64,000 nt of DNA from Ascochyta rabiei (lineage: Eukaryota > Ascomycota > Dothideomycetes > Pleosporales > Didymellaceae), in assembly GCF_004011695.2 (NCBI RefSeq), contig NC_082407.1, positions 434,001 to 498,000 on the forward strand, in the 5' to 3' direction. A program made the translations under genes and the position numbers. The stretch's first letter is position 1; each line of letters begins with the position of its first letter. Shown piece by piece: positions 1 through 64,000 of this stretch. Below the pieces are notes generated by a model. The model was not told the origin of the DNA and ran no database searches. It saw only the letters and a list, made by a program, of their open reading frames with translations.

Positions 1-2435
1 CTAATCCTATTAGTGCCTTATTTATATAGGCCTAAAATTAGGTAGAAGCATTTGTAAGTCTAAACAGCATTACTGTGTACTTAAAATGTCTATACCTAGT
101 TTAAAAGATAGTCTTCTACTTATCTTCTTCCTTAATTTAGATATAGTAATATGCCTTATAAACATCTAGTTTAGTATAGAACTTAGCTTACGCTAGTTAT
201 TCTAGTAACTCTATAATTAGTAGCAATAGATAGTAGTTTTTAACTATTATCTTATTTAGACCTCTATAGTCTACACACAGTCTTAGGTTACTGTCTTTCT
301 TCTTTAAAAAGAGAATAGGCGCTCCTACTAGCAACCTTAAGTATTATATCCAGCTACATTGTAGATATTCTGCTAGGTACTTTCTAAGTATCTTTAATTC
401 TCTTGTAGATAGCCTGTATAACAGTTAGTAGAAGGAAGTAGCTCCTTCTGTAATATTATTTGCTAGGTTATACTCTCTTTACTCTAGTAGAACCTAAGCA
501 TTATTCTATAATCCTAAGTGCGTATAATTGCGATATACTTCTAGAATTAGTCCTCTTTTAGCAGATATTAGGTTATATATACCTACTAAGTTTACTATAC
601 ACATATAAACATCTACTAAGAGGCTTCTTATAGTGCGTTTAAACTCTTTAGCATCTTCTAACACTATTTTCTCTAGTTTAGGGGAGTCCCTATACTTCTT
701 CCCTTAGAAGAGTATATACTAGCTTAAATAGCTTAGCTTAGGATTTATCTAGTTAATCTAGAGTAATCTAAGGTATATCTTATACCTTTGTAGGTCTGTA
801 ACTATAAAAGGTATCTATTAGACCTCCTATCTTCTACAGGAGTTAACAATAGATACTTCTACTGTAGTTACTCTATAGATAGGCAATTCTGCTCTGCCTA
901 CACCTTTAGCTACTATTTTATTTAACAGTATAACCTCTAGATCCTACTCCTTTGCTAGGAGAACTAAAATTAAGTTTAGTTATAACCCTCTATCTATTAA
1001 GGCTTCTATATTCTCTATATTACCTATAGATACTTTAACTATAAGTAGGTATATATGTTCTAGGTACACTACCTTATAAAAAGAGATATTCTTCTTCTTC
1101 TCCTTAGACAATTTAATATAGGCTACAAGAGAGAAGATTAGGTCTTAGGCCCCTTGTCTTTTTCTAACTTATCTAGAGTAGGGTCTTTCTAGTTTAACTT
1201 TAGCTTTAGGCAGTTAGGGCAGTAGTAACTAGTTTCTCTATACTTAAGGTATACGTTTTAGCCCTTATATAGCCTATCTTAGCCCTTTTTACCCTTTACT
1301 AGCTTCTTACAGAACTTCTTAGACTTAAATAACTTTTTTAGAGTTTTTATATTCCCCTCTAACCTAGAGTTACTAAATTAGTGCTTCTGTAGTCCTTTGT
1401 TAGTTGTCTTACCCTTAGCTAGAGTCTTCTTAGGTAGCTGTTAGCTATAATAACCTAGTCTCTAGTTAATAATATTAGCTTATTCCTCTACCTTTAGGAT
1501 TATGTCTCTTTAATTATAGAAGATAAGGAATAAGTTCTTTTATATACTAGGGAGTAGTATAGTAATATATTATAGGACTTAAAGCTCTAGTATATATAAG
1601 TTACCTAGTTCCTTCTATAGTAGACGCATAAAGTCTAGTAGATCTATAGGGGACTAAGATTTCTGCTGCTTATATTACTTTAAGGATTTATACGCCACTT
1701 ACTTATGTTTAGCTAGTATTCCTAGAGTATCTAGTATAATTCTTTTTAGCTCTTATTACGTTAGTTCTTAGGTTAGCTAATTACAGTAGTTAGTTATGCA
1801 GTAGGCCTGCTATAATATCTTTAGGTTCTCTAAGAGGTACCTTACGCTAAAGTTAATCTTTTATTTCTCTATAAGGAAATTAACTAGGGATTAGAGGAAG
1901 TATCCCTTACAATCTCTCTCCTAATAGTTATATCTAGTGCAGTTATGCTTTATATACTTCTATAGGGGTTTAGGTTATAGAAGATTTATAGATAGAAAAG
2001 ATTATAGTTTCTCTACCCCTTCTAGTACTTTTTAGAAGGATAGGATTATTACTAGATCTTCTTTATTATATTTGCGTCTAAGTTTATAAAGAGAGGAAAG
2101 TTCCTCTTAGTCTTTTGTCTCTTACAACTATTTGCGTAAGTTTTCTAACTCCTGTTATTAATTACCTACTTCTAGGCTATTCTAGCCTTCTCTAGCTAAA
2201 GCCGCCCTATAGATGCAAATTCTAGGGTAAGGTATACTACCTAGAGGACCTATAGATCCTCTTAAGGCACTATAGACACTTAGTGTCTATTAAGGTATCT
2301 CCTTATCTATAGAGGAAGGTGTTACCTTACGCTCTACTAGCTCTCCTATAGGTAGGTTGTCTTAGTCCCTCTCTAAAGACAGTAAGCCTAGATAATTTAG
2401 TTTAAGACTTATAGTAGCTTAGGTCTTTCTTTAAT
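1..2435 (-). pseudogene. Ty3/Gypsy gag-pol relic (element G), truncated by the window edge
   Basis: Read on the minus strand through many TAG/TAA stops, the order is gag, CCHC zinc knuckle, protease, reverse transcriptase, with RT running off base 1. At about 251-345 the minus strand reads [17 protein letters not shown] followed by VDYRGLNK, the N-terminal RT signature of Ty3-type Pol. At about 1195-1255 a decayed CX2CX4HX4C knuckle is visible, with Cys now Tyr and His now Tyr, as expected of TpG or CpA hits. The linker before RT (400-700) matches the usual Ty3 acidic/proline linker in pattern only. Gag (about 1260-2435) is recognised by position. Non-functional. Confidence 0.8.
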
Positions 2436-2579
2436 TGTAATATAAGAGTAATTAGAATATAAAGAGTATATAAAGTAATTATAAGAGAGGATGGGGTTAA
2501 AGAGGATAGCAGGTGTATTAAGGTACGTAGTGTGTAGTAATAAGACTAATTACTAGAGTATTAGTAATAACCTCTAACA
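2436..2579 (-). repeat. Candidate 5' LTR of element G
   Basis: A 144-bp block with TGT...ACA ends (plus strand begins TGTAATATAAG and ends CCTCTAACA) sits just upstream, in minus-strand sense, of the gag relic and abuts the pogo-like transposase relic that resumes at 2582. The partner LTR would lie left of the window, so neither identity nor target-site duplication can be checked. Confidence 0.4.
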
Positions 2580-2581
2580 CC

Positions 2582-3006
2582 TTTATATAGTCTGGGCTGA
2601 CTAGCCCTATAGTAGCTCGCTAAGGCAGGCAGAGGTACCCCTAGGCCCAGCGCCTAATAGCTAAGGCCTTAGATATGTTATTATCTAACTTATACTATAG
2701 TAGAGAAGACTAGCTTAAAGTATAGTTACTTATTAGGTTAGTAGTAAAGGATAAGCATACTAAGGAGGTAAGGAAGCTAAGGCGCTTACTCTACTATATC
2801 TCAATCTAAAACAGTATACTCTACAATAACGTACAGGGTCTTAAAAAAGCACTAGATATTAAGAAGAGGTAGAGTAAAAAGCCTAAAAAGCTAGACCTCT
2901 AATAACAGCAGGAGTACTATAGTAGTGCTGTGTTTTAGTCCCCTAGTAAGCAGCGTAAAGCTAAGAAACGCTATAACGTGTTTAAGTGCCTAGAGATAGA
3001 GGAGGA
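2582..3006 (+). pseudogene. Pogo-like DDE transposase relic, C-terminal part, first half
   Basis: One plus-strand frame (codons from 2582) runs through RIP stops with a basic, coiled-coil-like region (KDKHTKEVRKLRRLL, then GLKKALDIKK) followed by a conserved stretch near 2896-2960 (EYYSSAVF*SPSKQRKAKKR). From memory this pattern matches the C-terminal tail of fungal pogo/Tan1-type DDE transposases. The catalytic core is absent: it would lie left of the element G insertion. The frame is interrupted at 3006 by element A and resumes at 19514 after its target-site duplication. All stops are TAG or TAA, typical of CAG, CAA or TGG hit by RIP. Confidence 0.6.
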
Positions 3007-3161
3007 TGTTATGGGCTTAGACCTTATCTAAGCCTTAAGCGAGACAGGACGGTTACGTGCCCTACAGACATATTAGAAGGACACGCAACATATTACCTCT
3101 ATAAGAGATACAATACTATATTAACCCTTATTATATCCTACCCTAAGGCTAGTCTATAACA
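3007..3161 (+). repeat. 5' LTR of element A
   Basis: Starts TGTTATGGGC and ends CTATAACA. It matches 19359-19513 along its full 155 bp, with differences mainly of C/T and G/A type. Preceded by the TSD GAGGA. Confidence 0.92.
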
Positions 3162-4440
3162 TTTATATCTCTTCTTCTAGGAGAATAGCTAGCACTTATA
3201 CTATGTCAGCTAGCTCCTAGAATAACTCCTTAGATAAATCTGTCCCCTTAACCCTTTAGGAATTTATAGCCTAGATATTACAGTTTATAACAAACTTATA
3301 GTAAGCCTTATCTACTACTAATAAGCGTATAGTATTACTTAAATATAATAACTCTAATATATATATATTTATAGAGTCCCTAGTATAAACAGCTAACGCC
3401 TATACTAGACCTGCATCTACAGTCCTATTATCCTCCTTAGAAGTAATACTATACCTATTAACGTCTACCTTAGCCTCTAACCTGCCTTATAAAGCGCTGT
3501 TTTTAGTGTCTACTCTAGGCCTATATACCTCTATATAGACGTCTATAGCCTATAGGAAACCTCTTCCTATAGGTAAGGCCTTTACTAGGGATAAATCCTT
3601 ATTTAAGGTGTAGTAGGTTATAATAGAACACAAGCTGCATGTAGACATGTCTTTTATTAGTAGGCTATAGGATATGTTTACCTTTATATAGTTTTAGCTT
3701 AGTACATCTATATAATAAGATATAGCTCTATTCTATAAGATTAGGGGTACCTAAGGTGTGTAGAGCCTAAAGGACTTCCTAGTATACCTAGAATTCTGCT
3801 ACAGCAACAACTACAGCTAGGAACAGGCCTAGGCAAAACTAGAAAGCATCTGTTAAGGTCCTAACAAGTTGTTCTTAGACTTTTTTATCTAGTTTAAGCA
3901 GCTACTAGTGCAAAGTAGCAGCCTCTACTAGGATAGAGAACAGCGCCTATTAAAGCTCTGCTAGGCTCTAAACACAAATATCTATAATATAGTAATAAAC
4001 TAAGAAGTAACTTATATAGATTATAATGTAGCTGTTATAGAGTATAAGTCTATTACTATAGACGTTAAGACTATAGCTATAGAAAACTAGCTGCGCTATA
4101 TCTCTACCTAGGCAGTGCCTAAGCGTAATACAGACAGCAATATTAAGATAACAGTTATGTCTGTAGTTTGCACTAGCAGTAGTGCTAAGCGTAGGGGTTA
4201 GAAGTAGTCTACTCGTAACTAGGCTACGTAGGTTACTAATAAGGTATTTTAGTAACGCTAAGAGGCTAACCTATATACCTGTTGCGGTAAGAAGGGATAT
4301 ATTTACTAGGATTATGCTAATATAGTAGTAACTACAGTATAGGCAGTAATAATCTTAGGTAAGAAAGAGGCTAGTTTATATAGGGGAAACTAGCTACTTC
4401 TAATATAAGTGTAAGTTAGGAGCGCTGTAGAAGTATATTA
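3162..4440 (+). pseudogene. gag relic of element A
   Basis: Non-open plus-strand frame between the 5' LTR and pol. The recognisable landmark is at about 4276-4320, where CCGKKG, then Tyr (from His), then IY*DY gives the spacing CX2CX4HX4C of a nucleocapsid zinc knuckle, with His and the last Cys converted to Tyr by transitions. The rest is assigned by position. Confidence 0.65.
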
Positions 4441-7018
4441 GTAGAGGAGACTACTAGTACAGAGGCATTACAGGCTGCTAGAGGAGCTATTATAGACTCT
4501 ATAGACAAGCCCCTATTCTATATTCTGTTATTTATTAATATAGCAATTTAGGCTAATACGCTAGTAGACTTAGGGTGTAAATGCTTTAGTATAGTAAGTA
4601 ATAACTTTACTACACGCTTAGGAGGAGACTTTATTAAGGTGCTGCTACAACGCTTAGCGTAAGTAGTAGGTACTAGTAGAAAGTCTATAATTTCTTGTTT
4701 AGTTCTATTTAGGTATAACTTAGATAAATAGCACTTATAGGCTGTAGCCTACATAGTGCTAGGTCTAAGCTAGGATGTTATTTTAGGGAAGCTCTAGCTC
4801 TAACAAGAGGGTGTAGTATTAGACGCAGAAAAGGGCACACTAAGGATACAACAGGTAGGGAACCTTATAGTCTATAAGTCCTTACAGTGTACAGTAAACA
4901 TTTATATAGCTTTCCTATTAGTAACTAAGTTTAATAAGACTCTAGCTAATAGGCTCTAGAAGTGCCTGTCTAGGGACTAGTTTATCTTTACAAGCCTCTA
5001 TAATATTACTAAAATCCTCTTAGTTTAATCCATAGGAGCGTAAGGGACGGCAGAGGAGGTAGACCCTCTTCCCCCTAAGTTAGTCTAGTTTTAGGACCTA
5101 TTTAATAAGAGTAAGGCCTCTAGCCTTTCTCTATATAGAGGCTGGATAGATTACTATATACAGTTACAACGCAACTAGTCTAGAAAGAAGAAGCCTCTAC
5201 TCTAGGGCCCTCTGTATAACATGCTAAGGGACTAGCTACTTAAGCTACAGAAAGAGGTGTTAGCACTAATAGACAAGGGGTAGATCTGCACTTCCTCTTC
5301 TCTAGTAGGGGCCCTAGTCCTGCTAGCTAAAAAGTCCTCTAGTAGGTGGCGTATATGCGTAGACTATTATACACTTAATAGTATTATAATTACTAACTAG
5401 TACCTACTTCCTCTTATTAAGGAGATGTTGCGTACACTAGGGGGTGCCTACTAGTTCTCTAAGGTTAATGTCTGTTTAGCATTTTACTATATTTGTGTTA
5501 TAGAAGGAGATAAGCACCTTACTACGTTCTGCACCTATTTTAGGCTCTTTAAGTAGCTAGTCTGCCTGTTTAGCCTAGCTAGAGCACTAGCGTCCTTTTA
5601 GCGTTATATTAACAGCATACCTTAGGAGAAACTAGGTAACTATACTACTACGTACCTAGATAATGTCCTTGTTTATAGTAGTAGGTCTAGGACAGACTAC
5701 CTAGGGAAGGTTAGTAGAGTCCTTACACTCCTATGTAATATAGGGCTACATCTAGATTCTAAGAAGTATGTATTTATAATAAAGGAAGTACACTACCTAA
5801 GATATATTATAGAAGCTAGAAAGGACATTTATCCTAATTCTAAGAAGGTTAAGGCTATCTGTAATTAGGAAGCCCTATAGTCTTTGCGCGGGGTCTACAG
5901 TCTTCTAAGGTTTACTAACTTCTACTAGGACTTTATCCTAGCCTTTTCTAATATTGCTGTTCTACTTAATAAACTTATAGGGAAGGATATCCTATTTAGG
6001 TAGGGGTAGGAGGAGGATATAGCGTTCTACTAGCTAAAGAATACATTTATAACAGAACTAGTCCTAGCCTAGTAGGACCCTAAGTAAGAAACACTATTAG
6101 AGGCAGACTGCTCTAGTAAGGCGCTAGGTAGCTACCTTTCTTAATAGTATAGGAAGGTGCTTTACCTAGTAGTAGATTACTCTATAATACTTATAATAGA
6201 ATAACAGAACTACACTATCTATAATAAGGAGTTAACTACTGTTATAAAGTGCCTAGGGGTCCAGGCAGCTAAATTAGGGTCTGTTGCTAGGCTGTTTACT
6301 ATCCTAACTAACTATAAGAACCTCTAGTACTTTACTACAGCGCATAGGCTAAGTAAGAGGCAGCACTAATAGGCAGAGAAGCTGTTAAAGTTCTATTTCT
6401 ACCTTTGCTTCTGCCTAGGGCGCCTAGCAGCCTAACTAGATGTGCTAAGCCGCTAGGAATAGGACTATAATAGGAGGTTAGGGGGGGTCTATAGAATAAT
6501 AACCCTAGTTTTAGTGTTAGTAGTTAGTATACTAGGCTCTAGTATACCTCTACTTTTTATTAACATATATATTTAATTACTATAGGATAAAGGTGTTTAG
6601 CAGGACGTAGGGCATATAGTGCGCCTATCTACTATCTGTAATAGGGCCTGCTAGTTCCCTCCTAAGGCTAAGACTACTTAGTAAATTATAGATTATATGC
6701 TTAGTGCTTATAGTATACTACTATAGCGTAGGGTTATATAGGTTCTGTATTAGAAGCTACTTATAACTATAATAATCTAAAAGGTACACAAATCTAACCT
6801 AATAGGCTATCTAGGGGCTAACGCTATATTCTACATTATTAGACGTAACTTCTACGAGAAGAAGATATTATAGAACGTTTAGCGCTATATCTATAACTAC
6901 TACTATTTTAGCACACATATGTTACAGCGCTAATAGTAGAGCTTACTCTAGCTGTTACCTATTACTAACTGTTTTTAGTCTTAGATTTTAATAGACTTTA
7001 TAGTTAACCTTTTTTAGG
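4441..7018 (+). pseudogene. pol relic of element A: protease, RT, RNase H, integrase N-terminal part
   Basis: RT is clear: VDYYTLN at about 5357-5378, the palm segment VNVCLAFYYI near 5464, and YLDNVLVYSS at 5653-5682, which is the YxDD box with the second Asp as Asn. RNase H follows at about 6085-6400 (EADCSSKALGSYLS, then a late HRLSKRQH). The integrase begins about 6600 and its catalytic core reads DFIVNL at about 6990-7010, where the frame is cut by element B. It continues at 16316. Protease is inferred near 4540-4600. Stops are nearly all TAG or TAA in place of Gln or Trp. Confidence 0.8.
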
Positions 7019-7023
7019 CTAAT

Positions 7024-7222
7024 TGTTACAAGTATTCTCCCTACGCTGGGAGATACCTTAGCTAGGTCCTAGGCTAAGCCTAGAGACCTACTAGCTACAC
7101 GCGTATATAATATTCATATACCTTAAGACTTACCTATTAAGGATTTGTCTTATCTCTTAAAATACTACCTATTATTTGTTCTATCTTGCTCTGCTTAATT
7201 GTCTGCCTATAGTAACCTTACA
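7024..7222 (+). repeat. Outer 5' LTR of element B
   Basis: TGTTACAAGTATTCTCCC at the start and AACCTTACA at the end, 199 bp. It matches 8108-8306 and 16112-16310 over the full length. Preceded by the TSD CTAAT. Confidence 0.93.
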
Positions 7223-8107
7223 ATTTAAATCCTTTATACTCCTCTTAGAACGGGCAGCTAATTAGCGGCAGAGGAGCACAAAAAAGTAGCTATTAATAAT
7301 AGCTAGAGGACATTGTAACCTCTGCTTACATATAAGCAACGTAGATAAGCTACTCCCCTGTAATAAGTCTATTTAAGAGCTAGACGCCCTACGCCACAAC
7401 AACGTACTTAGAACGTTGCTAGAACCTATAGTGCTAGTACCTAACCCTTATATTAGGGACAAGTTAGACACAGCTATAGCAGGTATTACAACCCTAGGCG
7501 TTACTAAGCTATGTGCTGTGCAACCTGTAATAGACGCACTATAGGCTTCTATCCTATTACTACTAGAAGCACTTAATAAGGCAGAGCTGTTAGGTGCAAC
7601 TAAACGCAAAATTAAAATCTAGCAACATTAATTTAATAGAGCTGTTAAGACACTATAACAGACACACGCTAGATAGGCGTTAGGCAGCTACTGCCTAGCT
7701 TTTAAAAAAGCTAGCAGGATAATGTAAGTCCTTAATAACGTCTAACCTAAGCTAAGACTTAGGATAGACAATAAGCCTCTAATAACCTAGCAGGTAGACT
7801 AGTAGATTAAGGATATAGACATAGTGTTTTAGTACACATAAGTGCTTAAAGACTTTATTACCTATACCTACTAGATTATAGGCACTATCTACTATAGCGT
7901 GCACTATAAATTAATCTAATAACACATTAATAAGGGATTAATCTAAACCTAGGCAGACCTCTATATAGAGGAAGAGTAACTAGTCTAAGACCCTATCTTT
8001 ACGCGGTATAAGAACTACAATAAGTACTTTAACTTTAACTAGAAGTCTAACAATTCTGTTAACACCTTCCTAATAAAGCTAAATAAGCGTAAGTCTCTGT
8101 TGCTCTG
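7223..8107 (+). pseudogene. Partial duplicate of leader and gag of element B
   Basis: This segment is collinear with 8307-9191, the leader and start of gag of the full copy. It breaks off where the full copy reads GTTGCCCTGTAAC (near 9180): here the sequence reads GTTGCTCTGTGTTACG and passes into the next LTR. The junction has microhomology CTGT/TGT. Read through RIP stops it shows the same gag residues as the full copy. Confidence 0.85.
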
Positions 8108-8306
8108 TGTTACGAGTATTCTCCCCACGCTAGGAGATACCTCAGCTAGGTCCTAGGCTAAGCCTAGAGACCTACCGGCCACACGCGTATATAATATTCA
8201 CAGGCCTTAAGACTTACCTATTAAGGATTTGTCTTATCTCTTAAAATACTACCTATTATTCGTCCTATCTTGCTCTGCTTAATTGTCTGCCTATAGTGAC
8301 CTTACA
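8108..8306 (+). repeat. Internal LTR of element B
   Basis: 199 bp, starting TGTTACGAGTATTC and ending GACCTTACA. Its flanks (CTCTG before, ATTTA after) do not match each other or the base after the 3' LTR, so it has no target-site duplication of its own. Confidence 0.92.
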
Positions 8307-9500
8307 ATTTAAATCCTTTATACTTCCTCTTAGAACAGGCAGCTAATTAGCAGCAGAGAGACGGGAAAAAACTTAGCCATTAGCAATAGCTAGAGGACAA
8401 CGCAACCTCTGCTTAACCACTAGCAACGTAGTAGAGTTGCCCCCTTATAATAACCTTAGTTAGGAGCTAGATGCGCAACGCTGTAATAATGTGCCTAAGG
8501 TATTGCCAGCACCTATAGAGCTACTGCTTAACCCTTACATTAGGGGCAGGTTAGCTACTACAGCAGCAGGCATTATAACGCTAGATATTCTAACGCTATG
8601 TGTTACACAAATAGAGTTACTATAGGCTTCTATCCTATTATTACTAGAGACACTTAATAAGGCAGAATTGTCTAGCGCCCCTAAATAAGAAATTGAAATC
8701 TAGCAGTAGTAATTTAACTAGGTAGTAGAGACCCTATAGCAGACGCACGTCAGACCTACGCTAGGTAGCTACCACCTAGCGTTTAATAAGGCTAGTAAGA
8801 TAATGCAAGTCCTTAACAACGTCTAACCTAAGCTAAAACTTAGGATAGATAACAAGCCTCTATTAACCTAGTAGGTGAACTAGTAGATTAAGGACATAGA
8901 CACGGCGTTCTAGTACACTTAAGTAGTTAAAGACTCTGTTACCTGTACCTACTAGATTATAGGCACTATCTACTATAGCGTACACTGTAAATTAATCTAA
9001 TAACATATTAATAAGGGATTAATCTAAACCTAGGCAGACCTCTGTATAGAGGAGGAGCAACTAGTCTAAGACCCTATCTTTACGCAGTATAAGAACTACA
9101 ACAAGTACTTTAACTTTAACTAGAAATCTAACAATTCTGTTAACACCTTCCTAATAAAGCTAAATAAGCGTAAGTCTCTGTTGCCCTGTAACTTTGCAAA
9201 GTTTAAGGACAGCAGTAATAACTATAAGTTTAAGATAGCGTTTGTGTAGAGCCTTACTCCCTAGACCCTCTAATAGGAAATCTAATAGAATAGTAGTCTA
9301 GAACACATTACTAAGTAGGTAGAGTTTAAACAGGCCCTCTGCAACGCAGAGACATCTACTGTCCCCTTAAACTTAGGAGTAAGGACTAACAGCAGTAGTT
9401 AAAATAAGAGACCTCTGCCCTCTCCTATAAGAAGAAGATTTAAAAGGCATAATAGCCGCACGTTAACCCCCTCTAGGAGCAACGCTAGAAAGACGCTAGA
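8307..9500 (+). pseudogene. gag relic of element B
   Basis: Follows the internal LTR with the same leader (ATTTAAATCC...) as elements B-outer and C. A plus-strand frame broken by RIP stops is alignable to the gag of C (42080-43330). No clear zinc knuckle was found. The end is approximate. Confidence 0.6.
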
Positions 9501-9559
9501 AGACTTCTAGCCTGTTAACTATTACACAAATCTATTAAGCAGAAAATAGACCCTAAAGG

Positions 9560-12500
9560 GTTAAGGTTACTAGTAACCTTAGGGCTAGCAGTAAGGCTAG
9601 GGACATTAACAGTCCTAAGGCTACCTACAGAAGAGTACTTAGAGAAGCTGTAGAGGCAGCTAACAAGACTCTAGCAGCAAGCTAAACTAGGGAAATAGGA
9701 AGCCCTAGTTGCCAACCTCTCCTACCTGCGGCTAGGGCCTAAGACTAAGGGGAAGAAGACCTATATAGCAGTTTCTATCTAACTTAAAGACGCTAACAGC
9801 ACCCTTAGGACCCTCTAGGCCCTGTACAACTTAGGTTCTAAGCTAAACCTAGTTACAGAGGTATAGGCTAAGGAACTTAGCTTAACGCTAACTAGAAACA
9901 ACCCACAACCTACAGCAGTGGTCCTTAACAAGAAGGAACTCCTATTAATTAACTAGTACTAACTAACAATAGTTTACTACAACAGCAATAGCGTAGAAAA
10001 GACAGTTAGGCTAATAACATTCTAGTCTACATTGTTTGTTAGGTATAACCTTGTCCTAGGCTACCTATAGCTAGCTAAGGCAGACCTCTATATCTGTTTC
10101 TTAACAGAAACCTATAAGTAGTTTACTAATAACGCTAAGAGAGTCTAGCTATTAACAGCTAAATAACTGTTTAGTAAGCTAGGTCTAGGTAAGTAGCTAT
10201 ATCTGCTACATCCTAGAAGCCTAAAAATAGGCAGTCTAACAGACGCCTACTAGGCAGACACTAGACAGGTGTTAGAGGCAGCCTATCTTGCTAAATAGTT
10301 AAGAATTATAGTAGTAGGACTTAATAGCAGCGCTATCCTAGAAGATAATGCCCTAGACGTAGAAGAACTTAACTACGTGCCTAAACATCTCTATTATAAG
10401 TAATTTACCTTGAGTAAATAACAGATAAGTGTGTTAGTACTATACTAGGAGTATAACTACTCTATTAAGATTAAGGATAGAGCTAAGGTTCCTAACCTCC
10501 TAATCTATAACCTGTCTTGCAGGGAGCTAGACATCCTCTAGAAGTACCTTAAGACAGCACAGGAGAAGGGCTAGATCTACCTAAGTAAGTTGCCAGCAGG
10601 AGCCCCTATCCTGTTTATCTCTAAGTTAGACAGCACTATAAGACTATACGTTAACTATTAGAGATTAAACAGGGTTACTATTAAGAACTAGTACCTTATA
10701 CTGCTAGTTAGCAAGATAATAGACTACCTATTAAAAGTAAAGGTCTTTACTAAGCTAGATCTACGTAACACCTACTATAGGCTCTAGATTAAGGAAGACA
10801 ACAAGTAGAAGACTGCGTTTAAGACACAGTACGGTTATTGTAAATACCTAGTAATACCTTTTAGCCTAGCAAACGCGCTAGCTACGTTTTAATCCTATAT
10901 CCACTAAGCCCTAGAAGGCCTACTAGATAGAACCTGCGTAGTCTACCTTAATAACATCCTTATCTATTCCTAGAACAAGAAGGACTACAACAAGCACGTT
11001 AAGGAGGTCCTAGATTACCTAGTTAAGTAGGGGATGTTTGTAAAGGCCAGTAAGTGCGTCTTCTCCAGCAAGTTAGTAGAGTTTCTAGAATTTATTATTA
11101 CACTAGACGGCGTAGTTATAAACCCTAAGAGGGTCTACACTATTACTAAATAGCTAGAGCTATTAAGCTACAAGAACATTTAAGTGTTCTTAGCCTTTAC
11201 TAACTTCTATTAACAATTTATCTTTAACTATTTAGAAATTGTCTAACTACTTATTAACTATATAACAGCTGCCTAGAATCTAGCAGGGGACTAGGGGGTC
11301 CCTAGTCTAGAAAAGCAGAAGGTAAGACTAAAGAAAAGTTAAAAGGGACTAACAAAGTAGTATAAACTATAGCACTAGCTAGAGGAAGCCTGCGCAGCGT
11401 TCCTTATAATTAGAGAGAAGTTTATAAAAGCCCTAGTACTGTAACACTTTAACCTAAGTAAGCCTATTATTGTTGTTATAGACGCGTTAGATTTTGTAAT
11501 AGCAGCTATCCTGTTACAACCCTAGACGTCTAAAGTAGCAACAGAGCAGCACTAGAAACTAGTAGCGTTCTAGAGCTAGAAGTTCTAAGGTCTATCTATT
11601 AGATAGCATACCTATAATAAGGAACTCTTAGTAATTATTAAAGCTTTTAGGTAGTAGAGGCACTACCTTAAACACACCCCTGTAACAATCTAGGTACTCT
11701 TAGACTATAACAACCTAAGGTACTTTATAACAACAAAGAAGCTCTCTCTAAAATAAGCCTGTTAGGCAGAGGAGCTAGTAAGGTTTAACTTTGAAGTAAA
11801 ATACAAGCTAGGACTAGAGAACGCAGTAGACAGTCTCTTAAGACGCCTAGATTACGCATAAGGTCTTAAGGTTAGAGAACAGAAAGCCCTTAGGGACGCT
11901 ATACTACCTACCTTACAACAGAAGCTTTAGATCTAGATAATTTAAAAATCTAGGGCTTAGAGAGATGTATAGGTAACATCTAGGAGTAACGTACCTATAG
12001 AGGACCTAGTAGAGGTCTAGTAACTGCCTAAAATTGTCCCTAAGGAATTCTGCTAATATTAGATTAGCCTTAGAGACTTGTCTCCTCTAGCTCTTAACCC
12101 TCTATCTAATAGCTATTAGAGCTAGGGTTAATCTAAAGACACTAAAGCTAGGAGACTAGACTTTAACATTGCAGAAGCTCTCCTTTATAGCCTAGACAAC
12201 AGAGTTAGTGCCCCTATAAACCTTACAAACAAAGCTACGCAGAGCGATTCTGCTTACGCCCTAGAGATCCTAGAACTCCTAACAGATTTTGTTAAGTAAG
12301 TCTAACAGTAGGACGCAGCATACCCTGTAAACTATTTACTAACAACCTAGACAGACAGCAGAGCAAAGAAGAGACAACACTACTAGGAGGTTAACCCTAG
12401 TAGGACCTTACGCAGGAGTAGGAAGGTTTAGATTCCTAACAATATTATACTGCGCTAAACTATCCTCTTAAGGAACTATAACAACCCTATAGGGGGTCAC

Positions 12501-13830
12501 TATAGCGTAGATAAGACTGCCTAAGTACTTAAGAAAAAGTACTACTAGCTATAGCTAATAAAGGACGTAAACAAGTACATCTAATAGTGTCCTATATACT
12601 AACTATATAAGATTAGGAGGTATAAGCTATAGGGATTACTTACACTATTACTAGTACTAGATACAGCCTAGCAGTACTTCTCCCTTAACTTTGTAACAGA
12701 CTTACTAAAGTTAATAGACGCTAAGGGGAATAAGTATAATTCTTTACTAGTTCTTATAGACTACTTTAGTAAGTATGTCTAGTACCTACCCTGCACTAAG
12801 ACAATTACTACCTAGCGCCTAGCTAAGCTACTCTTAGAGCAGAGCTTTTTAAAGCAAGGACCACCAGATACGCTGTTGTCAGATTAGGGTTTAGTGTTTA
12901 CTAGTTAATTCTAGTCTAACATATACTACTTTCTTAAGATTAACTACTAATTAAGTATAGCTTTCTATCCCTAGACAGACAGGTAGACAGAGCGCTAGAA
13001 TTAGAAGTTAGAAACATACCTCTGTATATATATAAACTACTAGTAAGATAACTAGGTAGACCTTCTACTATATGCTAAGTACGCCTATAACTCTAAAGCT
13101 TACTCTACCTATAGAGAATCTCCTATAAAGGTCGCCTTTAGCACAGACCTAAAGGGATTTAACAGGATGCCTAATAAGCACTAGCTACAAAAACCCTAAA
13201 CTGTCTAGGAAAAGAATAGGGCAATACCAGAACTACGCTAGCAGGTTACTAGCTGCCTATTATACTAGTATAATATATAGAAAATAGTAAAAGAGGCCTT
13301 AGAGTACGTATAGAAGGGTAACACTTAGTAGTATAACGCAAAACAGTCTAAACAACACTTTACTAAGAGAGACTTAGTTCTCCTTTAGGCTAAGAACCTA
13401 ATAACAAGCTGTCCTTCTAAGAAGTTTAACGCTTAATACCTTAGGCTATTTATAGTAATTAAGAAGGTAGGCAAGCTAGCGTATAAGCTAAAGCTACCCC
13501 TATTAATAGACAGAGTGCACCTAGTGTTTAACATATTACTCCTTAAGCACTAGAGGGAACCCCTTATAGGTAGTAGGTTCTAGCTAGGTCCTATTAGCAT
13601 ACTAGAAGACGTCTTACCTAGTAATAGGTTTAAAGTTAAAGGTATACTGTTATATAAAGACACTACTACCTAAGAAAGAGAGTATAGAGTTAAGTAGCTA
13701 GGTTAGCTAAATAAAGAAGCCACCTAGGAACTACTTAAGAACCTTAACTACTACAATAAGATCCTTTAGGATTATTACTAATACGCTTAGGCAGGTAATC
13801 TATTAGCAGTAAGCTAGACTACGTCTAGCA
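9560..13830 (+). pseudogene. pol relic of element B: protease, RT, RNase H, integrase, chromodomain
   Basis: Protease: LYNLGSKLN near 9819-9850, where a catalytic DxG is expected (Asp now Asn). RT: YVNY*RLN near 10650 and VVYLNNILIYS near 10938-10965, the YLDD box with both Asp as Asn. RNase H: about 11450-11850. Integrase zinc region: HYSVDKTAQVLKKKYY from about 12499, followed by CPIYQLYKIRR. Core: NFVTDLLK near 12690. A chromodomain-like segment (FKVKGILLYKDT, then YRVKQLG and NKEATWELL) lies at 13626-13790, which makes this a chromovirus. Chromodomains in this family are thought to guide integration to heterochromatin. Confidence 0.85.
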
Positions 13831-13859
13831 GGCTAGCGCTACTAAGGTAAAAGAGGGGA

Positions 13860-14760
13860 TGTTCTTAGAAGTCTGCCTTATAAACCCTACTCTAAAATAG
13901 CAAAAAAAGTAAGGATAGATAGTTCTAGGACTTGTGCAACTAGAGGCTAAAGGAGGCCTAGCGTCCATCTAATACATTACTGCTAAGAATAGCACATTTA
14001 TAGAAGAGGAGAATTTTATTATTATCTACTAGTTTATTAAATAGTTATTATTAAAGTAGAAGGTCTTTATAACTACAACTACAGCTTAAGTAGTTCTACT
14101 GCGACCCTTAGAAGGGCTTATCTTATAGGAGGGGCTACAACAGTAACAACTACCTAGGGTAGGCTTAGTTAGGGAAGCTAAAAGGGAAATCCTCTTAAAA
14201 GGAGCTAATAGAGCCTAGACAGTAGAAGGCAGGTTAGTACTATAGTAGTACTACCGCTTCTCTGTATTATAAGCACTACCTGTCTTCTAGAAGTAATTCT
14301 TAATTATACTATTAATTATAACGTTATTAGGAAGCTTTACACTAATAGTCCTAACTATAGCCTATAAAAAGTTAGCTCTATATAAGAAAGAGGGGGAGGA
14401 AAACACCTATAATGTACCACTTAAGGTTATACAACTAAGGAACCTAATAGGCTTAAGCGTACTTAGTTTTACTTAGACTAGACTTATTAATACAGTAATA
14501 AACTACAGTATTGTAGGCAACAAAGCTATTATAATAAGCCTTAGCGTAGTTGTAGGCAGTCTGCTAGTACGTCTGCACCTAAGCAATTACGTTGTTATTA
14601 GTTGCCTAGTTACCTTAAGTAACTGTCTTATTATTTATCTTACAGAGGGCATACTTAATTAAGAAATTAAGTATGTTACAGGCTTAATAGAAGATAGTGT
14701 TAATCTACAAAAGTTAGCATAGGTAGACACTAGGGCAGCGCAGAAAATACCTTAACACAC
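13860..14760 (+). pseudogene. Pol C-terminal extension of element B with hydrophobic segment
   Basis: After the chromodomain a reading frame continues for about 250 codons with only RIP-type stops. From about 13985 it reads KNSTFIEEENFIII, later ITLLGSFTLIVLTIAYKK near 14300-14360 (hydrophobic, flanked by Lys), then EENTYNVPLKVIQLRN. Element C has the same block in the same position (47740-48520), including TTLLGSFALTVLTTAY and NYSIIGNK against NYSIVGNK in B. Shared coding pattern in two diverged copies argues for a real protein segment. Function unknown. A membrane segment is an inference from hydrophobicity only. Confidence 0.5.
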
Positions 14761-16111
14761 TTCCCCTTCTTTAAGAGGACGCAACAGGGATATATGCTGA
14801 AGTTGTCCTTACAAAGCCTATACCTACTAGGCTAATAAAAGACACAGATAAAGGATAAGATAGTACTATTAGGGTTACTCTTAGACAAAGTAGTTAAGTG
14901 CGTAATACTAGCGCAGCACTAGTATTATAAAAGCAACAGCTAGGGCTGTATACTCTTAGGCAGCTAGTAGATGTAGTTAGGTAGAGCCTTACAGGAGATA
15001 TATGTTAAAGGGGGCGTTATAGTATTAAGGGTAAGGGCTAGAAGGTAAGGGCTAGAAGGTAGATATAGATAAGGGTGTAGGAATAATAAGGCACTATAAG
15101 TAAGTAAATACAGTCCTTATATACGCCGAATTCCCTCTACCTAGAAGCTCTCTAGTAACAACCTAACCTCTTACTACTCTCTTACCTGTTGCAATCTACT
15201 ACGTAGGAAGACAATTTTTGTTACAAATATTTAGGCACAGGTCTATTAACTGCTAGAAGAGTAACTAGTAATCTTACCTAAGATTTATGTTATAAACAAA
15301 TACTAGGGCCTAGACTATACTATATAAGGGTCTAGGTAAGGTATTATGTATAGTAAGGCTAATAGCTTACTATTACTACTAGTATACAGACAAGATCCCC
15401 TATAAATAAGTAAATCCTAGACTAGTTTGCGCAGGAATAGGGCTGTAGAAGCTGCTAGCAATCCTTTTGCAGACATTACTAGTTAGGGACTTACTAATCC
15501 AGCCTATAAGGCAGACAACGTCTAACTACTTACGCCTCTAAGTAGCCTTAGCCCCTAGATTAAGGTACCTAATTACTTAGGAGATTGTAGAGAGCAAACA
15601 GCAGGCACGCCTAGGGCAACCCTTAGCCTAGTACTAGGCGCTGCGTACGCTATATAGGGAGTAAATAATACCTCTTATAAATTACCTATTTAGTATACAA
15701 TTATTACGCTCTTTATAGCCTTAGCTACATAGGTTTAAGAGCTAATAACTGCTAAGGCGTTGTTTACAGTAACATCTAGCAGTAGTAATAGCTTACTAAC
15801 CAGCAGCTAATAAAGGCATAAAGGAAGACTTAGCCTTAGCTAGTCTCTTATAAGTAAGACTTGTCCACCTAGCTACACAGTAACGCTGCCCTAGTAGCTT
15901 ACTAAGTAAATATTGTAAGGATAGGATTACTAGCGTCTATTACGTGCCTAACAGCTGCCTATCCCTATAGACAACAACTAATAGACTCCTACTAGCACTA
16001 CATTTCTCCTACTAAGTTTTTCCCTCTATAGGAGGTTTTTCTAGAGCTTAATAACATTGCTGGAGACCTCTCTACAGTTTAGGACAAACCTTTAAAGAGG
16101 GGGGGGGCTAT
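14761..16111 (+). other. 3' internal region of element B with polypurine tract
   Basis: About 1.35 kb without a recognisable domain, partly alignable to 48520-49950 of element C. It ends in a polypurine tract (about 16093-16107, AAAGAGGGGGGGGG) immediately before the 3' LTR, the expected plus-strand primer site. Confidence 0.6.
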
Positions 16112-16310
16112 TGTTACAAGTATTCTCCCCACGCTAGGAGATACCTCAGCTAGGTCCTAGGCTAAGCCTAGAGACCTACTGGCCACACACGTATATAATA
16201 TTCACGTGCCTTAAGACTTACCTATTAAGGATTTGTCTTATCTCTTAAAATACCACCTATTATTTGTCCTATCTTGCTCTGCTTAATTATCTACCTACAG
16301 TGACCTTACA
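16112..16310 (+). repeat. 3' LTR of element B
   Basis: 199 bp, TGTTACAAG...GACCTTACA, preceded by the polypurine tract and followed by the TSD CTAAT (16311-16315). Confidence 0.93.
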
Positions 16311-16315
16311 CTAAT

Positions 16316-16900
16316 AAGGACATACTACACTATCTTCTAGTTATTATAGATTACCTCTCTAAGTATATGTAGCTTAAAGCGATAACTTCTATAACAGTAG
16401 AATATTGCGCTAAGGTCTTTTATAACACGTAGTAGCAGTTCTAGAGCTTTCTAAGCGCTATTATTACAGACTACAGCTTAGACTAGCTAGGACGTTTTTA
16501 GACAATATTATATAGCCTTATAGGGGTAGACTAGCTACTCTCTACAGCCCACTACCTCTAGACAGACAGAGAGACAGAGTGTGCTAACTAAGAGGTGTAG
16601 GCAGTCCTATAGGTTATAGTTAACTTTAAACAGAATAACTAGCCTAACTACCTTCTAGCCTGCTAACTAGCACTTGATAATTACAACTCTTTAGTTACTA
16701 GGGTTAGTTCTAACCTACTTCTCTATAGTTATAATATAGACCTCCTATAGATAACAGTGCTACTAACTATTAGCTAGAACACACTACAGGGATAGGTAGT
16801 CTATTTCCTAGACTACCTCTAGTAAGGTATAGAGCTTACCTAGGCAGCTATAGCATAGGTGTAATAATACACCTAGAACGTAACAGACTGCAGCTATAGG
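16316..16900 (+). pseudogene. Integrase of element A, second half
   Basis: Resumes the frame cut at 7018: LVIIDYLSKYV, then ITDYSLDWLGRF (second catalytic Asp region), then LLSTAHYL*TDRETECAN*E at about 16535-16590, the region holding the third acidic residue of DDE integrases. Then NFKQNNWPNYLLAC and a decayed C-terminal part. It joins the N-terminal half if element B and one CTAAT copy are removed. Confidence 0.85.
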
Positions 16901-19358
16901 CCTATAGAGTAGTACTACGTAGAAGATAGAGTGTAGTTTTCCCTCTGTAATATAAAAACTAATAGGCTAAGCTAGAAGCTTAACTAGTTATAAGCCTAGT
17001 ACACAGTAGTTACAGTTCCTACCCCTCTAATAGTTACTCTAGATTTACTAGCCAACCTTTATAAGACAGTGTATATAGACCTGCTAGAACGTACAGCTTC
17101 TAACCTGTTACTAACACAGCGCCTGCAGGAAAGTAGACTAGGCCTACTAGTTGTCCTAGAGGAGGACAACCTAACCCTAGCTAAATAGGAGGTAGTCTAT
17201 CCTAAAAGAAAAGAGGGCTTATAGGTAGAATAAGTTATAGGTTCTAGTTAAATAGAAGGGATATACAAAGCTAATACAGAAACTACTAGAAGTGTTATAG
17301 GATATAAAGCCCTAAAAGGCCTTTATAGTAATACATATAGCACATAAGAAGTAGATATAGAAAAAAAGAAATTTTTATTATTTATAATAACCCTTATAGG
17401 GTTCTATTAGGAGATACTGTGTAGGGTATAAGGCCTAGCACAGAAGAGCTTAGGAACCTTACAGTAACAGCACGCCGCTACATTACACTTACACTACCTA
17501 GTAACTAGTAGTAAGCCTTAAGACTTAAAAAAGATGTTATTATTTATAGATAGGGAATAATAGGCAGTAGTAGCTATGTCTAGGGCCTAGTTCTACACAT
17601 TGCAGTAGTAGCAGTTAACCTTATAGTTATTATTACCACCCTCTATATCTACCTTAATAGTACTACTATATATTAACTATAATATTTTCTTAAAGTTATA
17701 GTTAGGCGTGCGTAGCTCTATAGAAGAAGGTAAGTAGTAATAGTAGGTAGGCGCGTGCAGCTTTATAGGAGAGGGGAAGTAGTAATAGTAAGAGGGCGTA
17801 AGGGACCTTATAAGAAAGGGAGAGCAGTACTAGCGTAGGGGCGTAGGCGACTCTATAGGTAAGGAAGAGCAGTAATAGTAGGGTAGCGAGTAGAGCTGGC
17901 AGATAGACAAGCAGCGCTTATTAGAGAAGTTAGAGTAGTAGTAGTAGGATAAGCAGGATAATAGGGTGTACTCTAGGCAGCAGTAGGGCGTAGTAAGTAG
18001 GTGCTTAACTTAGTTAATAGTGTCCTTTAGATCTAGTTAGCTACACACCTAATATAGATAGAAATTCTTATAGTAGTATAGGCCTAGACTGCCTCTATAT
18101 AGTTTATACGCTTAGTCTAGAACTAGAAGGCTAACCCTATAGTAGCTATAAACTGTTAGAGGTAGGCGTCTAGTTAGTTACTGCTACAACGCCTAGACAA
18201 CAGCGTAGTAGGCAGAGTAACCTAGGTACTAGGCTTAGCAGGGGAATAGGCAGTATAAGTAGAGGTTAACTGCTTTACTAGTGTAGGGTTAGCTAGGGCT
18301 AGGTTAAGCACAGCCTTCTATACCTGCTAGTGCTTATAGTAGGTGCCTAGCAAAAATGTTATATTAGAAAGGAAAACCTATAGTAGTAACAAGGGGGTAA
18401 CTTATAGTAGAAAACAGGCTAACACCTCTAGTTAGCCTTATTACTGCCTATACCCTAGGTGCTAGGTATCTTAATATAGGCGTTACTAGCGCGTACTAAC
18501 ACCTTAGCTACTATTAGTTAGGAATAAGGGGCTAGAACAGGAACACGTATATTAATATACTGCTTAAAATTACACTAGGTATAGCAGAGCTTAGTGTTTA
18601 TAGTAAAGAGGTTATTGTTATAAATGTAAATGCGCTTACACTTAGTATAGGTATAATAGGTCTTACTAGCACCTAGAACGTAGTTAGCTGTAGAAGAAAT
18701 TAGTAAGTAAGTAGACCTATAACAGACATAGGCACTTATAAGACTAGCTAGTAAGAATAGTAAGAAAGTAGTAGAGGTAGTATAGGACAGCGCTAGCAGA
18801 GACAGAGACTAGGTTCTTATTATCTAAGTTACTCTTAACTTTGTAGTTGCCTATATAATAGCAGTAAGCTTTCTATATATATAGTTAGGCTCTATAACTA
18901 GATTAGAAACTATATATAAGAAATACTAGAGGTATATTATAGGTAGAGGGAAGAGACTGTAGCAGACTATAACTGCCCCCTCTAGAGGGACTACTAGCTT
19001 CTTAACTGGTAGCCTAATAGCTATAACTAGAGGTAATACTAGATATAGTAGGTAGGGTAAGGGCGTATACAAAAATTTAGGTAGGTACATTATAGGTAGG
19101 TTAGGCAGAAGCGTAGAGTAGTATAGTGTCTAACTTAGGTAGGTATACTAGGTAAAACAAAAATAACCTAGGTGTGTATAGGGACTACTCTAGGTAAACT
19201 ACAGACTAGATAAGTAGCTAACTACTAAGAGCTAGACCCTTACGCAACCACAACTAGCCCTAGAGTTTACCTACTACTAGCATCCTCTAGGCTATACTAA
19301 ATATAAAAAGGACCTAATAAAAGTATATGTAGCCTAGGAGGGATAGGAAAAGAAGGTA
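16901..19358 (+). pseudogene. Post-integrase coding-like region of element A
   Basis: About 2.4 kb between integrase and 3' LTR, longer than the usual Ty3 3' region. One plus-strand frame from about 17690 to 18560 stays coherent apart from RIP stops. It contains a fourfold 15-residue repeat (17706-17885) and then QLATHLIQIEILIVVQAQTA and QPYYCLYPRCQVSQY. No family recognised. It ends with a purine-rich tract (about 19337-19356) next to the LTR. It could be an extra ORF or a Pol extension. Confidence 0.4.
17706..17885 (+). repeat. 45-bp tandem repeat, four copies, in frame
   Basis: Copies start at 17706, 17751, 17796 and 17841, exactly 45 bp apart, with cores such as AGTAGTAATAGTA. The period is 15 codons, so the translated repeat is RRxxLYRRGxVVIVxG-like in every copy. 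Confidence 0.75.
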
Positions 19359-19513
19359 TGTTATAGGCTTAGACCTTGTCTAAGCCTTAAGCGAGACAGG
19401 ATAGTTACGTGCCCTACAGACATATTAGAAGGACACGCAACGTGTTACCTCTATAAGAGATACAATACCATATCAACCCTTATTACATCCTACCCTAAGG
19501 CCAGTCCATAACA
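19359..19513 (+). repeat. 3' LTR of element A
   Basis: 155 bp starting TGTTATAGGC and ending GTCCATAACA, followed by the TSD GAGGA (19514-19518). Confidence 0.92.
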
Positions 19514-19870
19514 GAGGAGCTTAAGAAAATTAATAGGAAAGAGCTTGCACACGCTAAGCAGCTAGTTAAGAAGAAAGAGAAGGAGGAGAGGCGTGTAGCG
19601 TAAGAGGCAGCTAAGGTGGTATATAAGAAGGAGAAGGCTAAAACAGTAAATTAGAGAGCTAAACGTTAGGCTAAAAAGCAGTATTAATAATAAGAGTATA
19701 ATACTGCAAAAGCTATAAAATTGCCTTAAAAGGGTAAAAGAAAAGCTTTATAAGCAACCTAGCTAAAAAAGTATTAAAAATATAGTTTTAGGGATAATGT
19801 TAGTAGTCGTAGTCCCCTATTACTGTCCCTAGCTCCTCTACTTAAAACCACATTACGTGGCTGTAACGTT
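19514..19870 (+). pseudogene. Pogo-like transposase relic, C-terminal end
   Basis: Continues the frame interrupted at 3006: ELKKINRKELAHAKQLVKKK, then a long Lys/Glu/Ala/Gln-rich tail (VYKKEKAK, KQY**QEYNTAKAIKLP) ending about 19870. The very basic, low-complexity tail is typical of fungal pogo-type DDE transposases. The stretch 19871-20082 holds GC-rich GCGTTGCGC repeats (20007-20036) that may be the element's 3' end, but no matching left end is in the window. Confidence 0.6.
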
Positions 19871-20082
19871 AAGTTACTAGCAAAATTTAAATAGTATATC
19901 TTTTTTATAAGTATTTAATTACTACTACACTATAAGATCCTGTAATAATAGCTATTATAGGTGGTTGTACAACCTTATCTATTTTTAAGCGTTAAGGTGG
20001 TTTCTAGGCGTTGCGCAACTCTGGGCGTTGCGCGCACAGACACGGTAGGTTTTGCTCGCAGCGTTTTCGTTGTTGTGCGTTA

Positions 20083-20113
20083 CAAAGAAGCTCGTTTTTT
20101 TTAAGGAATCAAG
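20083..20113 (+). repeat. Left TIR of the Tc1/mariner element
   Basis: Begins CAAAGAAGCTCG, then eight T, then AAGGAATCAAG. Inverted match to 21741-21771. Confidence 0.88.
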
Positions 20114-20189
20114 TGGCTCGTGCGTAATTGTCCCCTATTAACGCGTGCAACACCTATACTTTGCCCATAGTAAAACAACTACAACAATG

Positions 20190-21640
20190 CCTACACAGTC
20201 TATTGCGTGTTATAAAAACTTTAAGTATAAGAAGAATAAGCTTATCTAACCTTCTAAAACAAATTATACTAAGATAAGCGCAGTTAAGCACGCGTTTGCT
20301 GTTAGCGCTCTTACAGCAATGTAAGGAGACTACCCTACCTAACGTAATCTAGCAACAACAATAGGACAATAACAAGGCAGTCTATTAAAGCTTCTACGTT
20401 AGATAGAGATAAAGGCAAACAATTATACTAGAGCTCTCTAGGACAAGATACTCTATAAGAACAACCTAGGTTGTAGTTAGAGTACGTTGTTAACGCGTAA
20501 GCAAAAGGACGTAATTATCTATATTACTACATCCTTACAAGAGGCACGCGAACAAGAAAGCTAGCAGGCTATTAGTAATAGCAATTTTAAAGACGTTGCA
20601 CTAGAAATTAGCAGGACAATATTTAAAAATATTATGTATAAGGCTAGATACGCTTATTATTAACCTAGCTAGAAACTATCTCTCACAATTTAACAAGAGG
20701 AGGAGCGTTACTAATAGGCTCTTGCTTACAACCCTAATAAAGATAAAGAGTATAATAACAAGGGCTTTAACTTTATAACAGTAGTGTTCTTAGATAAGAC
20801 ACCTGCTTAAATTAGTAAAGAGAGAGGCATAATACAAACATAGTGTTATAAAGGAGAGAGATAGAATAACAACGTTAAACACAATCGCAACAGGAAGGAT
20901 TGCTACCTACAATTCTATGCCTGCTTTTGTTATAACTATAAAGGCCCTTGTCACGTTTATTACAAGGAGACAGAGAAGGAAAAGGCAGCTACGCAGAAGC
21001 ACATTGTAGAGTTAAACTAGGATTAAGAAACCTATAATAATAAACTCTAAATCTATGCCTGCTACACCCTACACAACATTAATAAGAGTAATATTAATTA
21101 CTAATACAATACCTAGAAGAAGTAGTATATACTAAGTTAGATGGATTACAAACGTAGAGACTGTAGGCGTAGAGGCGTTAATGGTTATTAACACTAAGAA
21201 GGTGCTCTAAAAAAGGTTATCCTATAGATTAAATTGCTAGAGGAGAAAGGTATTAAGTGTATACTATAACAGGATAGTGCTCCTACACATAAGGCACAAA
21301 TTTTACACAATCTACTAATTGTTAAGCATATTAATAGGTTGTGGTAGCTAGGTTACTCTCCTAAGGTTAATGCAATTAAGCACGCATAGCTATAGATTTA
21401 ACGCCACATAACAAAGCAATTCACTCCTTCTTACAACGCCAAACAGTGCCAGAGTTAGTAGATTAGTTAATAGGAGGATATGCCTATAGAGGTTATTAAT
21501 TGTTAGGTAGAGGCAATCCTAGAACAGGTGCAGAGGGTTATAAGATTGCGTAGGAAAAACGACTTCTATAGGTAACTTAGCAACGTTAAAACACTATAAA
21601 AAGCTTAGGATACGTTAATTAGATACTGCGCAATAGCCTT
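20190..21640 (+). pseudogene. Tc1/mariner transposase relic
   Basis: An ATG context lies at 20188 (MPTQSI). Downstream frames are broken by RIP. The catalytic region is clear: YKRRDCRRRGVNGY near 21150, QDSAPTHKAQI from about 21270 (second Asp, family form QDGAPxH), and *LGYSPKVNAIKHA* at 21345-21392 (family form WPxxSPDLNxIExxW). Here the third acidic position reads Lys, a G-to-A change. Length fits one transposase of 400-500 residues. Confidence 0.8.
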
Positions 21641-21740
21641 ATATTGTTAAAATACTAATAAATGTTATAAATTTGTAATTTTGGTGGTGTTTAGTATAGG
21701 GAGTGTGAACGACTTTCATTTTCGCGGCCCGTGCGCAGCG

Positions 21741-21771
21741 CTTGATTCCTCAAAAAAAACGAGCTTCTTCG
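21741..21771 (-). repeat. Right TIR of the Tc1/mariner element
   Basis: Reverse complement begins CGAAGAAGCTCG, then eight T, then GAGGAATCAAG. It keeps the G residues lost in the left copy. Confidence 0.88.
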
Positions 21772-22973
21772 TACCTAGTACGAAGATCTACGTGTCAACC
21801 GCGCATGTTCCCACATGCTCCCTTGCACAAACCTCTCAGTAGAGATGCGACACTGGAGGATCTTATCCAGTTCAACCGCCTCAACCTCCTGGATGTGGTG
21901 AACGTTGATGCTATAGGTACGTTTAGTGGAGAGCTACTATGCTACATATATCTGTAGAGCATCTTGATGTATACGAAAAGTCTCAGGCGTTTCTTATGAA
22001 GTTCTGCCACCTGCACCATGTCACCTTTGCGTGAATCCACTATCAGGACAGCTTCATTGTGAAGAGAGCTGTGAATACTTTGTGTGAAGCTGAATTCCAC
22101 TGCTGCGTCGTATCGCCGTTTCAGCTGTAGGTAGCAATGGAGCGTTCGAGTGAATGATGCTACCGAACGCCCGTGTTGTTTGCGAGCTTGTTGTGGTATC
22201 CAGCCCCCCTCTGTCTGACTGTGCTGATAGGATTGCTAAGGCAGACAGACATACTGCCATGTTTGACTTAATGCAGGTCTGCTTGGTATCGATGTTGACA
22301 AGGACAGTTTGGCCATGACGCGCATTCATGAACCAAGGCATCGACAGTCCTCCGTGCTGAGAATGCGAAGTTTTCGCTTGTGAGCAGGGAAGCACGAGAA
22401 GTAGCGCCTGTTGTGAGAGGATATGTGATGGCAGGTTTGGCCGAGGTCAGGAACTGCAATCGAAGGCGTAGGAGGGCGACGGAGTTCCTAAACCAGAAGC
22501 TATCGCCGCGGTTGCTTGTGAGGTTAAAGAGCAGCACCAGGCAAGAGACTCAGGCCTGTGACTCGCAACGCTAATTCGAGGTAGATGGTCTCTAAGAGGA
22601 ATTTGGAGTATTGGATCTACTTCGGGCGCGCCTCCATAACAAGAGATGGATGAGGCAGTCGCCAGTGCCGGCGGCAGTTGCGAATGGAGTGGCGACCTCA
22701 CAATATAACCAGTCGCTCCACACACATGACCGATTTCGGGAAAGATGAGCATCAGAATCGCGTTGCATATCCAGGTGACCAGGTCGAGTTCGACGCCCGG
22801 TCGTGGAGGTCCTCGGTCAAGCTCAGCTGAACTTATCCCTATCTGCGACTAGCTCACGCGTACCGGTAAGGTAGGTTAGGGCAGATACAATTGCGATTCT
22901 GCAGAGTTGAATTCCTCCGTTGGTGGATTTGGTCCGAGGCTCACGAGCTTTCCATGGGTGTGTGGACTTTGCA

Positions 22974-23093
22974 CTGTATATTTTGCACTGTGCACTTTGC
23001 ATTGTGCACTTTGCACTGTCTACTTTGCACTGTCCACTTTGCACTGTCCACTTTGCACTGTCTGCTTTGCACTGTCCACTGTGCACTTTGCAG
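22974..23093 (+). repeat. 14-bp minisatellite, about 8.5 copies
   Basis: Unit ACTTTGCACTGTCC, repeated at a constant 14-bp spacing with substitutions at the last three positions. Because 14 is not a multiple of 3, all three frames read Leu/Cys/His-rich peptides (HFALCTLHC), which explains the overlapping ORFs here. Confidence 0.9.
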
Positions 23094-24399
23094 CCGGGCG
23101 CGGGACCGCCTTCCTTCCGGGCTGCCCCCGGCGCTGGTAGCGACGACACGCTGAGCCTCATTCGCACAACGAGCACCCGCACGGTTGGACGGTCACCGGT
23201 AGTCCGAGAGTCTTGGCGCCTGCGCTCTCTCTCTCTCTTGCGCGACCTTGTTCGGAACCGTCGGGGCCGAGGGGGTGACGAGCTTCCCGCCTGGTGCATC
23301 CTCATCTCATTCTCTGCATGCAACCGTCAACGGCTGCTCAGGCCTCCTGTCCGCAGCGACGACGTCTTAAGTGTTGACGCTTGACCTTTAACGGCGCATT
23401 CGTTTGATGGCGCATTCGCAGCTTGCCCAAGCCAGGCCAAGGCCCGCGAAGAGGTCATCCATCCTCCACTTGGCCAGCACCACAATGGCGAGGCTGCCAG
23501 GCTGCCTCTGGAGTCTGCACCCTGCAGCAGCACCGTCGACCGCGAATCATCATCCCCTGCACCAACCACAATGGCACCGAGCGCACGTGACGAGGCCTGC
23601 TCCACAACAGTGCGAGAAGAGATAGGTACTCCACAACCTGCGACAGAACTAGTTTCCCCACGTGTCACGTCGACCTTGACGCCTTAACGCCGCTCTCATC
23701 AAGCATGTCGAAGCGGAACTAAAGGACATCTGTCTCTACCATTCGACCCCGCCTCGATCTATAAGAATGTCTGCTTGGCCAGTTCACGAGTCTGTTGTCC
23801 TTGTTTATACGCTAGAGCGCACTTAAGTGTCCGGCAAGATTGGGCTCATCTGCCGCTTAAAGACTAGTCAGGGCTTTGTCATGCTGCATACGCAAGTCAG
23901 AAGTCTAACTTAATGCGTACGCCTGAGTCTTGTATATCCAACATTATCATGCACACGTGGTCGACCCTAGTTCACACGAGGTAGATTGGCCTGGTTTTGG
24001 CAGATCGATCGGCAGGACGTGTCCAAACTCCAGTCTCCCGGTGAGATATCTGGAATGCCAAGAATCGGGCGATCTGGAGGGAGCTTCTGCGACAGATTGA
24101 CAAAAGAGTGCACTAAACGCGTGGCATCCCAGCTCTATGTCACAATTCATATCACACCGCACGGCAATGGCGGACGGGAGAGGCAGTCAGATAAGGACGT
24201 TAGGGACTAAAAGAGCCTAGTGAGGGGGCCGCTACCTGCAGCTCTTATCTCAACCTAAGCGCATAGGCTGCATTTGGCTGCGCTTGGCTGCAAAATGCCT
24301 AACACGACTTTCGCTCGTTCATAAGGTATAAGCCTTGCACCCACTGACAACAACATTCACATCCCTGATGGTTCAGTCTCGCAAGTCTGTCTTTCAATG

Positions 24400-24956
24400 G
24401 AGGGGATTAGGTAGTTTACTTTTCCGTGACAGATCACTGTTTCCGTGGCTTACTAAGACGCGCGGCGTAACACTAATAATAATGCCTACTAGACACGCTG
24501 TTCAGCGTTAGTTCAGACAAAAACTTAAAACTTCTCTTAGCAGTTAACTACTAGTTTACAACTAACTAGTTATAAAGTTATAGGGTAAACTAAATTTTTT
24601 GCTACAGTGTATTTTATTACTAGATCTAAAAGATAGAAGACCTACCTAGTTTATAACCCTTTACCTAAATAATAAGCCCTAGTACTACTGCGTAGGTAGC
24701 GCAGCAGGCTTCTAAAGTTAAGGCCTCTGCAACAGAAGTTACCGTCTTAGTTGTTGCAACTGCCAGCAACACTACTACGTCTACCACAAGGTCTACCGTA
24801 CTTTAATAATTAACCTAAACCCCTCTGCTGCAAACCTTATTTTTTGTCTTGTCCGAAGTCCTACCAGAGCTAGTCAGGGGTGAGCAACCCGCCATACCCG
24901 ACCCGGTTGGCTGCCGAAATCTAGTAAGTACGACACAGAAAAGCACCTAATCCCCT
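24400..24956. mobile_element. Candidate small inverted-repeat element
   Basis: Left end GAGGGGATTAGGTAGTTTAC (24400 on) matches the reverse complement of the right end (GAGGGGATTAGGTGCTTTTC, ending 24956). Flanks CAATG (24395-24399) and TAATG (24957-24961) differ by one C/T change and could be a target duplication. The interior 24460-24850 is RIP-like, unlike its surroundings. At 24878 GGGGTGAGCAACCC resembles a fungal hAT terminus, but no inverted partner was found. Confidence 0.4.
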
Positions 24957-25891
24957 CTAATGCAACCAGCCACCTAAGAGCTCAGGACGAAAGGCCCTTT
25001 GCTCTGACCCGGACTTGTATCGTCCTTTTTGAATCCAACGATACACTTGATCCCGACCATTCAGTCTACTGAGGGTACGGTGGTCTGATATCCTCGTGGC
25101 TCCGATCACCCTAATCCTTTGATCGCACGATCTTGGAGTGGACAGAGTAACCGGATTTGTGTACTGAAACTACAGACGCAGGATTCCAGGACGCATTGGA
25201 GCTGAATTATGTAGCTCTTGATCAAAAGATACCGCTCGAATCGCTGGTGAACTGTGCTTGAAAGTGATATTCTCGCTGCAACAAGGGCTTTTGCTTCTGT
25301 TGCCTTTATACCAATTATGAACCTTCAACCTAATCCTTGCGTGTGAATCTACAGCGTCAGCCTTGCTAGCGTTAATCCAGGCCGACTACACGAGTCAGCT
25401 CTCAACGCGTGTCGGGTACCAAGGCACGGTACAGATAACTTGATATGATGCAGGTTGTTGTTCCTGCCGCCTGTTAAGCCGAGCTGTTGCTACCAGCCAA
25501 ATAACTGTCGCCATTTGCGTGATCCGAGTTTCGCATTGACCGTGTTTACCCAGTTTAATCAGATGCACGTCCGACAACTATCGTGGCGAGTCGGTCCGCT
25601 GCCGCCTTTGTGGATACATCTATACATCGGGGAAAATGAGCTAGCGGCTACTGCTAGTTTGCAAATGAATTGTACATCAGAGGACGGCTTCCTTGACCCT
25701 GAGGCCCACTATGCCAGGCGTATACGCCGATTTACTTGCGTCCAACAATTTTCGACTGAAGTTTGATGCACAGGTTACTGTTGCGGTGTAAGAAATACTA
25801 CATATAGTAAGGACGGATAATAAGGTTGAACACATAATCCCAAATACCCCTCACGCATTATCAACAGCATTCACATTAAGACATTACTGCC

Positions 25892-27476
25892 ATGCCGGGA
25901 ATCAGAACCACGCAGATGGAGCGAGAGCCACCGTCTGGAATCTCGGTTCTCACAGTGGGAGCTGGCATTGGAGGGCTCACCTTCGCCATCGAGGCCTACC
26001 GCAAAGGTCATGATGTTCGAATTATTGAACGCTCTCCTGAAGGACAGTACTCAGGTAAATTGATGAACTGTTCGTAGATGTGTGTATGACTTACATTGTC
26101 TGCAGGAGAAATAATCATAATTACTGCGCCAGCTCTTCAAACTCTGAAGAAATGGCCCACATTCATGGATCGCGCTGGAGAGGCCGGGTATTTGCCTGTT
26201 ATTGAGCTGCGTAAATAGGATGGCACACTCATTAACGTGCATTCTCCAGGCGATGCGACTGGAGACACTCCGACATTGAACATCTACCGAAGGAAGTTGC
26301 ATTATCTCCTCTTTACCTACGCTAAAGAGCTCAACATCCCAATCACCTTTAATACACCGGTTCTTAAATACTTTAAGACTCCTGATGTTGGCGGTGTGAT
26401 CCTCGAAAACGGAGAGAAGCTCACAGCGGATGTGGTTGTCGCCGCTGATGGCGTTGGCTCCAAGTCTTGTGCCGTAACCGATGGCAACAAGGACGCCCTA
26501 ATTAGCTCGGGCTTTATCCTATACCGAATTTCCTTCCTAGTCAGCAAGGCTCTCAAAAACCCTATCATTGCTAAGGAGTTTGAAGGCTACCAGGACTGAG
26601 GCTTTATATACATTGGACCTGGTGCCCACGTGCCGGTAAGTTTCCTCTCAAGCTTTCTTTGGCCACTTGCTGACTATTCGGTAGATTAGCAAGGGAGGAG
26701 ACGACCTGTGCTGGCTCTTAACATGCAAGGTAACTGTCTTTTCTAATATCATGTTACACTCGCTGAGCACAACAGGACGAAGATAGCTCATCTATAGAGA
26801 GTTGGTCAAAAGCTACAACGACAGACAGAGCACTTGAGATTGTTAAAGACTGGGACCCGCTAGTGACTGAAGTCATCAAAGCTACGCCCAACAACAGGGT
26901 TCTTGACTGGAAGCTGATGTGGCGTGACCTGCAACCCCAGTGGACTTCCAAGATTGGGCGTGTGGTCCAGCTCGGCGACGCCGCCCATCCCTTCTTGCCC
27001 ACCTCTTTCAGTGGCGGCACGATGGCAATGGAGGATGCCTACTCGCTCGCAGCGTGTCTCTACATTGCTGGGAAGAAAGATGTTCCTCTTGCTATAAAGG
27101 TGCACAACAAGCTTCGGTACGTCAGCTAAATCCTTGTTTCCTCCAGACAACTAAATCTCGCAGGTTCGAGCGCGTTTCATGCGCGCAGAAACTTGGCTAC
27201 AAGAACCGCGAAGTGTTTTACAACACCAATTAGAAAACCCAAAAAGAGGACTTGAAGCCCATTAAGAAGATGGTTGGCGATTGGCTGACGTATTATAACC
27301 CCAAAGAGTACACATACAAGAATTATGAAAAGTGCGCTGAGCATCTGCGTACAGGCGCACCTTTCGAAAACACAAACCTGCCTCCTGGCTACAAGTACAA
27401 GCCTTGGACTGTTAGAGAGCTTCTGGACGCTTCGGAACGTGGAGAGGAGCTGCACGATGAGGGAGACTGGTCATAA
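25892..27476 (+). pseudogene. FAD-dependent monooxygenase (salicylate hydroxylase-like), three in-frame stops
   Basis: Five exons: 25892-26054, 26106-26635, 26685-26729, 26776-27116, 27164-27476. The four introns are 46-51 bp with GT...AG, and all phases join. Spliced length is about 463 codons, normal for single-component flavin hydroxylases. Exon 1 has the FAD-binding VGAGIGG motif (Rossmann fold) followed by an acidic strand end (RIIER). Exon 2 has the DG motif VVVAADGVGSK. Exon 4 has the second FAD motif LGDAAHPFLPTSFSGG. Start chosen by context (GCCATGC) and distance to the Rossmann fold. Premature stops: TAG 26216-26218, TGA 26597-26599, TAG 27231-27233. The first two are where relatives carry Gln and Arg, so CAG-to-TAG and CGA-to-TGA. 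Without them it would hydroxylate an aromatic or related small substrate using NAD(P)H; the substrate cannot be inferred. No other biosynthetic gene is adjacent. Confidence 0.88.
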
Positions 27477-28084
27477 GTGTTCAACCTACACTTATCTACT
27501 AGTCCAGATAGTATATCCAGCTTGTGACGTTGACAATTTCTTCTTCTTTACAATTCCTCTTCTAGAAGTTAGATATACGAGCAAATTTATCAAAAGACTA
27601 TTCTTGATCTATCCGAACTATTCATCTAACTACTGTAACCTGAAAAGCTGCGATATCAGCATAGAGTAAATGGTTCCTGAAAGTTCGTGGCCGCGGGTGC
27701 GCTGCAGTGGCTTCATAACCTATCCAACAGCTTCTCCACGTGTGAGCATCTTAGGCTTAGGGCGAAAGACCACTTCCAGATGATTCTCGATACTACCAAG
27801 CTCTCCCTGCGCTTTTGTATCCTCTTTAGCTTCTCGCTCTCCATCGCTGGGTCCAGCTTCGAATGCGCCCCTGTAACCTCTCAGGCGCATATCTTGAGCG
27901 AATTTGATAAAAAGCTGTTGAATGAGTTGCTGCTCAGAATCAACGGATTTTCTCAAATAAATCAACGGCAGTGTCAATGTTGATTAGTCAGAAAAACGGC
28001 GCTTCGTAATGGCCCACGATAGCAGACTTGAGGATATTATTAACACGCATGCTAACCTATATCGGGGCCGTGCGTTGCTTGTAT
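27477..28084. other. 3' flank of the monooxygenase; weak minus-strand ORF
   Basis: Un-RIPped sequence. An 85-codon minus-strand ORF (27720-27977) reads plausibly (DSEQQLIQQLFIKFAQDM, then IENHLEVVFRPKPKM) but matches no family I know and has no visible splice partners. It may be a gene fragment. RIP-type composition resumes at about 28085. Confidence 0.35.
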
Positions 28085-28348
28085 ATAGTCTTACGTTTGT
28101 CACCTAATCTCTGTATTTCTGCCAGAGTGTCCTGCAGTTTGCTTATTATTTCTTCCTTTAGTAAAGGGAAATCCTTAAATAGATAGAAAAAGTAGCAAAC
28201 AATTAAGGCGCTTACGTAAAGAATTTATGCCAACATATTCTTAAGGTAGACCTGCAGAACACTCCTTACTTAAGAATACATACTTATCTACGTTACACTG
28301 CTTAAGTAGGAAGATGTTAGAATTAATCATATTTATTATAAGCTAATA

Positions 28349-28395
28349 ACGTACTTAACAGGTGAGCAGATTATACAGGTAAGCAAATTACTCTA
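28349..28395 (+). repeat. Stray terminal arm of the 29413-29836 MITE family
   Basis: ACGTACTTAACAGGTGAGC and the next 28 bp match the terminal arm of the inverted-repeat element at 29413 and 29836, with a preceding TA. Only one arm is present. LINE sequence begins about 30 bp later. Confidence 0.55.
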
Positions 28396-28424
28396 CTAAG
28401 ACTACACTAAACCTCTACCCTATT

Positions 28425-29045
28425 ATAGCTAGAGAGTACTCTCTAATAAGTAAGATAATAGACCTAAGCCCTCTAAGCTCCCCTACCCCTCTAGGAGAGG
28501 TATACTAGCCTACGCCTAGACATCTATCTATACCTTTATTATAGCCTCTACCTCTATCCTAGCAATTTCTCTTAGGAAAAAAGTAACCTAGCACTTCTAC
28601 TATAAGAAAACCCACTATACTGCCTCCTTCTTTAAAACGTCCCACTAGCAGACCTGCTACTCTAACTGCACCTACACTTCTACCTTTCTAGTTTAACATT
28701 ACTACTAGACCTATAGCCTAGGCTTCTATAGCTAAGATAGTAGAAGAAGCACTATAAATTACTAGAACAATATTTATCTAAGCGTCTTCTCTTACTACCT
28801 CTAACAAAGAACAACTAAACCTTCTAGACCTTCTAGAAATCTTTAGGAATTATACAGAAGATAATAGGATAAATAAACAAGGCCTTACTATCCTAGCTTC
28901 CTAGGTATCTAACCTTATGTCTATGTCTAAGACAATTAAAACAAGGGCAAAACTACTATAAAAACCTACCTCTACTACTACTGTAGAGAAGTAATAAGTA
29001 GATACATCTTAGGTATAGATAGTTTAATACTAGGTTAGATAAAGG
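28425..29045 (+). pseudogene. 5' fragment of a Tad1-like LINE (ORF1 start)
   Basis: Alignable, in plus orientation, to the 5' end and ORF1 start of the large LINE read on the minus strand from about 51500 down to 50900. Shared segments include PLGE-YQPTP, SRPATLTAPTLLPFQFN against SRPPTLTAPRLLSFQFN, and NKEQLNLLDLLEIFR against NKELLNLLDLLKICR. It stops at about 29045, so it is a fragment lacking the zinc knuckles and all of ORF2. Confidence 0.7.
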
Positions 29046-29412
29046 ATAGAATTAAAAGTAACTATTTGTTCTATTATTGTTGTGTTGGATGATTGTCCTC
29101 TTATAGGTTATTGTTAACCCCTAATAGAGTACTAGCTAATTACATAACCTGTCTCTAACTACTACTTAGCGCTTAACACTATGTTTCTCTACTATATCCT
29201 TCCCCTAATTAGGCAGATTAACTATTGTTAATTAAGAGTAGTAGTAGTTAGGTATCTAAACTAGTATTAAAGCTGCAACCTAATTAGAAACTAGTAAACT
29301 AAGTTGCCTTTACCTCTAAACAGTTAGCAGAAGAAAAGCCTCTTCTACTTGCAAACTAGTAATAATGCTTTGCTGTTGCCTGCTTTAGAGCCTCTTTTAC
29401 TGTAACTTACTA
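29046..29412. other. Unassigned RIPped sequence with a shared 35-bp motif
   Basis: At 29207-29242 CTTCCCCTAATTAGGCAG and the following bases match 31307-31342, next to the 3' end of Ty3 element E. In minus sense this is a purine-rich tract (AATTAGGGGAAGG), so the segment may be the 3' end of another E-type element. Nothing else recognised. Confidence 0.35.
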
Positions 29413-29836
29413 ACGTACCTTATAGGTAAGCGGATTATATAAGTAAGTAGATTACTTAAAACCCTACTAAAATTGCCTAAAATCACAACTCTTTATCTTA
29501 ACAACTACATGATGAAATCTTCTAAAGGTCTTAGGATAGTATTAAATAGGTATTAGTAAGCATATATCTAAATCTTAGCTTTATAGCTATAATAGTTATA
29601 GAGATAGCCTGTAAACACCCCTGTAAAACAGTAATTGCTTAATAACTTCTGTAATATAGATTCTAGCACGCTAAGACTTTTAAGTCCTCCTATTTATATA
29701 GGTGCAGCCCTGTCCTAAGAATATTAGAAGATTTCATCGCGTGGTTATTGAGATAAAGAGTTGTGGTTTTAGGCGATTTTGGTGGGGTTTTAAGTGATCT
29801 GCTTACTCGTATGATCCGCTCACCCGTAAGGTACGT
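29413..29836. mobile_element. MITE-like element with 125-130-bp inverted arms
   Basis: Left arm 29413-29540 and right arm 29712-29836 are inverted copies over about 125 bp, starting ACGTACCTTA and flanked by TA on both sides (29411-29412 and 29837-29838). The centre, about 170 bp, has no ORF. The left arm shows G-to-A and C-to-T changes relative to the right arm at many sites, in both orientations. The TA flanks fit a Tc1/mariner-mobilised element. Confidence 0.75.
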
Positions 29837-29849
29837 TAAACCTACTTAC

Positions 29850-30931
29850 TAAGTAGCTTACAGTCTTCTATAGATAAGGCTCTATAGTACACTTTCCTCT
29901 ATCTTTCTTCTACTACCTTTAGCAACTCTGCTGCTCTATTAAGCTGCTTTTTGTTAACTACAAGCACTTCTAACTCTTCCTTTACTATTACTATGTCCTC
30001 TGCAGTTACTTTAGGCGCTAGCGCTCTACTGCCTCTAGGTGGTGGTCCTCTAGGTAGTAGGGTCTCTAATACTGCCTTGCCTATCTACCTCTACCTAAGG
30101 ACTGCCTCTGTAAAAGCGTATATCCTCTTATAGTGTAATTAGCCCTCTTACCCTAATACACTTACACTAACTCATTTATAGTAACTGCTTATGTACCTAT
30201 TATTATTAACTACTAGCTTCTTAAACAGCTATAAGACTATATTAATAGCCTAGCTATTAATAGCATTATCTTAGTTAAACTACCTACGTAGGTTGTGTTA
30301 GTTAGTATTATAATAAGTCTAATATAGCTATTAGTACCTTTACTAACCCTTATAATTTTACTATTACTTAACTATTTAGCCTAGAAACTACGCGCAGTTA
30401 CTATAATACTAACCTACTAGCTGTTATACAGTAGGTAGCCTATTTAGCTACTAACATAACAAGTACTTATAAGTGCTGCTAACACACTAACAGCTAAACG
30501 TTTAGTAATAACTATTTTTACACCTTACTTAATAGCTAGCTGCTAAGCTTTAGTGCTTATAACGGCTACTAGGTAGATAGTAACTATACTGCCTACCCCT
30601 TCTATTATAATTTTACTCCCTTTAATAAGTCTTTAATAGTAACTTCCTTTACATAAGCTACCCTACTGCTAGTACTACTTTAGTCTAGGTTACTCCTACT
30701 AATATTGCTTATATCCTTACTGCAGTACGCGCTTACTGCTCTAAGAAGTAGAACATTTTACTCTAATACTTTGTTGCTATTAATCCTTTAGTCCTAGGAT
30801 ATATGTGTCTAGTAGCTCTCTAATTAAGTAGTGATAATAGCTTCTTGCTAGGGCTTCTAGCTCTGCTTATCTACTAGGTAGGAGACTTACAGTTATTCTG
30901 CTAAGGTTACTTTTATCTTCCTTAATAGTTA
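29850..30931 (-). pseudogene. Unrecognised coding relic
   Basis: On the minus strand 30133-29850 reads a coherent frame (LLPRGPPPRGSRALAPKV, then EDIVIVKEELEVLVVNKKQ, then ELLKVVEER*RKVYYRALS) that looks like the charged, helical C-terminal tail of a transposase-like protein. Further upstream on that strand (30930-30140), fragments such as RAVSAYCSKDISNIS and SSRVAYVKEVTIKDLL appear between RIP stops. No family assigned. Confidence 0.35.
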
Positions 30932-30936
30932 TTTAG

Positions 30937-31129
30937 TGTAAGGGCACTGTAGGCAGGCAATAGAGCAGAGCGATATGGGATGAAATAATAGGTAATATTA
31001 AGAGATAAGACAAATCCTTAATAGATAAGTCTTTAGGTGTGTGGATATTATATACTAGTCAGTAGGTCTCTAGGCTTAGCCTAGGACCTAACTAAGGTAT
31101 CCCCTGCTGTAGGGAGAACACCCGTAACA
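30937..31129 (-). repeat. Solo LTR of the element C subfamily
   Basis: 193 bp, the reverse complement of the C-type LTR (minus strand TGTTACGGGTGTTCTCC...GCCCTTACA), flanked by a perfect 5-bp duplication TTTAG (30932-30936 and 31130-31134). It equals the 262-bp LTRs of C minus their 69-bp internal duplication. It was left by recombination between the LTRs of a full insertion. Confidence 0.93.
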
Positions 31130-31134
31130 TTTAG

Positions 31135-34100
31135 CTGCAACTTATCATAATAAAAATAATAGTAGTCTTTTAATATTATTTCCTTCTCTTACCTGTAATG
31201 AACTACTATACTTAATAAACATACAAAATAAGTAAAAGAAATTAAAAACCTAGAGGGGAAAAGAAATTATTTTAGATACTAGGAAACGTAACAATATATA
31301 TACTACCCTTCCCCTATTTAAGCAGATTAACTATTATTAATTAAGATTAACTTAGTTTTACTCTGTAACGTCATTATAACGTGTATTTTCCTCTAGGTTA
31401 AAATCTAGAGAGTAAATAACAATGACTTTGCGCATTCTTTGCGTAGTAATTAGTATATCCTAGCTATATGAAGTATTAGGTTACTAGCTAGTTACTTTAG
31501 CATCTACGACCTCTTTAAGTGCTTCTCTTACGTCTATCCTTTTAAGGTCTTGCTTAGTCCTAGGGTAAAACGTTTTTAATTAATTGCCTAATACGCTTCT
31601 AGAAATCTCTAATCTTTCTAGCTTCTGTAGTTTGTACTAGCCATATTCGCTAATAAAGAAGAGTTAGAAGGGACCTCTCTACTTAGACCTAATATAAGAT
31701 AGGCATAATATATCGCTATTATTAAAAGAGTCCCTAAGTAGAACTAGATTGCCTTCTAATAGCATCCTTTTTTAAATGCGTTCTATATTATTAAAGTATT
31801 CCTTACTAGCGTGCTGTTATTGGAATGTTTAATTAATAGCTTCCTTAACGCAACAACCTCTTTCTTTAAACTACTAGGCTCTTGTTGTAAGTAGCAAAGG
31901 CGTGTTAGTAACTTTTCCTAGAGTAATACCTGCTAGGTAGGTATTAAGAGCTTAATTAGAAGCATATAGTCTTCTCATCTAATAAGGTAGGCTAGGCTCC
32001 TGCTAGTAGAATGCTTTACTGTTACTCTATTAGCCTATAAGACTTAGTTTAGGTTGTCTGCCTAGCTACCTTCTATCTTCTTTAGCGCTGCTATAATAAC
32101 CTTATATCCCCTTTTAATTAGGCCTTATCCCTATAGATAGTAGGCGCTAGATACTACTAATATAATACTAAACTACTTCTTAAGGTTAATTAGTAGGCTA
32201 TAGTTTTTAGGCCTACTATCACAGCTTATTTAGAGGGGAACACCCCATTAGCAGAAGATGTACTCCTTAATAAATTTAGTAATTAAATAAGAATTGTTCT
32301 TAGCTAGTGCCTTAGCTTCTAGCTACTACGAACAGCAATCGCGTGCTACTACTAGAAACTGTTTACTATTTATAATTTTAGGTATATAGACTACATTAAT
32401 TGTTATAGCTACCTAGGGCGTGTTTAGGGAGACTATTAGATAAAGAGCATTCTATAAGTAAGTATTAGAGTATAGTTAGCACTGTGTATAGGTGCGAATA
32501 TAAGCCTTTACATCTTTATAGAGGCCCTTCTAGTAGTACTATAACTAAGCCTTACGCTAGGTTTCTTCTTTGCCCTAGTAGCTAGAATCTTTATACAGTG
32601 CTTACAGAAATTCCTACTATTATGCCTTATAATCAACCACTCTTTAGAGGGGTCTACCTTAATACAGGATTTAAAACAGAAGCTTATTACAGACTTTAAT
32701 TTACAACGCCTCCTTCTTAGAGTTTGTAAGTTATTAGCATAATAGATGTGCAGGGCGCTTCCTAAATAGTATTTAGCGTGCTAGCTCTTGTAAGTCCTCT
32801 AAGTATCCTTTAGTAAGTAGGTATTTATTAAATAATATATCTATAGAGTATATACTATACTTTAGTGCTGTAGGCTTATACCTAAAGGTAATTAAATTAA
32901 GCACTATATTAATAAAGTTATTAACTTCTTCCTTAGGGTTATTAGGTGACTCCCACCTAGGTTCCTCTAGCTTCCTTAATAAGGCCTTAGTAAACCGTTC
33001 TTCTTTCTAGAAACATGCATAATATTAAAGTCCTAAGTATTTAGGTAAGCTAGCTACTAGGTAACAAGCGCCTTAGGCATTTCTAAAGCACTTCTCTGTA
33101 GCTGTACTACTAGAGTCTTTATATCTATCTTAATAGTAAAATAGACGTTATATAGGTAGACCCTAAAGTTTGTAATCTCTAAGAAGAGAGCCTTACATTT
33201 GTGCTTAGCTAAATGTTAGTTTTCTTCTAACCTAGACTAGACTCTCCTTTTATATTAGATAGGGTGCTAATAGCTATTTAGGTTAAGTTGCATAAGAATA
33301 GCACCCTAGCCTTTCTTACTACAATTAACTATAAGGATAATTAACTAAAGAGGTTCTAAAGGGTTAACTACAGCTAGTATAGGTAGTAAGTAAAGTAACT
33401 CTTAAGTACTGCTATAGCTTCCTTATAAGCAGGCAACTAGGTAAGCTTAATATCCTTTTGTAATAGGTTAAAAAGCGGCTCTGCCTTAGTAGTAAATCCT
33501 TTAATATAGACTTAGTAGTAGACGTAGATTCCTATAAAGCTCTAAACTTCTTTTGTATTACGATATTTAGGCTAGGTTCATATCTTTAAACCTTCTAATT
33601 ACTAGGATGTTAGCTATACTTGTCTACCTGACAGGCTACTAAAAGCATTAATATGTAATAGAAGTCTAATTTATAACCTAAAACAGTTACGTATACTTAC
33701 TTAATATCTATAAGAACCTTATCTATACCTCTAAGGTGCTTAGTAATATAGCTTTAAATATAAGGTTTAATTCTTTCTCCTTAGTAATTAGTCTTTAGTC
33801 CCTTAATATATATTGTCTAGGTAGGGTATACAGGTATATAGAATGTACTTCTAACAGAAATTTATTATAGCTCTTATAAACTTAGTAACTACATTTATAG
33901 CACATACTAGAAGAGTACACTGCTAGACTAGGCTAAGTAGTGTAGAGAAAGCAGTTATATCGCGTGATTAAATATTAAGCCTTTTCTATTTATATCCTAA
34001 GAATAATTCTAGCAGTTACATAATATTACAGCTAGCAAATTCTTCTGCAAGGTTAGTAGGGTTAGAAGGTAGGTTAGCATCCTGAATAGTGACCTTGTTT

Positions 34101-36520
34101 ATCTTCTAAGCATTGTTAATTAATTAGTAGTCCTTATCCTTCTTTACTACTTAAAATTATACGTTCTAATACTAGGTCTTATATGGTTTTAGAGTCCCTT
34201 AATAATTCTCTATTAAATTAACTAGCAGCTAGAGATATAACTTTATAGCTAATTTGTCTTAATTTAGTAAAATTCTAAGCTAGGGCGGCTTCCCTTTAAG
34301 GTAGTAGCTTAACTAGCATGTCTTTTTCTTATTCCTAAAGCTTATTAGAGATCTCTATCTCTGCTAGTTGTTCTTACATAAGCAAAATTCCTCTTAGAAA
34401 GTTTATATATTGTAGCTTAAAGTACTTTTAGAAAGGAGCCTAAATAGAATCCTTGTTTAGCTTCTACTACTTCTTTGCTCTCTACTTCTAGTCTAGGTAT
34501 CTAGGAACTAATTAAGGTTGCTAACTAGAATTATCTATAGGCTCTACTTTAACACCTTTACACTTATACATTATGTTAACTTAAGCGCTACCTACTAGTA
34601 GTTATTAATCTAGAGCTGTACTGCAGACGCTAATAGTTCTTTATCCTTACCTAGAAAGTCTACCTAGAAAAGATGTGCTAAGCAGGATTTATACTCTGTT
34701 CTAAGTGCAGTAACTATTAATACTAGGGTACTCTGCGCTAACTCTAGTGTAAGGTCCTTATGCACTACTAAATGTAGGCTGTTATTATTCTAAAATAATA
34801 TATTACCTACTCTATCTTATCTAATAGTACCTTAGCCTTTCTAGTTAGAGAACGTTGCTTAAGTAGGTTTCTAAAGGTTATTTAAAGCCTTCTTCTGTTT
34901 CTCTGCAAGCGATTCAGTTATTAGCTTTAGTGTAGACCTTCCTTCTTTATACTCCTCTTAGAGCGTTGCTGTACTTACTATAGAATCTAGAACTTGTTAT
35001 TTATAGAGGGCAACGCTGGTAAATACACCCTTATATCTTTTTCTAATGTGTTTATCACTACTTCTCCTATATTAGCTTAGTTGCCCTTAGTACAAACTTA
35101 TCTAGTACCTAAGTTTCCTTCTTTGCTCTATATTTAGTAGTAAGTTAAGCTATTAGTAGCGTATTTAATCCTTGCTTAGGCGTTAGCTAGGAATAGGTTC
35201 CCTAGGATAATTGTGTTAGGGTAGTTCTCTACTACAAAAAAGTTTATACAAACTACTATTAATCTAACTTAGATATGCGCTTCCTAGACTATACCTATAA
35301 AGCCTCTAGAGGTGCTATTTACTAAAACTATTCTAGCCTTCTACATCTTCCGTAGAAGAGTAGCTATTAGTAGCATTACTGCGTCTGCAGTCTCTCTTTA
35401 AATAGTGTTTAGCCCCGCTCCTAAGTCTAGTAGGAAGAGGAAGTAGCTATTACCTATCTAGATACGGACCTTAGGGCAGTCTCTATAGATGTGTTTAATG
35501 CCTACTTACCTATTATACTCTGTCTAATCAGTAGTGTTTAATAAGAGCTTAGCCTCTACTAGGTTTAGTTTCTTATAGACTTCTTTAATTATCTGCTAAA
35601 CGTTACTAACTTCTATATTAGTCTAGTGTACTGCTAACCTCTAAAAATAGAACATAACTCTTCTCTACTGCCTTTCTACTAGTATATACTTAGGGACTAG
35701 CTAAGTGTTTATACTAAGTGCTCTTAGTCTAAGTACTAGTTAGCTTATCTCTTCTTTAGAAAAACTGTCTAATGCTTCTTCCGTATCATTAACCTGCATC
35801 TCTTTAAAGTTTTCTTAGAAATAGGTATTAAAGAATAGTTTCTTTTTTACCTCTGCTATGTTTCTAATAAGCGTTCCTACTAGAGGAGATACCTTAGTTG
35901 CAAGAATTTTAGAATAACCTTATCTAGAGAAGCTGGTATCTTCTTAGCAAAGTAAACCTTTCTTAGTGCTGATTTTTTATATTAAAGGCTTCTAAACAAT
36001 TTGTGTATAGCTATATTAAGTATATCCTAATTAAATATAGGCTATACCTAGTGTTTAGGCACGTCTTAGCGCTACTGTCTAAGGTAAATTAACACCCTCT
36101 TAGCTGTCTACTTTATAATTGTTAGCTATACTAGCTTTATATCTTTAGAAGTTCTAAGCACCTTCCTAATAATTAGCGTACAGGTAGTAGAGTCTTTCTA
36201 GATTACTACTACTTATAAATTATATTTATACCTACTACCTTATCTATATCTTCTATACGTCCTTTAGAGGTTTCCTAAAAGGATTAGTAGTCCTCTGCTG
36301 TAATCTCTCCTTAATCTTAATTAGGTGCAAACGTAGTAGAAACTACATTATTTTAGATTAGTTTACTTAGGTACGCGCCCTATTAGCCTTCGTAATTAGG
36401 GTGTTAATGTCTTAATTTAGCTAGGTCTGCTTAATGTACAAAATAATAGTCTTAAGCTATCTATAAGGTCTAAGATTAAGTACTCTACCCTAAGGGTTAT
36501 CTTAGGTCCCCTAGATTAGC
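31135..36520 (-). mobile_element. Ty3/Gypsy retrotransposon E (gag-pol relic)
   Basis: Read right to left: gag-like frame (about 36300-35600, IIRKVLRTSKDIKLVQLTII), protease DLGAGLNTI at about 35395-35425, RT about 34400-33500, RNase H CSKKG*GAILMQLN near 33270-33320 continuing to about 33120, integrase zinc region YIRTYTQCQLY near 32480-32520, and integrase core TINVVYIPKI about 32385-32415 onward to about 31480. It ends in a purine-rich tract (AAATAGGGGAAGGG, about 31303-31316). A possible 3' LTR start is TGTTACG at 31284-31290 (minus sense). The solo LTR at 30937-31129 would then lie inside that LTR. Fully broken by RIP. Distinct from A, B and C. Confidence 0.75.
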
Positions 36521-36627
36521 TGTTATAATTAATTAATTAATAGGTTTAACATCCTGTGTAAGTCTAAGACTATATAAGACAAGAGCAGTTAAGCTACTTT
36601 AGTAATTTAAGGAGCGTGTTTGTAACA
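36521..36627 (-). repeat. Candidate LTR at the right end of element E
   Basis: 107-bp block with TGTTATAA...TTGTAACA ends in inverted relation, placed upstream (minus sense) of the gag relic and next to the LINE 3' region. No second copy was found at the left end, so the call is tentative. Confidence 0.3.
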
Positions 36628-39600
36628 GGGGATAGTAAATATGTATTTAAATTCCTGTAGTAAGAGCCTATGCTCTAGGGAGTTAACAGAGGTTCTTAGG
36701 TGTCTGTTACGTGTTGTAGGTACCACTTACAGGTGCCTACTCTTGTCTCTAAAATAAAAGCTATAGTAGCTAGAATTCCTTAGGTTGTATATAGTAGTAG
36801 TTTTATTAAAAGCCTTTGTCCTTATAGGCTGTCTTGCATTGTTTTCCTTACGTTTCTGTATTCTCTATAGCTAAGTAGAAGGTGTTGTGTTGTTTATACG
36901 TAGCTGCAGATACATCTATATTTATCTACCTTCTATATGTTATATAGGTATACTTTATTATATCTATATTCTAGTTTTAGTTAGTAGTAGGCACCTACTA
37001 CCTCTCTCTTAGTAATTTTTAGTAGTTTTATCTTATTTATTAGTTCTAGATAGTATTTTACTGCGTAGGTGTCTATTTTCCTTAAGATTACTTTAGCTGT
37101 ATAGGTGTCTAGTTTATATTCCTACTTATCTATTATAATAGCTTTAACTTAAATTCTAGTTATAGCAATGCTTGCGAAGTTAGAGGTAGGCCTCTTTTTT
37201 GTTGCTTCTTTTGCTAGAGAGTGTGCTTTCTTATTTCCTGTTATGTCCTAGTGGCTAGGGGCCTATTTAAGGCTAATTGTGGCTCCTTTGTCTTTAATAG
37301 TTTTAGCTGCCTTTATGCAGCATATTTGCTAAGCGTGTCTAGGCTTGTTTAAAGGGGTTTTTAGTCTTAGGATTACGGCCTAGTTATCTAGAAAGACTTA
37401 GACGTTCTGTGCTCTAGTAGCTATAGTAGCTGTAATTTTAAAGCCTCTTATTATACCTTCTAGTTCTCCGTTGTATATAATTTAGCCTTTGCTAATATTA
37501 TAGTTTATAGCGTAGATTTCCTTAGGCTGTTATTTATAGTCTAGGACCATAATTCCAACTCCTATACCTAGGCCTCTCTCTATAGAATAAGCGTCTATAT
37601 AGGTAGCTAGTATATTACTTCCTACTTTTTATAGCATCTATGTTTTATATGCTTTTACTTCTTCTTCTTTTAGTAGTCTTAAGATTTTAGTTTAGTATGC
37701 TATAGCCTTATTCTAGGGGTAGAAGTAGAAGTCTTTTAGTTTTTCTTCTTTTATGCTAGGTATAGCCTTTCCTATAGACTATGTAATCTATATAAGCTAT
37801 ATAGGAGGTCCTATACCTAGCCTAGTACAGTTAACCTTACTTTACTCTACGCTAGAGTCTAGGTCTGTGTTTTATAGGGTGGACTTTAGCTGTGTTGTAG
37901 CAGTGTAGATAGGGTAGTTTGTTACTAGCTTCCTAGCTCTAAAGGCGTACTTTCTTATTACAGAGTTTAGCCTTATAGTAGGAGGGGCTAGAGCTGCCTT
38001 TACCTCTTAGGGTATTATAGGTAAGGTTTAGAAGGTGCCTAAGATTTTCCTAAGTACTAGGTTCTGTAGTCCTTATAGTTGTTTTGCTAATCTAGCTTAT
38101 TACTTTTAGAAGACCTAGCATCTATAGTCTGCTATGCTAGTAACACAGGCTAGGTATATTTATTAAAGGGCAGTAGGTGTAAGGCCTTTACTGCTGTTTA
38201 CTAGTCTGCATATTCTATAGAAGGTGTTTCTTACCTAGCTAGTCCTTATAGCAGCATGCTCTTTTAAAGAGAGCCTATTGTTAAAAGGGATTTCTAGCTA
38301 TTTAACAGTCTTTTTTAGAGTTATTATAGACATGTCTAGCAGGGTAAGAGTATAGGTTTCTCCTTTTTAGCTTATAGTAAAGTAGTTAAGTTTAGTTTTA
38401 AGCGCATTAAACTAAATTACAACGCTAGATTCTTTTATAAATAGGCTAGCTATATCTCTTACTAGTAGGCAGATATTTTTCTTAAGGCTAGTAGATAATG
38501 CTGTAATAGCTAGGTTGTCTAGGTGGAATAGTAAGTAGTTTGTAATTAACTAGAAAAGAGGTCTAACATATATTAGGAACAGAATAGGTAAGATAGAACT
38601 TCCTTATAGGATTCTAGCGTTAATATTACTAAATTATTCTATTTCTCTATTAAAGGACAGTTAAAGTAGCGTCTAGAGAGAAATAATTAGATCTAGGCTA
38701 TAAGACTGCACGGTACCTTTAGGTATTATAGGATAGTAAGTAGTTAGCCTAGTAAGACATAGTTAAAGGCTCCTTTAATGTCTAGGAACACTGTAGTTAT
38801 TGTGCGCTTTAGTTTCCTTAATTCTTACACTTAGTTTAGTAGTAGTATAGAAGCAGCTATAGCTAATTTTTATACTCTTCTACCTAGTTATAAAGGGTAG
38901 AGTAGGGTAGTTGTTTCTACTAGTATGCTGAGCTGTTTAGTTACTAGTCTTTCTACTACTTTACCTAGGTAGCTTAGAAGAGTAATTACCCTATAGGCGT
39001 TAGGGGCTAAGTAGTCTAGTTTGTTTAGCTTTTATAGGATAATTCCTGTTACTCTTTTTTAGATTTAAGGATAGTACTTATAGTTATATAGGGTAGAAAA
39101 TACATAGAAGAATATATTAGTTTCTGCTTTATATGCTGTAGTAATAATCTCCTAGTTTATTACATCTAGTCCTAGGGAGCTACTTTAGATTTATAAGGAG
39201 TAGGCGTGTTCTAGCTCTTCTTTAGTAAGAGGTAGCTATTTCTAGCTACCTTCCTAGTAGGTGCTCTACTCTATAGGTTAAGAGGTAGGTAGGCTATAGA
39301 AGAGAGTATCTTATAGTGCTAAGCATTTACCTTAAAAGAAGTTCTCTATTCCCCTAGGGCCTTATATAGTAGGTATGCTTTAGTTACCTACAGACTTAGT
39401 ATAAGACATTACTTTAAAGATGAGTTTTATATCCTCCTTTTTTAGGATTTAATTCTAGTAGTTGCGCTTTGCTACTTTTACTGCTTATAGGTAGCTATTT
39501 CTAGTAATTAGGTAGTACCTTTTCTATATATAACTGTTTATAGGGCTAGTTACTAGTTCTTTCTATAGGTAGCGTTGTTTACTAAGCATATTTGTCCTAA

Positions 39601-40734
39601 GTATTTTTAGGTCTAGGTTCTACTAAGGCTTGCTTCTTACACTAGTAGAGCTTTATAAGATTGTAGTTTTAGCTGCATTTGTTATTGCTGTAGTAAGCTT
39701 ATTCCCTATTACTTTAAGCTGCTCCTCTAGCTCTCTGTGCTCTCCTTAGATAAGAAGTAGGGTTTTACTAGTAGAGTGTCTAGGGCAGGTAGTATTAAGA
39801 GCAGGGCTTTTTGCTATCTACTTCGCTAGCTCCTTCTAAAATAGGTCCTAGTCTGCCTTCTTTGCGTTAAACCTAGGAGTAGGGTTATTTAGGAGCTGTG
39901 TTTTAGGCGTTGTAATTATAAACAGTATGCCTAGGTAGTCTAAGCCTATACCTACTAGGGTTTGCTAGTCTTCTATCTAGTTTATAAGCCTATGTAAAGC
40001 AAAGGTAAGGTCTAGAACACTTTCCCTACTTATGTTTAGCCTGTAGAAGGTGCCTATACTAGGGTTATTTAATAGCTCTAGGTTTTGCTTTTCTATCTAG
40101 TCAATAAAACTACTAGCTTTTAGTGTTATAGTACTTATACTAGGGTCCTACTAAGGGTAGTAGGTGTTAAAGTCGCCTAGTAGGATTAAATTAGGCAGAG
40201 TGTAGCTATTTAGAAGCTTTCTTTCTACTATTATTGTCTCTTATATGTTTCTTTAGTTATAAATATTATAAATTATAAAGTTTAACCTAGACTACTAGAC
40301 TATAATAGCTAGAAAGTCTAGGTTAGGGCTTAATTCTGCAGCTAGGGTAACTTGTACTGTTGTTAAGCGTAGAACATAGGCTAGAACGCATAGCCTTATG
40401 CTGTAGTCCTATAGTAGAGGTAGGATTTGTGTAAAGGAAGAGTAGTTTACAGAGTGTATGTCTAAGTAGTCTAAAGGTAGTTGTTAAGTAGTAGTAAGCT
40501 ATAGTTGTTGTACTAAGATAAGGTCTATAGCTAGTTCTACTATAAGTTATAAGGCGCTCTCTATAGCTTATATACTCTTATTTAGATTTACTTATTGAAT
40601 CCTTAAGTTGTCTAGTATTCTAGATGTGTTTATGCGTTTATTTTAGCCCTATAGGCTGTATATTGTATACTATCTACTATATATACTTCTTTATAGTTTA
40701 TACACTTAGGTATAGTATGTATGTAGGCTTTACC
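36628..40734 (-). pseudogene. Tad1-like LINE ORF2: endonuclease, RT, RNase H
   Basis: Read right to left. An AP-endonuclease-type N-terminus starts about 40690 (LDNLRIQ, then ILVQQL). The RT domain includes TVFLDIKGAFNYVL near 38765-38825 and FHLDNLAITA near 38500-38540, the YxDD box with Asn in the last place. A long connector follows. RNase H (IIYNGELEGIIRG, then VFLDN*AVI, then APSH*DITGNKKAHSLAKEA at about 37190-37270) is the domain that marks Tad1-type fungal LINEs. The 3' end is near 36630. Stops are TAG or TAA in RIP context. Its 5' part (ORF1) lies to the right, interrupted by a hAT-type MITE and by element C. Confidence 0.85.
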
Positions 40735-41735
40735 TACAGTAGCAAAAGGGTAGGGGTTAGGTAGGGGTAGGGTACATTACGTAATGTACCCCTACTATAC
40801 TCTACCTCTACCTACGCTAATTCTATACTAAGAGGGTAGAGGTAGGGTAGAGTCTATATAGGGTATAGGTAGAGGTAGGGTAGAGTCTATATAGGGTATA
40901 GGTAGAGGTAGAGTAGGGTCTATATAGGGTATAGGTAGCTACGCTAGCAAAAGGGTAGGGGGTACCCTAGGGTTAGGTAGGGGTTAGGTACGGTCCGCAC
41001 GGACGTTAGGTAGGGGTAAGGTAGGGGTAGGGTCTATATAGGGTAGGGGTAGGGTAGGGTCTATATAGGGTAGGGGTAGAGGTAGGGTAGGGTCTACATA
41101 GGGTACGGGTAGGGGTTAGGTAGGGGTTAGGTAGGGGTTGGATAGGGTAGGTGTCAGCGTCTAACTCTTTAACTAAAGTAGTTATTACAAAACTTTGTAC
41201 TGCAGAGATGTAGAGCAGAACAAGTGCTTTTAAACAGGTTATATTCTGTAAGATTCTAATTAAAACTAGTAGAGTTATAGTAGTTATTGTGTAAATCCTA
41301 GGTTGTTACAATATAGGCCTACGTAACAACTACTCTAGCTCTAATAGTTTTAATTAGAGACCTACGGTCTATAGATTGTGTAAACGCGCTTGTTTTACTC
41401 TACATTTCTGCAGTACAAAGTTTTTTAATAACTGCTTTAGTTAAAGAGTTACACGATAACACCTATAGGCTCTACTTAGGCCTACCTCTTCCCTATAGAC
41501 CCTACCCTAAACCCTACTCTACCCTACTTCTACCCCTAGTTAGTACAGACTGTACCCTACCTCTACCCTACGCTAGAGGTACCTCTACCCTACCTCTACC
41601 TAACGTCTGTGCAGAGTCTACCCTACCCCTACCCTATGTAGACCCTACCCCTACTCTACCCCTACCTAACGTCCGTGCAGACTGTACCTAACCCCTACCT
41701 AACCCTAGGGTACCCCCTACCCTTTTGCTAGCGTA
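40735..41735. mobile_element. 1,001-bp non-autonomous hAT element, largely palindromic, G-rich ends
   Basis: Ends TACAGTAGCAAAAGGGT (left) and TACGCTAGCAAAAGGGT (reverse complement of right). Flanked by a perfect 8-bp duplication GCTTTACC (40727-40734 and 41736-41743), the hAT target size. The ends match those of the autonomous hAT at 56904 (TACGCTGGCAAATGGGT). No ORF. GGGTAGG- and GTCTATATAGG-type repeats fill the arms. The centre (41150-41465) is an inverted repeat: CTCTTTAACTAAAGTAGTTA against the reverse complement of 41380-41465. A second internal terminus-like copy starts at 40951. Confidence 0.88.
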
Positions 41736-41743
41736 GCTTTACC

Positions 41744-41817
41744 TATAGTACTACACATATTACACTTATATAGTGTTATAGGGTATTTGTCTACGTATAT
41801 TTTATATATAGTACTAT
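41744..41817 (-). pseudogene. LINE ORF1 zinc-knuckle segment
   Basis: Between the MITE and element C the minus strand reads LYKCNMCSTIGKA, and it continues across the MITE as YIHTIPKCINYKEVY (40730-40690 side). This is a CCHC-type knuckle region of the LINE ORF1 protein, contiguous with 50216-51456 once element C is removed. Confidence 0.65.
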
Positions 41818-42079
41818 TGTTACAGGTGTTCTCCCTACAGTAGGGGATACCTCGGTTAGGTCCCGGGCTAAGCCTAGAGACCCACCGACCACAGGTGTTC
41901 TCCCTACAGCAGGGGATACCTTAGTTAGGTCCTAGGCTAAGCCTAGAGACCTACTGACTAGTATATAACATCCACACACCTAAAGACTTATCTATTAAGA
42001 ATTTATCTTATCTCTTAATATTACCTATTATTTTATCCTATATCGCTCTGCTCTATTGCCTGCCTACAGTGCCCTTACA
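41818..42079 (+). repeat. 5' LTR of element C with 69-bp internal duplication
   Basis: Starts TGTTACAGGTGTTCTCC and ends GCCCTTACA. The block starting AGGTGTTCTCCCTACAG occurs at 41824 and again at 41893, a 69-bp tandem duplication inside the LTR. Confidence 0.92.
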
Positions 42080-43400
42080 ATTTAAATCCTTTATACTTCC
42101 TTTTAGAACAGGCAGCTAATTAGCAGCAGAGAGACAGGAAAAAACTTAGCTATTAGCAATGGCTAGAGGACAACGCAACCTCTGCTTAACTACTAGCAAC
42201 GTAGAGGAGTTGCCCCCTTATAACAACCTTAGTTAGGAGCTAGATGCACAACGCTGCAATAACATACCTAGGGTATTACTAGCACCTATAGAGCTACTGC
42301 TTAACCCTTACATTAGGGGTAGGTTAGCTACTATAGCAGTAGGCATTATAACGCTAGACGTCCGAACGCCACGCATTATACAAATAGAGTTGCTATAGAC
42401 TTCTATCCTATTGTTACTAGAGGCACTTAACAAGGCAGAATTGTCTAGCGCCCCTAAATAAGAAATTCAAATCTAGCAGCAGTAATTTAACTAGGCAGTA
42501 GAGACCCTGAAGTGGACGCACGTTAGACCCACGTTGGGTAGCTACTACTAAGTGTTTAATAAGGCTAGCAAGATAATGTAAGTTCTTAATAACGTCTAAC
42601 CTGAGCTAAAACTTAGGACAGATAACAAGCCTCTATTAACATAGTAGGTAGACTAGTAGATTAAGGACATAGACACAGGGTTCTAGTACGCTTAAGTAGT
42701 TAAAGACTCTGTAACCTGCACCTATTAGATTATAGGCACTATCTACTATAGTGTCTATTAAGAATTAATCTAACAACGTATTAATAAGGGATTAATCTAA
42801 ACCTAGGCTAACCTCTATATAGAGGAGGAGCAGCTTATATAAGACCTAGTCTTTACTTAGTATAAGAACTATAATAAGTACTTTAACTATAAGTAGAAGG
42901 CTAACAATTCTGTTAACACCTTCCTAATAAAGTTAAATAAGTAGGAGTCTCTACTGCCCTATAACTTTACTAAGTTTAATAACAGTATAGATAACTATAA
43001 GTTTAAGATAGCATTTGTATAGAGCCTTACTCCCTATAAACTCTAACATAAGATCTAGCGTAATAGTAGCCTAGAACACATTACTAAGTAGATAGAGTTT
43101 AAACAGGCCCTCTGTAACGCAGAGACTGCAACAGTCCCCTTAAAACTAAGCCTCTAGGCTAAAGGCAGTAGTTAAAACAAAAGACCTTACTCTTCTTCTA
43201 ATAGGGGAGGATTTAAAAGTCACTAGAGCCAGGCCTTAACCCCCTCTAGGAGTAACGCCAGGAAGCAGCTAGAAGACTCCTAGCTAGCAACTAATAACGC
43301 TAATTTAGTAGGAGGCAAGGGGTCCTATAGAGGCAATTACCACTAATAATCTAATAGGGGTAGTTATTATTAGCTAAATTAGGGGCAAAACCCTTAGGGC
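42080..43400 (+). pseudogene. gag relic of element C
   Basis: Leader ATTTAAATCC and following frame align with the gag of element B (8307-9500). Stops are RIP-type. No clear zinc knuckle was found. Confidence 0.6.
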
Positions 43401-43479
43401 TATTAGCAACAGAGCTATTAGAGAGGCCGCAGAGGCAGTAATTAACAATCCAGTAGCAACTAAGGAAATAGGAAGCCCT

Positions 43480-46400
43480 AGTTACTAACCTTTCCTACCT
43501 ATAACTAGGGCTAGAGACTAAAGGGAAACAAACCTGTATAGCAGTCACTATCTAGCTAATTAACTCTAAGGGTAACCCTAGGACTCTCTAGGCCTTGTAC
43601 GACTTAGGTTTAGAGCTAAACCTTATTACTAAATAGGTAGCCAGAGACCTAGGGCTCAACCTAGAGGGAACTAACTAGCGACTAAACGCGGTTGTCCTAG
43701 ACAATACAAAGCTGTTGTTAATAGAGTAGTACTAGTTAACAATAGTCTGCTATAACAGCAAGAGAACGCCTAAGATAGTTAGGCTAACTAAATTCTAGTC
43801 TATATTATTTGTTAGATATAACCTAGTATTAGGTTATCTATAGCTAGCTAAGGCAGACCTATGTATCTACTTCTCTGTAGAAACCTATAAGTAGTTTACA
43901 GACAACATTAAGAGGGTCTAGCTAGTAACTACTAAACAATTATTTAGTAACCTAGACCTAGGTAAGCATCTATACCTACTACAGTCTAAGAGTCTAGGTA
44001 TAGGGGGTCTAACAGACGTCTACTAGACAGACAACAGACAGACGCTAGACGTAACCCTTACTAACTAGTTAAGGATTATAGTAGTAGGAATTGACAGTAG
44101 CCCTATACTAGAGGCTAACGCCCTAGACATAGAAGAGCTTAAATACGTGCCTAAGCACCTCTATTATAAGTAGTTTATGTTTAGTAAACGCTAGATAAGT
44201 GTATTAGCGCTCTACTAGGAGTATAATTACTCTATAGAGATTAAGGCAGATACTAAGGTTTCTAACCTCCTAATCTGTAACCTGTCCTGCTAGGAACTAG
44301 ATATACTCTAGGAATACCTTAAGGCAGCACAGGAGAAGGGCTAGATCTACCTAAGTAAGTCGCCAGCAGAAGCACCTATCCTGTTTATTCCTAAACCTAA
44401 TAGCACTATAAGATTATGTGTTAATTATTAGGAATTAAATAAGATAACTATTAAGAATTAGTATCCTATTCTACTAGTAAGCGAGATAATAGATTGTCTG
44501 TTAAAAGCAAAGGTCTTTACTAATCTAGATCTACATAACGCCTACTATAGGCTCTAGATTAAGGAGGGCAACAAGTAGAAGACTGCGTTTAAGACGCAAT
44601 ACAGTTATTTTAAATACCTAGTAATGCTATTTAGCTTAGCTAACGCACTAGCCACGTTCTAATCCTATATCTACAGAGCCCTAGAAGGCCTACTAGATAG
44701 GATCTGCGTGGTTTACCTAGACAACATCCTCATCTATTCCTAGGACAAGAAAGACTACAACAAGCACGTTAAAGAGGTCCTTAATTACCTGGTTAAATAG
44801 GGGATGTTTGCGAAGGTAAGCAAGTGCGTCTTCTCTAGCAAGTTAGTAGAGTTTCTAGGATTTGTTATTACCCTAGACAGTGTAGTACTAGATCCTAAGA
44901 GGGTCTATACTATTACTAAATAGCCTAAACTATCTAGTTATAATGATATTTAAGTGTTCTTAGGCTTTACTAACTTTTATTAGCAGTTTATATTTAACTA
45001 CTTAGGAATTTTCTAGCTGCTTATTAACTATATAACAGCCGCCTAACACCTAGCAGAGGACTAGGGGGTCCCTAGTTAAGAAGAGGGGGGGGTAAGACTA
45101 AAGAAGAGTTAAAAGGGACTAACAAAATAGTATAAACTATAGCACTAGCTAGAGGAAGTGCGCACAGCGTTCCTTATAATTAGGGAGAAGTTTATAGAGG
45201 CCCTAGTGCTTTAGCACTTTAACCTAAACAAGCCTATTATTATTCTTACTAACGCGTTAGACTTTGCTATAGCAGCTATCCTGTTGCAACCCTAAACGTC
45301 TAAAGTAGCTACAGAGCTACACTAGAAGCCTGTGGCATTTTAGAGCTGGAAGTTTACAGGCCTATCTATTAGATAGCACACCTATAATAAAGAACTGTCT
45401 GCAATTATTAAAGCCTTTAGGTAGTAGAGACACTATCTTAAACACGCCCTAGTAACAATTAGAGTACTCTTAGTTTATAATAACCTAAGGTACTTTATAA
45501 CAACAAAGAAGCTCTCTCCTAAGTAAGCCTAATAGGCAGAGGAGCTAGTAAGATTTAACTTTAAAATTAAATACAAGCTAGGACCTAAAAACGCAGTAGA
45601 CAGCCTATTAAGGCGTCTAGATTACGTAGAAGGTCTTAAGGTTAGAGAACAGCAGGCCCTGCAGGACGCTATACTGCCTACCTTATAATAAAAGCTTTAA
45701 ATCTAAATAATTTATAAGTCTAGGGCTTAGAAGAATGCACAGGTAACATCTAGGCTTAACGTACCTATAGCGGACCTAGCAGCAGTCTAGTAACTACCTA
45801 AAGTTGTCCCTAAGGAATTCTACTAATATTAGATTAGCTATAGAGATTTGTCTCCTATAAACCCTAATCCTCTATCTAATAACTAAGGTTAGGATCAGCC
45901 TAATACTAAAGCTAGGGGACTAGACTTTAACGTTGCTAAAGCTCTCCTTTGTAGCCTAGACGGCAGAGTTAGTACCCCTACAAACCTTACAAACAAAGCT
46001 GCACAAGGAGATTCTACTTTTAACCTAGATATACTAGTAATCCTAGCAGATTTTATTAAGTAGGTCTAGTAACAGGACGTACTATACCCTAGAAAGCTAT
46101 TACTAATAACTAGGACAGATAGCAGAGCGAAGAAGGCACAACACTACCAGGAGGTTAACCTAAGTAGGACCTTACGCAGAAGTAGGAAAGTTTAGATTTC
46201 TAATAATATTACTCTACGCTATACTATCCTATTAAGGAACTATAATAACCCTATAGGAGGTTACTATAGCGTAGATAAGACTGCTAAAGTACTTAAGAAG
46301 AAGTACTATTAGCTAGGGCTAATAAAGGACGTACATCACTACATCTAAAGGTACCCTAAGTGCTAACTCTACAAAATTAGGAGACATAAACTGTAGGGAT

Positions 46401-47660
46401 TACTTACACTACTTCTAGTCCCTAATACAGCCTAGCAGCACTTCTCCCTTAACTTTATAACAGAGCTGCTAAAGTTAATAGACGCTAAGGGGAATAAGTA
46501 TAACGCTATACTAGTTCTTATAGACTAGTTTAGTAAGTACGTCTAGTACCTACCCTATACTAAGACAATTACTACCTAGCACCTAGCTAAACTGTTAATA
46601 GAACAGAGCTTCTTAAAGCAAGGACTACTAGATACGCTGCTGTTAGATTAAGGTTTAGTGTTTACTAGCTAATTTTAGTCTAATATTTACTACTACCTAA
46701 TAATTAACCACTAGCTTAGTACAGCGTTCTATCCCTAGACAGACAGGCAAACAGAGCGTTAGAATTAGGAGTTAGAGACGTACTTACGCATATACATAAA
46801 CTACTAACAGGATAACTAGGTAGACCTTCTACTATATGCTAAGTACGCCTATAACTCTAAAGCTTACTCTACACATAGAGAATCTCCAATTAAGGTTACC
46901 TTTAGCACTAACCCTAAGGGATTTAACAGGATGCCTAATAAGCACTAGCTCTAAAAGCCCCTAGCTATCTAGGACAAAGACAGAACTATGCTAGAGCTGC
47001 GTAGGCAGGTTGCTAGACGCTTAGAGCGCTGGCATAATATGTAGAGAATAGTAAAAGAGGCCTTAGAGTATATATAAAAGGGTAACGCCTAGTAGTATAA
47101 TATAAAGAGGTTAGAACAACACTTTGCTAAGGGGGACTTAGTCCTCCTGCAGGCTAAGAACCTAATAACAAGCTGTCCTTTAAAGAAGTTTAGCGCTTAC
47201 TACCTTAGACTATTTATAGTACTTAGGAAGATATAAAAGCTAGCGTACAGGCTAAAGCTTCCTCTATTAATAGACAGAGTGCACCTAGTGTTTAATGTAT
47301 TATTACTTAAGCACTAGAGAGAACCCCTAAAAAACAATAGGTTTTAGCTAGGTCCTATTAGTATACTAGAAGACATTCTACCTAGTAACAGGTATAAGGT
47401 TAAAGGTATACTGTTACACTAAGACACTGTAGCCTAAGGAAAGGAGTATAGAGTTAAGTAGCTAGGTTAGCCTAACAAAGAGGCAACCTAGAAACTACTT
47501 AACTATCTTAACTACTGTAATAAGATCCTTCAGGATTATTACTAAAGCGTTTGCGCAGGTAATCTATTAGCAGGTAACTAGGCAGTGCCTAGGGAACTAA
47601 CGCTACTAAAGCGTAAGAGAGGACGTCCTAAGAAGTCTACCTCCTAAAAAGGATATCCTT
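43480..47660 (+). pseudogene. pol relic of element C: protease, RT, RNase H, integrase, chromodomain, AT-hook-like motif
   Basis: Protease LYDLGLELN near 43595-43620 keeps its Asp. RT: VVYLDNILIYS from about 44708 (YLDN box). RNase H about 45240-45660. Integrase zinc region HYSVDKTAKVLKKKYY from about 46263, then CQLYKIRRHKL; core follows to about 46900. Chromodomain-like segment about 47388-47560 (YKVKGILLH, YRVKQLG, NKEAT). Directly after, in the same frame, KRKRGRPKKS (47608-47637) is an AT-hook core, RGRP with basic flanks, suited to AT-rich DNA. In B this site is decayed to KRGCS. Confidence 0.85.
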
Positions 47661-48740
47661 CTAACCTAGCTAAGAAGTAAGGATAGACGCTCCTAGAATA
47701 AGTGCAGCTAGTGGCTAAAGGAGGCCTAGCGTCTATCTAATACATTACTAGCAAGAATAGCACATTTAAGTTAGAAGAGAAGATTAATTACAAGGTTTAT
47801 TAAAAGTTACTATAGAAGTAGAGAGTCTTTATAACTACTACTACACTAGGTAGATGGACTACTATAACCTGCACTTAGGCTTATATTAAAGGAAGGGCTA
47901 CAGCGTTAACAGCTACCTAGAGTAAGCTTTGTAGGTAACGCAGATATCCTCTTAAAGGCAGCAGCAGGAGCCTAGGCAGATAACAGCAGGTTAGTACTAT
48001 AGTAGTACTAGCGCTTCTCTACCTTATTTGCACAACCTGTCTTCTAGAAGTGCTCTTTAAGCACAGTATTAATAACTACGTTGTTAGGTAGCTTTGCGCT
48101 AACTGTACTAACCACAGCCTACTTATATTAGCCCTAAGAAAAGAGAGGAGGAAAACAACACTTATAATATACTACTAAAGGTTATATAAATAGAAAACCT
48201 AGCGCACTTAGGCGTACTTAATCTTAGAGAGACTAGACTTGTTAACGTAGTAACAAACTACAGCATTATAGGCAATAAAGCTGTTACAACATCCTAGAGC
48301 ATAGTTATAGGTAGTCTACTAGAATAACTAAACAGCGTTATTAACAGAGTCCTTAGTTACCTAGTTGCCCTACCTAATAGTCTCCTTGTTAGTCTTGCGT
48401 ATAGCTTAATTAATAAGGAAGTTAAGCATGTTAATAGCTTAGTAGAAGATAGGGTTAATCTACACGTATTAGTTATAGATAGATACTAGAGCAGTATAGG
48501 AAATACCTTCACGCACTTACTAACCTTTGCCTCTACGCAGCTAGCGCACACACTAAAGTTGTCCTTACAGAGCCTATACCTACTAGGTTAACAGAAGACG
48601 TACATAAACAACTTAATAGTACCCTTAGGATTATACTTAGAGTAAGTAGTTAGGCGCGTAATACTACAGTGGCACTAGTATTGCAAGAGCAAGGGCTAGG
48701 GCTGCATGTTGTTAGGCAGCTAATAGACGTAGTTAGGCAG
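47661..48740 (+). pseudogene. Pol C-terminal extension of element C
   Basis: Same block as 13860-14760 in B. The frame runs on from the chromodomain and AT-hook (VQLVAKGGLASI*YITSKN), then TTLLGSFALTVLTTAY near 48090-48140. After one shift it reads VTNYSIIGNKAVTTS, INRVLSYLVALPNSLLVSLA and FTHLLTFASTQLAHTLKLSL. Hydrophobic and helical in character, no family recognised. Confidence 0.5.
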
Positions 48741-49929
48741 GGCCTAGCAGGCGATGTAGGGGGGCAGGGGAGTTATGTTAGAGAACAAGAGTTAATTTAG
48801 GTAAGAGTTAGGTGGTAGATAAGGATGGTGGTGTGTAATAAGGCACTGTAGGTAGGGAAATACAGTCCTTATATACACCTAGGCCCTAGCAGCCTAGTAG
48901 GCACCTAGCAACAACCTAACCTCTAACTGCTCTCTTACCTAACGCAACACGCTACGTAAATAAACAAAAGTTTGCTATATCTAAACACGCGTCTATTAAC
49001 TAATTAGAAGACATCTAATAATCTTACCTAAGATTTATGTTGTAAATACACTAGAGCCTAGGCTACACTACGTAGGAGCCTAAGCAAGGCGTTAGGCAAG
49101 GCTAGTAGCTTACTGTTACAAGCTAGCATACAGAGGAGATCCCCTATAAATAAGCAAATCCTGTAAGCTAGTTTACGCAGAAACAGGCTGCAGGAGCTGC
49201 TGGCAATCCTCTTACAGACGTTACTAGTTAGGGACTTACTTACTTACTACTTAGGCCCTAGGGATTTTAATCCCTAGTATAAGGCACCTAACTACCTAGG
49301 GGGTTGCAGGGAGTATAAACAAACGTCTACACGCAGGGCAGGCCCTAGCCTAGTGCTAGTTACTACCTGTAAGATGCAGGGAGCTAATAGCCCCTACACG
49401 ACTAACGTCTAACAATTACACTCCCTACAGGTTTTAGAGCTAAGGGACGCTTTAGCGTTAACCCTTGTAATATCTAATAAGTTACGCTTCCTACAGGTTA
49501 AGCTAAAGGCTACTTTAGTGTTAACCTTTATAACGTCTAGTTTAAGCTACTACTTACCTGTTAAGCTATAGAGCTAACAATTACAGACTTAACCTACGTT
49601 AAGACTCTAGTAAATAAGGAAGTGTTCTAATAACAGCGTAGCTAGTATCTATAGGATTGCTCTTAACAGCTACCTAGCCTTACTTAATACAGGAAAACCT
49701 AGTAGCCTAGCAGTACAGCAGTGCTGCCCTAGCAGAGTACTAAGGAGGCGTTGTGACAACAGCGTAGCTAGCATCTAGGGGATTGCTCTTAACAGCTACC
49801 TAGCCTTACTTAATGCTGGATAGTCACCCTAGGCTACACTACATTTCTCCTGCTAAGTTTTTCCCTCTATAGGATGTTTTTCTAGAGCTTAATAATAGCC
49901 CTAGGGATTCCCTAAAGCGGTTTGGGACG

Positions 49930-50215
49930 AACCTTTAGAAGGGGGGGGGCTATTGTCACGGGTGTTCTCCCTACAGCAGGGGATACCTCGGTTAGGTCCC
50001 AGGCCAAGCCCGGAGACCCACCGACCACAGGTGTTCTCCCTACAGCAGTGGATACCTCGGTTAGGTCCTAGGCCAAGCCTAGAGACCTACTAACCATTAT
50101 ATAACATCCACACACCTAAAGACTTATCTGTTAAGGATTCGTCTTATCTCTTAATATCACCTATTATTTCATCCCCTATCGCTCTGCTCTATTGCCTACC
50201 TACAGTGCCCTTACA
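49930..50215 (+). repeat. Polypurine tract and 3' LTR of element C
   Basis: A tract ending AGAAGGGGGGGGG (to 49949) precedes the 262-bp LTR at 49954-50215. The LTR copy has the same 69-bp duplication (GGTGTTCTCCCTACAG at 49961 and 50030). Confidence 0.9.
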
Positions 50216-51456
50216 ATTATTAAGGTACCTATTCTTCATATGTCTAAATTGCTAATATTTTTAGCATTATATAGTAGAAGGTGTAGTAATAAACTTCTCT
50301 ACCCTTATACTAGCTTCTAGTAGGTAAAGTCTATTCTATATAGCTTGTTATACTTCTTTTTCTATTATAAACGCTGCACAGATAGATCCTAGTTGTTACT
50401 TTTATCTCCTTTTATAGTTCATTAGCTAGAATAGGTTTCCTACTATAGTTAAGCCTTTGTTAAAGGTAGTTATTTCTAACTTAAGCACCTCTAGGCCCTA
50501 GTTTGTTTCTAGAGACGTAGGAATGTTGTGTAGAATTACTATATGCTATAGTTCTATTAGAATGTCTTCCTTTTAGGTAGTAACTAATTACTAGATTACT
50601 TAGTTTTTAAGTAGGTATTTTACTGTAAAGGAGGGTATTGTAGTAAGAATAATATTGTTCCTTCTACTTAGGCTAGTAGAAGTAATTATAGGGAGGCTTA
50701 CTACTTTATCTATAAAGGCCTTATTAAAAGCGTTACACATTTTAAGGGAAGTAAAAGAGGGTAGTTCTTACTTTTGTGTAAGAACTAGTTAGCGTACACT
50801 TAGGGAGTTCTTTATAATAGTAGGTTACTTCTTCTTTATAACTATCTGCTATTCTGTATTCTTAGGGGGGTTAGCTAAAGCTAGAGATGCGAATGAAGTA
50901 GGGTAGGTAAAAGGTTAAATAGTAGGAGACTTAGTAGCTAGGGTAGGTTTTAAAAGATTTTTGCTCTTAGTTTAATTAATTTAGACACTGTTTTAAGGTT
51001 TTATACTTAAGACGCTAGGATAGAGAGGCCTTGTTTGTTTTTCCTAATGTTTTCTGTATAGTCTCTACAGATTTTAAGAAGGTCTAGGAGGTTTAATAAT
51101 TCCTTGTTTAAGGTAGCTAGGGAAGAAGCCTAGTTTACTATTGTTCTAGCAGTAGATAGAGCTTCTTTTACTGTCTTAGTAATAGGAGCTTAGGTTATAG
51201 GCCTAGTAGCTATGTTAAATTAGAAAGAGAGGAGCCTAGGTGCTGTTAGAGTAGGAGGTCTGCTAGCTAGTTGTTTAGAAGGAGCAGAGGGAAGAGGTAC
51301 AGTTACAGTTCTATTAAATATACTAGGTTATTGTATTCCTAGAGTAGATTGCTAAAGGTATATTAATAATAAGGGTATAGACAGAGGTTTAGAGGTAGGT
51401 GTAGGCTAGTACATCTCTCCTAGAGGAATTTAGGAGCTTAGGGGGCTTATTTCCAT
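50216..51456 (-). pseudogene. Tad1-like LINE ORF1
   Basis: On the minus strand an ATG at 51456-51454 opens a frame (METSPLSS*IPLGEMYQ) with a Ser/Pro/Thr-rich start, a helical middle (NKELLNLLDLLKICRDYTEN) and a CCHC-like knuckle close to 50235-50275 (C*KYQQFRHMKN, with Cys as Tyr). Element C enters right after this knuckle. The protein would be the RNA-binding ORF1 product of the LINE whose ORF2 lies at 36628-40734. The same N-terminus occurs in the fragment at 28425-29045. Confidence 0.7.
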
Positions 51457-52573
51457 TGTCCCTGTGTTTAGAGAGTGCTCTCTATTAGGTAGTAGCTCTA
51501 GTTCTATAGTCCTGGGTCCTGGTCCTAGGTAGGGGTTTCCTTGTCTTTTTTTAAAAATAAAATAACTAAGAAATAACTAAAAGAGAGCTTGTTTTTGCAC
51601 AGATAGAGGTACCTAGTCTCTATCTACTTTTTAGAGCTAAAAAACAAGGAAAAAGGCAGTTTTAGCTTTACTAATCTTACCTTTGTTTTATTCTTACTGG
51701 CCTAACTAGTAGACCTCTAGGAGTAGAAAGAAGGGGTTAAAAGCAGAAAGCTAAGGAAAGGCTTGTTACTATCTAGTGGAGATAGGATGTTTTGTTAGTT
51801 TTTGTGTTCTTTTAGATAAGATCTAAGAAGATAAGATAAGATAAGATTTTTATTGCAGAGGTGGTCTGTGCTCTGTAAATCCGATTTTTTTTGTAATAGA
51901 ACAGGTTGGATAACTAGGTAGCGTACAGCAACTAGACGCCTAAAGGCTCTAGAAAGCTTAGGATAGTATATCCTTACTAGGTTAAGATAGATTCTAATGT
52001 TTTTTTAGTGTGTAGGGTCCTATGTCGAAATTTTGCTTTGCTATGTATTGTAAATTTAGACTAGGACATTCTATATTGTTCTTAAAAATAGATCTATACT
52101 ACTATTAGCTATAATTACGCCCTACTCTTTCTCTATTAGGTATACACTCTGTTTTTACACTATTCCTAGTACTAAAGAAGTACTTAATCTTATTAAATTT
52201 ATTTAAGCTCTACTGTTAATTAAGTAGCCAACTGCAAATTACCTAATGTAAGCCTAGCATGTTAGTAAATCTTAATATACTAGCTTTTCTAATCTAGTAT
52301 GTTCTTAGGATTTAGCTAGCTTATTTCGTTCTAGTATAAGTATTGAAGCATCTTGTTAGTAGGCACATTAGGAAGAATACTTATCGACATTATCGTTAAG
52401 GGACAGAGAGATAAGTAGTACAGTAATTTAATTGTATAAGTAAGTGTTTCTAGTTGTTATCGTAGGTATTATGCCTTAATAGTTATTATTAAGGCTTCTT
52501 ATACCTTTCTATTAGCTAGATTACATACACTAGCTAAGTATCCTAGTTTTTACTAAGGTAGTTACTGTATACA
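51457..52573. other. LINE 5' region, GATAA repeat, and unassigned sequence
   Basis: 51457 to about 51900 is probably the LINE 5' untranslated region. It contains a short GATAA array (AAGATAAGATAAGATAAGAT, 51828-51847) and an un-RIPped patch near 51860-51890 (GGTGGTCTGTGCTCTG). From about 51900 to 52573 no ORF or repeat could be recognised. Confidence 0.35.
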
Positions 52574-53120
52574 CTAGCATAAACCTTCCCCCCCTAAGAG
52601 CTTAGCCCTATTAAGTAAATAAACTAAGTTAAAACTAAACTCTAAACTAATTACTAATCTCCTTTGTTACTCTGCTCGCTCTTTTCCCTTACTAACTCCC
52701 TGTTTCTGCAATCTTGTTAAGGCCCTAGTTTCCTAAGTAGGTTGTTAATTAGAGTCTTCTAATAGCTTAGAGGTAGAAGAGTCTAGTATGTGTCTTAATA
52801 AACCCTAGTCTAAGGCACTGCCTAATTTGTATGTTATCTAGGTAGTAGCCTCTAGTGCTTAAAGAGTTAGACTGTTAAATAACGTATTTAGAGTACTCTC
52901 CTGTGTGTGCTGTCTATTCTATAACTCCTATCCTTTCTTATGTTCTAGTACTACTCCTTTGTTAGTAAAGAAGGATTAATTACGGATACCTAACTCTTTA
53001 TCAGCCCTAAAGCAATATTTCTTAGATATATTTACCTACTGCTAATGCCTCTTTACTATAGCAACCTTATTATCCCTACTCTTCTAAAGAAACTTTATAA
53101 GTTTATTGTTATTTAAGCTT
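52574..53120 (-). pseudogene. Unrecognised relic ORF, about 180 codons
   Basis: A single minus-strand frame, ending at a stop (52574-52576), stays in register for about 180 codons with only TAG/TAA interruptions. Visible parts: NKLIKFL*KSRDNKVAIVK, FFTNKGVVLEHKKG, NRQHTQESTLNTLFNSLTL, GLLRHILDSSTSKLLEDSN, and the C-terminus FNLVYLLNRAKLLGGEGLC. The charged helical character resembles the C-terminal tail of a fungal DDE transposase, but I do not recognise the family. It lies between the LINE 5' end and the Copia LTR. Confidence 0.45.
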
Positions 53121-53531
53121 AAAAAACAGAGTATCTCTTACTAGACTTGGTAAGAGTTATACTAAGCCTAGTAATAAATAACTTTAAAAGTCTAGGAGGA
53201 GAAGGCAATTGCTTTATCTGCTAGGAAAGCATAGAGAGCACTAATATACTTATTTAAATAACCTAATAGTAATAAAGGCTCTAGTATAAGCATCTAATAA
53301 GAACTAGTAATGTCTTTATATAATTCTATCTCTAGAATTTCTATAGTTTCTCTGTCCTCTGTAACTAGCTGTTATATATTATGCTTAATGTGTAAAGATA
53401 ATAATAAAGGTAATTCATTTATAATTATCTGTCTTAATGGCTTATTTTATGTGTGTGTGCCGCTAGCCCCTAAGTTAACCAAGGTTAACCCTAAACCCCT
53501 AACTTTGTTTAGCAAGGTCGGTTATCTAACA
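53121..53531 (-). repeat. Copia 3' LTR region (right boundary fixed, left boundary not)
   Basis: In minus sense a purine tract AAGCTAAGGGGGTG is followed by TGTTAGATAACCGACC, so the LTR begins at 53531 and runs left. The other end could not be placed because the partner LTR is outside the window. A GGTTAACCTTGGTTAAC-like palindromic patch (53474-53490) lies inside. Confidence 0.55.
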
Positions 53532-56500
53532 CACCCCCTTAGCTTTAAGGCCCTATTAAAGCTAGACATAATTAGCTCTTATTGTACCTCTAGGTCAGCG
53601 AGCCTTTAGTTAAGTAATTCTATCTAGGTGTTAGCTAGCTTTCTTTGTTTAGTATGTTTCTCTAGTCCTAGCTGCCTTAGAAAGGTTAACTACTTACTTA
53701 CAGGCAGAGCCTTCATAAGTCTGTTAGCTAACATCTTAGTAGATAGGACATAGGTTACTATTATAGTGCCTTTGTTTGCCTCTTATTATAGCTAGTAGTT
53801 ATAAATATCTATATGTTATAGTTTAGTTTATAGCTTTAAGACTTCCTTATTAATTAATTAGATAGTCTAGGTATTGTTATATTAAATAGTAATTGTTAAT
53901 TATAAGAGGTATATACTAAGTTCTAACAATAGTTATAAGATAAAGATAGCTTCCTTAGCTACCTGTGCTAGGGTAAGTAGCTTAACTTTAGTTGTTAATG
54001 TAGTAACTATGTCCTGTTTATTAGCTCTCTAGGTAATAAGTCCTCTGTATAGTTTAATAGTATATCCTTAGAAGCTCTTTCTATTAAGGGTATTATTAGC
54101 AAATAATACATTACTAGTAACTACTAGGTGCTTATTGCCTCTAAAGGTAAGGGATAGGTCTTGTGTTCCTTATAGGTACAATAGTACTTAATCTACTACG
54201 TTATAGTGCTGCTGTCTAGAGTTAGTTAGAAACTGTGCTAGCCTAGATATAGTAAAGGCAATATTAGGCCTAGTAGTAACTGTAGTAAAGAGGAGAGATC
54301 TAATCTTTCTCTAGTATTTGTTGATTTCTAATACTGCAGCTTCCCTTTATTTAGTAGAAGCTTAATACCTAATATTAGTGTGTTATAGCGTATATTTGTC
54401 TTATCTACTAGGGAGCTAATTTTATTAATATATAACGCCTGTAAGAGAAGGATCCTTAGGTTGTCTTAATCTTAGGTTATCTCTACTCCTAGGAACTAAT
54501 GCAGATTATTTCCTCCTGTAATAGAGTATTTGTTAGTAATATAGCTAAGGGCCTTATCTGCCTTATATTTTCTAGTTAGGTAATAGGCTATAATAGTATC
54601 GTCTATATAGAAGAAGATAGTAACTCTATTCTTAAGTAAGCAGCAGGGTTTAAAGGGAACAACTGTAAATCTATAGCTTATTAGAGTAGATGTAAATTCC
54701 TTCTACTAGAGGAGTAGAGAGATTCTTAGTCTATATAGTGCCTTGTGTAGCTGTAGGACTATACCTAGTTTCTAATACCTACGCAGCATTCTTATATAGA
54801 CCTTTCTATGAATTAATACATAAATAAAAGTATTTATAATATTAAATTGCTTAAGTTCTAGGTTATGTGCTGCTAAAATTGCTATAAGCATTCTAAAGGA
54901 CCTGCTAGCTAGTGTTGCTGCGTAGGTATCTTTAGAAGTAATGTTTTATTGCTAGTTACCTTAGATTACTAGTTGCGCCTTATATTTAAGTAGGTAGTAG
55001 TTCTTATTAAGCTTATATATGTATACCTACATACAGTTAAGTATTTAGTGTCCTACTACCTTAGTCTTTATTAGGGGTACTTTAGACTATAACTTTATGT
55101 TCTAATAGCTGCTAAGGTGTTATTGCTTAGCTTCTTTAAACTATTTGTGAAGTAGGTAGTCCTCTAGGTTTAATTGTGCTGTTAGCTCTAGTAGGAGTTA
55201 GCTTTAATAAGGCTTAAGCCCCTTTATTAACATTTACTTTAACCTAGCCTTATTAATATTATTGCCCTAGTATGTGCCTATATATCTGCCTTATATACTA
55301 GCTATAAATGCCGCTTTCTACAGAATAGTTTATAAAGTTCCTTAAGATTACGCTAGCGTTAATTCTAACTAATTAGCAGTTAACCAGTGCCACCTGCTAA
55401 CTCCTAATTAGCTGTTACCTTTTGCTAACTAAGATAATAATAACATTTTTATCAACAGCGTAACTAGTAGTAGAGTTAGGGGAGGAGTTAGATTTATATG
55501 TCTAGCTTTCTATCTATTATTATATCCTAGTTAATCTTCTATAGTATTTAAGTGTGTAATAGTGTTATCCTTATAGAATAACTATATTTTAGCCTTATTT
55601 TAGGGTAGAGGCAGAAGCTCTTCGCTTCTTGTCTATATTACTATCTCTTTAAGAGTGCTGTGCATAAGGTTGTGTATTAGGTCCTAAGTCTAGCTGCTAA
55701 AGACAGAATTCTTATTAAAGATTATATCTCTTATGCTAATAACTTTTACTAAGGTTAGAATCTATATCTAAAATATATTTAAGGATTAGTATCCTACTAG
55801 ATATCCTACCTATGCTCTTAGGTCTAGTTACTAGAGTTATAATTTTCCTTAAAGGGTGTTACTTATAAGAGTAAAGGCTTTATATCTATAAACTTTTAGA
55901 TATACCTAGTTTAGTTTTCTACTTTATATGTTTAGGCTAGCTAGTTAAGCTATATAGGTAAAGAACATATTATAGGGTGTTTTCTAGTTATTTAATAACC
56001 TTAGTGTTTAGTTGTGTAGGTACACTACTGCCCTTATAATCTCTAGCTACATTTCCTATAGTAGGTTTGCCTCTAATCTTATAGTGCGTGCCTCATCTTT
56101 TATTACACCCCCTAAGCGTTTAGCACTTCTGTTCTATACTTAGGTGTCTAGTGTAGAAGGCTTAAGCCTAATTAATTATGCAGCGCACTATCTTAATACT
56201 TCTAGTTTTATTATAGTAATTTTACTATTACACTTAATTACCTTAACCTAGATCTTATATTGTTTTTACAGGAATTGTGTAAGAGTGTCTAGGAAGTAGA
56301 TAATTGTCTTTTCTAGTTAATTATCTTTAAAATAGAAGTCCTAGAGGAAGCCTAATCGCCTGTTAACAGTAAGTAATTAGCTCTTTTTCTTAGTAGAGCT
56401 TCCTTCTTTATATAAGTAGAAGTTAATTGCTATGCGTTCTCCTAGTCCTTTATTACTTATTTGTGGTAATTAACTAATTTACCTCTTAGTCTTAGCTTAT

Positions 56501-56895
56501 CTGCAAGTATTATATTAGACTGTAGTAATACCCCTAACTCTTACCCCCTAAGATTGTTAGATAAGTTGTTTAATAGTAGTAGCTCTAGGGTGCCCTATTT
56601 GCTTGTGCTATAGCAGAGTAGTAGCAGTCTTAGGTGTTTAGCTTTATGTTAATTGTATTATAAATACTATTTGTAGTTGTTCCCTAAGTTGCTATTATCT
56701 ATATTGTTTATCTAAGGATGTAATAGCTGTATTGTCTACTTATCTAAGCTAAGTTAGATCTCCTTTTGTGTCCTACTAGATTCCCTGTTAACGTAGTTAT
56801 TAGAATAAGATAAGGTCGCAAAGTATGTCTAGGCACTATGCTACGTTGTGTAGTTAAAGAATAGTTAGTTAGCTTATATTTAATAGATAGAGATA
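53532..56895 (-). pseudogene. Copia pol relic: integrase, RT, RNase H
   Basis: Read right to left. The RNase H end is at about 54060-53690 (RANKQDIVTTLTTKVKLLTL, then HIDIYNYQL-type and TYVLSTKMLANRLMKALPVS), the conserved Copia C-terminus. RT: DTYAATLASRSFRMLIAILA near 54880, FFYIDDTIIAY at about 54590-54620 with an intact YIDD box, and FLGVEIT near 54490. Integrase occupies about 55600-56500, and the start of the protease-integrase region reaches 56895, where a hAT element enters. The frame resumes at 63494. Integrase-RT-RNase H order confirms Copia. Confidence 0.85.
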
Positions 56896-57170
56896 GACAG
56901 TGCTACGCTGGCAAATGGGTTGGGGTTGGGTCGGGGTTGGGTCGCGTTACGTGACAACCCCTACCCAACCCCAACCCTAACCCGCGCTAACGCCTGCTAA
57001 GAGGGTTAGGGTTAGGTAGAGGTTGTACAGACTAGGGGTTAGGTAGGGGTTCAACACGTTACACGACCTAACCCTAACCTAACCCTAGTATTTAAGTGTC
57101 TTTACTGCTGCTTTATATTTAGCTTTAGCTAGAAACAGGGATGTAGCTCTTTACTTCTAGAACTAAAGCA

Positions 57171-57286
57171 GTAGTTAGTTATTACATTCTATTATTATAC
57201 AGCTACACTAGCTAGCTACAGCAAAGTAGCTACAGCAGACGCTTAGTGCTGCTTATAAAAAGTAGGATAGCATTAGAACTAAAGTT
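57171..57286 (+). repeat. 116-bp direct repeat, left copy
   Basis: GTAGTTAGTTATTACATTCT and the following bases match 59229-59344 over exactly 116 bp without gaps. The right copy is part of the accessory ORF, so this is a displaced fragment of it. Confidence 0.85.
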
Positions 57287-57377
57287 GCAGTTTATTACAG
57301 CTTGTTATTACAGAGAAGGGCGTATTTTAGGTTATTTATTAAATTTCTCTGCTACTTCTCTTAGAGTAAACTACAAA

Positions 57378-57925
57378 CTATATGCTATAATAACCATACT
57401 TACAAAGATAGTAAGTAGCTAATTTAGAGTCCTTTGCCTAAATAGTTACCCTCTTTATATAAATAGCATTTAGGTTACAGTCTACAGTTGTTAGTAAATT
57501 TTGTAAAATAACAATAGGTATATACCTTTAAAGTAACTAATTAGAAAAGCCTCTGCAGACTCTTAGATAGCATCTAGAGCTAAAGACTAGAAGCGCATGC
57601 TAGCCTTGTAATCTAGAGTAATCTTACAAACAAGGTAAGAGAAGGGCAGCTTACGCAGCAAGAGGTTAGTAGTCTTCTAAAGATTCTAAATCTCTCTAAG
57701 CGCAACTGCTAGGTACTGTTAGGAGGTTTCTGTAATAAAGAACTGTAATAACATACTACCAGCCTTATAGCGCCTCTTCTTCTTAACAGGCACTCTCTTC
57801 CTACCAGGCACTAACTTCTTACTAGGCCGCTGAGCTGCTTTTACACTAAGGTTTTTTTTAGAAGCCTTACCGCTAGTTGCAGCTAGCAGGCTCTTCCTAA
57901 CTCTAGATTTTCTAGACCTGGCTAT
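57378..57925 (-). pseudogene. Histone H3-family gene relic (H3 or CenH3-like) inside the hAT element
   Basis: Three exons on the minus strand: 57925-57757, 57708-57526, 57481-57378. Intron 1 (57756-57709, GTATGT...CTAAC...TAG, 48 bp) and intron 2 (57525-57482, GTATAT...CTAAC...TAG, 44 bp) splice to the exact H3 frame, about 151 codons. The tail is Lys/Arg-rich (ARSRKSRVRKS, SGKASKKNLSVKAAQR, KKKRRYKAG). The junction gives GTVALREI as in H3. Then NL*KTTNLLLRKLPFSYLV (alpha-N and alpha-1), DYKASMRF*S, and AI*ESAEAFLISYFK (alpha-2), then across intron 2 DCNLNAIYIKRVTI*AKD (alpha-3). The start codon now reads ATA. All four stops before alpha-3 or within it sit where H3 proteins have Arg or Gln, or Met/Gln. 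QES, the Ser in LIS and the stop (not ATA) at the VTI(M/Q) site lean toward fungal CenH3. Canonical H3 variant remains possible. Non-functional as read. Confidence 0.85.
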
Positions 57926-57937
57926 AGGAGCGTAAAG

Positions 57938-58096
57938 CAGTAAGCTTCTGCAAGAGTGTAGTTTAGAGGCAGTAAGCTTTAAAAAGAGTGTAGTTTAGAG
58001 GCAGTAAGCTTTAAAAAGAGTGTAGTTTAAGGCAGTAAGCTTCTAAAAGAGTGTAGTTTTAAAACAGTAAGCTTCTAAAATAGTGTAGTTTAAAAA
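57938..58096 (+). repeat. 32-bp minisatellite upstream of the H3-family relic
   Basis: CAGTAAGCTT starts at 57938, 57970, 58002, 58033 and 58065, each followed by AAAAAGAGTGTAGTTT or a variant. It lies just upstream (minus sense) of the H3-family start codon, in promoter position. Confidence 0.85.
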
Positions 58097-58109
58097 AAGT
58101 GTAGTGTAG

Positions 58110-59062
58110 TAGAGAGGCAGGTTAGATCTGCGGAATAGCAGTTTCGTAGTAGGGCTGTGGGCTGATTGCTTACTTAACAGCCACCTAGCTTCGCACTATA
58201 CTGCACCCTCTAAACAGTAATAAAAGCCTATAATAATTCTACTACCTGCAGAACTATATAGGCACTTTCTAATAAACTAATTTTTATCTATATACAGCTA
58301 TTATGAAACGTTCTAGTTGTAACTACAGCTTATATCTAATTTGTTAGAGTGCAGGGCATGTGTATAAGCTGTTTCGCACTGTTTTATAAGCTAGAAATAC
58401 CCTGCGCCTACCTAGATAGTTAGGAATATAATAATAAACTATAATAATTAATCCTCTAGTTTAACTTTGTACGCGCTTTTAGATAATGCTAAAATTAGCT
58501 TGTTGCTAGATCTAGGAAAAAAGTTAGCATAGCTTTAAGTTTAGGCTATTGTAAGAGCGCTAGTGCTGTTTGTTTAGTAGAGCGCACAGACTAGCTTGCA
58601 TAAATAACTTTCTACAGTATATAGAATATCTACTCTAGTACCTACCACAACCACTATACTATACTAAACCTCTCTATTTTCTACTCTACTTCTCTACTAC
58701 TTTGCTATATAAGCAATTCCTGCTCTATATTACTACTACTGCCCTAAAATAACAACTCTAACGCAAAAGGATATAAAACAAGAGGATTCTAACCTTAGCT
58801 TTAGCAATAAGCTCTATATTCTGCCTAACTTTAAGGCTAATAAGTGGAATGCTCTTGTTAACGTAGTTATTACAGCCTAATATTACAGACATTGCTAACT
58901 GTTGCTTAGGGCTTTTAAACTTAAGAGGATAAAGTTAACTACATCCTATCTCTGCGCAGTTAGAGTAGTTTAAAGAAAGGACAACTAACCTACTTTAAGA
59001 TTCCTTATAAAGGCAGTCTTAGTACAAATACCTAGGCTATTAAGCAGAGGAGCTAGGCTACA
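58110..59062. other. hAT internal region without assigned gene
   Basis: 58110-58780 shows no coherent frame. A plus-strand frame at 58795-59110 reads SNKLYILPNFKANKWNALVN and later FLIKAVLVQIPRLLSRGA between RIP stops. It may belong to the accessory ORF upstream of an intron or frameshift. Not recognised. Confidence 0.3.
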
Positions 59063-59761
59063 ATGCGCAGTAACGAGGGGAGGGCCTGTAAAGCTGCTGG
59101 TGCAGCTAACTAAGCAGCAAAGTACTAGCTTATAAGAAAGCTAAAGAAGGGGGGTGCTACTGCTACTACTAAAGTAGTAGCTTAGTCTCTTAAAGCCCTT
59201 ACGGCTACTTGCTTTTAGGACTGCAGTAGTAGTTAGTTATTACATTCTATTATTATAGAGCTATACTAACAGAGTGCAGCTAAGTAGCTAGAGTAGATGC
59301 TTAGTGCTGCTTATAAGAAGTAGGATAGCATTAAAACTAAAGTTAATATACGAAAGTATAATGCATTAGTTAGTAAGCTAAAGGAAACTACAACAAAGCC
59401 CTAGCAAGCTGCTGCTCCTTTCTATAGAACCTGATCTAGAGAACAACTCTTTAGCTCTAGTGGCGCCTATTAGAACATCCTGTGTAGAGAGTATTAGTAA
59501 GGTCTTTAGAAGCTAAAGACTAACAGCTTTAAGGACAAAGCTGCTAAGGAGGAGTAGGAGGCATTCCGCGATAGCCTGTCTGCTGCAGACCTAGTAGTTG
59601 CCTTAGACAATACCTAGTAGTAGGTTATTATTATAATATATCATAAGCAGTTACTAACTATACTTTCCTAGAAAACAAGAGCTACCTTCTATAGTAGAGG
59701 CCTTTAGCGGCAACTAAGACCTGCTACTCTACAGTAACAAGCTATATATAGAGGGAGATAA
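59063..59761 (+). pseudogene. Accessory ORF of the hAT element, 232 codons
   Basis: ATG at 59063, one frame to TAA at 59759 with no indel. Interruptions are TAG, TAA and one TGA, all readable as RIP of Gln, Trp or Arg codons. Visible parts: MRSNEGRACKAAGAAN, LIRKLKKGGATATTKVVA, LSAAYKK*DSIKTKVNIRKY, GL*KLKTNSFKDKAAKEE and FRDSLSAADLVVALDNT. Ala/Lys/Gln-rich and probably helical. In another frame (about 59708-59975) follows YKEEVNNNSKRELEDYFKTR and an Asn-rich stretch, perhaps the next exon. Function unknown; it precedes the transposase on the same strand. Confidence 0.5.
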
Positions 59762-60549
59762 TAGTAATAAGTATAAGGAGGAGGTTAATAATAACTCTAA
59801 GAGAGAGCTAGAGGACTATTTTAAAACTAGGCCAGATAAGTATAAGACTGATAAGCAGTATTTTTAGGCTCTAGCAGAAGAGAAGGAGGCAAAGACTGAC
59901 TTTAAGGGGTTCTTAGATAATAATAATAACGCTAGCAGCGTTAATAATAATAAGGAAATAGCTAAGGCAGACTAGTATATACAGCTAAGTTGTTAGCATA
60001 TAGAGCTAAGTAGTTAGTGTTTAATTTTAGCTAATTATTACATATAAAGCATAAAACTAAGGGTTTAGTAGTAGTTAGTTTAAAACTAAGAAAGTTTAGC
60101 TAAATTATAATAATTTATTTTAGCTAATTATTACATACACCTGCGTTCTAGTAACCCCTAGCTAAATACAGCTAAATTTCAAAATAGTAGAGCTAAGAAA
60201 CTAGTTCTATTAATTGCGTCAGACTTGCTGTCTGCTCTCTGCTTACTGCTCTCTGCACTCTACACCTACTGTTTGCCTTATTTGCCTCTATATTTTCTTA
60301 CCTAGAAGACTCTACAATGCCTTAATATTCTATTTTTTACCTTGCTACAGGCACTAAGCAGTTTATTACTGTGTTTTATTATAGTTATATCCTCTTTACC
60401 TAGCACGCCGTCTTTAGCGTCTTCCCTACCCCCTTCTTTCCTACTAGAACTACCTAACGCCCTTAAAAAATTCAGGCTCTTAGCTCTAAGGACTAGAAAA
60501 GGAGGCATACAAACAGTAGTTTCCTTAGTTACACAGCTACAACTTAACA

Positions 60550-63036
60550 GTGCTAAAGACTAGGATAGCAAAGAAACCCTTGCTTTATAGGACAACTAGT
60601 AGAGTAAAACTAATTAGGGTCAGCATCCTGCAACTAATAAGCCTTAATAGAACTCTATTACACGCACTAGCTATATCTAGACACTATTCTAAGAGGCCTT
60701 ATACGCTTATAATGGCCACCTACACATATACTACCTTAATTACAGCCTAGTACTACAACATCTAGCTATAAAAGGAATTAGAACTAAACACCTTACTAAT
60801 TATTTAAAGTCTTAATTATGTGTTTAGATTAAGACTCCTGTATATAGCCAGCAACGTAGAGCTAACTACGCTAAACTTCAGCGTTAACAGCAATAAAGAC
60901 AGGATCCTACTTAAGAAATAGCCTACTTAGTACCAGCTTTTAAGAAAGAGCTAGTGCGGCTAGTAATTGACAATAACTGGTCTTTCTAGACAGTAGAGCG
61001 ACCATCCTTTTAACGCTTTATCTGCTTTCTTTAACTAAATACTGTAATAACTAGCCGTTATAAATTTAGCTAGATGTTTCAGAGCTAGTTTAAGACTGCT
61101 ACGTCTTTCCTTCTTAGTAACCTTAGCAAAAACGTTAAGGTATCTATTGCGTTTAATGCCTAGACTGCTAGCAACTATCTAAGCTTCTTAGCTGTAAAAG
61201 GTTACTATATCAACAACAAGTAGAAACTAAGAGAAGTGCTACTTAATTTTATTCTACTACGTAGTAAACATTTAGGGGCTTCTATAGCAAGAGAAGTACT
61301 ATAGGTCTTAAAAGCTTCTAGCATTATAAAGAAGCTACTAGCTATTACCTGTAACAATGCCAGCAACAACAACACCTTATTACATTTGCTAGCAGCAGGA
61401 CTTAGGGCAGAGGGATATACCTAGAGCTCTAAAGAGAATATAATTCCCTACCTTGCCTACGTTATTAACCTTGTAGTACAGGACATTATCTACTATCTAA
61501 AGCTATTACCTTCTATTAAGCTAGAACATAGGCAGGTATTACAGCAACACTATATTAATAAGATTAAAACTCTTATATCTGTCCTAAACTCTCTCTGCAA
61601 GGTATAGGTACAATTATCACATGCCTTTATTACATACTAAGTAGACCCTAGATTTAAACTATCTGTATTAGTATTAATATATTACTATAACGTTTTAAAC
61701 AATTTATTGCAACTTAGGTTAATCTACTACCTAATCAGCGTCTAAGGGTAATATAGGATGTTAAGACTTGTTAGAACTCTACTTATAATATGTGTAAGAG
61801 AGCTCTTAAGCTCTAAACATATATTAATAAGTGGCTAGAACAGGAGATAGCACTAAAGACAACTAGCCATTCTGCTACTAGTTCTGACAATAGCTCTACT
61901 ACAGAAGCAGATTAGAAGGATCTTAAGAAACTCTGCCTAACTATTCTAGAGTAGTTGCATCTTAAGGCAATTACTGCTATGCTAGAGAAGTTTAAGACTG
62001 CTACTAACTTCCTAAGTAAGAATAGAAAACCTTAGATCTTATATATATAGCTTATGTATAATTAGTTGTTTAATTTCCTAGATTAAATAACTAAAGAGCT
62101 AGGTAACGACTTAAGTAACACTAATTACGCTAGATAGCCTAATGTTGTTAAGGCTGCAGCTAAGAAGGGTTACACAAAACTATCTAAGTACTACTTAAGG
62201 ACTAGGCAAGAAAGAGGGTACTTATTTAATTGTGTAACTATCTTAGATCTAACTTAAAAGCTTACAGTTCATAAGGTATAGTTATTATAAATATTTATTA
62301 CAGTAAGCTACTAACAGTATCCTAGGATAATACATAGGACTTCTAAGACAAGCACATATATTAAGAGCAATTCCTAGATTATCTTAATTACTACGATAGT
62401 AGACGCCCCTTAGGTGTCTCTTTCTCTTCTAATAACCTTTAAAGGCATATGCTGGATAATAACTAGTTTTATAAACCTTAAGATTTACTGTTACATAGCT
62501 TCTCTACCCTAAGTTAAGCCTTAATTACACTTAGGACTAACAACAACGCTAGCCTAACACGTTAAGAGGGGGAGTCTTACCTAAGCACACCTTATATTTA
62601 ACAGAGGAAGGGCTTTAGTGTACTGTAGTAGTGGCAGAAAAACTGTACTTCCTTCCCTTAGCTTGCCTGTATTACTATAGATATCCTAGTAATACTAATC
62701 GCACAAGTAGGAGTTAAGCGCGTTTTTAACACCTCTAGGGACGTTATTAGAGACTAAAGGCATAGGCTCTTAGCCTAGTTAATTTAAAAGATTATAATCC
62801 TTAAAGACACAATCTTAGAGCCTAAGTAAGAAGACAGTGACGTTTTGCTAGAGGACAAGGTAGATACTCTACTTAAGCTACTAGTCTGTGTTAAGCCAGT
62901 AGATAGGCAGGGCAGTAATACTAAAGTTAATAGTAAAGAGGAAGAGGAAGAGGATAAGGTCCTAGTTACTCCTTTGCGACAGGAGCAGCGGCCACAAAAA
63001 AGAGCAAGACCCTGGCAGTATTGCAATAATACGTGA
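60550..63036 (+). pseudogene. hAT transposase relic
   Basis: Coherent plus-strand coding through RIP stops. RLVIDNNWSFQTVERPSF near 60950-61010 is the hAT segment before the first catalytic Asp. SIAFNAQTASNYLSFLAVKG near 61142-61205 is the D-W-T region, where Asp now reads Asn and Trp a stop. LLAITCNNASNNNTLLHLL near 61330-61390 holds the second conserved TDNASNN motif. YLAYVINLVVQDI near 61450 is the C/W-H-x2-NL type region. The C-terminal dimerisation part QVGVKRVFNTSRDVIRDXRH lies at about 62705-62765. The open C-terminal end with an Asp/Glu-rich and basic tail runs to TGA 63034-63036. Start not determinable; a BED finger was not resolved. Confidence 0.85.
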
Positions 63037-63110
63037 TAAATAGCTGTAATAAATAGCTGTAATAATAATAGGCCTGCTTTTTACTATAATTACATCCTAC
63101 AATGTAATAA

Positions 63111-63274
63111 ACGTGTTACCTAAATATATTTAAAGAAGATGTAGATTAAGTTAATATTAAAATATACGCTCTTATCTATTATAGTATAGTAGACGTGTTC
63201 CCTAAATATATTTAAAGAAGATGTAGATTAAGTTAATGTTAAAATATACGCTGTTATCTATTATAGTATAGTAG
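63111..63274 (+). repeat. 82-bp tandem duplication near the hAT right end
   Basis: ACGTGTTACCTAAATATATT (63111) is repeated as ACGTGTTCCCTAAATATATT (63193). Two units of 82 bp with three or four differences, between the transposase stop and the G/C-rich terminus. Confidence 0.85.
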
Positions 63275-63493
63275 GGTACCCCTAACCTAACCTAAGCCTA
63301 GGCAGACCTAACTCTAACCCACGCTAGTGCTACCCTAACCTAACCCCTACCCGCACTAGGGCAACCCCTACCCAACCACAGCCCCTAGTCCGTGCGACCT
63401 AAACCTAACCACGACCCCTGGTCTATGCGACCCTAACCTAACCCCGACCTCTATGTAGGGTACCCCGAACCTATTTGCCAGCGTAGACAGTGC

Positions 63494-64000
63494 TATATCC
63501 CTATATCTATGCCTAGAAGTTTTCTACCTACAGGTAGTTGTTTAGTGTAGGTAGAGTAAGGTCTTATATTTAGTCCTTGTTATTTATAATATAGATTATT
63601 AATCCTAAGTTAAGGATAAAAAAGTTTCTAAGAGGGTAGCTTAGTAGCTTAATATTGTATAATTCTTTAACTAGACTTATATTAATTATAAATATCTTCT
63701 ATCCCTATAGTTATCTTAGAGGTGCCTCTAGTGTTTAGGATGTCTTAATAGCTAGTGTTATAGTGTAAGCTTATTTTATAGATCTAACCTAATCTTAAAG
63801 GTTAGCATTTTGTTCTATCCTAAATTGTACTATCTTAGTAATTCTATTATATAGGGTAAACTATTCTAGTGCTTTATCTTTATAGACGTAGTAGTAATCT
63901 TCTAGTCTATAGCATTGTCTACAAGCAGGGCATTTTACTCCTCTAGCTACTGCTGTATCCCCTCTTAGGGACTGCTTAGATGTAGTTATTTAACTAATAT
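63494..64000 (-). pseudogene. Copia gag C-terminus and protease start
   Basis: Right of the hAT target duplication the minus strand reads CPACRQCYRLEDYYYVYKDK at about 63880-63940, a Copia-type zinc-knuckle region. Then comes NFFILNLGLIIYIINNKD near 63580-63640, where Copia proteases have the Asp-Ser-Gly active site (Asp now Asn, Ser now Leu-like changes). The frame joins the pol relic at 56895 across the hAT insertion. The rest of gag and the 5' LTR lie beyond the window. Confidence 0.7.

Follow-up and report, generated by a model that had tools for sequence, protein, structure and literature searches.

A gene resembling histone H3 lies inside a hAT transposon of the fungus Ascochyta rabiei, which raises the question of whether the element has recently picked up a copy of a host gene or whether the gene belongs to the transposon lineage itself. 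The locus is part of a stretch of 64,000 nucleotides, referred to here as the window, that corresponds to positions 434001-498000 of contig 3; the assembly searched comprises 40.9 Mb in 23 contigs.

The hAT element and its H3-like gene

The element, the reference copy of what we call family A, occupies positions 56904..63485 on the plus strand (6582 bp), as defined by a pair of TIRs, a TSD, and empty sites elsewhere in the genome. The left TIR (56904..56925, plus strand) begins with TACGCTGGCAAATGGG, and the right TIR lies at 63464..63485 on the minus strand; the TIR sequence TACGCTGGCAAA has exactly two mismatch-free occurrences within the window, at 56904-56915 (plus) and 63474-63485 (minus). 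The 8-bp TSD, GACAGTGC, is identical on both sides of the element (56896..56903 and 63486..63493). The transposase gene, broken by stops, is located at 60450..63033 on the plus strand, and its C-terminal frame, with stops masked, matches the hAT dimerisation domain (Dimer_Tnp_hAT, PF05699; E 3.4e-10, 40 bits against a cut-off of 21.4). The features of the hAT superfamily, namely an 8-bp TSD, short TIRs, and a transposase with a C-terminal hAT dimerisation region, are all present. A search of six masked pieces of the transposase and the central ORF gave no other Pfam match above the cut-off. In tblastn comparisons, the transposase matches are separated by a gap of about 47 bp (61605-61651) that resembles a small intron.

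Upstream of the transposase on the same strand is the remnant of a central ORF (58976..59912), homologous to the N-terminal part of a central-ORF/hAT fusion protein of Pyrenophora tritici-repentis (Ptr) and also present in a second family of the same genome, family B. Through an internal duplication of 141 bp (57146-57286 and 59204-59344, 84% identical), part of the central-ORF region is present a second time, directly downstream of the H3-like gene. Immediately upstream of that gene, about five imperfect 32-bp tandem repeats (57933-58108) could be regulatory repeats or hAT subterminal repeats.

The sequence that flanks the element is itself a multicopy repeat. When the left and right flanks were searched separately against the genome, each list being the best 40 of about 135 candidates, 18 of the 39 left-flank matches elsewhere had an adjacent right-flank match; the two matches overlap by exactly 8 bp in 17 cases and by 5 bp in the remaining one. 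These 18 places are empty sites without the hAT element. The H3-like gene is therefore not part of the flanking repeat, and we reject that interpretation. An earlier note on this DNA had described a TIR-bounded, TSD-flanked hAT element enclosing an H3 gene, and had named the presence of the H3 segment at repeat copies lacking the element as grounds for abandoning that description. The TIR pair and the identical TSD bear the description out, and, since the sites are empty, the gene belongs to the hAT element.

The H3-like gene is read from the minus strand, opposite the transposase, as the note had it. Exon 1 (57757..57925) encodes a Lys/Arg-rich tail, its first codon being ATA; exon 2 (57526..57708) runs from VALREI to YFK and contains four in-frame stops; and exon 3 (57378..57481) runs from KRVTI to the terminal stop and contains one internal stop. 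Intron 1 (57709..57756, 48 bp) interrupts H3 codon 45 in phase 1 and reads GTATGT...CCTAACAG...TAG, and intron 2 (57482..57525, 44 bp) interrupts H3 codon 106, also in phase 1, and reads GTATAT...ACTAAC...TAG; both begin with GT and end with AG, and a CTAAC-like element precedes the 3' end of each. The spliced gene reads ...RRYKAGTVALREI... and ...SYFKDCNLNAIYIKRVTI... across the joins, and consists of 151 codons ahead of the terminal stop, five of which are stops. Exact splicing confirmed that the two introns are genuine and restore the H3 register, as had been proposed.

With stops masked as X, the product matches the core histone profile PF00125 significantly (E 7.1e-14, 52.5 bits against a cut-off of 26.4), the check that had been suggested, and it matches histone H3 chains in PDB at 5e-27; in both queries, the exon joins were marked by X placeholders, and some surplus residues stood beside the first join. 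For the exactly spliced, placeholder-free sequence, a search of 5.8 billion proteins gave a best E of 2.1e-28, with 1302 proteins matched. The encoded fold is that of H3, as is clear from the sequence, and we reject a chance reading on these E-values. The fold had also been called complete. The H3 assignment holds, but completeness does not: the start codon is ATA in place of ATG, and the five internal stops are all TAA or TAG. Because of this start and these stops, the window copy cannot make a protein. The tail lacks the motifs ARTKQTARKS (K4 and K9) and AARKS (K27), and instead reads ARSRKSRVRKSLLAATSGK...KAAQRPSKK; the corresponding tails in family B, Ptr, and Alternaria also deviate from these motifs, each in its own way.

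Inactivation and relatives in the same genome

Sequence composition of the RIP type (TpA/ApT greater than 1.9) is found in 14 of the 16 4-kb stretches of the window, the exception being 20-28 kb. Positions ~20000-28000 are thus the sole part of the window without such composition, and the segment 19000-29500 contains only two ORFs of at least 130 aa, which overlap each other on opposite strands. The window copy of the element has been destroyed by RIP-type mutation.

Among the 58 matches listed (40 of 120 candidates scored), the window copy is the only full-length member of family A. Five short derivatives that keep the element ends were observed, two on C4 and one each on C3, C20, and C5. Both ends were recognised in two of these five, which are 707 and 740 bp long and each flanked by a perfect 8-bp TSD. 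The matches of the short derivatives lack the transposase altogether, and of the H3-like gene they cover the final few bases at most.

Family B is diverged from family A. Its transposase is 65-70% identical to that of the window at the DNA level (37 matches by hand count, among the matches listed), and its H3-like gene is mostly 68-80% identical over short stretches; besides the window, there are at least 24 family-B H3-like places, again by hand count. The layout is the same as in the window, with the H3-like gene on the minus strand, a central region, and the transposase on the plus strand; the central region is about 63% identical over ~690 bp in 5 of the 10 loci searched. Left ends were found in 6 of the 14 H3 loci scanned, the window locus included, and right ends in 13 of the 22 transposase loci. 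Five of the six left ends pair with a right end having an identical 8-bp TSD and one is without a partner; one of the five TSD-matched pairs is an inverted duplicate of another. The two family-B copies C2:1908212-1911421 and C2:1924723-1927932, which lie about 16 kb apart and inverted relative to each other, show 100% identity over 3210 bp, whereas other family-B copies differ by several percent or more; this pair either arose by inverted duplication not long ago or is an artefact of the assembly.

In the 23 family-B copies that could be aligned, both introns are at the sites used in the window gene, with splice sites largely retained (intron 1, GT in 22/23 and AG in 21/23; intron 2, GT in 21/23 and AG in 21/23). 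Since both introns are common to families A and B, their gain predates the split of the two families.

One could still suppose that an H3 pseudogene and a hAT element merely happen to lie together, or that the resemblance to H3 arose by chance in RIP-altered sequence. The region is indeed heavily mutated and no intact copy was found in the genome; against this are the significant profile and sequence matches, the TSD and TIRs that enclose the gene, and the further family-B places, by which this idea is already refuted, and we give it practically no credence.

The search for other copies of the element, which the note had proposed together with the question of whether they carry the same intact gene, thus had a divided outcome: family B carries the same H3 gene with the same introns, but an intact copy was not found. 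No stop-free H3-like copy of the hAT type was seen in the A. rabiei genome, none of the 23 aligned family-B copies is without stops in the fold, and no live copy of either family was found there. The stop-free histone-fold matches in this genome are the host H3, part of CenH3, and four other histone-fold proteins that we read by eye as H2A, H2A.Z-like, H2B, and NF-YC-like. The suggestion that the transposon-borne H3 could affect the chromatin of the element or the host therefore does not apply to these copies, the window gene being broken and all 23 aligned family-B genes having stops in the fold. The changes among family-B copies also have the character of RIP: in 21 H3 copies, the polymorphic columns comprise 99 transitions and 16 non-transitions, and 50 of the 99 transitions are at CpA, as RIP produces.

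To look for earlier selection beneath this damage, we counted only transversions between family A and the commonest base of family B; since RIP makes transitions, transversions record change that is free of RIP. Over 92 fold codons of H3, there are 17, 10, and 30 transversions at codon positions 1, 2, and 3, respectively (permutation p 0.0001). The introns of the gene show 0.24-0.28 transversions per site versus 0.11 at position 2 (21 B copies). This concentration at third positions resembles the bias in the transposase, where position 2 has values of 0.08-0.09 and position 3 has values of 0.22-0.26 (18 B copies). A transversion-only pN/pS ranges from 0.47 to 0.69 with a mean of 0.54 over 21 B copies. 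Note that the case for selection is essentially one comparison, A versus B, because the B copies share history and are not independent.

The question of capture

The host H3 gene is located at C1:1630952, beside H4, and is interrupted by one intron near codon 9 and another after KRVTI; the host CenH3 gene (C4:959085-959584) has an intron after KLPFQRLV. The intron sites of the window gene, in codons 45 and 106, match neither. Since the sites differ from those of both host genes, the introns do not document a copy of a host gene, and the choice between genomic DNA and mRNA as a source cannot be read from them. The gene is also separate from CenH3 in the tree, and we reject an identification as CenH3 (CENP-A) on intron site and tree position.

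The earlier note had taken the introns as a sign of capture from genomic DNA. That conclusion falls, given that the intron sites are not those of host H3 or CenH3 and that the introns are common to family B. In its strongest form, the capture explanation states that the window element took up the host's own H3 from genomic DNA recently and once. The same gene, introns, and layout in the sister family contradict it, as do the unshared intron sites, and the protein shares residues with the H3L proteins of Ptr and Alternaria, its identity to the ordinary H3s compared not exceeding 50%. It can appeal to the presence of introns as such, to an AU test that does not reject A, B, and the host H3 as one clade (p 0.121), and to the fact that identity to ordinary H3s is as high as to H3L. 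The introns common to family B already largely refute it, and we regard it as very improbable.

The closest known relatives are in Pleosporales. Manning et al. (2013, PMC3538342) describe a Ptr hAT element that has TIRs, a transposase with a dimerisation domain, a central ORF, and a gene named H3L, whose product is divergent and reported to be neither H3 nor CenH3. That genome shows little RIP and contains 26 nearly identical H3L genes; the long form of the element is ~5.6 kb, and a short form makes a chimera of the central ORF and the transposase. ESTs of H3L are reported, and a figure legend mentions introns in the ESTs.

Ptr proteins match what are read as all three genes of the window element. 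For the H3-like gene, the top two matches in the 5.8-billion-protein search were Ptr proteins P0001 and P0002, and the next organism-named match was P0004 of Alternaria alternata, although the lead is small in bit score (117 and 116 for Ptr versus 116 to 112 for the next ranks). Plain identity is 46% to the Ptr and Alternaria H3L proteins versus 44-50% to the ordinary H3s aligned. The window, Ptr, and Alternaria sequences have in common, as against those ordinary H3s, the residues KKR[RK] before the fold, YF-D-C-N-[LI]-N, and KDS, of which family B has only a part. A profile search with a four-row H3L alignment, which scored the 8000 candidates with the most words in common and listed 120, was dominated by two-domain H3 proteins of ~275 aa; among the 120 listed, the best-ranked proteins shorter than 180 aa were again P0001, P0002, and P0004. 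The Alternaria protein has 16 member sequences on 9 contigs and is of the H3L type; it occurs in several copies and is thus possibly transposon-borne too.

For the transposase, the best organism-named match was the Ptr hAT protein P0239 (28 member sequences, E 1.8e-132), with an unnamed JGI protein above it. Another Ptr protein, P0246, is 94.6% identical to P0239 over residues 316-777, and its residues 46-313 match the central region of the window with 25-34% identity (E 2.3e-12, tblastn). The PDB matches of P0246 are hAT transposases only and cover the C-terminal part only. This structure fits the central-ORF/transposase chimera described for the short form, and from the description in that paper we infer that P0239/P0246 and P0001 come from one Ptr element.

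In a tree of H3 proteins, the H3L rows (A, two B, two Ptr, and Alternaria) lie together on one side of a branch whose support is 98/97, or 97/95 without B and 85/89 without A, the window row; the tree has long branches and its bootstrap values are not settled.

Taken together, the best reading of the sequence comparisons is that the H3 is probably an old, selectively maintained gene of the hAT lineage that has here been destroyed by RIP. The anatomy of the element, the homology, and the shared introns and layout point to an inherited gene that selection maintained for as long as the element was active, and not to a recent passenger. We consider it likely that the window element, now inactivated by RIP, belongs to the H3-carrying hAT lineage of the Ptr "H3L" element, in which H3L was inherited and kept by selection. 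Such an element would probably be expressed and be moved by its transposase; H3L would be made as a variant H3 and enter nucleosomes, where, we hypothesise, it perhaps helps the element's own or new copies to escape silencing.

Whether the lineage extends further was addressed by a scan of other collections with the transposase alignment. No relative was found among viral contigs. In a collection of prokaryote genomes, the scan found two contigs from one MAG (VBAU01, isolate BD_5) that carries the label Bacteroidetes and is evidently contaminated with eukaryotic DNA. This MAG has four PF00125 matches on four contigs, all of which also bear hAT transposase; by alignment, the transposase is on seven contigs, and PF05699 is on ten (contig numbers reach at least 581). 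The four H3-like genes have no stops through the fold and two introns each of 32-43 bp, with splice sites hand-chosen so as to preserve the H3 register. In all four contigs, intron 1 interrupts codon 45 at the very base where it does so in the window gene, and intron 2 lies four bases from the site used in A and B. Layouts vary: C450 is arranged as in the window, the H3 is downstream in C153 and C172, and it is on the same strand in C581.

The alternative that has to be weighed here is that hAT elements in different fungi captured H3 repeatedly and carried it passively, the constraint between A and B dating from before the capture. The VBAU01 contigs bear on it in both directions. The shared position of intron 1 in A, B, and all four contigs counts against it; the displaced intron 2 and the varying gene layout count for it, and so does the tree, where the VBAU01 H3s do not join the Pleosporales H3L. 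When these four are included, with their long branches, all carrier H3s form one group in 0% of 200 bootstrap trees. Across seven elements, H3 and transposase distances run parallel (r 0.909, with 7 of 5040 permutations as high), as a jointly inherited gene rather than a repeated capture would have it, although this correlation partly reflects the difference between the two groups of hosts. In Pleosporales, there is a match for each of the three genes. In favour of repeated capture, the paper by Dhillon et al. (2019, PMC6710886) judges the events in Ptr and in Mycosphaerellaceae to be independent, and the H3 in Pseudocercospora fijiensis is intronless. On balance, we consider repeated capture unlikely as an explanation of the window element.

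Since the VBAU01 H3s do not join the Pleosporales H3L, a single ancient origin for the carriers in all hosts is no more than a possibility. A wider possibility, which we put forward tentatively and would rate somewhat below an even chance, is that a hAT lineage has kept its own selected H3 variant from a time before distant fungal lineages separated, following a single ancient capture, and that the protein would be made for the benefit of the element, for example to give new copies nucleosomes without the usual silencing marks. The published "transduplications" would then be late offshoots.

Comparison with known systems

The earlier note had considered histone genes as transposon cargo to be highly unusual. 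However, H3-carrying hATs were published in 2013 (PMC3538342) and 2019 (PMC6710886), which, of the open-licence papers listed by literature searches, appear from their titles and abstracts to be the only ones on H3 in hAT elements. The window element is a dead member of this published kind of element. What appears to be new is a second family with the same layout, the same intron sites, and a third-position bias in transversions, together with intron sites that differ from those of the host H3 and CenH3 and the four H3-like genes on hAT contigs of VBAU01, in which the site of intron 1 recurs.

Like the window element, the Ptr H3L hAT has TIRs and three genes, those of the transposase, the central ORF, and the divergent H3. 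In contrast to its numerous, near-identical ~5.6-kb copies in a genome with little RIP, the window element is 6.58 kb long, single, and destroyed by RIP.

The second published case (PMC6710886) is an H3-carrying hAT with an 8-bp TSD in P. fijiensis and five other Mycosphaerellaceae. Their extra H3 copies are all RIP-inactivated, those of P. fijiensis being in AT-rich blocks; the elements of P. fijiensis are ~9.5 kb long and carry one or two H3 copies, and their intronless H3 is interpreted as derived from a transcript or retrocopy. That study saw no similarity to the Ptr element at the nucleotide level. The window element is similar in its 8-bp TSD, in the H3-like gene inside, and in its inactivation by RIP, but differs in having two introns in its H3 and in being shorter than the ~9.5 kb of P. 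fijiensis.

Both papers treat H3 in hATs as gene capture, independent in different fungi. Our comparison suggests that the H3 looks long-held by the lineage and is not a recent accident. If H3 is an old, selected transposon gene, then some DNA transposons carry their own chromatin protein, and help against silencing or RIP becomes testable. Open-frame copies, in Pyrenophora according to the published description and in the VBAU01 contigs, make the idea of a chromatin protein accessible to experiment.

The plant Pack-type elements (Pack-MULEs and the like), products of transduplication, resemble the window element in that a DNA transposon contains sequence of a host-derived gene between its ends. 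Pack-type elements carry recent and varied gene fragments. Here, in contrast, diverged hAT families repeatedly contain the same histone gene.
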